Origin: Aeromicrobium flavum
Lineage (GTDB): Bacteria; Actinomycetota; Actinomycetes; Propionibacteriales; Nocardioidaceae
Direction of reading: 5' to 3'
DNA length: 64,000 bases
NCBI RefSeq assembly: GCF_007992115.1
Contig: NZ_BJZQ01000015.1
Span: 1-64,000 of the forward strand
Shown: in pieces, positions 1-64,000 of the stretch
How positions within the stretch are numbered: position 1 is the stretch's first letter
Layout of the letters: each line of letters begins with the position of its first letter
Program-made: the position numbers and the translations under genes
The notes under the pieces: generated by a model
What the model was told of the DNA's origin: nothing
Databases searched by the model: none
Seen by the model: only the letters and a program-made list of their open reading frames with translations

Positions 1-6
1 CTCGGC

Positions 7-70
7 CTCAACGACGAAGGACTCTGCATCCCGCCCTCTCGGGCCGGAGGCAGAGTCCTTCGTCGTTGAG
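7..70. terminator. long perfect inverted repeat, probable bidirectional terminator
   Basis: Positions 7-27 and 50-70 are exact 21-nt reverse complements around a 22-nt loop. The element lies just beyond the 3' end of the minus-strand DUF3817 gene. There is no T-run, as usual for high-GC actinobacterial terminators. The gene on the other side lies outside the window. It belongs to a series of similar long intergenic hairpins here. Confidence 0.7.
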
Positions 71-73
71 GAG

Positions 74-520
74 TCAGCTGGTGGGCGGTCCGACGACGAG
101 GGCGGCGCCGGTCAGCACCGCCACCGCGACGAGCCCGACGGCCACGCCCTGCACCGGCTTGCGGACGAGCCACGCGACGAGTCGGTCCAAGGGGCTGACG
201 GGATCGGAGGTCGCCAGGCGCCACCGCTCGGGGAGGGCGCCCTGGCGCTCGCTGGCCAGGTCGAACCAGATCGTGAAGAACGGCGGGACGGCGGCGAGCA
301 GGCCGAGCGCGGTGCGCCTGAGGCTCCACCGGGCGTCGATCGCGACGACGACCGTGGTGACGACGTACGCCACGAAGACGACGCCGTGCAGCATCCCGCC
401 GATGCGGACGCCGAGCTCCGTGGTGTCGGTGACGTACTTGAGGAACATGCCCGTCAGCAACAGCGCCCAGGTGATGGCCTCGGCGACGGCGACGGTGCGG
501 AACAGGCGACGGGGGGACAT
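74..520 (-). CDS. DUF3817 family integral membrane protein
   Basis: This 148-residue protein resembles the DUF3817 family of small actinobacterial membrane proteins, whose function is not known. The N-terminus (LFRTVAVAEAITWALLL) is the family's usual opening. Hydrophobic segments lie at about residues 10-28, 42-62, 70-88 and 122-143, with a basic, proline-rich stretch between the third and fourth. The ATG is preceded by GACAAT (527-532 on the complement) with a 6-nt gap, which fits a leaderless transcript and supports this start. The gene ends just before the long hairpin at 7-70. Family assignment is fairly sure; no catalytic residue is evident. Confidence 0.8.
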   Translation of the reverse strand: MSPRRLFRTVAVAEAITWALLLTGMFLKYVTDTTELGVRIGGMLHGVVFVAYVVTTVVVAIDARWSLRRTALGLLAAVPPFFTIWFDLASERQGALPERWRLATSDPVSPLDRLVAWLVRKPVQGVAVGLVAVAVLTGAALVVGPPTS

Positions 521-568
521 GCGTCCATTGTCCCCGGCCGCCTCAAGCAGCCGTGGAGCGGCGTCGGT

Positions 569-1162
569 TCAGCGCTCGGCGGGACCGAAGACGAGGTGGA
601 ACCGCCGGATCACCACGTGCGCCAGGGGGCGCAGGTGCCGCAGGTGAGCCAGCGGCCCGTCGGTGTCGAACGTCCAGGTGACACGTGCGGGCGACACCGA
701 TGCCGCGCCGCGGACCGGCGTGACGAGCGTGCGCTCGTCCCGCTCCTGGGCGACCCGGAACCGAGCGGGTGCCTTCAGGGTGCCGCGGATGCGCCGCAGG
801 GACGCGGCGGCGATGCCGACGGCGGTGAGTCCCTGGTCCTCGAACTCGGCCAGTTCCTTCGGGATGGCCCACAGCGAGCGGCCGCCGGCGCGCGACGCCG
901 GGCTGTCGACCCAGATGTCGGGGATGTGCACGAAGAACCGCAGGCCGCGCCGGACCACGACGGCCGCCATGATCTCGTGGTACGTCAGAGGGCTGGGCGC
1001 GGTGTACCGCAGCAGGACGGCGCCGACGACGGCTCGACCCCGCAGGGTCACCAGTCGGGTGCCGGGCGGAGCGGTCAGGCCGGCCGCCGGCAGCAGGCCG
1101 ACGGTGACGAGGCCGTGGCCGTGGAGGTCCCACGGCTCGCTGGGGAAGCTGCTCAGGTCCAC
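569..1162 (-). CDS. acetoacetate decarboxylase-like (ADC superfamily) protein
   Basis: This 197-residue protein begins at a GTG that overlaps the end of the upstream monooxygenase by 10 nt, so the two are probably translationally coupled. The sequence resembles the acetoacetate decarboxylase superfamily fold: an internal LTYHEIMAAVVVRRG segment, a VHIPDIWVDSPASRAGGR segment and WAIPKELAEF, which matches the WgiPKk region of the family. I could not confidently place the Schiff-base lysine, so decarboxylase activity is not shown. Because it follows a Baeyer-Villiger-type monooxygenase under a TetR gene, it may process a keto substrate or product of that enzyme, which is inference. Confidence 0.6.
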   Translation of the reverse strand: MDLSSFPSEPWDLHGHGLVTVGLLPAAGLTAPPGTRLVTLRGRAVVGAVLLRYTAPSPLTYHEIMAAVVVRRGLRFFVHIPDIWVDSPASRAGGRSLWAIPKELAEFEDQGLTAVGIAAASLRRIRGTLKAPARFRVAQERDERTLVTPVRGAASVSPARVTWTFDTDGPLAHLRHLRPLAHVVIRRFHLVFGPAER

Positions 1163-2568
1163 AGGAACTCCTCGTCGTGGACGTCCGCCACGACCTGCTC
1201 GTAGGCCCAGGTCCCGCCGGGCCAGTTCGACGTGATGCGACCCGTCTCCGGGTGGCGGTACCAGCTGGTGCACGAGGCCCACGCCGAGTGCGCGAGCTCG
1301 TGCTGCACCCGGTCGTCCCAGCGCTGCTCGGCCGCCGGCGTGGCCTCGACGCGGCGTAGGCGGCGGTGACGCATCCGGTCGAGGGTGGCGCGGATGTGCC
1401 GGGCCTGCGCCTCGAGCATCGTGATGATCGAGCCGCCACCGAGATTGGTGTTGGGCCCGTAGGCCAGGAACAGGTTGGGGAAGCCGGGCACGTGGATGCC
1501 CAGGTGCGCCCGAGCCCCGGCGCTCCAGGTGTCGTGGAGGTCGCCGCCGGGCCCGACGATCTCGATGCCGTGCAGGAAGTCCTGGGTGTCGAAGCCGGTG
1601 GCGAAGCAGATCGCGTCGACCGCGTGCCAGACGCCGTCGGTGGTGCGGATCGCGTCGGAGCGCACCTCGGTCAGCGCGTGCGGCACGAGGTGGACGTCGT
1701 CGCGGGTCAGGGTGGGGTAGTAGTCGTTCGAGAACAGGATGCGCTTGCAGCCCACCTGGTGCCGAGGTCGGAGGTGTCGGCGGAGGTCGGCGTCGCGGAC
1801 GCGCACCCGCAGGTGGGTCGCGGCCAGCCTCTCGATCGTGGTCGCGACGGCGGAGTCGGGATCCAGCCCGCGGGAGAACTGTTGCGTGATCCAGTCGATG
1901 GGACGCCGCTCGCCCGGCGCGAAGTCCCGGTACCAGTGCGCGTAGCCCCCATCGGGCTTCGGCAGGATGTGGTTCGCGGAGCGCTGCAGCACCACGAGCT
2001 CGGCGGCGACGTCGGCCAGTCGCGGCACGATCTGCACGGCCGAGGCGCCGGTGCCCACGACGGCGACGCGTCGGCCGGCGAGGTCGGCCGAGTCGTCCCA
2101 CGCACCCGCGTGCAGCACGGTGCCGTCGAAGGTCTCCCAGCCGTCGACGTCGGGCGCGCTCGGCTCGGACAGCTGGCCCACCGCGCTGATGAGGACGTCG
2201 ACCGTCTCGACCGTGCCGTCGTCGAAGGTCACCCGCCAGGTCTCGTCGACCCAGCGGGCGGACACGACGCGGGCCCCGAAGCGGGTGCGACGCGTGACGC
2301 CGTACTGGTCGGCGACCCGGCGCAGGTACCCGAGGATCTCGGCCTGGCCGGGGTAGCGGCGCGACCAGTCGTCGTTCGGCGCGAACGAGAACGAGTACAG
2401 GGGAGCGGGGACGTCGCACGCGGCCCCGGGGTAGGTGTTGTCGCGCCAGACGCCGCCGACGGTGTCGGCCCGCTCCCAGAGCCGGACGTCGTCGTAGCCG
2501 TGCGTCAGCAGTTCGGCCGCGGTGCCGATGCCGCCGAAGCCGGTGCCGATGATCCCGATCGACGTCAT
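1153..2568 (-). CDS. flavin-containing monooxygenase, type I Baeyer-Villiger family
   Basis: This 471-residue NADPH- and FAD-dependent monooxygenase is predicted to insert oxygen into ketones. It has an N-terminal FAD Rossmann motif (GIIGTGFGGIGTAAEL, residues 5-20), the Baeyer-Villiger fingerprint FxGxxxHxxxW at residues 147-157 (FDGTVLHAGAW) and a second Rossmann motif VAVVGTGASAVQI at 168-180 for NADPH. Length is slightly short for the family, which usually runs from about 490 to 540. The ATG overlaps the TetR stop as ATGA, and the gene's own end overlaps the ADC-like gene, so the three form one operon transcribed leftward. Substrate is unknown; the neighbouring GMC sterol-type oxidase makes a steroid or terpenoid ketone plausible. 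Confidence 0.85.
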   Translation of the reverse strand: MTSIGIIGTGFGGIGTAAELLTHGYDDVRLWERADTVGGVWRDNTYPGAACDVPAPLYSFSFAPNDDWSRRYPGQAEILGYLRRVADQYGVTRRTRFGARVVSARWVDETWRVTFDDGTVETVDVLISAVGQLSEPSAPDVDGWETFDGTVLHAGAWDDSADLAGRRVAVVGTGASAVQIVPRLADVAAELVVLQRSANHILPKPDGGYAHWYRDFAPGERRPIDWITQQFSRGLDPDSAVATTIERLAATHLRVRVRDADLRRHLRPRHQVGCKRILFSNDYYPTLTRDDVHLVPHALTEVRSDAIRTTDGVWHAVDAICFATGFDTQDFLHGIEIVGPGGDLHDTWSAGARAHLGIHVPGFPNLFLAYGPNTNLGGGSIITMLEAQARHIRATLDRMRHRRLRRVEATPAAEQRWDDRVQHELAHSAWASCTSWYRHPETGRITSNWPGGTWAYEQVVADVHDEEFLWT

Positions 2569-3146
2569 GGCGTCTCCTGTCCGGTGACCGTGAGGACCGC
2601 GGCGCAGACGTCGGCGTGCACCGTCTCGCGATCGAGGGTGCCCTGCACCAGCCATTCGCGGCACAGCGCCTTGACGTACGCGGCGACCGGCCGCAGGCGG
2701 GCCCGCAGCCGGGCGTCGTCGGGGAGCGCGAGGGCGTCGAGCACGAGGCGGGCGGCCCGGTCGTCGGCCTCGTCGACCACGACCTGCACGTCGGAGTCGC
2801 CGTGCAGGTTGGCCGCCCCGGAGGCGGCGACCCACGCCTGGCCGTACGTGGTGGCGGCGTCGAGGATCCAGTCGATCGTGCGGCTCACCCGCTCGGGCAG
2901 GGGCAGGGCCGAGAGGTCGGGGAGGGCGGCATCGGGCATCATCACCGACTCGCGCATGACCGCCAGGAACAGCTCGCGCTTGCTGCCGAAGTAGTGGTGG
3001 ATCAGCCCGCGGGTGACCCCGGCGGCCCCGGCCAGCTCGGCGGTCGACACCTGGTCGTACGGCCGGGTCGCGTAGAGCACCCCCGCGGCGTCGAGGATCG
3101 ACCGCCGACGGGAGTCGGGGGCGAGTCGCGTGCGGGCCGGAGGCAT
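2565..3146 (-). CDS. TetR family transcriptional regulator
   Basis: This 193-residue protein has a typical TetR N-terminal helix-turn-helix (residues about 12-55, including VSTAELAGAAGVTRGLIHHYFGSKRELFLAV) and a variable C-terminal ligand-binding domain. It is the first gene of the leftward operon with the monooxygenase and ADC-like gene (ATGA overlap), and is divergent from the GMC oxidase. A 21-nt palindrome in the 58-nt intergenic gap overlaps the probable -35 boxes in both directions, so it probably represses itself, the monooxygenase operon and the oxidase. The inducer is probably a hydrophobic substrate of these enzymes, which is inference. Confidence 0.9.
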   Translation of the reverse strand: MPPARTRLAPDSRRRSILDAAGVLYATRPYDQVSTAELAGAAGVTRGLIHHYFGSKRELFLAVMRESVMMPDAALPDLSALPLPERVSRTIDWILDAATTYGQAWVAASGAANLHGDSDVQVVVDEADDRAARLVLDALALPDDARLRARLRPVAAYVKALCREWLVQGTLDRETVHADVCAAVLTVTGQETP

Positions 3147-3164
3147 GGGGTCAGTCTCTTGACC

Positions 3165-3185
3165 CTATTGGCAGATTGTCAATAG
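3165..3185. promoter_or_regulatory. TetR operator palindrome overlapping divergent promoters
   Basis: The segment reads CTATTGGCA-GAT-TGTCAATAG: 9-nt arms with one mismatch. TTGGCA at 3168-3173 and TACTGT at 3191-3196 (17-nt spacer) form a rightward promoter ending 8 nt before the GTG of the GMC oxidase at 3205. On the complement a consensus TTGACA (3177-3182) faces the TetR gene. The operator therefore covers both -35 regions. Confidence 0.7.
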
Positions 3186-3204
3186 AGCCCTACTGTGAGG
3201 TCGC

Positions 3205-4878
3205 GTGAGGGACTTCGACTACGACGTGGCCATCGTGGGCTCTGGGTTCGGCGGCAGCGTCACGGCGCTGCGCCTGGTCGAGAAGGGCTACCGGGTGGTG
3301 GTGCTGGAGGCCGGGCGCAGGTTCGCCGACGAGGACTTCGCGAAGACTTCCTGGGACGTGCGGAACTACCTCTGGGCCCCGTGGGCACGCTGCTTCGGCC
3401 TCCTGAGGATCACCCCCTTGCGCGACGTCCTGATCGCCAGCGGCGCGGGAGTCGGTGGCGGATCCCTCGTCTACGCCAACACGCTCTACCAGCCCGGCGA
3501 CGAGTACTTCGACGACCCGCGCTGGTCGCACATCACCGACTGGCGCGACGAGCTGGCACCGCACTACGACCAGGCGCGCCGGATGCTCGGCGTGGTCACG
3601 TACCCCGGCTCGACGGATCCCGACCGCTGGATGGCCGAGATGGCCGAGGAGCTCGGCGTCGCCGACACCGTGCGCAAGGCCGACGTCGGCGTGCTGTTCG
3701 GCGACCGTCCCGGCCTGCCGCTGGCCGACCCGTTCTTCGGCGGCCGCGGGCCCGACCGCACGACCTGCACCGAGTGCGGGGCGTGCATGACGGGCTGCCG
3801 GGTGGGCGCGAAGAACACCCTTGTGAAGAACTACCTGTACCTGGCCGAGCAGGCCGGCGTCGAGGTGCGCCCCCTGACGACGGTGGTGGACGTCAGGCCG
3901 CACCGGGGCGGGTACCGCGTGTCCACGCGGGGATCGGGGGCGGCGTGGAAGCGCGGGCGCCTGACCGCCGGGCAGGTGGTCTTCGCGGGCAACTCGCTCA
4001 ACACCCAGAACCTGCTGCACCGGCTCAGGCGGCGCTCGCTGCCGCGCATCTCGCCGATGCTCGGGAAGCTGGCGCGCACGAACTCCGAGTCCGTCCTCAC
4101 GGCCAGGGACAGTGACCGTGCGGCCGACCACACCCGCGGCCTGGCCATCACGTCGTCGTTCCATCCCGACCCGCACACGCACGTGGAGCCGGTCCGGTAC
4201 GGGCCGGGGTCGGGCGTCATCGGCCTGCTCAACGCGCACCTCGTGGACCCCGTCGAGGGGCTGCCGCGCTGGCGGGCCGCCGTGCGGACCTACCGCAAGC
4301 TCGGGTGGCGGGCGGCCTGGCGGTTGCACGACCCGCGGCGCTGGTCGGAGCAGTCGCTGGTCATCCTCACGATGCAGACGCTCGACAACTCCGTCACGAC
4401 GTTCCTCAAGCGGCGTCCGTGGGGGCTGCGGATGACCACGCGCCAGGGCGAGGGCGAGCCCAACCCCGAATGGATCCCCGTGTCGCACCGGATCGCGCGA
4501 CGCCTCGCCGACCGATTCGGTGGCGTGGCCGGAGGATCGGTCGCCGACCTCGTCGGCGTGCCGCTGACGGCCCACTTCATCGGCGGCTGCGTCATCGGCG
4601 ACTCCCCGGAGCGTGGGGTGATCGACCCGTACCACCGGATGTTCGGCCACCCGGGACTGCACGTGATCGACGGGTCGACCATCAGCGCCAACCTCGGCGT
4701 GAACCCCTCACTGACGATCACCGCCCAGGCCGAGCGGGCCCTGTCGTTCTGGCCCAACCGCGGCGAGGTCGACGAGCGACCTGCCCTCGGCGAGCCCTAC
4801 CGGCGCCTCGCTCCCGTGCCGCCGATGAACCCGCAGGTTCCCGGCGGCGCCCCGGCCGAGCTGCGCTGGGCCCGCTGA
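3205..4878 (+). CDS. GMC family oxidoreductase, cholesterol-oxidase (ChoD)-like
   Basis: This 557-residue FAD oxidoreductase is related to mycobacterial ChoD-type proteins. Residues 7-20 hold the FAD motif (VAIVGSGFGGSVTA) and 80-92 the GAGVGGGSLVYAN glycine-rich segment of GMC enzymes. The C-terminal part carries HFIGGCVIGDSPERGVID and VIDGSTISANLGVNPSLTI, typical of GMC catalytic and FAD-contact regions. A cysteine quartet C188-x2-C191-x2-C194-x3-C198 followed by VGAKN resembles a 4Fe-4S ligand pattern and is known in this subfamily. There is no signal peptide, so it acts in the cytoplasm. The GTG start lies 8 nt behind TACTGT and suits a leaderless transcript. Substrate is probably a sterol or hydroxylated lipid; true cholesterol oxidase activity is not established for the subfamily. 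Confidence 0.85.
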   Translation: MRDFDYDVAIVGSGFGGSVTALRLVEKGYRVVVLEAGRRFADEDFAKTSWDVRNYLWAPWARCFGLLRITPLRDVLIASGAGVGGGSLVYANTLYQPGDEYFDDPRWSHITDWRDELAPHYDQARRMLGVVTYPGSTDPDRWMAEMAEELGVADTVRKADVGVLFGDRPGLPLADPFFGGRGPDRTTCTECGACMTGCRVGAKNTLVKNYLYLAEQAGVEVRPLTTVVDVRPHRGGYRVSTRGSGAAWKRGRLTAGQVVFAGNSLNTQNLLHRLRRRSLPRISPMLGKLARTNSESVLTARDSDRAADHTRGLAITSSFHPDPHTHVEPVRYGPGSGVIGLLNAHLVDPVEGLPRWRAAVRTYRKLGWRAAWRLHDPRRWSEQSLVILTMQTLDNSVTTFLKRRPWGLRMTTRQGEGEPNPEWIPVSHRIARRLADRFGGVAGGSVADLVGVPLTAHFIGGCVIGDSPERGVIDPYHRMFGHPGLHVIDGSTISANLGVNPSLTITAQAERALSFWPNRGEVDERPALGEPYRRLAPVPPMNPQVPGGAPAELRWAR

Positions 4879-4881
4879 GGA

Positions 4882-4949
4882 AGCGCTGGGCGTGACGTTT
4901 CGGGGGTCGCCCACGGCGTGTCGACCCCCGAAACGTCACTGCCAGCGCT
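4882..4949. terminator. long inverted repeat between convergent genes
   Basis: Positions 4893-4909 and 4922-4938 are exact 17-nt complements with a 12-nt loop, and the outer AGCGCTGG/CCAGCGCT (4882-4889/4942-4949) extends the stem after a short mismatch. It sits between the convergent GMC oxidase and ABC permease genes, so it probably terminates both transcripts. Confidence 0.75.
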
Positions 4950-4953
4950 CCCG

Positions 4954-7389
4954 TCAGTCGAGCGTGAGGCCCGCCGCGGGCATGATGCGGGCGGCGCGAC
5001 GGGCGGGCAGGACGCAGGAGGCCAGGCCGGCGAGCGCGGCGACCACCAGCACGGCGGCCAGTTGGGCCCACGGCACCACGAGGGCCGCGGCCGGGAACGC
5101 CGACTGGACCACCGTGACCACGCCGAACCACGCGTAGAGGGTGCCCAGGGCGGTGCCCAGCACGGCCGCGACCAGCGCCAGCAGCATCCCCTCCGCCGCC
5201 AGCGTGTGCCGCAGGCCCTTCCGTGTCAGGCCGAGCGCCCGCAGCAGCGCGTGCTCCCGCGACCGTTCGAGGATCGACAGGCCGACCGTGTTGGCGATGC
5301 CGACCAGCGCGATCGCCACGCCGACGCCCAGGAGGCCCAGGACCGACCACACCAGGACGTCCAGCTGGAGCGACACCCACTGCTGGTCCTCGAGGTTGTC
5401 GGTGACCTCGAGATCCGCACCGCCGGCGACCGCTCCGAGCGTGCCGGCGAGGTCCTGGGCGTCGGCACCGTCGTCGGCCATCACCCACAGCACTCGCGTC
5501 GTGCCGGCCGGCGTGAGCCGGTCGAGGGTCTCCGGCGAGACGACCGCGGCCGATCCCCAGGACGCGAAGACGGTGCGCACGGTGAGGGTCAGCGGACCGG
5601 CGGCGGTGCGGACGGTGACGCGGTCGGGGACCCCCTCCTCCTCGAAGCTCGCCACGTACGAGGCGGGAAAGACGATCTCGTCGTCGCCCACGCGGGTGAC
5701 GCTCGCGTCGAGGGTGCGCTCGCGCTCGGCGTCGCTCGGGGCCACGACCGTCAGCGTGGGGCCGTCGGTCTCCACCCGGGTGCCGGGAGGCGTCAGCACC
5801 GCGGCCACCCCGTCGAGCCCGCGCACCTTCGCGACGGTCGTCGGGCTGACCTGGCTCGTGCCGCTGAGGGCCAGGTCGACGGGGTACTCGGCGTTCATCT
5901 CGGCCTCGACCGACTGGCGGCCGCTGGCCATGCCCGTGAGCACCGCGGTGGCCAGGGTGACGCCGACGAGGAGCGAGGCCGTCGTGGCGGCGCTGCGCCG
6001 CGGATTGCGGACGGCGTTCGCCGAGGCGACGCGGACCGGTCCGGAGAACCGGCCCGCCGTGGCTCCGACGAGGCGCAGCAGGGCCGGCACGATCACCGGA
6101 CCGAGCAGCAGCACCCCGACGAACGACACCATGCCGCCGGCGAGCATCAGCGGGACCGTCTCGGTCCGGTGGGCCAGGACGAGCGCGGCCAGCCCGGCGG
6201 CCGCGCCGAGGAGTCCGAGGGCGAGGCGCACGCGTCCCGCCGTCGTGCGGGCGCTGGGCTCCTGCGCAGGACGCAGGGCGGCGAGCGGGCTGACCCTGAC
6301 CACGGCCCGGGTCGGGAGCCACGCCGCGACGACGGTGGTCACCACGCCGCCGACGAAGGCCGCACCCAGCCACCCGGGGGAGTGGTCGATGTCGCCGAAG
6401 CTGTCCGAGCCGGCGAGCGCCCGGGCGAGCACCCCGAGTGCCCGGCTGGCGAGCAGTCCGCCGACGACGCCCGTCGTCGCGGCCACGAGCGCCAACGCCA
6501 CGGACTCGACGCGCACCGAGCGCAGCACCTGGCGCCTGGTCGCTCCGACGCAGCGCAGCAGTGCGAAGTCGCGAGTGCGCTGGGCGAACAGGATGGTGAA
6601 GGTGTTGGCGATGACCAGGACGGCGACGAAGCCGGCGATCGCGGCGAACAGCAGCAGCAGGTAGCCCAGGACGTCGACCCCCTTGTTCATGCTCACGATG
6701 CGGGCGCTCACGTAGTCGTCCCGCAGCTGGACCTGCGACTCCACGACCTCCGTCAGCGCTTCCCGGGCCTCCGCCACGCTGCCCTCGCGGACGGCGTAGG
6801 CGACGGAGTCCACGATCTCGGAGTCGAGGGCCGAGAGGGCCGGCCACGTCAGGTGGACGTCCGGTGAGAGGTAGGAGGAGCGCTCGGTCAACCCGACCAC
6901 GGTGACGGTCCGGGTGGCCTGTCCGGTCCCGACGGTCAGGCGGTCCCCGAGCTCGATGCCGGCGCTGGCCGCGGTCTCGCGGGACACCAGCGCCTGGTCG
7001 TCCGCGATCGGGCCGCGACCGGTCACGACGTTCGTCGACCTCAGGCCCGGGTCGGTGGCGACCGTGCCGACCTCGACGTCGTCGCCGAGGGTGCCGTCGG
7101 GTCCGTCGACGCGGGTCCACGCCGTGGCGATGACGCTCGCCTCGTCCCCGCGCTGCGCGGCCACCTCCAGCACGCGCACCGGGTCGGACTCGGCCAGGCC
7201 GAACTCCTCGCCGACGATGAGGTCGGCCTCGGGGTACGCGGACTCGACGCTGGCCGCGATGGCGTTGCGCGCTCCGGAGCCCAGGGCGTCAATCACGACG
7301 ACGAAGGCCACGGCGATCGTCACCGCCACGAGGGCCGCGACGTAGCGGCGGGTGTGCGTCCGCAGGGAGGCGAACAGGACGGTCCTCAT
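4954..7389 (-). CDS. ABC transporter permease, MacB/FtsX (LolE-like) type with two FtsX domains
   Basis: This 811-residue membrane protein has the duplicated layout of large FtsX permeases. There is an N-terminal helix (about 15-36), an extracytoplasmic MacB-like domain (about 40-230), and a first three-helix FtsX block from about 236 that includes the cytoplasmic FALLRCVGATRRQVLRSV coupling segment. A central helix pair and a second extracytoplasmic domain follow. A second FtsX block near the C-terminus has EHALLRALGLTRKGLRHTL. Such permeases usually export lipids, lipoproteins or antimicrobial peptides by mechanotransmission. It is encoded downstream of its ATPase with a 4-nt overlap. The linked two-component system suggests a role in envelope-stress or peptide defence, which is inference. 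Confidence 0.9.
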   Translation of the reverse strand: MRTVLFASLRTHTRRYVAALVAVTIAVAFVVVIDALGSGARNAIAASVESAYPEADLIVGEEFGLAESDPVRVLEVAAQRGDEASVIATAWTRVDGPDGTLGDDVEVGTVATDPGLRSTNVVTGRGPIADDQALVSRETAASAGIELGDRLTVGTGQATRTVTVVGLTERSSYLSPDVHLTWPALSALDSEIVDSVAYAVREGSVAEAREALTEVVESQVQLRDDYVSARIVSMNKGVDVLGYLLLLFAAIAGFVAVLVIANTFTILFAQRTRDFALLRCVGATRRQVLRSVRVESVALALVAATTGVVGGLLASRALGVLARALAGSDSFGDIDHSPGWLGAAFVGGVVTTVVAAWLPTRAVVRVSPLAALRPAQEPSARTTAGRVRLALGLLGAAAGLAALVLAHRTETVPLMLAGGMVSFVGVLLLGPVIVPALLRLVGATAGRFSGPVRVASANAVRNPRRSAATTASLLVGVTLATAVLTGMASGRQSVEAEMNAEYPVDLALSGTSQVSPTTVAKVRGLDGVAAVLTPPGTRVETDGPTLTVVAPSDAERERTLDASVTRVGDDEIVFPASYVASFEEEGVPDRVTVRTAAGPLTLTVRTVFASWGSAAVVSPETLDRLTPAGTTRVLWVMADDGADAQDLAGTLGAVAGGADLEVTDNLEDQQWVSLQLDVLVWSVLGLLGVGVAIALVGIANTVGLSILERSREHALLRALGLTRKGLRHTLAAEGMLLALVAAVLGTALGTLYAWFGVVTVVQSAFPAAALVVPWAQLAAVLVVAALAGLASCVLPARRAARIMPAAGLTLD

Positions 7390-8162
7390 CGGGCACCGCC
7401 TTCGAGGGCCTGGGCGACCCGGGCGCGCGACGGCGCGACGAGGTGCTCGCGGATGCCACCGTCGGCCAGCACCACGACGTCGTCGGCGTAGGCGGCGGCG
7501 TCCATCTCGTGGGTGACCATGACGACGGTGTGGCCGAACTCCGCGACGCTGCGTCGCAGGAAGGCGAGCACCTCGGCGGAGGCGGTGCTGTCGAGGTTGC
7601 CGGTCGGCTCGTCGGCGAAGACGACGTCCGCGTCGGCGGCGAGCGCCCGCGCGATCGCGACGCGCTGCTGCTGGCCGCCCGAGAGCTCGCCCGGACGGTG
7701 GTCGAGGCGGTCGCGCAGCCCGAGCACGTCGATGACCTGCTCGATCCGCTCGGCCGTGCCGTCCTCCATCCGGCGTCCGGTGAGCTCGAACGGCAGCAGG
7801 ATGTTCTGCCGCGCCGTGAGCATCGGCAGCAGGTTGAAGGCCTGGAACACGAAGCCCAGGTGGTCGCGCCGGAAGTGGGTGAGGCGGTCGTCGTCGAGCG
7901 TCGTCAGGTCGACGCCGGCGATCGTCACGGAGCCCTCGGTCGGGCGGTCGAGGCCGGCCATGCAGTGCATCAGCGTGGACTTGCCCGAGCCGGACGGACC
8001 CATGACGGCCGTGAACCGCCCGGGGGCCAGGTCGAGGTCAACCGATCGCAGCGCGTGCACGGCGGTGTCGCCGTCGCCGTACGTCTTGGACAGTCCGCGC
8101 ACGCTGGCGGCGAGGGTCCGGGAGGTGCCCGGGAGGAGGCTCGGGGTCGAGGTCGAAGTCAT
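7386..8162 (-). CDS. ABC transporter ATP-binding protein, MacB/LolD type
   Basis: This 258-residue ATPase has Walker A GPSGSGKST, a Q-loop around FVFQAFNLLPMLTA, signature [15 protein letters not shown], Walker B ADVVFADEPTGNLD and the switch histidine in VMVTHEMDAA. The EPTGNLDS motif is typical of the MacB/LolD group that pairs with FtsX permeases, here the overlapping downstream gene. The ATG follows TAGCGT (complement of 8169-8174) by 6 nt, indicating a leaderless transcript. About 60 nt upstream lies an 18-nt palindrome that also occurs before the nearby histidine kinase gene, so the operon is probably under control of that two-component system. Confidence 0.95.
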   Translation of the reverse strand: MTSTSTPSLLPGTSRTLAASVRGLSKTYGDGDTAVHALRSVDLDLAPGRFTAVMGPSGSGKSTLMHCMAGLDRPTEGSVTIAGVDLTTLDDDRLTHFRRDHLGFVFQAFNLLPMLTARQNILLPFELTGRRMEDGTAERIEQVIDVLGLRDRLDHRPGELSGGQQQRVAIARALAADADVVFADEPTGNLDSTASAEVLAFLRRSVAEFGHTVVMVTHEMDAAAYADDVVVLADGGIREHLVAPSRARVAQALEGGAR

Positions 8163-8220
8163 GCCTCGACGCTAGGTTCGCGGCCGGGTCCGTCACATCG
8201 CCGCAGGGGCGGATCCTCGG

Positions 8221-8238
8221 GTCAGACCACGGTATGAC
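8221..8238. promoter_or_regulatory. candidate response-regulator site upstream of the ABC operon
   Basis: The sequence GTCAGACCACGGTATGAC is a near-perfect palindrome (GTCA-n-ACC-nn-GGT-n-TGAC). It is centred about 67 nt upstream of the ABC ATPase start, a position suited to an activator. The same motif recurs at 10171-10188 before the kinase gene. Confidence 0.6.
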
Positions 8239-8274
8239 GACGGGTGATCGGCCCGGGCGGGAAGACCCGCACGG

Positions 8275-8943
8275 TCAGCCGGCGATCCCGGCCTCGAAGG
8301 CCAGCAGCACGAGGTGCACGCGGTCGCGGGAGTCGGTCTTGGCCAGCAGTCGGCCGACGTGCGTCTTGACGGTGGCCTCCGAGAGGAACAGCTCCGCGGC
8401 GATCTCGGGGTTGCTGCGCCCGCGCGCGATGAGCGTCAGCACCTCGCGCTCGCGATCGGTCACCGTCGCCAGGCGCCGCTCGGCCCCGCCGTCGAGGGAG
8501 CGTCCGCGCGACGGCTCGGCCAGGAAGTGGTCGAGCAGCCGGCGCGTCGTCGACGGCGCCACCACCGCGTCGCCGGCATGCACCGCGCGGATGGCGGCCA
8601 GCAGGTCGGGCGGGGTGGCGTCCTTGAGCAGGAAGGCCGAGGCGCCCGCGCGCAGGGCCGCGAACGCGTACTCGTCGAGGTCGAACGTGGTCAGCACGAT
8701 GACCTTCGGGCCGCCTGCGCCGGGCGCGAGCCGCCGAGTGGTCTCGACGCCGTCGAGGTGGGGCATGCGCACGTCCATGAGCACGACGTCGGCCGCCACG
8801 TCGGCGAGCAGCCGCAGGGCCTCCTCGCCGTCGCCGGCCTCGCCGACCACCACGAGGTCGTCCTGGCTCTCGACCAGCATGCGGAAGCCGGCGCGCACCA
8901 TCTGCTGGTCGTCGACGAGGACGACCCGGATCAGATCGGTCAC
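8275..8943 (-). CDS. response regulator, NarL/LuxR family
   Basis: This 222-residue regulator has an N-terminal receiver domain with acidic DD at 11-12, phospho-acceptor D57 (VVLMDVRMP), the conserved threonine in VIVLTTFDLDEY and lysine in FLLKDATP. The C-terminal LuxR-type helix-turn-helix runs from about residue 158 (TVTDREREVLTLIARGRSNPEI and SEATVKTHVGRLLAK). The GTG start overlaps the kinase stop as GTGA, so both come from one transcript. It probably binds the GTCAnACCnnGGTnTGAC palindromes upstream of the kinase and of the adjacent ABC exporter. Confidence 0.95.
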   Translation of the reverse strand: MTDLIRVVLVDDQQMVRAGFRMLVESQDDLVVVGEAGDGEEALRLLADVAADVVLMDVRMPHLDGVETTRRLAPGAGGPKVIVLTTFDLDEYAFAALRAGASAFLLKDATPPDLLAAIRAVHAGDAVVAPSTTRRLLDHFLAEPSRGRSLDGGAERRLATVTDREREVLTLIARGRSNPEIAAELFLSEATVKTHVGRLLAKTDSRDRVHLVLLAFEAGIAG

Positions 8944-10136
8944 GTGGGAATCCTCGCGCGCACGGCCCAGCCGCCTCCGGGCGCGGGTCCGACGTCGAGC
9001 GTCCCGTCGTGCACCTCGACCCGCTCGCGCATGCCGAGCAGGCCCAGGCCGGACGTGCCCGCCGCGGCCGCGCCGTGGCCGTCGTCGACGACCTCGACCT
9101 CGAGCGCACCGGCCGCCGAGCGCAGGCCCACGGTCGCGCGGGCGCTCGGCCCGGCGTGCTTGCGGACGTTGGTCAGGGACTCCTGCACGAGCCGGAAGAC
9201 GGTGAGCGCGACGCCGTCGGGCACCTCGGGCAGGGGGTCGGGCAGGTCGAGCTCGACCCGGTCGTGCTCGGTGACCAGGGACGGCAGGTCGGTGAGCCCG
9301 GGCTGGGGCGCCAGGGCGGGGTCGTCGCTGCCGCGCAGCAGTCCCAGCAGGCGCCGCATCTCCGTGAGGGCGTCCCGGCCGACCGCCGCCACGGTCTCGA
9401 GCGTGCGGACGGCGACGGCGGGGTCCTTCTCGGCGGCATAGCGCGCGCCGTCGGCCTGCACGATCACGACCGACAGGCCATGGGCCACGACGTCGTGCAT
9501 CTCGCGGGCGATCCGGGTGCGCTCCTGCGCGGCCGCCAGGACCGCGCGCTGCTCGGCCTCGACCGCGAGCCGCCGGCCGCGCTCGACCAGGCTCGCCTCG
9601 TACGCGCGCCGGATCCGGCCCTGGGTGCCCAGCGCCCAGGCGGCCAGGACGATGGCTGCGATGCTGAAGAAGTAGGGCGACAGGTCGTCCAGACCCAGGT
9701 CGTAGTCGATGTACTCCAGGCCGGGCGGGTACTGCGCGAACTGCGCCGACGTCCACACCCACGAGGCGGTGGCCGCGCCGCAGAGGCCGACGAACAGCCC
9801 CACCCAGCCGGCGCGCGCCGAGCCGAAGCGGGCCAGGGCGTAGAGCGCGGCCGGGAAGCCGACCTGGCCCCACGTGGGCATGTCGTACGTGGCGGCCTGC
9901 AGCACGCTCGCACCGGCCACGAACGCGAACACCGCCACCGGGTGCCCGCGGCGCCAGAACAGCGGCACCGTCTGCAGGAGGCTGAAGGCCAGCGGCTCGA
10001 CGGTGGTCCCGATGAGCACGACCAGCGGGAACGCCGGGAGGACGAGCGCGGCGGCGAACACGAGGTCGAACACGCGGGTCGCGCGCGGACCCAGTCGCCA
10101 CGGGCGCCCGGGCACGACCGCCTCGGCGTCCTCCAT
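8940..10136 (-). CDS. sensor histidine kinase, HisKA_3 (NarX/DesK-like) family
   Basis: This 398-residue kinase has an N-terminal membrane region (about 20-170) with five or six hydrophobic segments and no large extracellular loop, suggesting it senses a signal in or at the membrane. The dimerisation and phosphoacceptor motif RTRIAREMHDVVAHG places the histidine at H214. The HATPase follows, with the N-box LVQESLTNVRKHAG and the G-box GTSGLGLLGMRERV. The ATG lies 7 nt behind TAGGCT (complement of 10144-10149), so a leaderless transcript is likely. The motif at 10171-10188 overlaps the expected -35 region, which suggests autoregulation. It is the first gene of a two-gene unit with the response regulator. 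Confidence 0.93.
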   Translation of the reverse strand: MEDAEAVVPGRPWRLGPRATRVFDLVFAAALVLPAFPLVVLIGTTVEPLAFSLLQTVPLFWRRGHPVAVFAFVAGASVLQAATYDMPTWGQVGFPAALYALARFGSARAGWVGLFVGLCGAATASWVWTSAQFAQYPPGLEYIDYDLGLDDLSPYFFSIAAIVLAAWALGTQGRIRRAYEASLVERGRRLAVEAEQRAVLAAAQERTRIAREMHDVVAHGLSVVIVQADGARYAAEKDPAVAVRTLETVAAVGRDALTEMRRLLGLLRGSDDPALAPQPGLTDLPSLVTEHDRVELDLPDPLPEVPDGVALTVFRLVQESLTNVRKHAGPSARATVGLRSAAGALEVEVVDDGHGAAAAGTSGLGLLGMRERVEVHDGTLDVGPAPGGGWAVRARIPT

Positions 10137-10170
10137 AGCAACGAGCCTAGGGGGCGGTCGGAGCCGCGTC

Positions 10171-10188
10171 GTCAGACCGTGGTCGGAG
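10171..10188. promoter_or_regulatory. candidate response-regulator site upstream of the kinase gene
   Basis: GTCAGACCGTGGTCGGAG matches the GTCAnACCnnGGTnTGAC palindrome found before the ABC operon in all but two of its fixed positions. It is centred about 43 nt upstream of the kinase start codon, near the -35 region. Confidence 0.55.
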
Positions 10189-10202
10189 ATCGGGGGCCCG
10201 GG

Positions 10203-10228
10203 GGAATGAAATCGGCTTGATCGAAGTT
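10203..10228 (+). promoter_or_regulatory. SigR/SigH-like promoter of the dnaK operon
   Basis: GGAAT at 10203-10207 and GTT at 10226-10228 are separated by exactly 18 nt, the spacing known for actinobacterial SigR/SigH (ECF) promoters. The same arrangement lies in front of clpB. The leader to the dnaK ATG would be about 70 nt. Confidence 0.6.
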
Positions 10229-10246
10229 GATAACGTATGACTCAAG
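10226..10246. promoter_or_regulatory. HAIR-like HspR operator of the dnaK operon
   Basis: GTTGATA-N7-ACTCAAG matches the HspR inverted repeat (CTTGAGT-N7-ACTCAAG) with an intact right half and a degenerate left half. It overlaps the GTT of the GGAAT-N18-GTT promoter. The hspR gene is the last of the operon, giving the known autoregulatory loop. A further CTTGATC half-site lies at 10216-10222. Confidence 0.65.
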
Positions 10247-10307
10247 TCTTCTGACCCACAGTTTTCAAGGCAACACAGCCGCCAGCGAAGCACCACAGGA
10301 GGAACCC

Positions 10308-12145
<1,838 letters not shown>

Positions 12146-12149
<4 letters not shown>

Positions 12150-12718
12150 CCGAGCAGCCGTTCGACGAGGCGACCTCCCCCCAGGGGGAGGCGCCCGCCG
12201 GCGGCGTCGAGGCCGAGGCTCCCGCAGCGGAGGTCGTCCCTGGTCCCGTCGCCGAGCTCGAGGCCAAGGTCGCCGAGCTGACGAACGACCTCCAGCGCAA
12301 GCAGGCGGAGTTCATCAACTACAAGCGCCGGGTCGAGGACGACCGTCCTCGGGCGGTCGAGACCGGCAAGCAGAAGGTCCTGACCGAGCTGCTCACCGTG
12401 CTCGACGACCTGCGTCGCGCCGAGGAGCACGGCGAGCTGACCGGTGGCTTCAAGGCCGTCGCCGACCAACTGCGCACGACGCTGGGCAAGTTCGACCTCG
12501 TGTCGTTCGGGGAGGTCGGCGAGCCGTTCGACCCGAACCTGCACGAGGCCGTGTTCCACGCCGGTGAGGACCCGAACGTCGAGGTCCAGAGCATCGCCCA
12601 GGTGATGCGCACCGGCTACCGCGTCGGTGACCGCGTCCTGCGGCCCGCCGTCGTCGGCGTGGTCGACCCCGGCGTGGCTGCCGGCGCCACCGAGCAGCCG
12701 ACCACCGCGGACGAATGA
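12146..12718 (+). CDS. grpE: nucleotide exchange factor GrpE
   Basis: This 190-residue cofactor releases ADP from DnaK. An acidic, alanine-rich N-terminal tail (1-33) precedes a coiled coil (about 34-75, including [19 protein letters not shown] and [12 protein letters not shown]). The C-terminal beta domain ends with [16 protein letters not shown], the family's signature. The GTG start overlaps the dnaK stop as GTGA, so translation is coupled. A strong stem-loop follows before dnaJ and may make dnaK-grpE more abundant than dnaJ-hspR. Confidence 0.98.
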
Positions 12719-12726
12719 CGCCATGA

Positions 12727-12768
12727 TCTCGCGGTGTCGCCCGCTTCCGGGCGGGCGGCACCGCGAGA
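12727..12768. terminator. stem-loop between grpE and dnaJ, possible attenuator or processing site
   Basis: Arms 12727-12744 and 12751-12768 pair over 18 nt with a single G-U-type mismatch and a 6-nt loop. It lies within the operon, not at its end, and has no T-run. It could be a partial terminator or an mRNA-stabilising structure that lowers dnaJ-hspR relative to dnaK-grpE. Confidence 0.6.
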
Positions 12769-12802
12769 ATCAGCAGGGAACGAACGAGAGGAGGGGTGAA
12801 GC

Positions 12803-13924
12803 GTGAGCGCACCGACCGACTGGGCGACCAAGGACTTCTACAAGGTCCTGGGCGTCAAGAAGGACGCATCCGCCGACGAGATCAAGAAGGCCTATCGCAA
12901 GCTGGCGCGTGAGAACCACCCCGACTCCAACCCCGGCAACCAGCAGGCCGAGGAGCGGTTCAAGGCGATCTCCGAGGCCTACGGAGTCGTCGGCAACGCC
13001 GACAAGCGCAAGCAGTACGACGAGCAGCGCTCGCTCTTCGGCCAGTTCAAGGGCGGCTTCCCGCCGCCCGGTGGCGGGGGCGGGACGTACGGCGGGGGCA
13101 ACGTCGACTTCGACCTGAGCGACCTGCTGGGCGGCATCTTCGGCGGCGGAGGTGCGCGCGGCGGCGCCGGTCGCCGTCGCCAGGCCCAGCCGCGCCGCGG
13201 CGACGACCTCGAGACCGAGACGTCGATCAGCTTCCGCCAGGCGGTCGAGGGTGCCACGATCCCGCTGCGCCTGACCAGCGACGAGCCCTGCACGATGTGC
13301 CACGGCACGGGCGCCAAGCCCGGCTCTGTCCCAAAGGTCTGCGGCAACTGCCAGGGCAGCGGCATGCAGACCAGCGCGTCGGGCGGCGTGTTCGCGATGA
13401 CCGAGCCGTGCTCGCAGTGCCGCGGTCGCGGCCTCATCGTCGAGCACCCGTGCGAAGTCTGCACCGGCTCCGGCCGCGCCCCGTCCGCCCGCACGATCAA
13501 CGTCAAGATCCCGGCCGGCGTCAAGGACGGCCAGCGGATCAAGCTGCGAGGCAAGGGCGCCAAGGGCGATGCCGGCGCTCCGGCGGGCGACCTCTTCCTC
13601 GTGATCCACGTCGAGGGCGACGACCGCTTCGGCCGCAAGGGCGACGACCTCACCGTCACCGTCCCGCTGCCGTTCGACGACGCGGTGCTCGGGGGCGAGG
13701 TGAAGGCCCCGACCATCGACGGTCCCACGGTCACGATCAAGGTCCCGCCGGGCACGCCCAACGGCCGGACGTTCCGCGCCCGGGGCAAGGGCGGCACGCG
13801 GCGTGACGGAGGCCGGGGCGACCTGCTGGTCACCGTCGAGGTGAAGGTGCCCGCGGCCCCGTCCGAGGGCGAGCGAGCGGCGGTGGAGGCCTACCGCGCG
13901 GCCCGGCAGGGGGCTGCGTCATGA
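12803..13924 (+). CDS. dnaJ: co-chaperone DnaJ (Hsp40, type I)
   Basis: This 373-residue DnaJ stimulates DnaK ATPase and delivers substrates. The J domain (about 8-75) contains the HPD triad in NHPDSNP. A Gly/Phe-rich linker follows (about 85-130, [16 protein letters not shown]). Four zinc-finger repeats are visible ([32 protein letters not shown]), then the C-terminal substrate-binding barrels. The GTG at 12803 is preceded by GAGAGGAGGGG, a good ribosome site. The stop overlaps the hspR ATG by 4 nt. Association with hspR identifies this as the stress-regulated copy; actinobacteria usually have a second DnaJ elsewhere. Confidence 0.98.
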
Positions 13925-14295
13925 GCAACTTCGTGCCGCCGGGCCCGGAGGCCAAGGTCTTCGTCATCAGCATCGCGGCCGAGCTGTCGGGCCTGCACCC
14001 GCAGACCCTGCGCACGTACGACCGCATCGGGCTGGTCGAGGCGGGCCGCACGTCCGGTGGTGGCCGGCGCTACTCGCTGCGCGACATCGAGCTGTTGCGC
14101 ATGGTGGCCCAACTGACGGCCGAGGGTCTCGGCCTCGAGGGCGTCAAGCGCGTGATCGCGCTCGAGAACCAGGTGGCGGCCCTGCAGGCCAAGGTGGCTG
14201 AGCTGCAGGCCCAGCTGGCCCAGAGCCGCACCCCGCAGAACCTGCCGGCGCTCTACGGCGGCCGCCAGGTCACCGTCTGGCACCGCCAGCGCTGA
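13921..14295 (+). CDS. hspR: heat shock repressor HspR (MerR family)
   Basis: This 124-residue repressor binds HAIR operators and uses DnaK as co-repressor. The N-terminal MerR winged helix is clear ([20 protein letters not shown], then [16 protein letters not shown]). The dimerisation coiled coil follows ([20 protein letters not shown], about 80-100). Its likely targets here are the HAIR elements at 10226-10246 (dnaK) and 61948-61968 (clpB). The ATG overlaps the dnaJ stop as ATGA. It is the last gene of the operon and is followed by repeat-rich intergenic DNA. Confidence 0.97.
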
Positions 14296-14300
14296 CCTCG

Positions 14301-14363
14301 CCCGCCCCACTCCCACCGAGTGGCGCAGAACCGCCCGCCCCACTCCCGCCGAGTGGCGCAGAA
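14301..14363 (+). repeat. two tandem copies of a 30-nt intergenic unit
   Basis: Positions 14301-14330 and 14334-14363 are 30-nt units that differ at one base, with a 33-nt period. A third, partial copy continues into the inverted repeat at 14350-14406. The repeat follows hspR and encodes nothing recognisable. Confidence 0.7.
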
Positions 14364-14406
14364 CCGCCCGCCACTCGCCGAGTGGCGGGCATTTCTGCGC
14401 CACTCG
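14350..14406. terminator. 28-nt inverted repeat after the hspR operon
   Basis: Arms 14350-14377 and 14379-14406 are complementary except for two central bases, and meet with a 1-nt gap. The inner bases of each arm must form the loop. It separates the rightward hspR operon from the leftward gene ending at 14427, so it could terminate both. Confidence 0.65.
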
Positions 14407-14426
14407 CGAGAAGAAGGTGGTGGGTC

Positions 14427-14876
14427 TCAGTCGGACGCCTGGCGGTCCGGAGTCTTCCGTTCGCCGTACGCCGCCGCCACGGTGCCGACCGCCGGGACGG
14501 CCAGGGCGAGCGCGGGGACCCAGGTCCCCGGCACGAGCGAACCCCAGAGCTCGGAGACGAAGAGACCTGCGATCAGCAGGACTGTCGCCACGCCGACGGC
14601 GAGGCCTCCCGCGGCCGCCAGTCGACCGGCGTCCGCGGCGGCTTGCGCCGCCCTGATCCGACGGACCAGTCCCACCGCGACCGCCAGCGTCACGAGGCCC
14701 GCGCCTGCGGCGAGCGTGCCGACGACTGCCGCGACCCCGTCCCAGCGTTCGGCGTGGTCATGCGCGTCCTTCCAGATGAGCGCGGCGCCGAACACCACGA
14801 GCCCGAGAGCTCCGATCCCCACCAGCACGAGCACGGTCAGCAGGGCCCGGGACCAGGCGGTCAGCGACGGTGACAT
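14427..14876 (-). CDS. hypothetical four-helix membrane protein
   Basis: This 149-residue protein is not a family I recognise. Four hydrophobic segments are visible at about residues 12-36 (ALLTVLVLVGIGALGLVVF), 45-68, 84-110 and 118-137. A short charged WKDAHDHAERWD loop lies after the first, and the charged C-terminus reads GERKTPDRQASD. The ATG at 14876 was chosen because it opens directly before the first membrane segment; an in-frame extension upstream would be Arg-rich and run into the neighbouring promoter. It is divergent from the membrane protein gene at 14933. Confidence 0.65.
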   Translation of the reverse strand: MSPSLTAWSRALLTVLVLVGIGALGLVVFGAALIWKDAHDHAERWDGVAAVVGTLAAGAGLVTLAVAVGLVRRIRAAQAAADAGRLAAAGGLAVGVATVLLIAGLFVSELWGSLVPGTWVPALALAVPAVGTVAAAYGERKTPDRQASD

Positions 14877-14920
14877 GACGGGAGCCTTGCACGCCCGACG
14901 GCGGGCGGGAAGCACTCGCC

Positions 14921-14926
14921 TAGGGT
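14921..14926 (+). promoter_or_regulatory. -10 box of a leaderless promoter
   Basis: TAGGGT ends 6 nt before the ATG at 14933, with no ribosome site between. The transcript is expected to start at or next to the start codon. Confidence 0.5.
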
Positions 14927-14932
14927 CGCCCC

Positions 14933-15817
14933 ATGAGCCGCGATCCCGGACCCGAGTTCCTGAGGGGCGACTTCGCCTTCCGCACGGTCGGCGAGCGGCG
15001 TGAGCCCGCACCGTGGCGCCGGCTGTTCTTCCCGGTCCTGCCGTGGGTCCTCGTGCCGGTGATGATCGCGGTGCAGTACGCGCTCGTCGACGACGTGGCT
15101 GCCGACGGGGGAGGGGACACCCCCTGGGGGCTGGTGCTGATGTTCGCCGCCTGCGTGCCGGTGTCGTTCGCCATCCTCGAGACGATCTGGGGAAGGTTCG
15201 AGAGCCCGGGGATCATCGTCGCGTTCGCGCGCACGATCGCGCTGCCGCTGATGATGGGGCTGGTGCTCGGCGTGACGGCGAGCCTGGTGCGGCTGCGGCC
15301 CGGCGTGGAGGACACGATCCGGGGCAACCGGCGGCCCGACGGCTGGCACTACTGGTACGACGCCTCCCGCGGGGGCGGCGACATCGCCTCCGAGCTGCCG
15401 CTGACGGTGCTGGCGAACATGTTCATGCCGATGCTGGTCGCGCTCGGACTGGTCGTGCTCGTGGTCCTGCCGTGGTTCGCCTTCTTCCGCCCGGAGCAGT
15501 TCATCCGGGCGAACATGATGGACACGAGTCCCGAGGCGGCGGCGGGCAACGCCGCCGGTGCGCGCGCCCTGTCGATCCTGATCATCCTGATCTTCGCCGT
15601 GCCGACGGCCACGGTCTGGTTGAGCAACGAGGGCGAGACCGGGTGGGCCTGGGTGGTCGGCGTCGCGATGACGGTGGTCGGACTCGGGCTGACCGCCTAC
15701 GTCCTGGTGTGCCAGACCCCCGACCACGCCGCGCGAGCCTCCCTGCCGCCCGCGTTCCGCGGCGTCCAGACGCGGCGGCACGAGCTGGATCAGGAGTCGG
15801 GCGACGGCGGGCGCTGA
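14933..15817 (+). CDS. hypothetical multi-pass membrane protein
   Basis: This 294-residue protein is not assigned to a family. The N-terminal 35 residues are charged and probably cytoplasmic. Hydrophobic segments follow at about 36-55 (LFFPVLPWVLVPVMIAVQYAL), 65-85, 98-125, 155-185, 210-230 and 235-258. A soluble segment with HYWYDASRGGGD lies before the fourth. The start is supported by a leaderless TAGGGT box 6 nt upstream. Its last 28 nt overlap the convergent gene ending at 15790. Function cannot be inferred from the sequence. Confidence 0.7.
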   Translation: MSRDPGPEFLRGDFAFRTVGERREPAPWRRLFFPVLPWVLVPVMIAVQYALVDDVAADGGGDTPWGLVLMFAACVPVSFAILETIWGRFESPGIIVAFARTIALPLMMGLVLGVTASLVRLRPGVEDTIRGNRRPDGWHYWYDASRGGGDIASELPLTVLANMFMPMLVALGLVVLVVLPWFAFFRPEQFIRANMMDTSPEAAAGNAAGARALSILIILIFAVPTATVWLSNEGETGWAWVVGVAMTVVGLGLTAYVLVCQTPDHAARASLPPAFRGVQTRRHELDQESGDGGR

Positions 15818-16443
15818 GCCTCGCGTCGCGCCTTCTGCTTCTTGCGGCGCTCGATCTCGCTGGCGGTCAGGCTGATCGCCAGCAGCACGCCCAGGACGAT
15901 CTTGAGCCAGCCCAGGTCCCAGTCGGGCCACCAGGCGAAGAGGTCGGGCACCCAGGCGAAGAGGTCGGGCACCCAGCCGAACAGGTTCCAGTCCGGCAGG
16001 TCGATGTCGGGATTCGGCAGCCACGACCAGTCGATGTCGGGCGCGAACCGGGCGAGGAACGCCGAGACCAGGGCGCCGAGGCCCAGCAGGCCCGCGCCGG
16101 ACGTGGCGATGTGCCGTGCGGCGTAGGCGTAGGGGTGGGCCTCACGCAGGTCGTACAGGCGGCGAGCGCGCGAGCCCGCCGGAGGGACGAAGGGGACGGC
16201 GAGGGGCAGCTCGCCGTGGCCGGACTCGACGAGCTCGACCTTCGCCAGCCGCCCGCGAGCCGACATCGAGACCTTCACCTTCTGGTGACGGCCGCCGACG
16301 CGGTCGAGCTCGAACGTGTGGTCGCCGAGGCGGCCCAGCGTCGTCTGGTCGACATCGACACCGTCGAGGCTCAGGCGCACGGAACCGCCGTCCTGGAGCA
16401 CCGCGAGATCGCGGCCCTGGTCACGCAACGTCCATTCGAGCAC
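15790..16443 (-). CDS. hypothetical protein with a Trp/Pro/Asp heptad repeat and C-terminal membrane helix
   Basis: This 217-residue protein has an N-terminal beta-rich region (1-85) of unknown family, then a hydrophobic segment at about 110-130. Three heptads follow (LFGWVPD, LFAWVPD, LFAWWPD, about 152-174), then a C-terminal membrane helix (LKIVLGVLLAISLTA) and a strongly basic tail (ERRKKQKARREAQR). The GTG start lies 6 nt behind TAGCGT (complement of 16450-16455), supporting a leaderless transcript. The heptads are encoded by a 21-nt tandem repeat. Its 3' end overlaps the convergent gene by 28 nt. Function unknown. Confidence 0.65.
   Translation of the reverse strand: MLEWTLRDQGRDLAVLQDGGSVRLSLDGVDVDQTTLGRLGDHTFELDRVGGRHQKVKVSMSARGRLAKVELVESGHGELPLAVPFVPPAGSRARRLYDLREAHPYAYAARHIATSGAGLLGLGALVSAFLARFAPDIDWSWLPNPDIDLPDWNLFGWVPDLFAWVPDLFAWWPDWDLGWLKIVLGVLLAISLTASEIERRKKQKARREAQRPPSPDS
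15922..15984 (-). repeat. 21-nt tandem repeat, three copies, inside a coding region
   Basis: Three consecutive 21-nt units (15922-15942, 15943-15963, 15964-15984) differ at a few bases and encode the LF(G/A)W(V/W)PD heptads. Unit length is a multiple of three, so copy-number change would keep the frame. Confidence 0.8.
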
Positions 16444-16589
16444 CTCGCCACGCTAGTCGTCCGCCCCGACGTCCCGCGTCGGCCGTTCGGCTACTGTCGC
16501 CCGACCTTCGGTCGCCCCTCGAGGACCGCTGAGCGGGACGCCGACGCCACGGGGCTCACATTGTCGGCGGTGGCCTCTACGGTCAGGAC

Positions 16590-17633
16590 ATGGAAACGAT
16601 TCGGGGGATCGTCCCGCCCTACCTGTTGCGCCACATCGCCGGGCTCGAGGAGGACCGCTTCGCCACCGCGGCGGAGGCGGCCCGGCGCGCGCTGTCCGAG
16701 CGGCCCGTCCACGGAGGGCACGCCCACCCGTCGGTCCGCCCACCCGTGGTCGACGCCGAGCTCCGGCGCAAGGTGCACGACGCCGAGAACGGCACCGACC
16801 TGCCCGGTCGCCTGGTGCGCGGCGAGGGCGACCCGGCCACCGGCGACGTCGCCGCCGACGAGGCGTACGACGGCTTCGGCGCTACCGACGCCCTGTTCCG
16901 CCAGCAGTACGGCCGCACCTCGATGGACGACGCCGGCCTCACCCTGCTCGGCACCGTGCACTACGGCGTGGCCTACGACAACGCCTTCTGGGACGGCACC
17001 CAGATGGTGTTCGGCGACGGCGACGGCGAGATCTTCGGGCGGTTCACGGCCTCGCTCTCGGTGATCGGCCACGAGCTCACGCACGGCCTCATCGAGTACA
17101 CGGCCGGCCTGGTCTACCGCGACCAGTCCGGCGCCCTCAACGAGTCGATCGCCGACGTCTTCGGCGCCCTCGTCGAGCAGCACGCCGCCGGCCAGACCGC
17201 CGACGAGGCGTCCTGGCTGATCGGGGTCGGGCTGTTCACCGACGAGGTCGAGGGCGAGGCGCTGCGCTCGATGGCGGCTCCGGGCACCGCGTACGACGAC
17301 GACGTCCTGGGCAAGGACCCGCAGCCGGGTCACATGGACGACTTCGTCGAGACCACCCAGGACAACGGGGGAGTGCACCTCAACTCCGGCATCCCGAACA
17401 AGGCGTTCCACCTCGTGGCCACCGAGCTGGGCGGTCACGCCTGGGAGGTGGCCGGGCGGATCTGGTACGAGACGCTGCTGGGCGACCTGTCGCCCCGGGC
17501 CACGTTCGAGCAGTTCGCGCAGGCCACCGTCGCCGTCGCCGAGAACCACGACGCGGCTGACGTGGTGCGCGGGGCGTGGCAGGCTGTGGGGGTATGGACG
17601 AACTCCACCAGCCCCTCCTCGTCGTCCGGGTGA
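16590..17633 (+). CDS. protealysin-like M4 neutral metalloprotease
   Basis: This 347-residue thermolysin-family zinc protease has ligands H161 and H165 in HELTHG with catalytic E162. The third ligand is E185 in NESIADVFG, and the substrate-pocket motif GGVHLNSGIPNKAF is present. The N-terminus lacks a signal peptide and carries the PPYLL motif (residues 9-13) typical of the short protealysin-type propeptide. The enzyme is therefore made inside the cell as a proenzyme and is much shorter than secreted thermolysins. TACGGT (16578-16583) is followed by 6 nt and the ATG, indicating a leaderless transcript. The 3' end overlaps the emfourin-type inhibitor gene by 40 nt, a pairing known for protealysin. 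Confidence 0.93.
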   Translation: METIRGIVPPYLLRHIAGLEEDRFATAAEAARRALSERPVHGGHAHPSVRPPVVDAELRRKVHDAENGTDLPGRLVRGEGDPATGDVAADEAYDGFGATDALFRQQYGRTSMDDAGLTLLGTVHYGVAYDNAFWDGTQMVFGDGDGEIFGRFTASLSVIGHELTHGLIEYTAGLVYRDQSGALNESIADVFGALVEQHAAGQTADEASWLIGVGLFTDEVEGEALRSMAAPGTAYDDDVLGKDPQPGHMDDFVETTQDNGGVHLNSGIPNKAFHLVATELGGHAWEVAGRIWYETLLGDLSPRATFEQFAQATVAVAENHDAADVVRGAWQAVGVWTNSTSPSSSSG

Positions 17634-17878
17634 TCCGCACCGGCGGCTTCGCCGGGCTGCGCCGCCAGTGGGAGGTCGAGGCCACCTCCGAGGACGAGGC
17701 GCAGGCCTGGTGGCCGCTGGTGGAGGCCTGCCCGTGGGACGCCACGCCCGCCGACAACCATCCCGACGGCTTCGTCTACGAGGTGCAGGCCAACGATCGC
17801 GAGGCCACGCTGCCCGAGCGCCAGGTCGACGGTCCGTGGCGCGAGCTGGTCGACGCGGTCGTCGACAGCGCCTCCTGA
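17594..17878 (+). CDS. emfourin-type inhibitor of the adjacent M4 protease
   Basis: This 94-residue cytoplasmic protein resembles emfourin, the small inhibitor encoded next to protealysin-like proteases. Family features are the opening VVRVIRTGGFAGLRRQW segment and the later DGFVYEVQAN and WRELVDAVVD segments. The ATG at 17594 lies within the protease gene in another frame (40-nt overlap), so its translation is coupled to that of its target. It presumably holds the protease inactive in the producing cell. The start was preferred to an in-frame ATG 18 nt upstream because it begins just before the conserved strand. Inhibition is inferred from family and position. Confidence 0.8.
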   Translation: MDELHQPLLVVRVIRTGGFAGLRRQWEVEATSEDEAQAWWPLVEACPWDATPADNHPDGFVYEVQANDREATLPERQVDGPWRELVDAVVDSAS

Positions 17879-17973
17879 GACGGTGTCGCTCCGCACGGTG
17901 CGACCCGCTGCGATCTGACTAGGCTGGTCCCGGGCAACGGCGCCTGACGACTTCGCCAGCCGAGGGGGGCCCC

Positions 17974-20760
17974 ATGACCGACTCCGAGTTCGACGCAATC
18001 GCCCGGTCCAAGGACGAGGCCCTGCGCCTCGACGTGCGCCGCGTCGGCGACCTGCTGGGCCAGACCCTGCGCCGCCTGGAGGGTGAGCACCTCTACGAAC
18101 AGGTCGAGCTGGTTCGCGCCCAGGGCAAGGTCATCGAGGAGTCCGACGATCCCGACGAGCGACACGAGGCCGCGGCGCGCATCCGGGCGCTGCTGGCCGA
18201 GCTCGACGCCGCCACGGTCGGCAAGCTGGTCCGCGCGTTCAGCGTCTACTTCAACCTCGCCAACGTGGCCGAGCAGGTGGCGCGCGTGCGCGGCATCGAG
18301 TCGCGGCCCGACGGCGAGGGCTGGCTGGCCCGCGCGATCGAGGACATCGTGGCCGAGCAGGGCACCGAGGGCCTGCGCCGGGGGATCGAGCGGATCGACG
18401 TGCGGGCGATCTTCACCGCCCACCCCACCGAGGTCAGCCGCCGCACGATCCTCACCAAGCTGCGCCGGATCGCCGACCTCCTGATCGACTCCGCCCCGCC
18501 CGGCACCCGTCGGCGCACGGCGCAGGACCGCGACCTCGCCCAGCTCATCGACCTGATCTGGCAGACCGACGCGGTGCGCCGCACGCGGCCCACGCCGCTC
18601 GACGAGGCCCGGCACCTGGTCTTCTTCCTGCAGCAGATCCTCGAGGAGGCGCTGCCCGACATCGGCACCGACCTGGCCGACCAGCTGGCCGAGCACGGCA
18701 TCGCCCTCGACCCCGCGGTGCGGCCGCTGTCGTTCGGCACGTGGATCGGCGGCGACCGCGACGGCAACCCCAACGTCACTCCCGAGGTCACGCTCAGCAT
18801 CCTGCAGCTCCAGAACCGGATCGCCACGCGGATCGTCGATGCCAACCTCGACCTGCTGATCCGCGAGCTGTCGTCCTCCAGCGAGCTGGTCGAGGTCAGC
18901 GCCGAGCTGACGACGTCGCTGCAGGCCGACCTCACCGCCCTGCCCGACCTCGACCCGCGGCTGCTCACCGTCAACGCCCTCGAGCCGTACCGGCTCAAGC
19001 TGTCGTGCGCGAAGCTCAAGGTCGCGAACTCGGCGGCCCGCGTCGCGGCCGGCACGCCCCACGTGCCCGGACGCGACTACGCCAACCGGGCCGAGCTCCT
19101 CGCCGACCTGGCCGTCGTCGACCGGTCGCTGCGCGAGCACGGTGGCGAGCTCATCGCCGACCGGATGCTGGCCCGGGCGATCCGCGGCATCTCGTCGGTG
19201 GGCCTGCACCTGGCCACGATGGACATCCGCGAGCACGCCGAGGCCCACCATCACGCGCTCGCGATCCTCTACGACCGGCTGGACGAGTCCGACGCGGCCT
19301 ACGCCGACCTGAGTCGCGAGGACCGCTTCGCCCTGCTGTCGACGGAGCTGTCGCGGCTGAGGCCCCTGTCCGCCGACCCGCCGTCGCTCGACGAGTGGGG
19401 CGAGCGCACCTACGGGGTCTTCACGGCCGTGCGCGAGCTGAAGGAGACGTTCGGCGAGGACGTCATCGAGTCGTACATCGTGTCGATGACCCTCGGCGGC
19501 GACGACCTGCTGGCGCCGGTCGTGCTGGCCCGGCAGGCCGGGCTGGTCGACCTCGTCGGCAGCGAGGGCACGCCGCCGTTCGCCCGACTGGACTTCGTGC
19601 CGCTGCTCGAGACGGTCGACGAGATCCGCCGCGCCGGAGACGTCCTCGACGAGCTGTTGTCCGACGACCACTACCGGACGCTCGTGCGGCTGCGCGGCGA
19701 CCGGCAGGAGGTCATGCTCGGCTACTCCGACTCCAACAAGGCCGGGGGCATCACCACGTCGCAGTGGGAGCTGCATCGCGCCCAGCGGGCGCTGCGCGAC
19801 GTCGCCCAGAAGCACGGGGTCACGCTGCGGCTCTTCCACGGTCGAGGCGGCACCGTCGGCCGCGGCGGCGGCCCCACGTACGACGCGATCCTGGCCCAGC
19901 CCTACGGCGTGCTGACCGGCGACATCAAGTTCACCGAGCAGGGCGAGGTCATCAGCGACAAGTACTCCCTGCCGCGCCTCGGTCACGAGAACCTCGAGCT
20001 CTCGCTGGCGGCGGTCCTCGAGGCCTCGACGCTGCACCTGGAGGCGCGCACGCCTGCCGACGCGATGCAGCAGTGGGACGACACGATGACGCAGGTCAGC
20101 GACGCGGCGTACGCGGCGTACCGCCGGCTGGTCGACGACCCGGGCCTGTTCGAGTACTTCCTGGCCTCGACCCCCGTCGACCAGCTCGGCGACCTCAACA
20201 TCGGCTCGCGGCCGTCGCGTCGTCCCGAGACCGGGGGCGGGATCGACGGGCTGCGGGCGATCCCGTGGGTGTTCGGCTGGACCCAGAGCCGTCAGATCGT
20301 GCCGGGCTGGTTCGGTGTCGGCAGCGGCCTGCGGGCCGCGCGCCTCGCCGGTCAGGAGAAGGTGCTGGCCGAGATGCTCGACCAGTGGCACTTCTTCCGC
20401 ACGTTCATCTCCAACGTCGAGATGACGCTGGCCAAGACCGACCTCGACGTCGCGGGCCACTACGTCGACACGCTCGTGCCGCCCGGGCTGCGCCCGATCT
20501 TCGACATCATCCGGGCCGAGCACTCCGTCACCGTCGAGGAGGTCCTGCGGATCACCGGTGAGCGGCACGTGCTCGACGACCAGCCGGCCCTGCGCCGCAC
20601 GCTCGAGGTGCGCGACGCCTACCTGCAGCCGATCTCGTTCGCCCAGGTCGACCTGCTGGCTCGTTACCGCGAGGACCCCGACGCGGTCGACGAGGACATG
20701 CGGGCCGCGCTGCTGCAGACGGTCAACGGCATCGCCAACGGGCTGCGGAACACCGGATGA
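17974..20760 (+). CDS. ppc: phosphoenolpyruvate carboxylase
   Basis: This 928-residue enzyme carboxylates PEP to oxaloacetate, replenishing the TCA cycle. Family motifs are present in order: [13 protein letters not shown] with the catalytic histidine, [34 protein letters not shown] with the lysine, [15 protein letters not shown] with the essential arginines, and the C-terminal ANGLRNTG. Length matches the usual 880-970. The gene has a normal leader: TAGGCT at 17920-17925 and a GAGGGGGG ribosome site before the ATG. Flanking genes are unrelated, so it is probably monocistronic. Confidence 0.98.
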
Positions 20761-20837
20761 GCCGCCCGGACGCCCGGCGGCCCGAAGCTCTTTTGCCCTA
20801 CGATGGTGGCCGTTCGTCCGGAATGCGAGGGGGCACC

Positions 20838-21380
20838 ATGTCGGATCGACCCGTGCGGTGGAGGAGCGTCGTGCCGACGCTGCTCCTCGCGGTGACGCTC
20901 GCCGCATGTGGCGGTGGAGACGACCCCGAGCTGCCCGAGGGCGCCGCGTCCGCCGCGCCGTCCGTCGACGCGGACGGCTACACGGCCGAGCAGCGTGAGG
21001 CGATCGACCGGGTCGACGCGTTCCTGGCCGCGGCGTACGGTCGCGGCACCCAGTCGATCGCAGAGACGTCGAAGGGCCTGGTCACCGACGAGTACCGCGC
21101 CGAGCTGATCAAGAGCAACAAGGCGCAGATCGAGGATCCCGGCCTGAAGTGGCTGGGTCCGTACAGCTTCACGGCGTCCGAGGTCGAGGTCGGCGACGAC
21201 CGGGCATCGGTCACCGGCTGCCTCGACCTGACATCGATGTTCCTGGTGCCGCGCGGCGACAAGGCGGCCGGTCCGGGCTCGACCAACGTCGGCCAGGTCC
21301 TCCCGGCCACCTACCTGTTCGAGAGGTCCGGCGACGCCTGGCTGCTGAGCGGTTACGACGACGGGGAGACATCATGCTGA
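20838..21380 (+). CDS. hypothetical lipoprotein
   Basis: This 180-residue protein has a lipoprotein signal: basic MSDRPVRWR, a hydrophobic core and a lipobox VTLAAC, then a Gly/Asp-rich tether. The mature part (about 45-180) contains YTAEQREAIDRVDAFLAAAYG and a beta-rich C-terminal half with VTGCLDLTSMFL, resembling small NTF2/SnoaL-like actinobacterial lipoproteins. No family is certain. The ATG at 20838 is preceded by GAGGGGG at good spacing; an in-frame start further upstream would place the signal far from the N-terminus. Its stop overlaps the next gene by 7 nt, so both envelope proteins are co-expressed. Confidence 0.7.
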   Translation: MSDRPVRWRSVVPTLLLAVTLAACGGGDDPELPEGAASAAPSVDADGYTAEQREAIDRVDAFLAAAYGRGTQSIAETSKGLVTDEYRAELIKSNKAQIEDPGLKWLGPYSFTASEVEVGDDRASVTGCLDLTSMFLVPRGDKAAGPGSTNVGQVLPATYLFERSGDAWLLSGYDDGETSC

Positions 21381-22318
21381 ACCGGGTGCGGCGCGTGATG
21401 ATCGCGCTGGTGGTGTCGGTGCTCACCTGCGCCGGCACCCTCATCGCGTTGTCGCTGGCCGCGAGTCCGGCGTCGGCGGCGCCGTCGTGCGTCCCGCCGG
21501 CCGTCATCAAGTGGATCGGCGTCAGCGAGTACGAGTGCGTCATCCCGGCCCCTGAGCCCTCGCCGGGCACGACGAACCCCGGCGGTGAGAACCCGGGCTC
21601 GCCGCAGCCGACCTGCGATCTCCCGGCCGCCCCGGCCCCCACCAGCCTCGGCGACCATGTCCTGGAGGGTCCGTACTGCCAGGGCACGCGCTTCTGTGTC
21701 ACCACCGATCTGGTCGTGCCCCTCGCCCTGCCCGACGGCGAGCCGCCGAACGAGGACTCCGAGGCCCGGTACCGCTGGTGCTCCAGCGGTGGCACCTACC
21801 AGCTGGAGGAGAGCTGGTGGACCGGCGAGGAGGAGCCGCCCTCCCTGCTCGAGCGGGCGCTCTCGGCGATCGGTCAGATCAACCTGGCCACACCGACCCT
21901 GAACACGAGCCCCACGGGCCGGACGCTGGTCAGCCTCGACACGTGGTTCTGGGCGGCGGGCGCGTCGCCGTCGGCCACCGGGTCGGCGTTCGACCTCGTC
22001 GCCACCGCCACCTTCAGCTCGATGACCGTCGATCCGGGCGACGGCTCGGGCACGATCTCGTGCCCGCTGACCACGACCCGCGCGGCGGCCGAGAGCGACT
22101 GCAGTCACGCCTACCGCCGGATGTCGTCCGGGGGCACCGCCACGGTGGGTGGGCGCCCGGCCTACAGCGCCTCGGTCCGGCTCGTGTACGACCTGAGCTT
22201 CACGGTCGGCGGCAACGCGATCGTGGTGCCCGGCGCCCCCGCCACCCTGGAGGCGCCCCTCGACTCCGCGGCCATCCGCGTCGACGAGGTGCAGTCGATC
22301 GTCACCGACGTCGACTGA
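21374..22318 (+). CDS. hypothetical secreted protein with a PKD-like C-terminal region
   Basis: This 314-residue protein has a signal peptide (basic MLNRVRR, hydrophobic 9-30, cleavage near ASPASAAP). A Pro/Gly/Ser linker follows (about 55-75). The middle domain carries about six cysteines in total, probably disulfide-bonded outside the cell. The C-terminal region has a PKD-like signature (VDPGDGSGT followed by CSHAYRR). Similar proteins occur next to lipoproteins in related actinobacteria but are uncharacterised. The ATG overlaps the end of the upstream lipoprotein gene. Only 8 nt separate its stop from the convergent ligase gene, so no terminator is visible. Confidence 0.7.
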   Translation: MLNRVRRVMIALVVSVLTCAGTLIALSLAASPASAAPSCVPPAVIKWIGVSEYECVIPAPEPSPGTTNPGGENPGSPQPTCDLPAAPAPTSLGDHVLEGPYCQGTRFCVTTDLVVPLALPDGEPPNEDSEARYRWCSSGGTYQLEESWWTGEEEPPSLLERALSAIGQINLATPTLNTSPTGRTLVSLDTWFWAAGASPSATGSAFDLVATATFSSMTVDPGDGSGTISCPLTTTRAAAESDCSHAYRRMSSGGTATVGGRPAYSASVRLVYDLSFTVGGNAIVVPGAPATLEAPLDSAAIRVDEVQSIVTDVD

Positions 22319-22326
22319 CCGCCGCG

Positions 22327-23850
22327 TCAGTTGACCTGGCGGTCGCGACCCTCCCAGTACTCGGCGCGCAGCTTGAACTTCTGCAGCTTGCCGGTGGCCG
22401 TGCGCGCCAACTCCTCGCGGAACTCGACGCGCTTGGGCACCTTGTAGCCGGCGAGGCGCTCGCGGACGTGGCCGCGCAGGTCCTCCTCCGTGACGTCGCC
22501 GTCCACGACCACGAGGGCCATGACGAGCTCGCCCCACTTGTCGTCAGGGACGCCGATCACCGCGACCTCGCGCACCGCCGGGTGCGAGGCCAGCACGTCC
22601 TCGACCTCGATCGACGACACGTTCTCGCCGCCGGAGACGATGACGTCCTTCTTGCGGTCGGCGATCGTGACGTAGCCGTCCTCGTACGTGCCGCCGTCGC
22701 CGGTGTGGAACCAGCCGTCGGCCAGCGCCTCCTGCGTGGCCTCGGGGTTCTCCCAGTACGACTCGAGGACGGTGTTGCTGCGGGCCAGGATCTCGCCCTT
22801 GTCGTCGACCATGATCCGCGTGCCGATCGTGGGCGCGCCGGCGCGCGAGAGCAGGCGGGCCTGCTCCTGCGGCTCGTACTCCTCCCACTCCTCGCGCATG
22901 CGGCTCATCGTCAGCAGCGGCGAGGTCTCGGTGAGGCCGTAGATCTGGATGAACTCCCAGCCGAGCTCCTCGCGGACGCGCTGGATGGTGCGCGTGGGCG
23001 GCGGGGCGCCCGCGACGATGCAGCGCACGCGGTCGCGCCCGGTGTCGCCGGTCCAGTCGGCGAGTGCGTCGAGGGTGGCGGTGAGCACCGCCGGCGCGCA
23101 GGCCAGCACGGTGACGCCGTGCTCCTCGATGCGCCGCAGGATCTCGGTACCGTCGATCTGGCGGATCACGACCTGCTTGGCGCCCACGCCGGTGGTCGCG
23201 TAGATCAGGCCCCAGCCGTCGCAGTGGAACATCGGCAGCGTGTGCAGGTAGACGTCGCGGTCGGTCAGCGTGGCGTGCCAGCCGAACGTCGTGGCGTTGA
23301 CCCAGCGGGCGCGGTGCGTCTGCTGGACGCCCTTGGGACGGGCCGTGGTGCCGGACGTGTAGTTGATCGTCGCGGTCGCGTTCTCGTCGGGCTCCCACGC
23401 GGCCGGCTCGCCCCGCGACGCCCAGATCCTGTCGTCGTCGCGGCCGAGGACGAAGACGTGCTTCGCGGCCGAGCAGGCCTCGGCGAGGTGCTCCAGCTCC
23501 GGGTCGAGCATGACGACCTCGGCCCCACAGTGCTCGACGATGTACTGGATCTCGGCGGGGGCGAGCCGGAAGTTCACCGGCACGAAGATGCGGCCCCAGT
23601 TGGCGACGCCGTAGAACGAGGCGAGCAGCCGGGCCGCGTTGTGCGACACCATCGCCACGCGAGCGCCCTGCGGCACGCCGAGCTCGTCGAGCGTGGCCGC
23701 CTGGCTGCGTGCCTTCGCGTACAGCTGGGCGTACGTGACCTCGCCCCACGAGTCCGCCACCTGGTTCGGCTCGTCGACCACGGCGACGCGGTCGGGGTAG
23801 ACGGTGCGGGCGCGGTCGAGGAAGTCGCGCAGGGTCAGCGGGACGATCAT
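22327..23850 (-). CDS. AMP-dependent acyl-CoA synthetase (fatty-acid/carboxylate-CoA ligase)
   Basis: This 507-residue adenylate-forming enzyme activates a carboxylic acid to its CoA ester. Motifs include INYTSGTTARPKGVQQTH (P-loop), IYGLTETSP (A5), GWFHTGDGG (A7), ADRKKDVIVSGGENVSS (hinge, A8) and the catalytic lysine in ARTATGKLQKF. The ATG at 23850 has a GGAGG ribosome site 4 nt upstream and begins with the family-typical PLTLRDFLDRA. An in-frame GTG at 23892 would add 14 residues. A possible -10 (GACAAT) lies just before that GTG, so the longer form cannot be excluded. It resembles medium-chain fatty-acid-CoA ligases; exact substrate is unknown. Confidence 0.9.
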   Translation of the reverse strand: MIVPLTLRDFLDRARTVYPDRVAVVDEPNQVADSWGEVTYAQLYAKARSQAATLDELGVPQGARVAMVSHNAARLLASFYGVANWGRIFVPVNFRLAPAEIQYIVEHCGAEVVMLDPELEHLAEACSAAKHVFVLGRDDDRIWASRGEPAAWEPDENATATINYTSGTTARPKGVQQTHRARWVNATTFGWHATLTDRDVYLHTLPMFHCDGWGLIYATTGVGAKQVVIRQIDGTEILRRIEEHGVTVLACAPAVLTATLDALADWTGDTGRDRVRCIVAGAPPPTRTIQRVREELGWEFIQIYGLTETSPLLTMSRMREEWEEYEPQEQARLLSRAGAPTIGTRIMVDDKGEILARSNTVLESYWENPEATQEALADGWFHTGDGGTYEDGYVTIADRKKDVIVSGGENVSSIEVEDVLASHPAVREVAVIGVPDDKWGELVMALVVVDGDVTEEDLRGHVRERLAGYKVPKRVEFREELARTATGKLQKFKLRAEYWEGRDRQVN

Positions 23851-23993
23851 GGGGCCTCCGGCGTGCGGTGTCGCGGTGAGCGTGTGGGTCACGTCACGGT
23901 GCCATTGTCGCGACTCGGCGGTGCCGCGCGCACCTCGGGGCGTCGTGGATCGGTGAGCGGTCGGCGCCTCCCGGCGAACGGCATACTGGCCTC

Positions 23994-24815
23994 GTGCACA
24001 CCCTCGACGGCGGACTCTCGAACGTGCTCGAGGCGCGCGGCAACGACCTGTCCGGCGGCGAGTGGACCGCCCGGGTGCTGCGTACCTCGCCGGACGAGAT
24101 CGTGGCGGTGCACCGCGAGTACTTCGCCGCCGGCGCCGACGTGGCCACCACCGCCAGCTACCAGACCCGCGACGCCGGGCTGATCCGTCTGAGCGTCGAG
24201 CTCGCCCGTGAGGCCACCGACCGGGTCGAGGGCCGCCTCGTCGCCGGATCGATCGGTCCGTTCGGGGCGCTCCTGGCGGACGGGTCGGAGTACCGCGGCC
24301 GCTACGGGCTGACTGCAGCCGAGCTCGAGCGCGTCCACCGCCCGCGGATCGAGGCCCTCGTGGCGGCGGGTGCCGACCTGCTCGCGGTCGAGACGGTGCC
24401 CGACACCGACGAGGCGGAGGTGCTCGTGCGGCTGCTGGCCGAGTACGGGCACCCGGCCTGGCTGTCGTACTCGATCGACGGCGACCGTACGTGTGCGGGC
24501 CAGCGACTGGAGGACGCCTTCGCGATCCCCGCCGAGGTCGACTGCATCGTCGGGGTCGGCGTCAACTGCTGCGCGCCGGCCGACGTCCTGCCCGCGCTGC
24601 GGAAGGTCGCGGCCACCGGCAAGCCCGGCGTCGCCTACCCGAACGCCGGCGAGGTGTGGGACGCCGAGGCCCAGCAGTGGCTGGGCACCGGCACGTACGA
24701 CGTGGGGCTCGTGCCGCGCTGGGTCGAGGCCGGCGCCGCGTGGGTGGGCGGCTGCTGCCGGGTGGGCCCGGACGCGATCGCCCGGGTGGCCGCCGTCAGT
24801 GGTGGGCGCTCATGA
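23994..24815 (+). CDS. mmuM: homocysteine S-methyltransferase
   Basis: This 273-residue cobalamin-independent enzyme transfers a methyl group, usually from S-methylmethionine, to homocysteine. The barrel starts with TLDGGLSNVLEARG. Zinc ligands are the cysteine in GVNCCAPADVL and the vicinal pair in GGCCRVGPD. ETVPDTDEAEVLVRLL is also typical. Length is close to the family norm of about 300. The GTG is placed 6 nt behind CATACT, which fits a leaderless start. Its 3' end overlaps the convergent aldehyde dehydrogenase by 20 nt. Confidence 0.9.
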   Translation: MHTLDGGLSNVLEARGNDLSGGEWTARVLRTSPDEIVAVHREYFAAGADVATTASYQTRDAGLIRLSVELAREATDRVEGRLVAGSIGPFGALLADGSEYRGRYGLTAAELERVHRPRIEALVAAGADLLAVETVPDTDEAEVLVRLLAEYGHPAWLSYSIDGDRTCAGQRLEDAFAIPAEVDCIVGVGVNCCAPADVLPALRKVAATGKPGVAYPNAGEVWDAEAQQWLGTGTYDVGLVPRWVEAGAAWVGGCCRVGPDAIARVAAVSGGRS

Positions 24816-26223
24816 CGTGCTTGACGCGGGTGTAGTCCTCGTACCCGTAGACCGAGAGGTCCTTGCCGTACCCGGAGCTCTTGAACCCGCCGTGCGGCAT
24901 CTCGGAGATGAACGGGATGTGCGCGTTGATCCACACGCAGCCGAAGTCGAGCCCGCGGCTGAACCGCTCGGCGGTGCCGTGGTCGCGGGTCCAGACGCTC
25001 GCGGCCAGGGCGTAGTCGACGCCGTTGGCCCAGTGCAGCGCCTGCTCGGCGTCGCCGAACGCCTGCACGGTCAGGACCGGGCCGAAGATCTCCTCCTGGA
25101 CGACCGCGTCGTCCTGCCGGACGCCGGTGATGATCGTGGGAGCGACGAAGAAGCCGCGGTCGCCGACCTGCGTGCCGCCCGTCACGACCTCCGCGTGCGA
25201 CGGCACCCGCTCGAGGTGGCTCATCACCTTCGCGAAGTGGGCGGCGTTGTTGAGCGGCCCGTACTCGGCCTCCTCGTCCGACGGAGGCCCGGGCCGGGCG
25301 TCGGCGCACTTCTCGACCAGGAGGGCGACGAACGCGTCGTGGACGCTCTCGTGCACGATCACGCGGGTGGCCGCGGTGCAGTCCTGGCCGGCGTTGAACG
25401 TCGCCGCCTCGACGATCCCCGCGGCGGCCGCTGCCAGGTCGGCATCGGGGAACACGACCGCGGGGGCCTTGCCGCCCAGCTCGAGGTGGACGCGGGTGAG
25501 CCGCTTCGCCGCGGACGCGGCGACCGACTTCCCGGCGCGCACCGAGCCGGTGATGGCGACCAGTCCGGGGGTCGGGTGCTCGACGAGGTACTGGCCGGTG
25601 GTGGCGTCGCCGTTGACGACGTTCACGACACCTCGCGGGAGGATCTCGTTGACGATCTCGGCCAGCAGGACGGTCGAGCGGGGCGTCGTGTCGCTCGGCT
25701 TGAGCACGAGGGTGTTGCCGGCCGCGATGGCCGGTGCGATCTTCCACCCGGCCATCGCCAGCGGATAGTTCCACGGCGTCACCTGGCCGACGACGCCGAT
25801 CGGCTCACGGCGGATCGTGGAGGAGAAGCCCTCGAGGAACTCGCCCTGGGCCAGGCCCTGCGGTGCGCGGGCGATCCCGGCGAAGTAGCGGATCTGGTCG
25901 GCGGCCTGCTCGACCTCCTCGCTGCGGACGTAGCGGCGAGGCTGGCCGGTGTCGCGGCACTGGGCCGCGACCAGGTCGTCACCGCGCTCGAGGATCGCGT
26001 CCGCGACCGCGAGCATCAGCTCCTGCCGCCCGCGCGGCGTGGTCGCCGCCCACCCCGGGAAGGCCCGCTCGGCCGCCGCGTACGCCGCGTCGACCTCCGA
26101 GGTCGGCGAGATGGGCGAGGTGCCGTCGGGCTCGCCGGTGGTGGGGTCGACCAGGTCGATGAAGCGGTCGGCCGACGAGGCGAACGACTCGCCGTCGATG
26201 ACGTTGTGCACGGGCTCGGTCAC
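24796..26223 (-). CDS. aldehyde dehydrogenase, gamma-aminobutyraldehyde dehydrogenase-like
   Basis: This 475-residue NAD(P)-dependent enzyme probably oxidises aminoaldehydes formed in polyamine breakdown, for example 4-aminobutyraldehyde to GABA. Motifs include TPWNYPLAMAGWKIAPAIAAGNT (cofactor site), ITGSVRAGK, the glutamate in LELGGKAP and the catalytic cysteine in FNAGQDCTAATRV. The GTG at 26223 has an AGGAG ribosome site 5 nt upstream and gives the usual length. The alternative ATG at 26259 overlaps the upstream oxidase stop but has no ribosome site. It follows the FAD oxidase in a leftward operon. Substrate is inferred from the neighbouring aminotransferase and spermidine/putrescine-type transporter. 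Confidence 0.88.
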   Translation of the reverse strand: MTEPVHNVIDGESFASSADRFIDLVDPTTGEPDGTSPISPTSEVDAAYAAAERAFPGWAATTPRGRQELMLAVADAILERGDDLVAAQCRDTGQPRRYVRSEEVEQAADQIRYFAGIARAPQGLAQGEFLEGFSSTIRREPIGVVGQVTPWNYPLAMAGWKIAPAIAAGNTLVLKPSDTTPRSTVLLAEIVNEILPRGVVNVVNGDATTGQYLVEHPTPGLVAITGSVRAGKSVAASAAKRLTRVHLELGGKAPAVVFPDADLAAAAAGIVEAATFNAGQDCTAATRVIVHESVHDAFVALLVEKCADARPGPPSDEEAEYGPLNNAAHFAKVMSHLERVPSHAEVVTGGTQVGDRGFFVAPTIITGVRQDDAVVQEEIFGPVLTVQAFGDAEQALHWANGVDYALAASVWTRDHGTAERFSRGLDFGCVWINAHIPFISEMPHGGFKSSGYGKDLSVYGYEDYTRVKHVMSAHH

Positions 26224-26255
26224 GGTGGCTCCTGGGACGGGGGCGGGGGAGGGGC

Positions 26256-27668
26256 TCATGAGTCGAAGCCGAGCCCGACGGCGTCGAGCGCGCGGATCAC
26301 GGGTCCGCGACGTCCCTGGCGGTGGTCGGCGCGGTCGAGTCCGCGACGCATCACCTGGACGCCGGCGGACAGGACGGGCTCGGGTGGGAACGGGATCGGC
26401 TTCCTGCGGACCATCGTCAGCTGCGTGCGCTCGGTCTGCAGCCCGGCGAGCCGGTCGAGCATGACCTCGGCCGCGAACCGGGTGGCACCGACGCCGAGGC
26501 CCGTGAACCCGGCGGCGTAGGCGATCCGACCGCGGCGGGCCAGGCCGTGGAAGGCGACGAACTGGGTGCACGTGTCGATCGCCCCGGCCCAGGCGTGGCT
26601 GAACCGGACGTCCTCCAGCTGGGGGAACGTCGCGAGGAAGTGCGACGCCAGCGTGCGGAACGACGCCGGCCGGTCCTCGTACTCCGGGCGGACGCGTCGG
26701 CCGAAGTGGTAGATCGCGTCGTACCCGCCGTAGAGGATCCGACCGTCCCGGGTCGGGCGCGAGTAGTGGAACTGGTTCGCCAGGTCGCCGAGACCCTGAC
26801 GGTGCGTCCACCCGATCGAGGCCCGCTGCTCCGCGGTCAGCGGCTCGGTCATCAGCACGTAGTCGTACACCGGGATGGTCAGGTGCCGCGCCCGGGCGAG
26901 CAGGGCGGGGAAGACGTTGGTCGCGAGCGCGACCTGGCGGGCCGTGATCGTGCCGCGCGCGGTACGCAGCGTCACGGGACCGGTGCGGGGGACGTCGAGG
27001 TCCTCGACCCGGGTGTGCTCGACGATCCGGACGCCGGCCTCGGCGGCGGCGCGGGCCAGCTCGCGGGCGAGCTTCGCCGGGTGGACGAGCGCGGAGCTGT
27101 GCTCCTCCCACACCCCGCCGAGGAAGAGCGGACTGTCGATCTCGGCGCGCACCTCGTCGGCGGAGAGCCGCCGGCCGTCCATCTCGTCGAGCCACGCCAG
27201 CTGGTGCTCGTCGACGGCGACGGACAGTTCGCCGGTGCGCTCGAACTCGACGTCGAGGTCGCGGACGTCGGCCTCGAACGCGTCGAGGTTCTCGCGGCCC
27301 AGCCGGTCGAGGAGGTCGTACTCGTCGGGCCACCGGTCGCGGCCGTTGGTCTCGCCGTGCGTGAGGCTGGCCTCGCAGAACCCGCCGTTGCGGCCCGAGG
27401 CCGCCCAGCCGATCGTCTCGGCCTCGACCAGCAGCACGTCGCGGTCCGGGTCGCGGCGCTTCGCCAGCAGGGCGGTCCAGAGGCCGCAGTAGCCGCCGCC
27501 GACCACGACCAGGTCGGCCGAGGCCGAGGCGGTCAGGGCGGGCCAGGCGGCGCCGGGGGCGTCCTCGAGCCAGAACACGGCCTTGCGGGTGTCGCGCAGC
27601 GCCGCGTCGACGAGGGAGGCGGCCGGGGCGCTCCTCTCGTAGGCGGTGCTGCGGGTCGGGGACGTCAC
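26256..27668 (-). CDS. FAD-dependent amine oxidoreductase, PuuB-like (DAO fold)
   Basis: This 470-residue enzyme carries an FAD motif (ADLVVVGGGYCGLWTALLA) followed by the IGWAASGRNGGF signature of gamma-glutamylputrescine oxidase and related DAO-fold enzymes. The C-terminal FAD segment is IAYAAGFTGLGVGATRFAAEV. It would deaminate a polyamine or its derivative to an aldehyde for the downstream dehydrogenase. I chose the GTG at 27668 because the upstream in-frame extension runs through the regulatory region and a CACACT box precedes this GTG by 7 nt; other starts are possible. It is divergent from the aminotransferase and has a paralogue at 33751. Confidence 0.85.
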   Translation of the reverse strand: MTSPTRSTAYERSAPAASLVDAALRDTRKAVFWLEDAPGAAWPALTASASADLVVVGGGYCGLWTALLAKRRDPDRDVLLVEAETIGWAASGRNGGFCEASLTHGETNGRDRWPDEYDLLDRLGRENLDAFEADVRDLDVEFERTGELSVAVDEHQLAWLDEMDGRRLSADEVRAEIDSPLFLGGVWEEHSSALVHPAKLARELARAAAEAGVRIVEHTRVEDLDVPRTGPVTLRTARGTITARQVALATNVFPALLARARHLTIPVYDYVLMTEPLTAEQRASIGWTHRQGLGDLANQFHYSRPTRDGRILYGGYDAIYHFGRRVRPEYEDRPASFRTLASHFLATFPQLEDVRFSHAWAGAIDTCTQFVAFHGLARRGRIAYAAGFTGLGVGATRFAAEVMLDRLAGLQTERTQLTMVRRKPIPFPPEPVLSAGVQVMRRGLDRADHRQGRRGPVIRALDAVGLGFDS

Positions 27669-27740
27669 GGGTACCAGTGTGCTGGGCCGGACCGGCCACG
27701 TCCACAGCAATCGCGCGGTTCCACCACCGAAAACGTCAAT

Positions 27741-27799
27741 GTTACGAGTCCGTAACACTGAATCAGTGATCTCCCGTGCTCTGGACGACTGAATCAATG
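27741..27799. promoter_or_regulatory. operator cluster between the FAD oxidase and aminotransferase genes
   Basis: GTTACG-AGTC-CGTAAC is a perfect inverted repeat at 27741-27756. CACTGA-A-TCAGTG is another at 27756-27768. ACTGAATCAGTG (27757-27768) recurs as ACTGAATCAATG at 27788-27799, 31 nt or about three helical turns away. The second copy lies just before GATACT (27806-27811), the -10 of the aminotransferase gene. The arrangement suggests cooperative regulator binding; the AsnC protein at 33296 is a candidate. Confidence 0.6.
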
Positions 27800-27817
27800 G
27801 TGAGCGATACTGAAGGC

Positions 27818-29185
27818 ATGACCGACTCCTTCGATGTGCAGCACGCCGCCAAGAATCACCTGTGGATGCACTTCACCCAGCACGCGAACTTCGAGCACGC
27901 GGACGTCCCCGTGATCACGCGCGGTGAGGGCGTGCACATCTACGACAGTGCCGGCCGCCAGTACCTCGACGGACTGTCGGGCCTGTTCGTGGTGCAGGTC
28001 GGGCACGGTCGCGCCGAGCTGGCCGAGGCCGGCGCCAAGCAGGCCAAGGAGCTCGAGTTCTTCCCGTTGTGGACGTTCGCGACCGAGCCGGCCGCCCGGC
28101 TGGCCGAGCGGCTCGCCCACGAGGCCCCGGGCGACCTCAACCGCGTGTTCTTCACGACCGGCGGCGGCGAGGCGGTCGAGACGGCCTGGAAGGCGGCGAA
28201 GCAGTACTTCAAGCTGACCGGCAAGCCTGAGAAGACCAAGGCGATCAGCCGCCAGATTGCGTACCACGGCACCACGCACGGGGCGCTGTCCATCACCGGC
28301 CTGCCCGACATCAAGGCCCCGTTCGAGCCGCTCGTCCCGTCGGGTCGGCACGTGGCCAACACGAACTTCTACCGCGCGCCCGAGCACGGCGACGACCCCC
28401 TGGCGTTCGGTCGCTGGGCCGCCGACCAGATCGAGCAGGCCATCCTGGCCGAGGGGCCCGAGACGGTCGCCGCGCTCTTCCTCGAGCCCGTGCAGAACTC
28501 CGGCGGCTGCTTCCCGCCGCCGCCGGGGTACTTCGAGCGCGTGCGCGAGATCTGCGACACCTACGACGTGCTGTGGGTCAGCGACGAGGTCATCTGCGCC
28601 TTCGGCCGCCTGGGCGAGACGTTCGGCGCCACCCGCTTCGGCTACCAGCCGGACATGATCACCTGCGCCAAGGGCATGACGTCGGGCTACGCCCCGATCG
28701 GCGCGATGATCGCGACCGACCGGATCATGGAGCCCTTCCTCCAGCCCGGGGTCAGCTTCTCCCACGGCTACACCTTCGGCGGCCACCCGGTCTCGGCCGC
28801 CGTCGCGCTGGCCAACCTCGACGTGTTCGACCGCGAGAAGCTCAACCTGCACGTGCGCGAGAACGAGGGCGCGTTCCGCAGCACGCTCGAGAAGCTGCTG
28901 GACCTGGACTTCGTCGGCGACGTCCGCGGCGAGGGCTACTTCTACGGGATCGAGCTGGTCAAGGACAAGGCCACCAAGGAGAGCTTCACCGACGAGGAGT
29001 CCGAGCGCCTGCTGCGCGGCATCCTCACGCCCGAGCTGTTCGGCCACGGCCTGTACTGCCGCGCCGACGACCGCGGCGACCCGGTGATCCAGCTGGCGCC
29101 ACCGCTGATCTGCGGTCAGGCCGAGTTCGACCAGATGGAGCAGATCATCCGGGCCGCGGTCACCACGGCGCAGTCCGCGCTCTGA
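27818..29185 (+). CDS. class III aminotransferase, putrescine/polyamine-pyruvate type
   Basis: This 455-residue PLP enzyme resembles SpuC-like putrescine-pyruvate aminotransferases. PLP contacts include the FFTTGGGEAVETAWKAAKQY segment, the aspartate in VSDEVICAFGRLG and the Schiff-base lysine in MITCAKGMTSGYAP. The opening HLWMHFTQHANF is typical of the omega-amino-acid aminotransferase group. The ATG at 27818 follows GATACT by 6 nt, suggesting a leaderless start; earlier in-frame starts would lie inside the operators. It is divergent from the FAD oxidase/aldehyde dehydrogenase operon and convergent with the transporter operon, so it would feed aminoaldehydes into the same route. Confidence 0.9.
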   Translation: MTDSFDVQHAAKNHLWMHFTQHANFEHADVPVITRGEGVHIYDSAGRQYLDGLSGLFVVQVGHGRAELAEAGAKQAKELEFFPLWTFATEPAARLAERLAHEAPGDLNRVFFTTGGGEAVETAWKAAKQYFKLTGKPEKTKAISRQIAYHGTTHGALSITGLPDIKAPFEPLVPSGRHVANTNFYRAPEHGDDPLAFGRWAADQIEQAILAEGPETVAALFLEPVQNSGGCFPPPPGYFERVREICDTYDVLWVSDEVICAFGRLGETFGATRFGYQPDMITCAKGMTSGYAPIGAMIATDRIMEPFLQPGVSFSHGYTFGGHPVSAAVALANLDVFDREKLNLHVRENEGAFRSTLEKLLDLDFVGDVRGEGYFYGIELVKDKATKESFTDEESERLLRGILTPELFGHGLYCRADDRGDPVIQLAPPLICGQAEFDQMEQIIRAAVTTAQSAL

Positions 29186-29197
29186 CGCGGGCCGCGG

Positions 29198-30019
29198 TCA
29201 GGCCAGGGTGTTCTGGCGGCGGCGGCTCTGCACCTCGCCGACGATCACGATCGCCAGCGCGATCACGAACATCAGCGTGCCGACGACGTTGACCTGCATC
29301 GGCACGCCGCGCTGCGCGGAGCCCCACACGAACATCGGGAACGTCACCGTCTGGCCGGCGTTCAGGTTCGTGATGATGAAGTCGTCGAACGACAGCGAGA
29401 AGCTCAGCAGGGCGGCGCCCAGGATGCCGGGGAAGACCAGCGGGAACGTGATCTTCCAGAACGTCTGCGCCTCGTTGGCGTAGAGGTCCATCGCCGCCTG
29501 CTCGAGATTCTCGCTGAGCCCGCCCAGGCGCGCCTTGACCGTGACCACGACGAAGGACAGGCAGAACATCACGTGGGCCACGAAGATCGTCCAGAAGCCG
29601 AGACGACCGCCGAGGCCGACCGCGACGAACAGCGACAGCAGCGACGAGCCCAGCACGATCTCGGGTGCGGCCATCGGCAGGAAGATCAGGACGTTCGCGG
29701 CCTTGCGCCCGGTGAACCGGTGGCGCACCAGCGCGAAGGCGACCATCGTGCCGATGATCGTCGCGACCACGGTGGCGAGCAGGCTGATCTGGATGCTGGT
29801 CCCCAGCGCCGAGCACAGGCCCGAGGGCTTGCAGGGGTTCAGCCAGTTGTCGAGGGTGAACGACTGGAACGCGTAGACGTTGCGCGCCTCGCTGTTGTCG
29901 TTGAAGCTCATCAGCACGACGATCGCGTTCGGCACCAGCAGGTAGACCAGCACCAGCAGGCCGCCGGCGAGGACGAGGTGGTCGCCGATCCAGCGACCGA
30001 CGCGACTCACGGGATTCAT
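29198..30019 (-). CDS. potC: polyamine ABC transporter permease (PotC-like)
   Basis: This 273-residue inner-membrane permease has about six membrane helices. The coupling EAA-type loop is EQAAMDLYANEAQTFWKITFPLVFPGI. LVYLLVPNAIVVLMSFND near the N-terminus is typical of PotC. It would form the channel with the upstream PotB-like permease, powered by PotA. The ATG overlaps the upstream gene's stop as ATGA. It is the last gene of the leftward operon, and only 12 nt separate it from the convergent aminotransferase stop, with no terminator visible. Confidence 0.93.
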   Translation of the reverse strand: MNPVSRVGRWIGDHLVLAGGLLVLVYLLVPNAIVVLMSFNDNSEARNVYAFQSFTLDNWLNPCKPSGLCSALGTSIQISLLATVVATIIGTMVAFALVRHRFTGRKAANVLIFLPMAAPEIVLGSSLLSLFVAVGLGGRLGFWTIFVAHVMFCLSFVVVTVKARLGGLSENLEQAAMDLYANEAQTFWKITFPLVFPGILGAALLSFSLSFDDFIITNLNAGQTVTFPMFVWGSAQRGVPMQVNVVGTLMFVIALAIVIVGEVQSRRRQNTLA

Positions 30020-30885
30020 ACGAGGTCCTCCGCTCCGGCCTTGCGGACCCAGGTCATGATCAACACCAGGATCAGCGCCATCAGGATCACCGACAGGGCT
30101 CCGGCCGCGGCGTAGTCGCCCGTCGTCGTGAACAGGTTCTGGATGATGTTGCCGATCATCCGCTCGTTCGGGCTGCCGAGCAGCTGGGCGTTGATGTAGT
30201 CGCCCGCCGCCGGGATGAACGTCAGCATCGTGCCCGCGGCCACGCCCGGGAGGCTCAGCGGCCACGTCACCTTGAAGAACGCCACGAACGGGTTGGCGTG
30301 GAGGTCCTGGGCCGCCTCGATCAGTCGCAGGTCGATCTTCTCGAGGCTCGCGTAGAGCGGCAGCACCATGAACGGCAGGAAGTTATAGGTCAGGCCGGCG
30401 ATCACGGCGACCGGCGTGGCCAGCAGCCGGTCCTCGGGGCCGAGGACGTGCACGGCCTGCAGGGCGTCCACGACCCAGCCGTTGTCGGCCAGGATCAGCT
30501 TCCACGACAGGGTGCGGACCAGGAAGCTGGTGAAGAACGGCGCGATCACCATGACCAGCAGGAGGGTCTTCCACCGGCCCGCCTTGAAGGCGATCGCGTA
30601 GGCCAGCAGGTAGCCCAGGACGAGGCAGAAGGACGTCGCGATGCCGGCGTAGACCAGCGACCGCACGAGCGGGCGCCAGTGGTCGCGCAGCGCGTCCGAG
30701 AAGTTCGCGAAATGCCACGTCACCTCGTAGCCCGACAGCACCGACCCGTTCGGGTCGAAGAGGCTGGTCGCGACCAGCGAGTAGAACGGGACGACGAAGA
30801 ACAGCGCCAGCCAGATTGCGCCGGGCAGCAGGAGCCACGCCGCGACCGAGGGTCCGCGGCGGCGGGGCGCCACCACGTCGCTCAC
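30016..30885 (-). CDS. potB: polyamine ABC transporter permease (PotB-like)
   Basis: This 289-residue permease has six predicted helices. Its N-terminus is LLLPGAIWLALFFVVPFYSLVATSLF, as in PotB, and its EAA loop is IEAAQDLHANPFVAFFKVTWPLSLPGV. It pairs with PotC. The GTG start overlaps the potA stop as GTGA, and its own stop overlaps potC, so the operon is tightly coupled. A loop with DPNGSVLSGYEVTWHFANF lies between helices one and two. Confidence 0.93.
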   Translation of the reverse strand: MSDVVAPRRRGPSVAAWLLLPGAIWLALFFVVPFYSLVATSLFDPNGSVLSGYEVTWHFANFSDALRDHWRPLVRSLVYAGIATSFCLVLGYLLAYAIAFKAGRWKTLLLVMVIAPFFTSFLVRTLSWKLILADNGWVVDALQAVHVLGPEDRLLATPVAVIAGLTYNFLPFMVLPLYASLEKIDLRLIEAAQDLHANPFVAFFKVTWPLSLPGVAAGTMLTFIPAAGDYINAQLLGSPNERMIGNIIQNLFTTTGDYAAAGALSVILMALILVLIMTWVRKAGAEDLV

Positions 30886-32015
30886 GCCTGCTCCTCCTTG
30901 CCCGCGTTCGGGTCCTCGTCCGAGTCGAGCAGGAAGGCGAACTCGGGGCGCCACGACAGGTCGACCTGCGACCCCACGGGGAGGATGTCCTGGTGGCCGG
31001 TGTTCTGGGCGAAGGCGCCGATCTCCTGGCCCCAGGGCATCCGCACGAGGTACTCGGTGCTGACGCCGACGTAGTTGACGTCGGTGACGATGCCGCCCTC
31101 GATGTGGTTGCCGGGCGCGTCGATCGGGGTGCCCGCCGCCGCGATCAACACCTTCTCGGGGCGGATGCCGACCCACGCCGATCCCTCGCGCACGTGCGCC
31201 CGCTCGATCGGGATCGAGACGACCGTGCCGTGCATGTTGGCCTTGACGTACTCGGAGGTGACCTCCTTGACCGTCGCCGCCATGAGGCTGGAACGACCGA
31301 GGAAGTTCGCCACGAACGCCGTCCTCGGATTGTCGTACAGCTCGACGGGGCTGCCCATCTGCTCGATGACGCCGGCGTTCATGACCGCGATCGTGTCGGC
31401 CATGCCCATGGCCTCCTCCTGGTCGTGCGTGACGTGCACGAAGGTGAGTCCGACCTCGGACTGGATGCGCTTGAGCTCGGTCTGCATCGCGCGACGGAGC
31501 TTGAGGTCGAGGGCGCCGAGCGGCTCGTCGAGCAGCAGCACCTCGGGCTGGTTGATCAGGGCCCGCGCCAGCGCGACGCGCTGCTGCTGGCCGCCGGAGA
31601 GCTGGGTGGGCTTCTTGCGCGCCTGGCTGGTGAGCTCAACCAGCTCGAGCATGGCCTCGACCGGCTGGGCGACGTTCTTGACGCCCTTGCGGCGCAGGCC
31701 GAAGGCGACGTTCTCGAAGATCGTCAGGTGCGGGAACAGGGCGTAGTTCTGGAAGACCGTGTTGACCGGCCGCTGATACGGCTTGGCGTAGGTGATGTCC
31801 AGGTCGCCGAGGGTGATCGAGCCCGTGGTCGGGGTGTCCAGTCCGGCCACCATCCGCAGGGTGGTCGTCTTGCCGCAGCCCGAGGGGCCGAGGAGGGCGA
31901 AGAACTCGCCCTGCGGCACGGTGAGGTCGAGCGACTTCACCGCCGTGAAGTCGGCGTACTCCTTGGTGACGCCGGTGAGGGTCAGGTCCCGGGACCCGTC
32001 AGCTGCCTGCGACAT
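30882..32015 (-). CDS. potA: polyamine ABC transporter ATP-binding protein (PotA-like)
   Basis: This 377-residue ATPase has Walker [18 protein letters not shown]-loop [14 protein letters not shown], signature [15 protein letters not shown], Walker [13 protein letters not shown] and the histidine switch [11 protein letters not shown]. The C-terminal TOBE region (about 280-360, [11 protein letters not shown]) is typical of the spermidine/putrescine and other CUT-type importers. It overlaps the potD 3' end by 17 nt and the potB start by 4 nt. Substrate assignment rests on the neighbouring catabolic genes and the binding protein. Confidence 0.94.
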
Positions 32016-33162
32016 CGGCGAACTCTCCTTCGTAGGTGCGCATCACGCTCTCCGAGAGCGCCATGAACCCGTGGGTCTGCGACAGCGTCTCGTCGGTGGG
32101 GAAGATCAGCTGGCTCTCGGCCAGCTCGGGGTCGATCTCGAGCATCGCGTCCTGCGCGCCCTTGACCGGACAGATGTAGTTCACGTACGCGGCCAGCTGG
32201 GCGGCGATCTCGGGCTGGTAGTAGAAGTCGACGAACTTCTCGGCGTTCGCCTGGTGGGTCGCGAGGTTGGGGATGATCATGTTGTCCGACCAGATCATCA
32301 GGCCCTCCTCGGGCGTGACGAAGACGAGGTCCTCGTTGCCGGTGGCGATGACGTCGCCCGACCAGGCGACGCAGGCCGCGATGTTGCCGGCCTCGAGGTC
32401 CTGGACGTAGTCGTTGCCGGTGAAGGCGCGGATCTGGCCGGCGCGACGGGCCTTCTTGACCTTCTCGAGCGCCGTGTCCCAGTCGTCCTTGGCGAAGTCG
32501 GCCGGGTCGGCGCCGTCGGACAGCAGGGTCAGGCCCATGGTGTCGCGCATCTCGGTCAGCAGGGTGACGCGGCCCCTGAGGTCGCTGCGGGTCAGCAGCT
32601 CGTCCATCGTGCGGACCTCGGGCACGAGTCGCTTGTTGTAGCAGATGCCGGTCAGGCCGGACTGCCACGGCGCGGAGTAGTCGCGCTCGGCGTCCCAGCC
32701 CACGCCGCGCAGCGAGTCGATCAGGTTGGCGTGCAGGTTCGGCACGTTCGCGCGGTCCATCGGCTGGATCCAACCCATCTGGATCATCCGCGCGGCCATC
32801 CAGTCGGTGAGCGCGAACATGTCGCGCTTGGTCGACTGGCACGCCCCGAGCTGGTTGACCACCTTCGCGAAGAACTCGGTGTTGTCGTTGACGTCGGGGA
32901 CGTACGAGACGGAGATCCCCGTCAGCTTCTCGAACTGCTGCAGGGTCGAGGGCTCGCCGTTCTCGCCCTCCTCGTCGATGTACTCGGGCCAGTTGGAGAA
33001 GACGAGGCGCGGGTCGGAGGCCGAGAGGTCCTGCGCCGCGCAGCTCGCCGGGTCCTGCCGGCGGTCGGGGGTGCCGAAGGCGGGCAGCACGGCGGCGCTG
33101 GCTCCGGCGAGGCCCAGCGCTCCCAGTGCCTTGAGCATCGTCCTGCGATCGAGATCTGCCAC
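31999..33162 (-). CDS. potD: polyamine ABC transporter substrate-binding protein (PotD-like), Tat-type signal
   Basis: This 387-residue binding protein opens with DRRTMLKALGALGLAGASAA, a twin-arginine signal, so it is probably exported folded. The mature protein begins near a cysteine-containing SCAAQDLS stretch, and the family segment LVFSNWPEYIDEE follows. WNxxxYI-type segments are common in PotD and PotF, where they line the polyamine site. It is the first gene of potD-potA-potB-potC, an order in which the receptor leads. The GTG start has a GGAAAGG ribosome site about 8 nt upstream. It is divergent from the AsnC regulator. Which polyamine it binds cannot be told from sequence alone. Confidence 0.9.
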   Translation of the reverse strand: MADLDRRTMLKALGALGLAGASAAVLPAFGTPDRRQDPASCAAQDLSASDPRLVFSNWPEYIDEEGENGEPSTLQQFEKLTGISVSYVPDVNDNTEFFAKVVNQLGACQSTKRDMFALTDWMAARMIQMGWIQPMDRANVPNLHANLIDSLRGVGWDAERDYSAPWQSGLTGICYNKRLVPEVRTMDELLTRSDLRGRVTLLTEMRDTMGLTLLSDGADPADFAKDDWDTALEKVKKARRAGQIRAFTGNDYVQDLEAGNIAACVAWSGDVIATGNEDLVFVTPEEGLMIWSDNMIIPNLATHQANAEKFVDFYYQPEIAAQLAAYVNYICPVKGAQDAMLEIDPELAESQLIFPTDETLSQTHGFMALSESVMRTYEGEFADVAGS

Positions 33163-33206
33163 GCGTCCGCCTTTCCCTTGTCACACAGAATCACACGTCA
33201 TGCAGG

Positions 33207-33238
33207 CTTCGCCCCGAAGAAAGCGAAGTAAATTTCTT
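33207..33238. promoter_or_regulatory. possible AsnC operator in the potD/asnC intergenic region
   Basis: The 133-nt divergent region holds an unusually A/T-rich patch for this genome. CTTCG-CCC-CGAAG is a palindrome at 33207-33219, and AAGAAA-N10-TTTCTT spans 33217-33238. AsnC/Lrp proteins favour A/T-rich palindromes. A small CCCTC-GAA-GAGGG hairpin follows at 33266-33278. The link to the AsnC gene is inference. Confidence 0.4.
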
Positions 33239-33295
33239 GTTTCACCACGGAAAGCGCAAATTCGACCCTCGAAGAGGGCGTGTCATCATGGGGGC

Positions 33296-33754
33296 ATGGC
33301 GGACCGCGTCGCGCTCGACGACATCTCCAAGCACCTCGTCTCCCTGCTGCAGAAGGACGGGCGGATGTCCTATGCGGCCATGGCCGCCGAGGTCGGCCTG
33401 TCCGAGGCGGCCGTGCGCCACCGGGTCGCGAAGCTGCTCGACGGCGGGGTGGTGCAGGTCGTCGCGGTGACCGATCCGCTCCAGCTCGGGTTCCCGCGCC
33501 AGGCGATGATCGGCGTCACCGTCTCGTCCGACGTGCGCAAGGTCGCCGCCGAGATCGCCGAGGTCGCCGAGGTCGACTACGTCGTCATCACCGCCGGCCG
33601 GTTCGACATCCTCGCCGAGATCGTCGCCGAGAGCGACGACAACCTGCTCGACATCGTCGCCTCCCGGATCATCGACCTGCCCGGCGTCGCGTCGACCGAG
33701 ACCTTCATGTACCTGAAGCTGGAGAAGCAGACCTACGCCTGGGGCGTGCGGTGA
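33296..33754 (+). CDS. Lrp/AsnC family transcriptional regulator
   Basis: This 152-residue regulator has an N-terminal helix-turn-helix (about 8-55, DDISKHLVSLLQKDGRMSYA and GLSEAAVRHRVAKLLDGG) and a C-terminal RAM/effector domain (about 70-150, including VDYVVITAGRFDILAEIV). It probably responds to an amino acid or polyamine and controls potDABC and the downstream oxidase. CATCAT at 33284-33289 lies 6 nt before the ATG, indicating a leaderless start. Its stop overlaps the following GTG by 4 nt, so it is co-transcribed with the FAD oxidase. Confidence 0.93.
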   Translation: MADRVALDDISKHLVSLLQKDGRMSYAAMAAEVGLSEAAVRHRVAKLLDGGVVQVVAVTDPLQLGFPRQAMIGVTVSSDVRKVAAEIAEVAEVDYVVITAGRFDILAEIVAESDDNLLDIVASRIIDLPGVASTETFMYLKLEKQTYAWGVR

Positions 33755-35124
33755 TCAATGGCCGCGTCTCGCACTGGTGGGAGTCGCGGGGGCGGCCGGA
33801 GGCACGTCCTGCCCTCGACGGTTCGGCGGAGGTCGACGTGGTGGTCGTCGGCGCGGGCTACACGGGGCTGTGGACCGCGCTCCACCTCGCCGATCTCGAC
33901 CCGGGCCTGCGGATCCTCGTCCTCGAGCAGCGTCACGTGGGCTACGGAGCCTCGGGCCGCAACGGGGGCTGGCTGACGAACTCGATCACCGGCGGTCGCG
34001 GCGTCTGGGAGCACTCGCACGGTCGGGCGGCGACGCAGCGGTTCCAGGACGCGATGAACGCCACGGTCGCCGAGGTGGTCTCGGTGACCGAGGCCGAGGG
34101 CATCGACGCCGACGTCGTGGTCGGCGGTGAGCTGAACGTCGCCCGCAACGCCGCCCAGCTCGAGCGGCTCGAGCAGAACCACGCCGACGACGCCTCGTGG
34201 CAGCGGACGGGCGCGGTGCGCCTCGACGCGGCCGCGACCGCGCAGCGCGTGCGCGTCGCGGGAGCGCTGGGCGGGGTGTGGCACCCGCACTGCGCGCGGG
34301 TCCACCCCGCGAAGCTGGTCGCCGGACTGGCCGCCGCCGTGGAGCGCCGCGGCGTCACGATCGCGGAGGACACGCGCGTGGCCGCGATCGACCCCGGGGT
34401 CGTCACGACGGCCTCGGGCGCGCGCGTGCGGGCGGCGTACGTGGTGCGCGCGACCGAGGGCTTCACCAGTGAGCTCGCGGGACAGCGGCGCACGTGGCTG
34501 CCGATGAACTCCTCCATGGTGGTCACCGAGCCGCTGCCGGACGCGGCGTGGGACGAGATCGGCTGGGAGGGGTGCGCCACCCTCGGCGACTTCGCCCACG
34601 CGTACATGTACGCCCAGCGCACCGCCGACGGCCGGATCGCCCTGGGCGGGCGCGGCGACCCCTACCGCTACGGCTCGCGCACGGACCTCGACGGGCAGAC
34701 CCCGGCCTCCACCGTGGCGGCACTCGACGCGATCCTGCGCGACTTCTTCCCCGTGACCCGCGGCGTTCCCCTGGCCCACGCGTGGTCCGGGGTGCTGGCG
34801 GTGCCGCGCGACTGGCGGGCGACCGTCGGTCTCGACCGGTCCACGGGACTCGCCTGGGCCGGCGGCTACGTGGGCACGGGCGTCGCCACCGCCCACCTGG
34901 CCGGTCGGACGCTGGCCGACCTGGTCACCGGACGCGAGACCGATCTGACGTCGTTGCCGTGGGTCGGCCACCGCGTGCGCCGCTGGGAGCCGGAGCCCCT
35001 GCGCTGGCTCGGCGTGCAGGCGATGTACGGCGCGTACCGCCACGCGGACCGGGCCGAAGCCCGTGGCCTGGGCCGCACGTCGCGGGTGGCGCGGCTCGCC
35101 GACCGGGTCAGCGGCCGGCACTGA
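33751..35124 (+). CDS. FAD-dependent amine oxidoreductase, PuuB-like, second copy
   Basis: This 457-residue enzyme has an FAD motif (VDVVVVGAGYTGLWTALHLA) and the YGASGRNGGWLTNS signature shared with the oxidase at 26256. The C-terminal region includes LPMNSSMVVTEPL and GLAWAGGYVGTGVATAHLAGR. It probably oxidises gamma-glutamylputrescine or another amine. The GTG overlaps the AsnC stop as GTGA; no other start is near. Having two related oxidases on either side of the transporter suggests two substrates, or a free and a glutamylated form, which is inference. Confidence 0.85.
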   Translation: MINGRVSHWWESRGRPEARPALDGSAEVDVVVVGAGYTGLWTALHLADLDPGLRILVLEQRHVGYGASGRNGGWLTNSITGGRGVWEHSHGRAATQRFQDAMNATVAEVVSVTEAEGIDADVVVGGELNVARNAAQLERLEQNHADDASWQRTGAVRLDAAATAQRVRVAGALGGVWHPHCARVHPAKLVAGLAAAVERRGVTIAEDTRVAAIDPGVVTTASGARVRAAYVVRATEGFTSELAGQRRTWLPMNSSMVVTEPLPDAAWDEIGWEGCATLGDFAHAYMYAQRTADGRIALGGRGDPYRYGSRTDLDGQTPASTVAALDAILRDFFPVTRGVPLAHAWSGVLAVPRDWRATVGLDRSTGLAWAGGYVGTGVATAHLAGRTLADLVTGRETDLTSLPWVGHRVRRWEPEPLRWLGVQAMYGAYRHADRAEARGLGRTSRVARLADRVSGRH

Positions 35125-35143
35125 GGCCCGCGGCGGAGGCGGA

Positions 35144-35149
35144 TAGCCT
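35144..35149 (+). promoter_or_regulatory. -10 box of a leaderless promoter
   Basis: TAGCCT ends 6 nt before the GTG at 35156. No ribosome site is present between them. Confidence 0.5.
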
Positions 35150-35155
35150 CGGCCC

Positions 35156-35776
35156 GTGAGCTGGGAAGAGATGTTCAAGGGCGACTTCGCCGCCGAGGAC
35201 GTCCGTGCCTACGGCACGCTCGTCGAGAACCTGCACGCGGTCCAGAACGCCCTCGCGGCGATGCCGATGGACCGTGAGGCGATCGACGGCCTCGCCGCCG
35301 ACCTGGCGTCGTGGCGCGACCGGCTCGAGCCCGCCGTCACCGACGAGCAGCACCAGGTGAACGGTCGCGTCGCCGAGCTGCCGGTGCGCGGCCACGCGAT
35401 GCTGCCCGAGCTGCGGGTCAGCTCCCGCACGAAGGACCGCGTCGAGGGCACCGTGCGCTTCGGCCGCTGGTTCATGGGCGGCGGCATGGCCGTGCACGGC
35501 GGCGCCGTGAGCCTGCTGTTCGACGAGGTCCTGGGCATCCTGGCCTCGCTCGCGGCCGGCGGGATCACCCGCACCGCCTACCTGCACACCGACTACCGGG
35601 CGCTCACGCCGATCGACACCGATCTCGAGGCCGTCGCCTGGATCGACCGGGTCGAGGGCCGCAAGTGGTTCGTCCGCGGCGAGATCCGCCACGGCGACGT
35701 CGTGTGCGCCGAGGGCGAGGGCCTGTTCCTGCGGCTGCTGCCCGAGCAGGGCCTGGGCAGGCGCACCGAGGACTGA
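35156..35776 (+). CDS. PaaI-family acyl-CoA thioesterase (hotdog fold)
   Basis: This 206-residue protein has a helical N-terminal extension (about 1-75) and a hotdog domain with GRWFMGGGMAVHGGAVSLLFDEVLG. The HGGA-x5-DE arrangement is the usual PaaI-type catalytic helix. LHTDYRALTPIDTDLEAVAW forms the following strand pair. It would hydrolyse acyl-CoA or aryl-CoA thioesters. The GTG start suits the TAGCCT box 6 nt upstream. Only 4 nt separate its stop from the convergent 3-hydroxyacyl-CoA dehydrogenase stop. The N-terminal extension is longer than in classical PaaI, which is about 140 residues. Confidence 0.85.
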   Translation: MSWEEMFKGDFAAEDVRAYGTLVENLHAVQNALAAMPMDREAIDGLAADLASWRDRLEPAVTDEQHQVNGRVAELPVRGHAMLPELRVSSRTKDRVEGTVRFGRWFMGGGMAVHGGAVSLLFDEVLGILASLAAGGITRTAYLHTDYRALTPIDTDLEAVAWIDRVEGRKWFVRGEIRHGDVVCAEGEGLFLRLLPEQGLGRRTED

Positions 35777-35780
35777 GGAC

Positions 35781-36638
35781 TCAGGGGTAGGGGTAGAAGC
35801 CCTGTCCCGACTTCTTGCCCATCAGCCCCGCGTCGACCATGCGGTCGAGCAGCGGCGGCGGCGAGTAGAGGGGCTCCTTGAACTCCTCGTACATCGACTC
35901 GCCGATGGCCTTGATCGTGTCGAGGCCGATGAGGTCGCTCAGCGCGAGCGGACCCATCGGGTGGCCGCAGCCGAGCACCATGCCGTTGTCGATGTCCTTC
36001 GCCGAGGCGTAGCCCGCCTCGTACATCCGGATCGCCGACAGCAGGTACGGCACCAGCAGCGAGTTGACGATGAAGCCCGCGCGGTCGGTGGCGTCGATCG
36101 GCTGCTTGCCCAGCGTGTCCGAGACGTAGGCGCGCATGCGCTCGAGCGTCTTGTCCGACGTGGTCAGCGACGGGATGAGCTCGACGAGCTTCATGACCGG
36201 CGCGGGGTTGAAGAAGTGGACCCCCACGACGCGGTCGGCCCGGCCCGAGGCCGCACCGAGCTTCACGATCGGGATCGACGAGGTGTTCGACGCCAGGATC
36301 GCGTCAGGGTCCTGCAGGATCTTCCCGATGCGCGTGAAGAGGTCGAGCTTGATCGACTCCTTCTCGCTCGCGGCCTCGACGACGAGCTGGCGGTCGGCCA
36401 GCGCGTCGAGGTCGGTCGAGATGACGATGGAGGCGAGGGTGGCGTCACGGTCCTGCTCGGTCAGCTTGCCGCGGTCGACGGCGCGCTGCAGCGACGCGGT
36501 GATGCGCCCGCGCGCGGCCTCGGCGGACTCCTCGGTCACCTCGATCACGACGACCGAGAGGCCGGCCCGGGCATTGACCTCGGCGATGCCGGAGCCCATG
36601 AGCCCGCCCCCGACGACTCCGATGCGTTCGATGGTCAC
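35781..36638 (-). CDS. 3-hydroxybutyryl-CoA / 3-hydroxyacyl-CoA dehydrogenase
   Basis: This 285-residue NAD-dependent enzyme interconverts 3-hydroxyacyl-CoA and 3-oxoacyl-CoA. The NAD motif is IGVVGGGLMGSGIAEV, the catalytic histidine is in VVGVHFFNPAPVM, and NTSSIPI, DRAGFIVNSLLVPYL and GCGHPMGPLALSDLIGLD are family segments. Length equals that of stand-alone Hbd/PaaH enzymes. The GTG at 36638 has a GGGAGG site 5 nt upstream; a longer in-frame version would run into the promoter palindrome. It could act in beta-oxidation, phenylacetate or butyrate/PHB metabolism. Confidence 0.93.
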   Translation of the reverse strand: MTIERIGVVGGGLMGSGIAEVNARAGLSVVVIEVTEESAEAARGRITASLQRAVDRGKLTEQDRDATLASIVISTDLDALADRQLVVEAASEKESIKLDLFTRIGKILQDPDAILASNTSSIPIVKLGAASGRADRVVGVHFFNPAPVMKLVELIPSLTTSDKTLERMRAYVSDTLGKQPIDATDRAGFIVNSLLVPYLLSAIRMYEAGYASAKDIDNGMVLGCGHPMGPLALSDLIGLDTIKAIGESMYEEFKEPLYSPPPLLDRMVDAGLMGKKSGQGFYPYP

Positions 36639-36652
36639 ACGGCCTCCCAGAA

Positions 36653-36674
36653 AAGATGATGGATTCCTCATCTT
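36653..36674. promoter_or_regulatory. inverted repeat upstream of the hydroxyacyl-CoA dehydrogenase
   Basis: AAGATGA (36653-36659) and TCATCTT (36668-36674) form a perfect 7-nt inverted repeat with an 8-nt centre. It lies 15-36 nt upstream of the GTG, in a locally A/T-rich patch, where a repressor could block transcription. The regulator is not identified. Confidence 0.45.
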
Positions 36675-36738
36675 CGATGATAACGGCGGACGGGTGAGCC
36701 TCCGCGGCCGGGACGGGGGGCCGTGATGGGATGGCGGC

Positions 36739-37128
36739 ATGCGTGCGTGGATCTCGGTGCTGTTCGTCCTGCCCCTGGCGGCCTGTGGCGGCGGGGACGA
36801 CGAGCCGACCCCGCAGGCCGACGCGTCGTCGGCCGTGGCGCCCGGCGTGCCCGCCCAGACCGCGGGCACGGTCGACCCGCTGGCGATCACGTCCTTCTCC
36901 TGCCGTCAGGACGACTCCGGGCGGTGGAAGGTGAAGGGGACCCTCGAGAACTCCGGGCCGAAGTCCCGCGACTACCGGCTCACGGTCTTCATCGGCCAGC
37001 AGACCGGACCCGCCCGCACGCTCGACCTCGACCGGGTGGGTGCCGGCTCCAGCGTCCCGTTCACGGTCGACCCGATCGTGGCCGCGCCCGACGGGCCGTG
37101 CCGCCTGCAGGCCTCCGTCGTCCACTGA
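36739..37128 (+). CDS. hypothetical lipoprotein
   Basis: This 129-residue protein has a short lipoprotein signal (MRAWISVLFVLPLAAC) followed by a Gly/Asp tether. The mature domain (about 45-129) is beta-rich with VKGTLENSGPKSRDYRLTV, which resembles FxLYD-like domains. It has two cysteines that could form a disulfide. The ATG at 36739 directly precedes the signal peptide. Its 3' end is followed by the candidate PHO box of the nucleotidase gene. Function unknown. Confidence 0.7.
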   Translation: MRAWISVLFVLPLAACGGGDDEPTPQADASSAVAPGVPAQTAGTVDPLAITSFSCRQDDSGRWKVKGTLENSGPKSRDYRLTVFIGQQTGPARTLDLDRVGAGSSVPFTVDPIVAAPDGPCRLQASVVH

Positions 37129-37140
37129 CCGTCGTGGGCT

Positions 37141-37173
37141 CTTCATCGAACTGTCACTCGCCAGCCATTCCTC
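37141..37173 (+). promoter_or_regulatory. candidate PHO box (PhoP site) of the 5'-nucleotidase gene
   Basis: Three consecutive 11-nt units (37141-37151 CTTCATCGAAC, 37152-37162 TGTCACTCGCC, 37163-37173 AGCCATTCCTC) follow the actinobacterial PhoP direct-repeat pattern GKTCAYYYRSG. The middle unit fits 9 of 11 positions. A -10 (TACCGT, 37192-37197) lies 18 nt downstream, so the box would occupy the -35 region. The ATG follows with an AAGGA ribosome site. Confidence 0.5.
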
Positions 37174-37230
37174 TTGGGTGATTCTCAGGGTTACCGTGTG
37201 GCAACCGGTTCCCCTGCGACATAAGGACAG

Positions 37231-40071
37231 ATGATCTTGAAGTCCCGACGATCCCTCTCGGTCGTCGCGATCGGCGCGCTGATCAGCGCTCCCCTCGCGG
37301 TGACACCGTCGGCCCACGCCGCCGACCCCGTCGACATCACCCTCGTCGACATCAACGACTTCCACGGCCGCATCGACGCGAACACCACCAAGTTCGCCAC
37401 GACCGTGGAGCAGATCAGGCAGTCCGCCGGCGAGGCGAACACCCTGTTCCTGTCCGTGGGCGACAACATCGGCGCCTCGCCGTTCGCGTCGGCCACCCAG
37501 CAGGACGCGCCCACGATCGACGTGCTCAACGCGCTCGACCTGGCCGTGTCCGCGGTGGGCAACCACGAGTTCGACCGCGGCTTCGCCGACCTGACCGGCC
37601 GCGTGGCCGACCGGGCCGACTTCCCGTACCTGGGCGCCAACGTGCGACTCAAGGCGGACGGCTCGGCCGCGCTGCCCGCGTCCGAGACGTACACGGTGAA
37701 CGGCCTGGAGGTGGCCGTCATCGGCGCCGTCACCCAGGAGACACCGACCCTCGTGACGCCGACGGGCATCGCGAACCTGGACTTCACCGACCCCGTCGAC
37801 GCCGTCAACGACGAGGTCGAGCGGCTCGAGGCGCTGCCCGCGGCCGACCAGCCCGACGTCATCGTCGCGGCGTACCACGAGGGTGCCGGCGCCGGCACGC
37901 CCGACGGCTCGTCGCTGGCGCAGGAGGTCGCCGCCGGCGGCGCCTTCGCCGACATCGTCAACGGCACCGACCCCTCGGTCGACGCGATCTTCACCGGCCA
38001 CACCCACAAGGCCTACGCCTGGGACGCCCCGGTGCCCGGCCAGTCCGGCGTGACGCGCCCGGTCATCCAGACCGGCAGCTACGGCGAGAACATCGGCAAG
38101 GTCACGCTGTCGGTCGATCCCGACACCGGGGCCGTCGCGGCGAACACGGTCACCAACGTGCCCCGCGTCGCGACCGCCGACCTCGCCCTGCCCCGGGTCG
38201 CCGCGGTCAAGACGATCGTCGACGAGGCCCTCGCCCACGCCACCGAGATCGGCAACGAGAAGGTCGGCGAGATCACCGCCGACATCACGCGCGCCTTCAG
38301 CGGCGGCAGCTACGTCGACGGCAGGTACACCGGCGGCAACACCGACGACCGCGCCAGCGAGTCGACGCTGGGCAACCTCGTGCCCGACGCGATGCTGGCC
38401 CAGTCCCAGGGCACCCCGGCGCCGGCCGACCTGGCGATCAACAACCCCGGCGGCCTGCGCAACTCCGAGCTGTTCTACGCCGGCAACACGGCCACGGGCG
38501 GCCCGAACAACACCGACGGCGTCGTGACGTTCGCCGAGGCGAACACGATCCTGCCGTTCACGAACAACCTCTACACGGTCACGCTCACGGGCGCGTCGCT
38601 GAAGAAGGTCCTCGAGCAGCAGTGGCAGCGCGACAAGGACGGCGCGGTGCCGAGCCGCCCGTACCTGCAGCTGGGCGTCTCGGACAACGTCCGCTACACC
38701 TACGACGCCACGCGGCCGGAGGGCCAGCGCATCACGAGCGTCTGGATCGACGACCGGCTGATCGACCCGGCGACGTCCTACAAGGTCATCGCGCCGTCCT
38801 TCCTGGCCACCGGTGGCGACAACTTCCGCGCGTTCACCGAGGGCACGTGGGTGGACACCGGCGTCGTCGACTACGAGGGCTGGATCGAATACCTCGGCGA
38901 CCGGTCGCCCGTCTCGCCCGACTTCGGTCGCCGCGCGGTGGCCGTGACCGGCCTCGCCGCGTCCTACGAGGTCGGCGACTCGGTCAGCTTCTCGCTGCCG
39001 AAGCTCAACCTCACGTCGCTTGGCAGCCCGGCCAACACCACGGTCGCGGCCACGCTCGAGTACGGCGACGGTCAGACGCTCGACCTCGGCAGCCAGCCCG
39101 TCACCGACGGCGCCTCCGGCACGTTCACCTTCACGGTGCCTGCCGGTGCCGCCGCCGGAGCCACGATCCGGGCCACCGCCGCCCCCAGTGGCACGGTCGC
39201 CACGATCCCGCTGACGGTCGAGAAGGCCGCCTCGACGACGACCGCCACCGCGCCGGCACAGGTCGTCAAGGGCGAGACCTTCGACGTCGCGGTCAAGGTG
39301 GCCGCGGCCGCCGGTGTCGACGTCGCCGGCCCGGTCCGGGTGCTCGACGGCGACCAGGTCGTGGGCACCGGCGAGCTGGTCGACGGCGCCGCCACGGTCG
39401 AGGTGAACGCCTCCGACCTGCGACTCGGGCAGCGCACGCTGACCGTGGTCTACGGCGGCTCCGCGTCGGTGGCCTCCTCCGAGGCCACCGTGTCGGTCGA
39501 GGTCATCAAGGGCGAGACGCCCTTCACGGCCACCGGCTCGACGACCCCGTACGGCACGGGAGCGACGATTACGATGTCGGCCGCCCCCGGCACCACCGGG
39601 ATCGTCTACGTGGCCAACCAGCTCGGCATCACGGTCGGCACCGCCTTCCTGACCGACGGCGCGGGCACGTTCCGCTTCGGCGGCACGGCGCTCCGGCCGG
39701 GCTCGCACACGTTCGGCCTGTTCTTCAACGGCAGCGCCTCGTACGAGCCGGCCGACGCCACGGTGACCGTCAAGGTCACGAAGGCCGCCACCTCGATCCG
39801 GGCCGCGGTGGCCCAGAAGATCAAGGTCGGGCAGCGCAAGGTGCTGAAGGCCCGCGTCACCGCGAAGGGCTTCACCCCCACCGGCGGCACGGTCGTCGTC
39901 AAGCGCGGGTCCAAGGTCGTCGGCAAGGCCAAGGTCAAGAACGGCCGGGCCACGGTCAAGCTCGCCAAGCTCGCGAAGGGCAAGGCGAAGCTGACGGTCA
40001 CCTACTCGGGCAGCGCGGTCGCGAACGGCTCGAAGACCACCGTGAGGACCACGGTCGTCAAGATGAAGTAG
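37231..40071 (+). CDS. secreted bifunctional metallophosphatase/5'-nucleotidase with C-terminal Ig-like repeats
   Basis: This 946-residue exported enzyme has a signal peptide (KSRRSLSVVAIGALISAP, cleavage near SAHAAD). The metallophosphoesterase domain runs from about 35 to 290 with DINDFHG, GDNIGAS, GNHEFDRG and GHTHKAY ligands. The C-terminal 5'-nucleotidase domain (about 340-560) includes NPGGLRNSELF and FTNNLYTVTLTG. The remaining part has several Ig-like repeats of about 90 residues and ends in a Lys-rich module (KVKNGRATVKLAKLAKGKAK). There is no LPXTG anchor. It would release phosphate and nucleosides from extracellular nucleotides. The upstream PHO box and downstream nuclease agree with phosphate scavenging. 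Confidence 0.93.
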   Translation: MILKSRRSLSVVAIGALISAPLAVTPSAHAADPVDITLVDINDFHGRIDANTTKFATTVEQIRQSAGEANTLFLSVGDNIGASPFASATQQDAPTIDVLNALDLAVSAVGNHEFDRGFADLTGRVADRADFPYLGANVRLKADGSAALPASETYTVNGLEVAVIGAVTQETPTLVTPTGIANLDFTDPVDAVNDEVERLEALPAADQPDVIVAAYHEGAGAGTPDGSSLAQEVAAGGAFADIVNGTDPSVDAIFTGHTHKAYAWDAPVPGQSGVTRPVIQTGSYGENIGKVTLSVDPDTGAVAANTVTNVPRVATADLALPRVAAVKTIVDEALAHATEIGNEKVGEITADITRAFSGGSYVDGRYTGGNTDDRASESTLGNLVPDAMLAQSQGTPAPADLAINNPGGLRNSELFYAGNTATGGPNNTDGVVTFAEANTILPFTNNLYTVTLTGASLKKVLEQQWQRDKDGAVPSRPYLQLGVSDNVRYTYDATRPEGQRITSVWIDDRLIDPATSYKVIAPSFLATGGDNFRAFTEGTWVDTGVVDYEGWIEYLGDRSPVSPDFGRRAVAVTGLAASYEVGDSVSFSLPKLNLTSLGSPANTTVAATLEYGDGQTLDLGSQPVTDGASGTFTFTVPAGAAAGATIRATAAPSGTVATIPLTVEKAASTTTATAPAQVVKGETFDVAVKVAAAAGVDVAGPVRVLDGDQVVGTGELVDGAATVEVNASDLRLGQRTLTVVYGGSASVASSEATVSVEVIKGETPFTATGSTTPYGTGATITMSAAPGTTGIVYVANQLGITVGTAFLTDGAGTFRFGGTALRPGSHTFGLFFNGSASYEPADATVTVKVTKAATSIRAAVAQKIKVGQRKVLKARVTAKGFTPTGGTVVVKRGSKVVGKAKVKNGRATVKLAKLAKGKAKLTVTYSGSAVANGSKTTVRTTVVKMK

Positions 40072-40083
40072 CAGTACCCGGAG

Positions 40084-40114
40084 CCGGGGCGGCCTGCCAC
40101 GCAGGCCGCCCCGG
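40084..40114. terminator. strong hairpin after the 5'-nucleotidase gene
   Basis: Positions 40084-40097 and 40101-40114 are exact 14-nt complements with a 3-nt loop. It starts 12 nt after the stop and precedes the ribosome site of the nuclease gene, so the nuclease has either its own promoter or readthrough expression. Confidence 0.8.
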
Positions 40115-40150
40115 TCCCACACCCAGCCTGACTTCTCGAGGGGAATCCTG

Positions 40151-43100
40151 ATGTCTCGTCTCTTCCTGCGCGGCCTGACCGCGCTCGCGCTCGCGGCCGG
40201 CGCGGCCGTGGCGGTACCGCCCGCCGCGTTCGCCGCCCCCGGCGGCACCGGCCTCGTCATCGACGAGGTCTACGTCGACGGCGGCTCCGCCGGCGCGGCG
40301 TACAAGCTCAAGTACGTCGAGTTGCGCAACCCGACCAACGCCCCGATCGACGTCTCCGGCTGGTCCGTCCAGTACCGCTCGTCCGGCGGCACCGGTGCCT
40401 TCTCCGGCGTCACGCCGCTCGGTGCCCACGAGGTGCAGCCGGGCGCCACGTTCCTGGTCGCGGGACAGGGCAACACCACGGCCGCCGGGGCCGATCTCCC
40501 CGCACCCGACGTGACCGGATCGATCAACCCCTCCGGGGCGTCGGGCACCATCGCGCTGGTGAAGTCGCAGACGGCGCTCACCGGCCTGCCGGCCGCCGTC
40601 CTGGCCGACGGCAACCTCGTCGACCTGGTCGGTTACGGCAGCTCCACCACCTTCGAGGGCACCGCCGCCGCGCCGCAGGACCCCGCGGTCACCGAGTCGC
40701 TCGCCCGCACGAACGCGGCCGACACCGACCAGAACGGCGCCGACTTCACGAAGCAGGCGCCGAGTCCCGCGGCGTGCGGCACCGCGTGCGACGTCGCGCC
40801 GCCGCCGGTGCTGGACGCCACGATCGCCGAGATCCAGGGCACCGACGACGTCAGCCCGCTCGACGGCGACACCGTCACCACGACGGGCGTCGTCACGGCG
40901 GTGTACGCCTCCGGCGGCTTCAATGGTGCGTACCTCCAGACGCCCGGCACCGGTGGCACCGCGGGCGAGGCCTCGCACGGCCTCTTCGTCTACGGCGGCT
41001 CGACGGCGTTCGCCGGCTCCGTCGACCTCGGCGACACGATCGAGGTCACGGGTCCCGTGTCCGAGTTCCGGGGTCTGACACAGGTGACGGCCACGTCGTG
41101 GGAGGACGCACCCGTCGCGGGCACGGTCACGCCGACGCCGGTCTCCTTCCCGCTGGCCGAGGACCGGCGCGAGGCGCTCGAGGGCATGCTCGTCGACGCC
41201 ACGGCGGGCACCTGGACGATCACGGACAACTACGACACGAACACGTTCGGCACCCTCGGTCTCGCCGCCGGTGACACGGTGCTGCCGCAGCCCACCAACG
41301 AGGTTCGTCCCCGCACGAGCGCCTACCGGGCGCTGGTCGCGGAGAACGCCGCGCGGTTCATCACGCTCGACGACGGCAAGAGCGTCAACTTCACGCGGCG
41401 CCCCGACAGCGACGTCCCGGTCCCGTGGCTCACGGCGGGCAACGAGGTGCGCACCGGGGCCTCGGTCACGATCGACGACGTGCTCGTCCTCGACTACCGC
41501 AACAACGGCTGGAACCTGCAGCCCACCGTGCCGTTCGCGGCGGGCGACGAGTCCGCCACCGTCTCGACCACCAGCACGCGTGAGGCCGCGCCGCAGGACG
41601 TCGGCGGCGCGGTCACGCTGGCGTCGTTCAACGTCCTGAACTACTTCACGACGACCGGCGAGGACTGGGTGGCCGCAGGCGGCGAGTGCGACTACTACAC
41701 CGACCGCGCCGGCGAGCCGGTCACGGTAGACGACTGCGGCGAGGGCCCGCGCGGTGCCGCCGACGACGCCGACCTGGCCCGTCAGCAGGCCAAGATCGTC
41801 ACGGCGATCAACACCCTGGACGCCGACGTGCTCTCGCTCGAGGAGATCGAGGACACCGGCACCCTCGGTGGCGCGGACCGCGACGAGGCGCTGAAGACCC
41901 TCGTGGCGGCGCTGAATGCCGACGCCGGTTCGCAGCGCTGGGCGGCGGTGCTGTCGCCCACGACGGTGCCGGCGAACGGCCGCGACGTCATCCGCACCGC
42001 GTTCATCCACCAGCGCGACTCCGTCGAGCCGGTCGGGCCGTCCGTCATCCTCGACTCGCCCGCGTTCGAGAGCGCCCGCGCCCCGCTGGCGCAGGAGTTC
42101 CGTCCCGTCGACGGCGACGCGGGCCAGGACTTCCTGGCGGTCGTCAACCACTTCAAGTCCAAGGGATCCGGCTCGGGTGAGAACGCCGACCAGGGCGACG
42201 GTCAGGGGGCGTCCAACCCGGCCCGCATCGCGCAGGCCGAGGCGCTCGTCGACTTCGTGGCCTCGCTGGAGGAGCAGGCCGACACCGACCGCGTCTTCCT
42301 GCTGGGCGACTTCAACTCCTACGCCAAGGAGGACCCGCTGGCGATCATCGAGGACGCCGGGTTCATCAACGTCGAGCAGCGCCTGACGGACGAGGAGACG
42401 TACCAGTTCGACGGCCTGCACGGCTCGCTCGACCACGTCTTCGCGTCGCCGACGGCCTTCGCCGGGGTCACGGGGGCCGACGTCTGGACGATCAACGCGC
42501 CCGAGTCGATCGGCCGCGAGTACAGCCGGTTCAACAACAACGTGACGAACCTGTTCGACGCGTCGTCGCCGTTCCGTGCCAGCGACCACGATCCCGTGAT
42601 CGTCGGCTACGACCCGGGCGAAGCGGCTGAGGTGGCCACCACCGTCACCGGCCGGGCGCCGTCGCCGGTGTGGACCGACGAGGCCTTCGAGGTCGACGTC
42701 ACCGTCAGCGCGCGGACGGGCTCGCCTCGCGGCACGGTGACGCTCTCCTCGGACGGCAAGGTCCTGGGCTCGGCCGAGGTCTCCGACGGCACGGCGACCG
42801 TCACGGTGCCGGCGAACTCGCTCGAGGCGGGACGTCAGGCGCTCGACCTGGCCTTCGCCGGTGCCGGTCGCTACGCCGACTCGACCGGCACGGTCGAGGT
42901 CGACGTCCGGGCCGAGTCGACGCTGGTCGCCACGGCGTCGCGCGGCACGTACGGCAAGCCGACCACGATCACCGTGACGGGCGCGCCGGGAGCGAACGGA
43001 CTGACCTACGCCACGGTCGAGGGCCGTGTGCTCGCCTCGGCGCTGATGGTCGACGGTCGTGCGGTCCTGCGGGTGCCCGGCACGGCGCTGCGGCCGGGCA

Positions 43101-43465
43101 GCACGCCCGTCACCGTCTTCTACGCCGGCGGTCAGGGCGTCGAGCCGGGTCAGACGACGGTCACGGTGACGGTCGCGAAGGCCCGGGCGACCCTCTCCGC
43201 CAAGGTCCTGAGCAAGAAGGTCACCACGAAGACCCGCGCGAAGGTGCGCGTCGTGGTCAGGACGCCCGGGTTCACCGAGCAGTCCGGTCGGGTCCGGATC
43301 TACCGGGGCACGAAGCTGCTGGGCTCGGCCGCGGTGAGGGACGGGAAGGCGACGGTCACGCTGAAGCGCGTGACATCGAAGGGCAGGGTGCGGCTGACCG
43401 CGAGGTACGGCGGCAGCTCGCTGACCGCGCCCGCGTCGCGCGCCTTCGTCCTGCGGGTGCGCTGA
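40151..43465 (+). CDS. ExeM/NucH-type secreted endonuclease with lamin-tail, OB and Ig-like domains
   Basis: This 1104-residue exported nuclease has a signal peptide (cleavage near AAFAAP) and a lamin-tail domain (about 30-200, LKYVELRNPTNAPIDVSGW). An OB-fold YhcR-like region follows (about 220-330). The endonuclease/exonuclease/phosphatase domain (about 490-820) has SFNVLNYF, LSLEEIED, LLGDFNSY and the catalytic SDHDPV. Two or more Ig-like repeats complete it. ExeM-type enzymes degrade extracellular DNA. It shares its C-terminal repeat style with the upstream nucleotidase, and together they would take DNA to nucleoside and phosphate. The ATG has a GAGGGGA ribosome site. Confidence 0.92.
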   Translation: MSRLFLRGLTALALAAGAAVAVPPAAFAAPGGTGLVIDEVYVDGGSAGAAYKLKYVELRNPTNAPIDVSGWSVQYRSSGGTGAFSGVTPLGAHEVQPGATFLVAGQGNTTAAGADLPAPDVTGSINPSGASGTIALVKSQTALTGLPAAVLADGNLVDLVGYGSSTTFEGTAAAPQDPAVTESLARTNAADTDQNGADFTKQAPSPAACGTACDVAPPPVLDATIAEIQGTDDVSPLDGDTVTTTGVVTAVYASGGFNGAYLQTPGTGGTAGEASHGLFVYGGSTAFAGSVDLGDTIEVTGPVSEFRGLTQVTATSWEDAPVAGTVTPTPVSFPLAEDRREALEGMLVDATAGTWTITDNYDTNTFGTLGLAAGDTVLPQPTNEVRPRTSAYRALVAENAARFITLDDGKSVNFTRRPDSDVPVPWLTAGNEVRTGASVTIDDVLVLDYRNNGWNLQPTVPFAAGDESATVSTTSTREAAPQDVGGAVTLASFNVLNYFTTTGEDWVAAGGECDYYTDRAGEPVTVDDCGEGPRGAADDADLARQQAKIVTAINTLDADVLSLEEIEDTGTLGGADRDEALKTLVAALNADAGSQRWAAVLSPTTVPANGRDVIRTAFIHQRDSVEPVGPSVILDSPAFESARAPLAQEFRPVDGDAGQDFLAVVNHFKSKGSGSGENADQGDGQGASNPARIAQAEALVDFVASLEEQADTDRVFLLGDFNSYAKEDPLAIIEDAGFINVEQRLTDEETYQFDGLHGSLDHVFASPTAFAGVTGADVWTINAPESIGREYSRFNNNVTNLFDASSPFRASDHDPVIVGYDPGEAAEVATTVTGRAPSPVWTDEAFEVDVTVSARTGSPRGTVTLSSDGKVLGSAEVSDGTATVTVPANSLEAGRQALDLAFAGAGRYADSTGTVEVDVRAESTLVATASRGTYGKPTTITVTGAPGANGLTYATVEGRVLASALMVDGRAVLRVPGTALRPGSTPVTVFYAGGQGVEPGQTTVTVTVAKARATLSAKVLSKKVTTKTRAKVRVVVRTPGFTEQSGRVRIYRGTKLLGSAAVRDGKATVTLKRVTSKGRVRLTARYGGSSLTAPASRAFVLRVR

Positions 43466-43484
43466 CCGCACGAGGGGGAAGGCC

Positions 43485-43522
43485 GGACGGCTCCAGGACC
43501 GAGGGAGGTCCTGGGGCCGTCC
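43485..43522. terminator. hairpin between convergent nuclease and methyltransferase genes
   Basis: Arms 43485-43500 and 43507-43522 pair over 16 nt with one G-U-type mismatch and a 6-nt loop. It lies 19 nt beyond the nuclease stop and 7 nt beyond the methyltransferase stop on the other strand. Confidence 0.75.
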
Positions 43523-43528
43523 TCCCAC

Positions 43529-44374
43529 TCAGACGACCTCGGCAGTCACCAGCAGGTACTCCCACTGCATCGTGAAGCCGTCGTCGGTGTGCTCGCCCTC
43601 GCGCTCGCCCAGGGCGGCAAGGTCACGATCGATCGCCGCGATCTTCTCGGGGTCGCCGCCCTGGGCGGTGTAGGCCGTGATCGTCGGGCCGTAGTGGGCC
43701 GCGAAGAAGTCGCGGAACTCCGCGCCGTCCCGGAACCGGGTGACCGGCAGGGTGAGGCGGCGGAACCGCAGGTCGCGCACCCGGTCGCCGAACAGGGCGC
43801 GGACGTGGTCCTCGGTGCCCCACAGCGGAGGCGGTGACGCTCCGGCCGGCGGCGGCGGCACGTAGGGCTTCATGGTGGCGAACAGATGGCCGATCGTGCC
43901 CTCCGGTGTCCAGGACACGAGGCCGATCCGGCCGCCCGGCCGGCACGTGCGGACCAGCTCGTCGGCCGCCGCTTGATGGTGGGGCGCGAACATCACGCCG
44001 ATGCACGACATGACGACGTCGAACGCCGCGTCCTCGTACGGCAGGTCCTCGGCGTCGGCCACCTCCCACGCCATCGTGTCGTCGGGGTGGCACTCCCGGC
44101 CCGCGTCGAGCAGCTCCGGGGTCAGGTCCGACGCGACGACGTCCGCGCCGCGCCGGGCTGCGCGCACGGCGGCGCTGCCGGTGCCGGCTGCCACGTCGAG
44201 GACGCGCTCGCCCTCGACGACGGCGAGCGCGTCGACCAGGACGCCTCCCAAGGCGGAGACGACCTCGCGGCAGACGCGCGGGTAGTCGCCCGAGGCCCAC
44301 ATCCTCGCGTGGCGGGCCTTCAGGTCGTGGTCCTGCTGGGCCGCGGAGGCGGCCGTGGTCTCGGTGGTGCTCAT
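43529..44374 (-). CDS. class I SAM-dependent methyltransferase
   Basis: This 281-residue enzyme has the SAM motif VLDVAAGTGSAAVRAARRG at about 68-86, the acidic VVASDLTPELL strand and motif II around DAAFDVVMSCIGVMFAPH, then VRTCRPGGRIGLVSW. The fold is UbiE/Methyltransf_11-like. The ATG at 44374 has an AGGAAG ribosome site and is divergent from the HxlR regulator. The acceptor is unknown; HxlR control suggests a role in detoxifying a reactive compound or antibiotic, which is inference. Confidence 0.88.
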   Translation of the reverse strand: MSTTETTAASAAQQDHDLKARHARMWASGDYPRVCREVVSALGGVLVDALAVVEGERVLDVAAGTGSAAVRAARRGADVVASDLTPELLDAGRECHPDDTMAWEVADAEDLPYEDAAFDVVMSCIGVMFAPHHQAAADELVRTCRPGGRIGLVSWTPEGTIGHLFATMKPYVPPPPAGASPPPLWGTEDHVRALFGDRVRDLRFRRLTLPVTRFRDGAEFRDFFAAHYGPTITAYTAQGGDPEKIAAIDRDLAALGEREGEHTDDGFTMQWEYLLVTAEVV

Positions 44375-44422
44375 GGTGTCTCTTCCTGTGAGGTGCTTCC
44401 CCCACAGAGTCCGTCCGCGCCC

Positions 44423-44454
44423 GGCGGTGATACCAGTTCTGTTTCTGTACCGCC
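44423..44454. promoter_or_regulatory. possible HxlR operator
   Basis: GGCGGT (44423-44428) and ACCGCC (44449-44454) are 6-nt inverted arms separated by 20 nt in the divergent region of the methyltransferase and HxlR genes. The centre holds a TTCTG-T-TTCTG direct repeat. Binding by the HxlR protein is inferred only from position. Confidence 0.35.
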
Positions 44455-44519
44455 GCCCACCGGGGACTGGTGTGCGGTGCCGTCGCGGGCGCACGATGAG
44501 CAGGACGAAGGAGCTTCAC

Positions 44520-45206
44520 ATGGCGACGTCCTACGGCCAGTTCTGTCCGCTCGCGAAGGCGATGGAGATCCTCGACGAGCGCTGGACGATCCTGATCGTC
44601 CGCGAGCTCCTGCTGGGCAGCACGCGCTTCAACGAGCTGCGCCGGGGCGTGCCACGGATGTCGCCCGCCCTGTTGTCGAAGCGACTGCAGTCGCTCGAGC
44701 GGAACGGGATCGTCGACCACGTCGACGGTGGCTACCGGCTGACCGCGTGCGGCCGCGACCTGCACACGGCGGTCATGAGCCTGGGCGTCTGGGGCCTGCG
44801 CTGGGTGGAGGACTTCGGCGACGAGGACCTCGACCCGCACCTGCTGATGTGGGACATCCGGCGCACGATCCCGGTCGCCGCGTGGCCGGCCGGCCGCACC
44901 TGCGTCGCCCTGGAGTTCACCGACCTGGCCCGCGCCGGGCGCTGGTGGCTCGTGGTCGCCGACGGTTCCGTCGACACGTGCGACCACGACCCCGGGTACG
45001 AGGTGGCCGCGACGGTGCGGTCGAGTCTGCGCACGATGACGCGCGTCTGGCGCGGCGACGTCTCGTGGGACCGCGCGGTGCGGGCCGAGCAGGTGCAGGT
45101 CGAGGCGCCGCGGGACGTGCGCGCCGAGGTGCCGGTCTGGCTCGGACGGTCGATGCTCGCCGACGCCCTCGCCGCGCAGGAGGGTGCTCGGGTCAGCGCG
45201 GGATGA
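44520..45206 (+). CDS. HxlR family regulator with a C-terminal extension
   Basis: This 228-residue protein starts with an HxlR winged helix (about 5-100): FCPLAKAMEILDERWTILIV with the conserved cysteine, then RRGVPRMSPALLSKRLQSLE and GYRLTACGRDL. Classic HxlR proteins have about 110-120 residues. Here a second domain of about 110 residues follows (from DLDPHLLMWDIRRTIP), as in longer HxlR homologues with an SCP2-like ligand-binding domain. The ATG has an AAGGAG site 6 nt upstream. It is divergent from the methyltransferase, its likely target. Its 3' end overlaps the convergent phosphatase gene by 14 nt. Confidence 0.9.
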   Translation: MATSYGQFCPLAKAMEILDERWTILIVRELLLGSTRFNELRRGVPRMSPALLSKRLQSLERNGIVDHVDGGYRLTACGRDLHTAVMSLGVWGLRWVEDFGDEDLDPHLLMWDIRRTIPVAAWPAGRTCVALEFTDLARAGRWWLVVADGSVDTCDHDPGYEVAATVRSSLRTMTRVWRGDVSWDRAVRAEQVQVEAPRDVRAEVPVWLGRSMLADALAAQEGARVSAG

Positions 45207-45684
45207 CGACGTCGACCAGGGTCGCGGACTCGGCGTCGAGTTCGGCCCACGGCAGGTCGGCGTCCAGCACGGCGATCGCCGACGTCGGGAAGCCGGCACG
45301 GATCTGGTTCACGAGGTCGGGGTCGGAGGCGCCGTCGGCGAGCCGGGCGGCCAGGCCGGGGGTTCCGGGCGCGTGGCCGACGAGCAGCACGGTCTGCACC
45401 AGCGGATCCACCTGGTTGACCGCGGCGAGCAGGTCACCGGTCCACGCCTCGTAGAGCTGGTCGAGGTACGCCACGGGCGCGTCGATCCCGGTGGCCGCGA
45501 ACGTCTCGCGCGTGCGCCGGGCCGACGAGCACAGCACGGCGTCGACGGTGCCGACGTGCTCGCGGATCCAGTCGCCGGCCAGCGCGGCCTCGCGGCGACC
45601 CCGGTCGGCCAGCGGTCGCTCGACGTCCTCGATCCCGTCCGGCCACGCGGCCTTGCCGTGGCGCATCAGCAGCAGTCGACCCAT
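45193..45684 (-). CDS. SixA-like histidine phosphatase
   Basis: This 163-residue protein has the RHG motif (LLLMRHGKAAWPDG) at the N-terminus, LCSSARRTRET for the second arginine, and the later catalytic histidine in LLVGHAPGTPGLA. Size and layout match SixA-type small phosphohistidine phosphatases. Its substrate is unknown. TAGACT (complement of 45691-45696) lies 6 nt before the ATG, so a leaderless transcript is likely. Its 3' end overlaps the HxlR gene. Confidence 0.9.
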   Translation of the reverse strand: MGRLLLMRHGKAAWPDGIEDVERPLADRGRREAALAGDWIREHVGTVDAVLCSSARRTRETFAATGIDAPVAYLDQLYEAWTGDLLAAVNQVDPLVQTVLLVGHAPGTPGLAARLADGASDPDLVNQIRAGFPTSAIAVLDADLPWAELDAESATLVDVVIPR

Positions 45685-45716
45685 GCCGCGAGTCTAGATC
45701 GGGACGTCGTCCCGCG

Positions 45717-45785
45717 AGATGTGTAGCGGTGTCCGCCCGAATCTGGCCGCGAGGGCCGAAACCGGGTGGACACCGCTACACATCT
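45717..45785. terminator. long inverted repeat at the 3' end of fprA
   Basis: Arms 45717-45738 and 45764-45785 are 22-nt complements with a single mismatch and a 25-nt loop. The element lies downstream of fprA (minus strand) and upstream of the SixA-like gene's promoter, so it probably ends the fprA transcript. Confidence 0.7.
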
Positions 45786-45804
45786 GGCGCGCGGAGGCGC
45801 GAGG

Positions 45805-47172
45805 TCAGCCGCGAGCGATCGAGACCATGTCCTCGCGCGGGACGACCTTCTTGCGCTCGCGCGGGTGGGCGTCGTTGGCGCCGAGGGACTCCTCGTGGGC
45901 GTCGAGCTTCTCCCAGCCCTCCCACGTCGTGTACTCCACGCCACGGCTGTCGAGGTGACGGTCGAACGCCTCACGCTCGGCGAACTCCGGCGCGGGCAGG
46001 CTCGGAAGGTCCTCGACGAGCATCTTGATCGTCTGGGCCGCGTCGGACTTCGTGTGGCCGATCAGGCCGACCGGACCGCGCTTGATCCAGCCAGTGGCGT
46101 AGACCCCCGGCAGCGGGGTGCCGTCGATGTCGAGCACGTGCCCGCCGTCGTTGGGCAGCACGCCCGCGGTGGCGTCGAAGGGCAGCCCCGGCAGGTTGTC
46201 GGAGTAGTAGCCGATGGCGCGGTAGACGGCCTGGATCGGCCAGTCCTTGAACTGGCCGGTGCCGCGGACGTTGCCGGTCCCGTCGAGCTCGGTGATCTCG
46301 GTGCGCAGGCCGACGACCTTGCCGTCCTCACCGAGGATCTCGACCGGGCTCTGGCAGAAGTGGATGTGGATGCGGTGCGGCGCGCCCGAGGGCTCCTTCG
46401 CCAGGTAGTCGCCCAGGACCTTGACGACGAGCTTCTGGCTCTTGGCGGCGGCGAGCGCCTCCATCGAGCCGTGGTCGAACTCGTAGCCCTCGGGGTGCAC
46501 GACGACGTCGATCGTGGGGGAGTGGCTCAGCTCGCGCAGCTCCATCGGCGTGAACTTGACCTGCGCCGGACCGCGGCGGGCGAACACGTGCACGTCGGTG
46601 GTGGCGTTGTTCTTGAGGCCCTCGTACACGTTGTCGGGGATCTCGGTGACGAGCAGCTCGTCGGCCGTCTTGGCCAGGATGCGGGCGACGTCGAGGCCCA
46701 CGTTGCCGACGCCGAGGACGGCGATCTCCTTGGCGTGCGGCTGGAAGTCCCACTCGCGCGGGGCGTCGGGGTGACCGTCGTACCAGTAGACGAAGTCGGC
46801 GGCGCCGTACGAGCCGTCGAGGTCGACGCCCGGGATCTCGAGCTCACGGTCGCGGCGGGCTCCGGTGGCGAACACGACGGCGTCGTAGAACCCCTTGAGG
46901 TCCTCGAGCTTGATGTCGGTGCCGAAGTTGACGTTGCCGAAGAAGCGGATGTCCTCGTTGGCCATCACGCGCTTGAGCGCCTTGATGATCTCCTTGATCC
47001 GCGGGTGGTCGGGGGCCACGCCGTAGCGGATCAGGCCGAACGGGGTCGGGTCGCGATCGAGGATGTCGACGGTGACGTCGAGGTCCTCGGTCTTGGTGAG
47101 GATGTCGGCGGCGTACACGCCCGCGGGGCCGGCGCCGACGACGGCGACGCGCACCTTCCTGTCCACAGTCAT
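45805..47172 (-). CDS. fprA: ferredoxin-NADP(+) reductase, FprA (adrenodoxin reductase) type
   Basis: This 455-residue flavoenzyme passes electrons between NADPH and ferredoxin, for example to serve cytochrome P450 or biosynthetic enzymes. The FAD motif is VAVVGAGPAGVYAADIL, followed by PFGLIRYGVAPDHPRIK, which is diagnostic of the adrenodoxin-reductase group. The NADP motif is IAVLGVGNVGLDVARIL, and the C-terminal ATGWIKRGPVGLIGHTKSDA segment is well conserved. Length equals mycobacterial FprA. TAGGCT (complement of 47179-47184) precedes the ATG by 6 nt and overlaps the end of the neighbouring DUF952 gene, so it has its own leaderless promoter. Confidence 0.97.
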   Translation of the reverse strand: MTVDRKVRVAVVGAGPAGVYAADILTKTEDLDVTVDILDRDPTPFGLIRYGVAPDHPRIKEIIKALKRVMANEDIRFFGNVNFGTDIKLEDLKGFYDAVVFATGARRDRELEIPGVDLDGSYGAADFVYWYDGHPDAPREWDFQPHAKEIAVLGVGNVGLDVARILAKTADELLVTEIPDNVYEGLKNNATTDVHVFARRGPAQVKFTPMELRELSHSPTIDVVVHPEGYEFDHGSMEALAAAKSQKLVVKVLGDYLAKEPSGAPHRIHIHFCQSPVEILGEDGKVVGLRTEITELDGTGNVRGTGQFKDWPIQAVYRAIGYYSDNLPGLPFDATAGVLPNDGGHVLDIDGTPLPGVYATGWIKRGPVGLIGHTKSDAAQTIKMLVEDLPSLPAPEFAEREAFDRHLDSRGVEYTTWEGWEKLDAHEESLGANDAHPRERKKVVPREDMVSIARG

Positions 47173-47181
47173 GAGGCAAGC

Positions 47182-47520
47182 CTAAGACTCGCGGCCCAAC
47201 CGATCCGCACCCGACCGCCATCTGGACGTGGCCACGACGTAGTGCCGGGGGAGGGCGCGGTGGTAGTGCGGGAAGTCGTCGGTGCCGCGGGGGCCCTCGG
47301 CCGGCTCCCACCGCAGGTGCGGGTCGTCGGTGGGGACCTCGACGTGCAGGACCAGCAGGTCGTCGACGTCGGCGAAGAACCGCCCGGCCGTGCCGGCGAC
47401 CTGGGCGGCGGTCGACAGGTGGACGAATCCCTCGGTGCGGAGCGAGTCCGGCGCGTAGGCCTCACCCGTCCCGCGCCACCCGGCCTCGGGCACGAGGTGG
47501 AACAGCCGGTGCGGTGACAT
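47182..47520 (-). CDS. DUF952 domain protein
   Basis: This 112-residue protein matches the DUF952 family of small cytoplasmic proteins. Segments include LFHLVPEAGW near the N-terminus, DSLRTEGFVHLSTAAQV with the conserved GFVHLS, and LLVLHVEVPTDDPHLRWE. No biochemical role is established for the family. The ATG at 47520 starts directly before the family's first strand, and an AGAAT box lies about 7 nt upstream. The gene is followed by fprA in the same direction after 9 nt. Confidence 0.8.
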   Translation of the reverse strand: MSPHRLFHLVPEAGWRGTGEAYAPDSLRTEGFVHLSTAAQVAGTAGRFFADVDDLLVLHVEVPTDDPHLRWEPAEGPRGTDDFPHYHRALPRHYVVATSRWRSGADRLGRES

Positions 47521-47591
47521 GGGTCGATTCTGTCCCCCTTCCGGGTGCACGATGGGTGACGTGGCCCCGCGCGGTCGGTGAAGGAGCACTC

Positions 47592-48053
47592 ATGAGCCTC
47601 GACGTCCAGATCACCTTCGACGCCCACGACCCACCGGCCCTGGCCGACTTCTGGGCCGCCGTGCTCGGCTATCACGTCCCTCCGCCACCGGGTGTCACGC
47701 TGCCTCCCGAGGCCGACCCGTGGCAGGCCTGGGACGAGTTCCTCGAGGCGATCCAGGTCCCCGAGGAGCTGCGGCGCGCCAAGGCCGCGATCGAGGACCC
47801 GCAGGGGAGCGGCCCGCGGCTGTTCTTCCAGCGGGTGCCCGAGGACAAGGTGGCCAAGAACCGGGTCCACCTCGACGTCCGTGTCGCGCCGGCGCTGGAC
47901 GGCGAGGCACGGATGACCGCGCTGGAGTCGGCGTGCGAGCGGCTGGTCCCGCTCGGCGCGACCCGGGTGCGACGGGTCGAGCCCGATCCGCCGCTCGAGA
48001 GCGGGTTCATCGTGATGCAGGACCCCGAGGGCAACGAGTTCTGCCTCGACTGA
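47592..48053 (+). CDS. VOC (glyoxalase/bleomycin-resistance) family protein
   Basis: This 153-residue protein has the VOC fold: LDVQITFDAHDPPALADFWAAVLGY at the N-terminus and ESGFIVMQDPEGNEFCLD at the C-terminus, with KNRVHLDVRV in the middle. The last glutamate in NEFCLD is a usual metal-ligand position. Most such proteins are small lyases or resistance proteins and are uncharacterised. The ATG has AAGGAG 5 nt upstream. It is divergent from the DUF952 gene. Confidence 0.85.
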   Translation: MSLDVQITFDAHDPPALADFWAAVLGYHVPPPPGVTLPPEADPWQAWDEFLEAIQVPEELRRAKAAIEDPQGSGPRLFFQRVPEDKVAKNRVHLDVRVAPALDGEARMTALESACERLVPLGATRVRRVEPDPPLESGFIVMQDPEGNEFCLD

Positions 48054-48088
48054 GCGCGCCCGCCCGAGTCTGAGAAGTCGCTGTGCGT

Positions 48089-48103
48089 CCGCCCGCAGGG
48101 CGG
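48089..48103. terminator. short hairpin after the VOC gene
   Basis: CCGCCC-GCA-GGGCGG forms a 6-nt stem 35 nt past the VOC stop. It is weaker than the other hairpins and lacks a T-run. Confidence 0.4.
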
Positions 48104-48192
48104 TCACGGAGTCGATATCGGCGCGCGGGTCGCCTAGGTTGGAGGCACGACGGTTGAACGAGAAACCATCCCGCCGCCCGATCAGGAGCCCG

Positions 48193-48675
48193 ATGAACCC
48201 GACGAAGCGTCGCAGCTACGCCGCCCTGGCCGCCTCGACCGCCCTGCTCACACTCGCCGCCTGCGGCAGTGACGCCGCGGAGGACGACGCGGACGCGACG
48301 AGCAAGACCCCCGCCGCGACCTCCCCCGCCGCGTCCGAGCCGGCCGCCTCGGCGCCCGCCGGTGCCGCCGGCGAGTTCACGCCCGGTGACTACGAGGCCA
48401 CCGGCACGTACACCTCGCCCGACGGCCAGACGCAGTCGATCGAGGTCGAGGTCGAGCTGGCCGCCGACGGCACGATCACCGACCTCGATGCCGACGGCCA
48501 GGCCGAGAGCGGCAACTCCGAGCAGTACCAGGGCAAGTTCGAGAGCGGCATCGACGCGAAGGTCGAGGGTCGCAAGATCACCGAGCTCGACATCGACAAG
48601 GTGTCCGGCTCGTCGCTGACCAGTGGTGGCTTCAACGACGCCATCGAGCAGATCATCGGCCAGGCCCGGGCCTGA
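48193..48675 (+). CDS. lipoprotein with an FMN-binding (flavinylation-target) domain
   Basis: This 160-residue protein has a lipobox (LTLAAC, cysteine 24) and a long Ala/Pro/Ser tether (25-60), so it is anchored outside the membrane. The mature domain (about 61-160) resembles FMN_bind domains: GDYEATGTY at the start and DKVSGSSLTSGGF near the C-terminus. The SGSSLTS (138-144) lines up with the [S/T]GA[T/S]-x-[T/S]S motif whose Ser/Thr receives FMN through a phosphoester bond from ApbE; serine 141 is the likely acceptor. The ApbE gene follows after 7 nt. The ATG has CAGGAG 5 nt upstream, and a -10 (TAGGTT) lies near 48135. Confidence 0.85.
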   Translation: MNPTKRRSYAALAASTALLTLAACGSDAAEDDADATSKTPAATSPAASEPAASAPAGAAGEFTPGDYEATGTYTSPDGQTQSIEVEVELAADGTITDLDADGQAESGNSEQYQGKFESGIDAKVEGRKITELDIDKVSGSSLTSGGFNDAIEQIIGQARA

Positions 48676-48682
48676 GCCGCCC

Positions 48683-49516
48683 ATGACCTCCGAGTGGCGT
48701 TTCGACGCACTCGGAACTCCGTGGTCGATCGGGACCCCCGACCCGATCGGCCCCGGACCGCGAGCCGCGATCACGTCCCGGATCGAGCAGTTCGACCGGA
48801 CGTGGTCGCGGTTCCGCGACGACGCCACCGTCCACGCGCTGCGCCACGACGCCGCCGTCGACCTGGGCCCGGACGCACCGTCGATCCTGGCCGTCTACGA
48901 CCGCCTCTTCGCCCTGACCGGGGGAGCGGTGAGCCCCCTGGTCGGGGGTGCGCTGGAGCAGCTGGGCTACGGCGGCGGCTACTCGCTGTCCCCCTCCGGC
49001 GAGCCCGTGCGGATCCCGTCGTGGGCCGACTGCGAGCTCGACGGCACGGTCCTGCGGGTGCCCGGCCCCGTCGTGCTCGACATCGGCGCGGTCGGCAAGG
49101 GTTGGCTCGCCGGCCAGGTGGCGGCGATGGTCGACCAGCCGTGCGTCGTCGACGCCAGCGGCGACCTCGTCAACCGCTCCGGCCACGTCCTGCGGGTGGC
49201 GCTGGAGGACCCGCAGGACCCCGAGCTGGCCGTCGGCGTCGTGGAGGTGCCCGACGGCGAGGCCCTGTGCGGCTCGGCCAGCAACCGGCGGCGCTGGTCG
49301 GCTGACCTCCACCACGTCCTCGACGCCCGGTCCGGCCGCCCCACGCGCGAGGTCGTCGCGGCGTGGGCCGGCGGGCCCGACGCGGGGTGGGCCGACGGCC
49401 TGGCGACGGCGGCCTTCTTCACGGCCGAGCTGCCGGTCGCGGGACACTGGTGGGCGGCGCTCGGCCGCGACCGGCGGATCGTCGCGCACGGAGTTCCCGG
49501 AGAGGTGTTCGCATGA
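48683..49516 (+). CDS. apbE: FAD:protein FMN transferase (ApbE family)
   Basis: This 277-residue flavin transferase attaches FMN covalently to target proteins. ApbE segments are visible: FDALGTPWSI at the start, VVLDIGAVGKGWLAGQV (usually DLGGIAKG), VDASGDL (usually NAGGD) and HHVLDARSGRPT (usually HIiDPrTG). There is no clear signal peptide, and the protein is shorter than Gram-negative ApbE (about 340). Whether it acts in the cytoplasm or is exported is unclear. It lies between its probable substrate, the FMN-binding lipoprotein, and a membrane reductase whose start overlaps it as ATGA. Confidence 0.9.
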   Translation: MTSEWRFDALGTPWSIGTPDPIGPGPRAAITSRIEQFDRTWSRFRDDATVHALRHDAAVDLGPDAPSILAVYDRLFALTGGAVSPLVGGALEQLGYGGGYSLSPSGEPVRIPSWADCELDGTVLRVPGPVVLDIGAVGKGWLAGQVAAMVDQPCVVDASGDLVNRSGHVLRVALEDPQDPELAVGVVEVPDGEALCGSASNRRRWSADLHHVLDARSGRPTREVVAAWAGGPDAGWADGLATAAFFTAELPVAGHWWAALGRDRRIVAHGVPGEVFA

Positions 49517-50994
49517 GTTTGCTCGACCGCCTGCTCGGCCGGTTCACGATGTACCGGCTCGTCACCGTCGTGCTGCTGGCGCTGGCCGCGGTGGCGGTCG
49601 TGCAGTCCGCCCTGGGGGTGCTCGACTCGTCGGTGTTCGGCGTGCGCGCGCTGCTGACGACCCTCGTGGTCCTGGTCGCGACGTCCCTGCTGGTGAACCT
49701 GGCGGTGGGCCGACTGGTGGGCGCGCGGCCGCACCTGGAGTCGTCGGCGGTGACGGCGCTGATCCTGTGGTTCCTGTACTGGCCCTCGGCCGATGCCGAG
49801 CAGCTGGCGTGGCTCGCCCTCGTGGCCGCGCTGGCGCAGGTCTCGAAGTACGCCATCGCCTGGCGGGGGCGCCACCTCGTGAACCCCGCCGCCGCGGGCG
49901 TGGTGCTGGCGGTGCTGGTCGGCTGGATCACGGACTGGCCCGTGCCCTTCACCGGCTGGTGGGTGGCCAGCGAGTCGTTGTTCTGGTTCGTCCTCGTGGG
50001 CGCCGTGCTCGTGCTGCACCGCACTCGCCGGCTCGCGGTGGGCGCCCTCTTCGCGGTCGTCGCGGTCGCCGTCACGGTGGGCTGGCAGGTCGGCACCGGC
50101 GTCGGGCTCGCCGACGCGGCGCGGTTCACGGCGTACTCCACGCCCATCGTCTTCTTCGGCGGCTTCATGCTGAGCGAGCCGCTGACGCTGCCGCCGCGGC
50201 GGGCGCAGCAGCTGGGCGTCGCGGTGCTCGCGGGGCTGCTCTTCACGTGGCCGCTGCTGACCTCGCGCCTGTTCGGGGAGCCGTGGACGTCCGAGCCGTT
50301 CACGAGCACCTACGAGCTGACGCTCGTCGTGACCGGACTCGTCGCGTTCGCGCTGCGCCAGGGGTCCCGCACCCTCGTCCTGCGCGAGCAGCGCAGCCGG
50401 GGCGGCGACGTCGTGGAGTACGTCTTCGACGCCGACCGGCCGCTGCGGTTCGCGCCCGGGCAGTACGTCGAGGTCGACGTGCCGCACCGCGGCACGGACA
50501 CCCGAGGACAGCGGCGGATGTTCAGCGCCGTGTCCGCGCCCGGGTCGGAGGTCGTGCTGGCCACCCGCCACCCCGAGCCCGGGTCCTCGTACAAGCGGGC
50601 GCTGGCCGCCCTCACGCCCGGCGACCGGGTGCGCGTGACGTCGGTGCACGGCGACTTCGTCTGGCCGGCCTCCGGCCCGGTGATCCTGGTCGGCGCCGGG
50701 ATCGGCGTGACTCCGTTCCTGAGCCAGCTGGCCGCCCACCGCGACCGCGACGTCGTGGTCGTCGTCGGCGAGCGCGACGACCAACCCTACGTGGCCGAGC
50801 TCGAGTCCTCGGGGGCGCGCGTGGTCCGGCTGCCCGTCGAGCAGGTGCGGGGCGACGTCCTCGCCGAGCTCGTGCCCGACCTCGACCGCCGCACGGCCCT
50901 CGTCTCGGGACGGCCCGTCTTCGTCGACACCGTCGCACGCAGCCTGCGCGGCCGGGTCCGCCGCACCAGGCGCGACCACTTCCTCGGCTACTGA
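49513..50994 (+). CDS. membrane flavin reductase: NqrB/RnfD-like membrane domain fused to a ferredoxin-reductase domain
   Basis: This 493-residue protein has an N-terminal membrane half (about 1-275, eight or nine hydrophobic segments). It includes FFGGFMLSEPLTLPP, which resembles the FMxTDPxTxP segment of NqrB/RnfD. The C-terminal half (about 280-493) is a ferredoxin-NADP reductase module: FAPGQYVEVDVP, RRMFSAVSAPG (FAD) and VILVGAGIGVTPFLSQL (NAD(P)H). It would move electrons from cytoplasmic NAD(P)H across the membrane to the FMN lipoprotein. The fusion of both modules in one chain and the ATGA overlap with apbE support a dedicated pathway. The final acceptor is unknown. Confidence 0.88.
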   Translation: MSLLDRLLGRFTMYRLVTVVLLALAAVAVVQSALGVLDSSVFGVRALLTTLVVLVATSLLVNLAVGRLVGARPHLESSAVTALILWFLYWPSADAEQLAWLALVAALAQVSKYAIAWRGRHLVNPAAAGVVLAVLVGWITDWPVPFTGWWVASESLFWFVLVGAVLVLHRTRRLAVGALFAVVAVAVTVGWQVGTGVGLADAARFTAYSTPIVFFGGFMLSEPLTLPPRRAQQLGVAVLAGLLFTWPLLTSRLFGEPWTSEPFTSTYELTLVVTGLVAFALRQGSRTLVLREQRSRGGDVVEYVFDADRPLRFAPGQYVEVDVPHRGTDTRGQRRMFSAVSAPGSEVVLATRHPEPGSSYKRALAALTPGDRVRVTSVHGDFVWPASGPVILVGAGIGVTPFLSQLAAHRDRDVVVVVGERDDQPYVAELESSGARVVRLPVEQVRGDVLAELVPDLDRRTALVSGRPVFVDTVARSLRGRVRRTRRDHFLGY

Positions 50995-51034
50995 CCGGGT
51001 TGCCGTGGCGGGGGCGGCGGAGGACTCTCGGAGG

Positions 51035-51427
51035 ATGAGGATCACCGCGACCGTCCGACAGGAGTCCACCCGCCGCGACGTCGCGGTCGAGACCGACGGG
51101 CGCCGGACCGACCTCGCGCTGCCGGCCGTCAACGGCGGCGAGCTGCTGGCGTCGGCCCTGGCCACGTGCTTCGTCAACGACCTGTTCCGCGAGGCGCCGG
51201 CCCACGACGTGACGGTGGACGCGGTCCGCGTGACGGTCGAGGCGCAGTTCGGTGGCCGGGGCGAGCCGGCGCGTGCGCTGTCGTACTCCGTCCACGTGGA
51301 GTCCGGAGATGATCCGGTTCGCGTCGCCGCTCTGGTCCGCGCGACCGACGCGGTCGCCGAGGTCCACAACACGCTGCGGCCAGCCCTGCCCGTCACGCTG
51401 ACCGACGTGCGGATCGGCTCCGCCTGA
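51035..51427 (+). CDS. OsmC-family protein
   Basis: This 130-residue protein matches OsmC/Ohr-like folds: TATVRQESTRRDVAV, then PAVNGGELLASALATCFVNDLF with the first conserved cysteine (C45). The second peroxidatic cysteine, normally in a VxxC segment further on, is absent; the corresponding region reads ARALSYSVHVE. It may therefore not be a classical peroxidase. The ATG at 51035 begins the first strand. It lies 40 nt after the flavin-reductase gene in the same direction and could share its transcript, but a functional link is only inference. Confidence 0.85.
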   Translation: MRITATVRQESTRRDVAVETDGRRTDLALPAVNGGELLASALATCFVNDLFREAPAHDVTVDAVRVTVEAQFGGRGEPARALSYSVHVESGDDPVRVAALVRATDAVAEVHNTLRPALPVTLTDVRIGSA

Positions 51428-51482
51428 GCCGATCGCGGTGCCACCGGGCACAATGGTTACCCACGAGTACCGAGGAGGCCGC

Positions 51483-52733
51483 GTGCGGATCGCACTGTTG
51501 TCGTACCGCAGCAAGCAGCACAGCGGCGGACAGGGCGTCTACGTGCGCAACCTCAGCGCCGGGCTCGCCGACCTCGGGCACGAGGTCACGATCTTCTCGG
51601 GCCAGCCGTACCCCGAGGACCTTCACCCGGGCGTGCGCCTCGAGAAGGTGCCGAGCCTCGACCTCTACCGCGACGACGACCCGTTCCGCACGCCGAGGCT
51701 GCGCGAGTTCCGCGACTGGATCGACGTGCTCGAGTACCTGCAGATGGTCACCGCGGCCTTCCCCGAGCCCCTCACGTTCAGCCTGCGCGCCCGCCGCCTC
51801 GACCTCTCGGGCTTCGACGTCGTGCACGACAACCAGTCGCTCGGGTTCGGCCTGCTGTCGATCAATGCGCGGCAGCCGTTCCTGGCCACGATCCACCACC
51901 CGATCAGTCGCGACCGCGCCCTCGACATCGCCGCCGCCCCGCTGCGCAAGCAGTTCACGACCCGCCGCTGGTACGCCTTCGTCCGGATGCAGGCGTTCGT
52001 CGCCCGCCGGATCCGCACGATCCTGGGCGTCTCCTCGGCCTCGGCGGCCGACACCGTCGCGGACTTCCGGCTCGAGCCGGAGCAGATGACCGTCGTGCCG
52101 CTCGGCGTCGACACCGACCTGTTCAGCCCCTCCGACGCGCGGGTGCCCGGGCGGCTCGTCGTGGTCGCCAGCGCCGACTCGCCGCTCAAGGGCCTGTCCC
52201 ACTTCCTCGACGCCGCGGCCAAGCTCAGCACCGACCGCGACATCGACGTCCAGCTCGTGTCCAACCTCGACCCCGACGGCCCGGCGCACCAGCGCATCCA
52301 CCACGGCGACCTCGCCGGCATCGTCACGGTGCACAGCGGGATCTCCGACGAGGAGCTGGCCGCGCTGATCTCGTCCGCCCAGGTGATGGTCGTGCCGTCG
52401 CTGTACGAGGGCTTCAGCCTTCCGGCGGTCGAGGCGATGTCGTGCGGCACGCCGCTGGTGGCCAGCGCCGCCGGTGCCCTGCCCGAGGTCGTCGGCGACG
52501 CGGGCGTGCTGGTCGAGCCCGGCGACGTCGAGCAGCTCGTCACCGAGGTCGGCCGGCTGCTCGACGACCCCGACGAGCGCGACCGGCTGTCGGCGGTCGC
52601 CCGCGAGCGCGCCCTCACCCGCTTCAGTTGGATCGCCGTGGCCCGAGCCACCGCGCAGACGTATGAGAAGGTGATCGGCGATCACCGTGCTCGCCCGTCA
52701 CGGGACGGAAGGAACCCCCATGCTGACCGTTGA
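51483..52733 (+). CDS. glycosyltransferase, GT4 family
   Basis: This 416-residue GT-B enzyme transfers a sugar from an activated donor with retention of configuration. The N-terminal acceptor domain contains SKQHSGGQGVYVRNLSAGLADLGHEV, whose Gly-rich loop is usual. The C-terminal donor domain contains VVPLGVDTDLF and the EGFSLPAVE (E-x7-E) catalytic signature followed by SCGTPLVASAAGALPEVVG. The GTG at 51483 has a GAGGAGG site 5 nt upstream. Its last 14 nt overlap the methyltransferase gene, and a toroid-type protein follows, forming a three-gene cluster. The acceptor is unknown. Confidence 0.92.
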   Translation: MRIALLSYRSKQHSGGQGVYVRNLSAGLADLGHEVTIFSGQPYPEDLHPGVRLEKVPSLDLYRDDDPFRTPRLREFRDWIDVLEYLQMVTAAFPEPLTFSLRARRLDLSGFDVVHDNQSLGFGLLSINARQPFLATIHHPISRDRALDIAAAPLRKQFTTRRWYAFVRMQAFVARRIRTILGVSSASAADTVADFRLEPEQMTVVPLGVDTDLFSPSDARVPGRLVVVASADSPLKGLSHFLDAAAKLSTDRDIDVQLVSNLDPDGPAHQRIHHGDLAGIVTVHSGISDEELAALISSAQVMVVPSLYEGFSLPAVEAMSCGTPLVASAAGALPEVVGDAGVLVEPGDVEQLVTEVGRLLDDPDERDRLSAVARERALTRFSWIAVARATAQTYEKVIGDHRARPSRDGRNPHADR

Positions 52734-53433
52734 TTTCGACCGCCTCCGGGTGGGGCGCGGCACCCGATTCATCGACGTGGGCGCCGGCGCCGGCCGCCAC
52801 TCGTACGAGGCGCTGCGCCGCGGAGCCCACGTCACCGCGTTCGACCTCGACGAGGTCGAGCTCAAGGGCGTCGAGGACATGTTCGGCGCGATGGCCCTCG
52901 AGGGTGAGGTCCCGCCGGGCGGCAGCGGCCAGGTCAAGGTGGGCAACATCCTCGAGATGCCGTACGAGGACGGGTCGTTCGACGTCGTCCTGGCCTCGGA
53001 GATCCTCGAGCACGTGCCCGAGGACGTCCAGGCGATCAGCGAGCTCGAGCGCATCCTGGCGCCCGGTGGCGTCCTGGCCGTCACGGTGCCGCGCTGGATG
53101 CCCGAGGCCGTCTGCTGGAAGCTCTCGGACGAGTACCACGCCAACGAGGGCGGCCACATCCGGATCTACAAAGCCGACGAGCTGCGCGCCAAGCTCGAGG
53201 CGACGGGCCTGCGGTTCACGCACCAGCACCACGCCCACGCCCTGCACGCGCCGTACTGGTGGATCAAGTGCGCCGTCGGCGTCGACCGCGACCAGCACCC
53301 GCTCGTGCGCGGCTACCACCAGCTGCTGGTCTGGGACATGATGAAGGCGCCCCGCACCACCCGCTGGGCCGAGAAGGCGCTGAACCCGGTGCTCGGCAAG
53401 AGCGTCGCGCTGTACTTCCAGAAGCCGTTCTGA
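52720..53433 (+). CDS. class I SAM-dependent methyltransferase linked to the glycosyltransferase
   Basis: This 237-residue methyltransferase has FIDVGAGAGRHSYEALRRGAH (motif I), ILEMPYEDGSFDVVLASEILEHVPED and ELERILAPGGVLAVTVPRW. A C-terminal extension (about 135-237) contains ADELRAKLEATGLRFTHQHHAHALHAPYWW, rich in histidine and aromatic residues. The ATG has GGAAGGA upstream and lies inside the end of the GT4 gene. It may methylate the sugar or lipid product of that enzyme, as in methylated polysaccharide pathways, which is inference. Confidence 0.88.
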   Translation: MLTVDFDRLRVGRGTRFIDVGAGAGRHSYEALRRGAHVTAFDLDEVELKGVEDMFGAMALEGEVPPGGSGQVKVGNILEMPYEDGSFDVVLASEILEHVPEDVQAISELERILAPGGVLAVTVPRWMPEAVCWKLSDEYHANEGGHIRIYKADELRAKLEATGLRFTHQHHAHALHAPYWWIKCAVGVDRDQHPLVRGYHQLLVWDMMKAPRTTRWAEKALNPVLGKSVALYFQKPF

Positions 53434-53460
53434 TGCGGCGCGCCCCGGCCCTCCCTTCCC

Positions 53461-53519
53461 ACTTTTGGAACTCGATTCACCTCGCTGAGCGCTTTCGACG
53501 TGGATCCCGTTCCAAAAGT
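53461..53519. repeat. inverted repeat between the methyltransferase and toroid-protein genes
   Basis: ACTTTTGGAAC (53461-53471) and GTTCCAAAAGT (53509-53519) are perfect 11-nt arms, notably A/T-rich for this genome, with a 37-nt loop. Weaker flanking complementarity (CCCTC near 53450 and GAGGG near 53526) could extend it. It lies within a run of same-direction genes and may be a partial terminator or a regulatory structure. Confidence 0.55.
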
Positions 53520-53536
53520 CGCGTGAGGGACGCCGC

Positions 53537-54517
53537 GTGACCCCCACCGAGGCGCAGCAGACCGGCAAGTGGATCGCGTCCGTCCAGCTCTCGACGGGCG
53601 CGATCCCGTGGTTCGAGGGCGGTCACCTCGACCCGTGGGACCACGTGCAGGCGGCGATGGGCCTGGCCACGGCCGGTTTCGTCGACGAGGCCGTGGCCGC
53701 GTACGACTGGCTGCGGCACGCGCAGCGGCCTGACGGCTCCTGGGGGCGCAAGTACTGGCCCGGCACCGACGACGACGGCGTCGAGGAGCCCGAGACCGAC
53801 GCCAACTACTGCGCGTACCTGGCCACCGGCCTGTGGCACCTCGAGCTGCTCGGGGTCGACACGCGGCCGTTCTTCGAGACCCTCGAGCGGGCGATCGACG
53901 TCGTGCTCGAGCTGCAGGTCGGCGACGGCCCGATCGCCTGGGCCCGCGGCGTCGACGGCAAGGTCGCGGGCGAGTGCCTCGTCACCGGCAACTCCAGCAT
54001 TGCGTTCAGCCTGCGCTGCGCCGCGCGGCTGGCCGAGCGGTGGGGTCACCCGCGCCCGCACTGGGAGCACGCCGCCGATGCGATCGCCGCAGCGCTCGCG
54101 CAGCGGCCCGAGCTCTTCACGCCCAAGCCGCGCTTCTCGATGGACTGGTACTACCCGGTGATGACCGGCGTCCTCGACGGCGACGCCGCCGCCGCGCGCC
54201 TGGACGAGCGCTGGGACGAGTTCGTCGTGCCCGGGTTCGGCACGCGCTGCGTCACGGTCAACCCCTGGGTCACCGGCGGCGAGACGCTCGAGCTCGTCCT
54301 GGCGTTGGTGCGGGCCGGCCGCACCGAGGCCGCCGCCGCGCTCTACGCCGACATCCAGCACCTGCGCGACCCGGACGGCGCCTGGTGGACCGGTCTGGTC
54401 TACAACGACGACAAGCGCTGGCCGGTCGAGCAGTCCACCTGGACCGCCGGCACGGCCCTGCTCGCGCACGACGCCCTCACCGGCACCACCCCGGCCGCCG
54501 GGTTCATGGGGCGCTGA
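53537..54517 (+). CDS. alpha/alpha-toroid protein, prenyltransferase/terpene-cyclase-like
   Basis: This 326-residue soluble protein has the repeating helical pattern of six-hairpin/terpenoid-cyclase toroids, for example LRHAQRPDGSWGRKYWPGTD (a QxxDGSWG repeat) and QHLRDPDGAWWTGLVYNDD near the C-terminus. The DxDD motif of squalene-hopene cyclases is not present, though GTDDDG occurs near residue 75, so cyclase activity is doubtful. A carbohydrate-active toroid (six-hairpin hydrolase-like) is another possibility. The GTG start is 18 nt beyond an inverted repeat. It follows the GT4 and methyltransferase genes, and the three probably act together on a cell-envelope compound; that is inference. 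Confidence 0.7.
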   Translation: MTPTEAQQTGKWIASVQLSTGAIPWFEGGHLDPWDHVQAAMGLATAGFVDEAVAAYDWLRHAQRPDGSWGRKYWPGTDDDGVEEPETDANYCAYLATGLWHLELLGVDTRPFFETLERAIDVVLELQVGDGPIAWARGVDGKVAGECLVTGNSSIAFSLRCAARLAERWGHPRPHWEHAADAIAAALAQRPELFTPKPRFSMDWYYPVMTGVLDGDAAAARLDERWDEFVVPGFGTRCVTVNPWVTGGETLELVLALVRAGRTEAAAALYADIQHLRDPDGAWWTGLVYNDDKRWPVEQSTWTAGTALLAHDALTGTTPAAGFMGR

Positions 54518-54524
54518 CGGAACC

Positions 54525-55673
54525 TCACCGCGACGGATCGATGAGGATCTTCGCGTGGCGCTCGGGGTCGGCGAGGTCGTCGAAGGCCTGGGCGACGCCG
54601 TCGAGGCCGACGGTGCCGGTGTGCAAGGGGCTGGGGTCGACGCGGCCGTCGGCGATCATCTCGAGGGTCTCGTGGAACTCGTACGGCTGGTAGCAGAACA
54701 CGAAGCGCAGATCGAGCTCCTTGTTGACCGCCATCGTGGGCCGGAAGGTGTCCGGCTCCATGCAGACGCCGACGACGATGATCCGCGAGCGGATGGGTGC
54801 GTGGGTGACGAGGTCCTCGATGACGCCGGGCACGCCGACGCACTCGAACACGACCGGGCCGCGCGGCGTCTGGCCCGCGCGCTCGGCCGCCTTCATCACG
54901 CGCTTCCACGGCACGCCGCGCACGCGCCGCAGCATCCGCATCGCGTCGATCCCCTGACCGAAGTAGTCGGGCGCGGAGCTCACGTGGGTCGCCGGGAGCG
55001 GGTAGGCCTCCCACGGCGACTGGACGGCCGGATCGACCACGACGTCGGCGCCGCACCGCTGGGCCAGGGCGCGCCGGCCGGGCGAGTAGTCGCTCGCCAC
55101 GACGGTCCGCACCCCGGCGGCCTTGAGCATCAGGATCACGGCGAGGCCGATCGGTCCGCAGCCGATCACGAGCGCGACCTCGCGCCGGCGGATCTCGCTG
55201 CGGTTCACCGCGTGATGGGCCACGGCCAGCGGCTCGGTCAGCGCGACCTGGTCGGGATCGGCGCCGTGCGGCACCTCGAAGGTCATCGCCTCCTGGACGA
55301 TCACGTACTCGGCGTACCCGCCGGGCGCCTGCTCGGACAGTCCGGTCATGTCGACCTGGCCGTCGCGCTGGAGGACGGGCAGCGCCACCACCGGCGTGCC
55401 GACGGGCCACCGCTTGCGGCACTTCGGCCCGTAGGCCACCACCGTGCCGGTGAACTCGTGCCCCATCACGACGTGGTGGGCGCGCCGCATGAAGCGGTCG
55501 TAGTCGACCTCGGCCGCGACGTCGGCGCTCGCGTCGGCGTGCACGCGGGCGTGGAGGTCCGACCCGCAGATCCCCGACCGCGTCACCGCCACGAGCAGCT
55601 GGCCGGGACCGGGCTCGGGGGTGGGCAGGTCGACGACCGTCAGCTCGCCCTCGTGGACGCTGACCGCCCTCAT
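54525..55673 (-). CDS. zinc-dependent alcohol dehydrogenase-like protein (MDR family)
   Basis: This 382-residue medium-chain dehydrogenase has catalytic-zinc ligands C36 (GICGSDLHA) and the GHE at 71-73 (MGHEFTGTV). The NAD motif is VALVIGCGPIGLAVILMLKAAG. The four-cysteine structural-zinc lobe is missing; that region reads LPVLQRDGQVDMTGLSEQ with only one cysteine nearby. The ATG overlaps the Baeyer-Villiger monooxygenase stop by 4 nt, so the pair is co-expressed. Together an alcohol could be oxidised to a ketone and then to an ester or lactone with recycling of nicotinamide, provided cofactor specificities match, which is not known. Confidence 0.88.
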   Translation of the reverse strand: MRAVSVHEGELTVVDLPTPEPGPGQLLVAVTRSGICGSDLHARVHADASADVAAEVDYDRFMRRAHHVVMGHEFTGTVVAYGPKCRKRWPVGTPVVALPVLQRDGQVDMTGLSEQAPGGYAEYVIVQEAMTFEVPHGADPDQVALTEPLAVAHHAVNRSEIRRREVALVIGCGPIGLAVILMLKAAGVRTVVASDYSPGRRALAQRCGADVVVDPAVQSPWEAYPLPATHVSSAPDYFGQGIDAMRMLRRVRGVPWKRVMKAAERAGQTPRGPVVFECVGVPGVIEDLVTHAPIRSRIIVVGVCMEPDTFRPTMAVNKELDLRFVFCYQPYEFHETLEMIADGRVDPSPLHTGTVGLDGVAQAFDDLADPERHAKILIDPSR

Positions 55674-57142
55674 GCGCCGACCTCCGTACGCGCGGACGCG
55701 GTGGTCCACTCCAGCCCCTCGTCGAGGTCGGCCCGGTTGGTCGACCACGAGTCGACGAGGAAGTTCTGCTGGAACGACCAGGGGTACGAGCTCGTGGCCC
55801 GCGGCATGAGGTGCGCGCCGCGCTGCAGGTAGCCCGACTGCATGTCCATGAGCGGCGTCGACTCCGACGAGCCCGGGAACACCGGCACGACCGAGGTGGC
55901 GCCGGAGTCGGCGAGGCGCCGCAGGACCCGCGCGACGAGGCGGGAGGTCAGGTCCGAGCGCATCGTCCACGACAGGTTGATGTAGCCGACGCAGAACGCG
56001 AGGTTCGGCAGCCCGGTCAGCATCGCGCCGTGGAACGCGAACGACTCGGCCGGGTCACGGGGCTCGCCGTCGACGGTCAGGCGCGCGCCGCCGAGGATCT
56101 TGATGGACAGGCCCGTCGCGGTCACGACGACGTCGGCCGGCACGACGGTGCCGTCCTCGAGCCGGATGCCGTCCTCGACGAAGCGCTCGATGCGGCCCGT
56201 CACCACCGAGGCGTCGCCGGCCTTGATCGACGCGAAGATGTCGCCCTTCGGCGTGACGCACAGCCGCTGGTCCCACGGGTCGTACGGCGGGTTGAAGTGC
56301 TGCTCGGCGATCTCGGCGGAGCCGGTGCCGTGGGCGACGCCCTTCAGCAGCACCTTGCGCATGGTGCGCGGCGCGCGCTGGCAGGCCTGGAACAGCGCCC
56401 ACTGCAGCAGCATGTTCTTGCTGCGGATCACCTGGTGCGCCACCTTCGGGGGAGCGACCTTGCGCACCACGTCGGCGATCGGGTCGCCCTTGGGCTGCGC
56501 CAGCAGGTAGCTCGGCGTGCGCTGCAGCATCGTGACGTGACTCGCCGTGCTGGCCATCGCGGGGACGATCGTCACGGCCGTCGCTCCGCTGCCGATGACG
56601 ACCACGCGCTTCCCGGCGAAGTCGAGGTCCTCGGGCCAGAACTGCGGGTGCACGACGGTGCCGCCGAAGTCCTCCAGCCCCACGAAGCCGGGGTCGTAGG
56701 GCTGGTCGTAGTCGTAGTAGCCGGTGCAGGCGACCAGGAACCGCGTCGTCCAGGTCTCGGGTCCGTCGGGTCCGTCGACCTCGACGGTCCAGCGGCCCTC
56801 GTCGGACGACCAGTCCGCCCCCTCCACGCGGCGCCCGAAGCTGATGTGGCGGTCGATGCCCGCCTCGCGCGCGGTGTCCTCGAGGTACTGCAGGATCTGG
56901 GCGCCGTCGACGATCGCGTCCTTGCCGCGCCAGGGCCGGAACGGGAACGCGAGGGTGAAGAAGTCGGAGTCGGAGCGGACGCCGGGGTAGCGGAAGAGGT
57001 CCCAGGTCCCGCCGATCCGCTCGCGCCGCTCGACCACCGCGTAGGTCAGGTCGGGGCACGCCTCCTGGATCCGGTAGGCCATGTTGATGCCGGAGAGGCC
57101 GGCTCCGACGATCAGGACGTCGACGTCACGCTGCGTGGTCAT
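55670..57142 (-). CDS. flavin-containing monooxygenase, type I Baeyer-Villiger family, second copy
   Basis: This 490-residue FAD/NADPH monooxygenase has VDVLIVGAGLSGINMAYRI at 7-25, the Baeyer-Villiger fingerprint FGGTVVHPQFW at 159-169 and the second Rossmann motif VVVIGSGATAVTIVPA. GGTWDLFRYPGVRSDSDFF is typical of the EthA-like group, which also oxidises thioamide and sulfide drugs. The ATG lies 6 nt behind CACAAT (complement of 57149-57154), so the transcript is probably leaderless. Its stop overlaps the alcohol dehydrogenase start as ATGA. It is only distantly similar to the monooxygenase at 1153. Confidence 0.92.
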   Translation of the reverse strand: MTTQRDVDVLIVGAGLSGINMAYRIQEACPDLTYAVVERRERIGGTWDLFRYPGVRSDSDFFTLAFPFRPWRGKDAIVDGAQILQYLEDTAREAGIDRHISFGRRVEGADWSSDEGRWTVEVDGPDGPETWTTRFLVACTGYYDYDQPYDPGFVGLEDFGGTVVHPQFWPEDLDFAGKRVVVIGSGATAVTIVPAMASTASHVTMLQRTPSYLLAQPKGDPIADVVRKVAPPKVAHQVIRSKNMLLQWALFQACQRAPRTMRKVLLKGVAHGTGSAEIAEQHFNPPYDPWDQRLCVTPKGDIFASIKAGDASVVTGRIERFVEDGIRLEDGTVVPADVVVTATGLSIKILGGARLTVDGEPRDPAESFAFHGAMLTGLPNLAFCVGYINLSWTMRSDLTSRLVARVLRRLADSGATSVVPVFPGSSESTPLMDMQSGYLQRGAHLMPRATSSYPWSFQQNFLVDSWSTNRADLDEGLEWTTASARTEVGA

Positions 57143-57195
57143 GCCCTGATTGTGGCGTGTGTCACGTCCGCTGTGGGTGAGGTGGTGCCGGAACG

Positions 57196-59475
<2,280 letters not shown>

Positions 59476-59522
59476 GCGATTCGGCTCGCTCCGGGGGCCG
59501 CCGACCGCGACACCCCCATATA

Positions 59523-59538
59523 TGCCTAGGGTTAGGCA
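59523..59538. promoter_or_regulatory. candidate operator upstream of the PTS operon
   Basis: TGCCTA-GGGT-TAGGCA is a perfect 6-nt inverted repeat. A -10-like TACGCT lies at 59558-59563, so the palindrome covers the -35 region. No regulator gene is adjacent. It has some likeness to iron-box half-sites but not their full pattern. Confidence 0.5.
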
Positions 59539-59604
59539 AAAGAACCGATCGGCGCGGTACGCTCCGAACAACCGCCCCGCGGCGGCGACACCAGGGGGCG
59601 ACCC

Positions 59605-60069
59605 GTGACACTTTCCGATGAGCTCAGCACCGACGCGATCGCCGTGCGTGCGCCGGCGACCGACTGGCGGGACGCGGTCCGCCGGGCCGGCGCCCTCCTC
59701 ACCGCCGTCGGCGTCGCGACCGACGACTACACCGACGAGATGATCGCCACCGTCGAGAAGCTCGGACCGTACATCGTCCTGGCTCCCGGTGTCGCGCTGG
59801 CGCACTCACGCCCCTCGCCCGCCGTCCAGCGGGCCGGCATCTCCTGGCTCCAGCTGGCCGAGCCGGTCGAGTTCGGGCACGAGAAGAACGACCCGGTCTG
59901 GCTCGTCGTGGCGCTGGCCGCCCTCGACCACGACGGTCACCTCGGCCTCATGTCGTCGCTGGCCGCCGTGCTCGGCGACACCGACCTGCTCGCCACGCTC
60001 CGCGAGGCCGACTCGCCCGAGCGTGTCCTCGAACTGCTGTCACCAACCAACGAAGGGTCGTCGTCATGA
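59605..60069 (+). CDS. ulaC: PTS sugar transporter subunit IIA, ascorbate (UlaC) type
   Basis: This 154-residue phosphocarrier belongs to the mannitol/fructose/ascorbate-type EIIA group. The active histidine is H67 in PGVALAHSRP, and VEKLGPYIVLAPGVAL is the family segment before it. It receives phosphate from HPr and passes it to IIB. The GTG start has only a weak GGGGGCG site. Its stop overlaps the IIB ATG by 4 nt. General PTS genes (ptsI, ptsH) are not in the window. Assignment to ascorbate rests on the IIC partner; L-ascorbate itself is not certain as substrate. Confidence 0.88.
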   Translation: MTLSDELSTDAIAVRAPATDWRDAVRRAGALLTAVGVATDDYTDEMIATVEKLGPYIVLAPGVALAHSRPSPAVQRAGISWLQLAEPVEFGHEKNDPVWLVVALAALDHDGHLGLMSSLAAVLGDTDLLATLREADSPERVLELLSPTNEGSSS

Positions 60070-60344
60070 AGATCGTCGCCGTGTGCGGAATGGGCATCGG
60101 GACCTCCGTGCTGCTCAAGATGAACGCCGAGAAGGTCCTGCGGACCCTCGGCAAGGACCAGGACGTCGACGTCGAGGCCGCCGACATCGGCACCGCGAAG
60201 GGCGCCGCCCGCACCGCCGACATCGTGCTGACCTCGGCCGACCTGGCCGACGAGATCGGCGAGGTGCCGGCCAAGGTCGTCATCATCGACAACTTCACCG
60301 ACGTCGGCGAGATCGCCGAGAAGCTGACCCCGCTCGTCTCCTGA
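60066..60344 (+). CDS. ulaB: PTS sugar transporter subunit IIB, ascorbate (UlaB) type
   Basis: This 92-residue protein has the phosphocysteine C7 in the loop VAVCGMGIGTSVLLKMN, which matches SgaB/UlaB IIB domains. The rest forms the usual small alpha/beta fold, with VVIIDNFTDVGEIAEKL near the C-terminus. It takes phosphate from the IIA and gives it to the sugar at IIC. The ATG overlaps the IIA stop as ATGA, and the IIC gene follows after 31 nt with an AAGGGAG ribosome site. Confidence 0.92.
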   Translation: MKIVAVCGMGIGTSVLLKMNAEKVLRTLGKDQDVDVEAADIGTAKGAARTADIVLTSADLADEIGEVPAKVVIIDNFTDVGEIAEKLTPLVS

Positions 60345-60375
60345 CGCGCGGATCGGAACCAAGGGAGTAGGACAC

Positions 60376-61872
60376 ATGGACTGGTTGGTCGACGTACTCG
60401 ACTTCATCGGCAAAGAGATCCTCAACGTGCCGGCGTACCTCATCGGCCTCATCACGGCGGTCGGCCTCATCGCGCTCAAGCGGTCGAGCGGCCAGATCAT
60501 CGGCGGCGGCCTCAAGGCGGCCATCGGCTTCCTGATCCTGGGCGCCGGAGCCAACGTGGTCATCGCCTCGCTGGCGCCGCTGGGCGACATCATCCTCGAC
60601 GTCACGGGCGCGCAGGGCGTGATCCCGACCAACGAGGTCATCACCGCCATCGCGGCCGAGGAGTACGGCTCACGCAGCGCGTACGTGCTGGTGCTGGGCT
60701 TCCTCGTGATGCTCGCGCTGGCCCGCTTCACGCCGCTGCGCTACATCTTCCTGACCGGACACCACATGGTGTTCATGTCCCTGATGCTCACCGTCGTGCT
60801 GTCGGTCGGCCTCAACGGCGACAGCAGCTGGGTCGTCGTGATCGTCGGAGCGCTGCTGCTCGGCGTGATCATGGTCGTGATGCCCGCGTTCGCCCAGCCG
60901 TGGATGCGCAAGATCACCGGTGACGACACGCTGGCGATCGGCCACTTCGGCACGCTGGGCTACATCGCCGCCGGTGCCGCCGGCCAGGCCGTCGGCAAGC
61001 GCAGCCGCTCCACCGAGGAGATCGACTTCCCGCAGGGCCTGCGGTTCCTGCGCGACTCCACCGTGGCCACCGCCCTGTCGATGGTCCTGATCTACGAGTT
61101 CTTCGTGATCTGGGGCCTCATCGCCAGTCCGGACGCCACCCGCGAGACCCTCGGCTCGGCCGATGCCGGTGCCGCCGTCATGGCCGGCCTGGCCCAGGCG
61201 CTGCAGTTCGGTGTCGGCGTCGCGATCATCCTGTACGGCGTCCGTACCGTGCTGGGTGAGCTCGTCCCGGCCTTCCAGGGCATCGCCGAGAAGGTCGTTC
61301 CCGGTGCGAAGCCGGCGCTCGACATCCCGATCGTCTTCCCGTTCGGCGCCAACGCCGTGCTGATCGGCTTCCTGTCGTCGTTCGCGGGCGGCCTGCTGGC
61401 GCTCGGCCTGCTGGCCGTGTGGCTCGAGCCGGCGTTCGGCCTCGCGCTGATCCTGCCCGGCATGGTGCCGCACTTCTTCACCGGCGGCGGTGCGGGCGTG
61501 TTCGGCAACGCCACCGGTGGTCGCATCGGAGCGGTCGTCGGCGGCTTCGTCAACGGCGTGCTCATCACGCTCCTGCCGGCGCTGCTGCTGGAGGTCTTCG
61601 GCGAGCTGGGCTTCCAGAACTCGACCTTCGGCGACGCCGACTTCGGCTGGTTCGGCACGCTGCTCGGCGTGAGCATGCTGGCCAGCGACGTCATCGGCAT
61701 CGTGCTGTGCATCCTGATCGGCGTGGCGCTCGTGGCCGCGGCCTCGGTCTTCCAGGTGAAGGTCGTCAACACCGGATGGGTGCCCGGTGCGGCACGCGAC
61801 GAGTACCTGCTCCAGGAGGCGGAGGCCGCGAAGGTCGCCGCCGCGAAGGAGCAGCCGCCGGTCAAGGAGTGA
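60376..61872 (+). CDS. ulaA: PTS ascorbate transporter subunit IIC (UlaA/SgaT)
   Basis: This 498-residue membrane protein has ten or more hydrophobic segments and matches the UlaA/SgaT family, which carries L-ascorbate or related acids. Typical segments are FIGKEILNVPAYLIGLI near the N-terminus, TGHHMVFMSLML, and the Gly-rich HFFTGGGAGVFGNATGG. A Glu/Lys/Ala C-terminal tail (about 475-498) is cytoplasmic. It is the last gene of a IIA-IIB-IIC operon and is followed by a clear terminator. No ascorbate-6-phosphate catabolic genes (UlaG, UlaD, UlaE, UlaF) are next to it, so the sugar's fate is unknown. Confidence 0.93.
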   Translation: MDWLVDVLDFIGKEILNVPAYLIGLITAVGLIALKRSSGQIIGGGLKAAIGFLILGAGANVVIASLAPLGDIILDVTGAQGVIPTNEVITAIAAEEYGSRSAYVLVLGFLVMLALARFTPLRYIFLTGHHMVFMSLMLTVVLSVGLNGDSSWVVVIVGALLLGVIMVVMPAFAQPWMRKITGDDTLAIGHFGTLGYIAAGAAGQAVGKRSRSTEEIDFPQGLRFLRDSTVATALSMVLIYEFFVIWGLIASPDATRETLGSADAGAAVMAGLAQALQFGVGVAIILYGVRTVLGELVPAFQGIAEKVVPGAKPALDIPIVFPFGANAVLIGFLSSFAGGLLALGLLAVWLEPAFGLALILPGMVPHFFTGGGAGVFGNATGGRIGAVVGGFVNGVLITLLPALLLEVFGELGFQNSTFGDADFGWFGTLLGVSMLASDVIGIVLCILIGVALVAAASVFQVKVVNTGWVPGAARDEYLLQEAEAAKVAAAKEQPPVKE

Positions 61873-61892
61873 GCTGACCGACCCCTCCACGC

Positions 61893-61918
61893 AGGCCCGC
61901 CCCACCCGGGGCGGGCCT
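61893..61918. terminator. terminator hairpin after the PTS operon
   Basis: Positions 61893-61903 and 61908-61918 are exact 11-nt complements with a 4-nt loop, 20 nt past the IIC stop. It separates the operon from the clpB promoter. Confidence 0.85.
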
Positions 61919-61947
61919 TCGTGCGCCCGGGGCGGAGTAAACTTGAA

Positions 61948-61968
61948 GTTGAGTGGAATGGACTCAAC
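61948..61968. promoter_or_regulatory. HAIR element (HspR operator) of clpB
   Basis: GTTGAGT-N7-ACTCAAC has perfect 7-nt arms and matches the HspR operator core TTGAGT-N7-ACTCAA. It is a better match than the dnaK site. It overlaps the GGAAT element of the clpB promoter, so HspR would block the polymerase directly. Confidence 0.85.
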
Positions 61969-61980
61969 TTTGGAGGCGTT
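61955..61980 (+). promoter_or_regulatory. SigR/SigH-like promoter of clpB
   Basis: GGAAT (61955-61959) and GTT (61978-61980) are separated by exactly 18 nt, as at dnaK. The expected transcript start falls within a few nucleotides of the clpB ATG at 61990, so the stress transcript would be nearly leaderless. Confidence 0.65.
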
Positions 61981-61989
61981 GATTCTGAC

Positions 61990-64000
<2,011 letters not shown>

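Follow-up and report, generated by a model that had tools for sequence, protein, structure and literature searches.

A probable NQR/RNF-like flavin electron exporter with a leaderless FMN transferase in Aeromicrobium flavum

Three neighbouring genes of Aeromicrobium flavum probably encode a flavin electron exporter of the NQR/RNF-like type, which we regard as the best overall explanation of the locus. The trio is an ordinary, well-conserved member of a published flavinylation system, and its unremarked oddity concerns the place at which the flavin is attached. The genes, for an FMN_bind lipoprotein, the FMN transferase ApbE and a membrane reductase, lie side by side on the plus strand at positions 48193-50994 of the window (the whole 64,000-nucleotide stretch analysed), as the first-pass annotation had placed them. 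The overlap it claimed for the last two genes amounts to four bases, the ATGA shared by apbE and the reductase gene.

48193..48675, plus strand: FMN_bind lipoprotein, 160 aa (PF04205; lipobox Cys24; motif DKVSGSS; only FMN_bind protein in the genome; alignment with 8p2a)
48683..49516, plus strand: ApbE, FAD:protein FMN transferase, 277 aa, leaderless (PF02424; solved homologues; only ApbE in the genome)
49513..50994, plus strand: single-chain membrane reductase, 493 aa (AlphaFold model; VIA-align to RnfD, NqrB, NqrF and FNR; match to the RnfD profile)

The identities assigned beforehand to the three products were borne out, through PF04205 for the lipoprotein, PF02424 for ApbE, and fold and relatives for the reductase. 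The lipoprotein matches PF04205 at 30.2 bits (cut-off 22) and has the lipobox LAAC (Cys24). Its flavinylation motif reads D135-K-V-S138-G-S-S141-L-T-S, in which Ser141 (codon 48613-48615) is the candidate acceptor. This serine of SGSSLTS, already singled out in the first-pass annotation as standing where threonine is common, aligns without a shift to the threonine that bears FMN in the solved FMN_bind domain 8p2a, although the profile match is weak (E 0.034). Position 6 of the motif is Ser instead of the Ala of the tested consensus D-x-x-[ST]-G-A-[ST], and many of the related lipoproteins have Ala at position 4. An SGSS or AGSS acceptor motif was found in 77/97 proteins, from Actinomycetes and some Saccharibacteria; most other Patescibacteria and Chloroflexota carry SGAT or TGAT (10 proteins) or a motif of GAS form, and there a membrane anchor replaces the lipobox and ApbE is of a different, short kind. 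Because other FMN_bind proteins of Actinomycetes use SGAT, the acceptor serine is a trait of the present branch, and the predicted SGSS/AGSS serine acceptor is the rule among its actinobacterial members. Serine can be used by ApbE, with a yield below that of threonine (PMC12052999).

The reductase matched no Pfam family at all, PF03116 and PF00175 included, and was assigned from its predicted structure. The AlphaFold model (mean pLDDT 85.8) consists of two parts. Aligned with VIA-align, the N-terminal part (residues 1-283) matched RnfD (8ahx_D; Z 22.5, 242 residues superposed at 3.2 A) and NqrB (8acw_B; Z 20.9). For the C-terminal part (residues 284-493), the matches were FNR-type FAD/NAD(P)H reductases and NqrF (Z about 21-23). 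With Foldseek alone, the hits to the C-terminal half were mostly of the FNR/SpNOX kind; the resemblance of the N-terminal half to RnfD/NqrB emerged from VIA-align. The profile built from 53 relatives (A4) matched the RnfD profile with 96.8% probability (E 2.6e-10), superseding a narrower, genus-only profile that had reached 7.8%. In the alignment with the reductase family, the covalent-FMN loop of RnfD, DAVTxATPL, is a gap, and the ApbE target motif [STA]G[AS][ST] was absent from the window reductase. The protein contains RRMFS, GAGIGVTP and a terminal FLGY, which we take to be typical of the FAD/NAD(P)H reductase fold, and it has no cysteine and hence no Fe-S cluster. The reductase is thus modelled as an NqrB/RnfD-like domain (1-283) fused to an FAD/NAD(P)H reductase (284-493), lacking the flavinylation loop of RnfD. 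Among the 53 family members, PF00175 was detected in 47 and PF03116 in 31, whereas the window protein shows neither. Surveys in which an NQR/RNF-like system is defined by both Pfam matches (PMC8238504) may therefore under-count members such as this reductase.

The first-pass annotation had called the unit self-contained, and the genome agrees with that view. The genome of A. flavum (3.09 Mb, 99.99% complete) contains one gene each for an FMN_bind protein and an ApbE, and in it we detected no match to PF03116 and none to the RnfA/E-NqrD/E family (PF02508), for which positive controls were detected. Judged from these gene contents, the trio is a stand-alone unit rather than a piece of NQR or RNF. 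No further gene was common to all related loci, nor was any extra operon member conserved with the trio across the genus. The neighbours in the window are a gene named ferredoxin-NADP reductase-like from its sequence alone (45805-47172, minus strand), a glyoxalase-like gene (47592-48053, plus strand) and an OsmC-like gene (51035-51427, plus strand), none of which is kept with the trio throughout the genus.

A full-length reductase was present in 34/37 Aeromicrobium genomes, the remaining three being 82-87% complete, and in 0/21 genomes sampled from other families of the order. In 93/101 related loci, one genome entering the count twice (L036, L044), the complete trio was found, with gene order and strand almost always preserved. 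The 101 loci come from Aeromicrobium, Nocardioides, Arthrobacter, Microbacterium, Agreia and others, from Saccharibacteria and other Patescibacteria, and from Ktedonobacteria (Chloroflexota). About 90 loci, with identities as low as roughly 30%, keep the gene arrangement, which is therefore non-random. Two loci depart from it in their own ways: in genome G005 (L041, 2446-5000) an insertion with unrelated genes parts the lipoprotein gene from apbE, and a Schumannella contig (L070, 1536-4111) carries a tandem pair of FMN_bind lipoprotein genes ahead of apbE.

The arrangement turned out to have been described already. Meheust et al. (2021, PMC8238504) found 127 NQR/RNF-like clusters, most of them from Actinobacteria and candidate phyla, and the membrane domain of this system is known to lack the flavinylation site (Huang et al. 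2024, PMC10979944; PMC11334425). The trio likewise clusters an exported FMN_bind protein with ApbE, and it shares with the published system the fused NqrB/RnfD-like and NAD-binding reductase, the missing flavinylation site of the membrane domain and the distribution mainly over Actinobacteria and candidate phyla. It differs in that its reductase lies under Pfam detection for both defining families, its acceptor is the serine of a GSS motif and its ApbE is leaderless. With RNF and Na+-NQR the trio has in common the membrane fold (RnfD, NqrB), the reductase fold (NqrF), an FMN_bind subunit (RnfG, NqrC) and the dependence on ApbE, whereas the genome lacks RnfA/E or NqrD/E and the reductase lacks cysteine, Fe-S cluster and covalent FMN loop.

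ApbE itself matched PF02424 with 87.2 bits (E 1.7e-24), retains the catalytic motifs GAVGKG, CGSASN, HHVLDARSGRP and ADGLATA, and aligns its His motif with those of solved FAD:protein FMN transferases. Its N-terminus (MTSEWRFDALGT) has no signal peptide, lipobox or hydrophobic leader, even in the longest in-frame upstream extension, a feature that the first-pass annotation had overlooked. A hydrophobic N-terminal stretch was found in only one of the ApbEs from 95 related loci (L099), and there only when a far upstream start was used; the other 94 are leaderless. Lipoproteins from the related operons, by comparison, have a hydrophobic N-terminus in 90/97 cases. Among ApbEs sampled more widely, a hydrophobic leader was found in 0/30 from the class Actinomycetes versus 26/30 from other classes of the phylum (Fisher p about 8e-13, which overstates independence because the genomes are related); leaders were scored by a hydropathy threshold rather than by a trained predictor such as SignalP. 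In Actinomycetes, nearly all FMN_bind proteins have an N-terminal membrane segment, whereas the adjoining full-length ApbEs have none. The class-wide pattern in Actinomycetes covers loci L183-L212 and L225-L254. A homologue of the flavin exporter EetB (PF07456), the only flavin exporter family searched, was found in 0/39 genomes, that of A. flavum included, and positive controls were detected.

Because ApbE is leaderless, its target is exported and EetB is absent, flavinylation of the lipoprotein probably precedes its export. The unit had been characterised as extracytosolic: this holds for the flavin, which ends outside, but not for the transferase, which looks cytosolic, so that the attachment itself probably takes place inside. 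As for the wider proposal, that in Actinomycetes and, more broadly, in NQR/RNF-like systems a cytosolic ApbE flavinylates exported flavoproteins before or during export, with FMN crossing the membrane already attached and no FAD exporter being needed, we see the chances as evenly balanced. A non-exhaustive literature search found no publication proposing cytosolic flavinylation before export, and we found no discussion of a leaderless ApbE in PMC8238504, PMC10979944 or PMC11334425. Since ApbE accepts a seven-residue tag as its substrate (PMC12052999), a folded target domain is dispensable. The classical exit for a preloaded protein is the twin-arginine route (PMC9973259). The lipoprotein contains an RR motif, in the sequence KRRSYAAL. 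As a general rule, Tat export of a preloaded lipoprotein was rejected, as the RR-x-hydrophobic motif occurs in just 7/97 relatives; for Sec export of an FMN-carrying chain, we found no precedent in the literature.

The same electron exporter could instead be flavinylated outside the cell, by an ApbE that leaves non-classically or together with a partner and draws on FAD from another exporter. Every characterised ApbE that acts on an exported target is itself exported (PMC12052999; PMC9973259). In Listeria, ApbE for exported targets works outside on FAD supplied via EetB (PMC9973259), a multi-flavin protein of Streptomyces has likewise been discussed as flavinylated outside with exported FAD (PMC10339131), and, as cited in PMC12052999, a truncated cytosolic ApbE did not complement in Salmonella. 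The flavin-based extracellular electron transfer of Listeria (FmnB, PplA, EetB) offers an analogy to the present unit in that a flavinylated lipoprotein would serve as the outward carrier of a Gram-positive cell. Nevertheless, the Listeria system has a different membrane reductase and an exported FmnB that needs FAD export by EetB-FmnA, whereas in A. flavum ApbE is leaderless and EetB absent. Given that the leader is missing from practically all related loci and from every one of the 30 sampled Actinomycetes, and that the sole exporter family searched is absent from all 39 genomes, we consider an ApbE working outside unlikely. An ApbE without a signal peptide is also known from Klebsiella pneumoniae, where the target is a soluble cytosolic enzyme, fumarate reductase (PMC12052999), unlike the exported lipoprotein encoded here. 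This precedent, together with the serine at motif position 6 and the alanine at position 4 of many relatives, might be taken to mean that the motif is degenerate, the lipoprotein bears no flavin and ApbE serves another cytosolic protein outside the FMN_bind family. We regard such a reading as extremely improbable, as the lipoprotein is the only FMN_bind protein of the genome, the GSS acceptor is conserved across the actinobacterial branch, almost always beside ApbE, and no motif of this kind is present in the reductase.

The direction of electron flow is a separate matter. RNF is reversible (PMC12052999) and the fold alone gives no direction, so that the unit might oxidise an external donor and reduce NAD(P)+ or another cytosolic carrier. 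Inward flow nonetheless appears very unlikely to us, with the ion-pumping partner subunits absent from the genome and outward flow proposed by those who described the system (PMC8238504). In the outward-directed exporter that we favour, the reductase would draw electrons from NAD(P)H and pass them via its FAD to a non-covalent flavin of the membrane domain; the next carrier would be the FMN that the lipoprotein outside bears on Ser141. The path from NAD(P)H to an outside FMN, which the first-pass annotation had sketched, agrees with the published NQR/RNF-like model (PMC8238504; PMC10979944). Electrons would flow one way, outward, to an acceptor for which ferric iron, a quinone or an oxidant are candidates. 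With moderate confidence, we propose that ApbE loads FMN from cytosolic FAD onto the lipoprotein either ahead of its export or in the course of it, so that no FAD exporter would be needed; the likeliest export route is Sec.

Upstream of the lipoprotein gene lie putative promoter elements, one of which, a palindrome, recurs at a second locus of the same genome.

48135..48140, plus strand: possible -10 element, TAGGTT (TANNNT type), putative and found by eye
48152..48167, plus strand: imperfect palindrome of 16 bases, GGTTGAACGAGAAACC, putative operator (conserved in the genus)
L259:988-1473 (minus strand) and 1519-2115 (plus strand): divergent genes for a MarR regulator and a YceI-family protein, with the shared palindrome between them

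A similar TA[CG]NGT stands 5' of the palindrome in several relatives. Across the genus, the palindrome holds 13.1 bits of information versus at most 7.8 in shuffles, and its core is found in 17/21 genus loci versus 1.5 expected; outside the genus, it did not rise above chance (12/72 versus 7.6 expected). Only five sites in the whole genome lie within one mismatch of GGTTGAACNNNNAACC, and one of them is located between the divergent marR and yceI genes (contig C19, near 19207-19222). In the marR-yceI promoter, 12-15 of the 16 positions match GGTTGAACGTTCAACC in 19 genus loci, the shuffled maximum being 11; the count covers the 19 correctly oriented loci, five wrong-strand loci and one without translation having been left out. 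The palindrome is presumably related to the sites of RosR in C. glutamicum. The marR-yceI arrangement resembles rosR-cg1322 of the same species, in which RosR is an H2O2-sensitive MarR regulator beside the gene for a secreted, presumably polyprenyl-binding protein (PMC5401885; PMC7764795). By this analogy, the palindrome shared with the marR-yceI promoter suggests a RosR-like regulator, and we propose, with lower confidence than the steps above, that such a MarR protein may control the operon through the palindrome at 48152-48167. An iron (DtxR/IdeR) box was also sought upstream and gave no signal above shuffles. With the likeness to RosR and no iron box found, the lead on regulation favours redox or envelope stress over iron. 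An apbE mutant of B. breve is impaired under iron limitation (PMC5449479).

Extracellular covalent flavins presumably play a part in about half of bacteria (PMC8238504). Where the target is exported, both ApbE and FAD have been assumed to act outside the membrane (PMC9973259). Cytosolic flavinylation, if true, would invert the accepted order, in which export comes first and flavinylation follows outside. A flavoprotein finished inside the cell would change the view of how the cofactor is supplied, would fit the missing FAD exporter, and would make it necessary to ask how the export machinery copes with an FMN-bearing chain. The putative MarR operator offers a first approach to the signal that turns the system on and hence to its electron acceptor. 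The three-gene unit of A. flavum, whose 3 Mb genome encodes just one FMN_bind substrate and just one ApbE, makes a clean test case.
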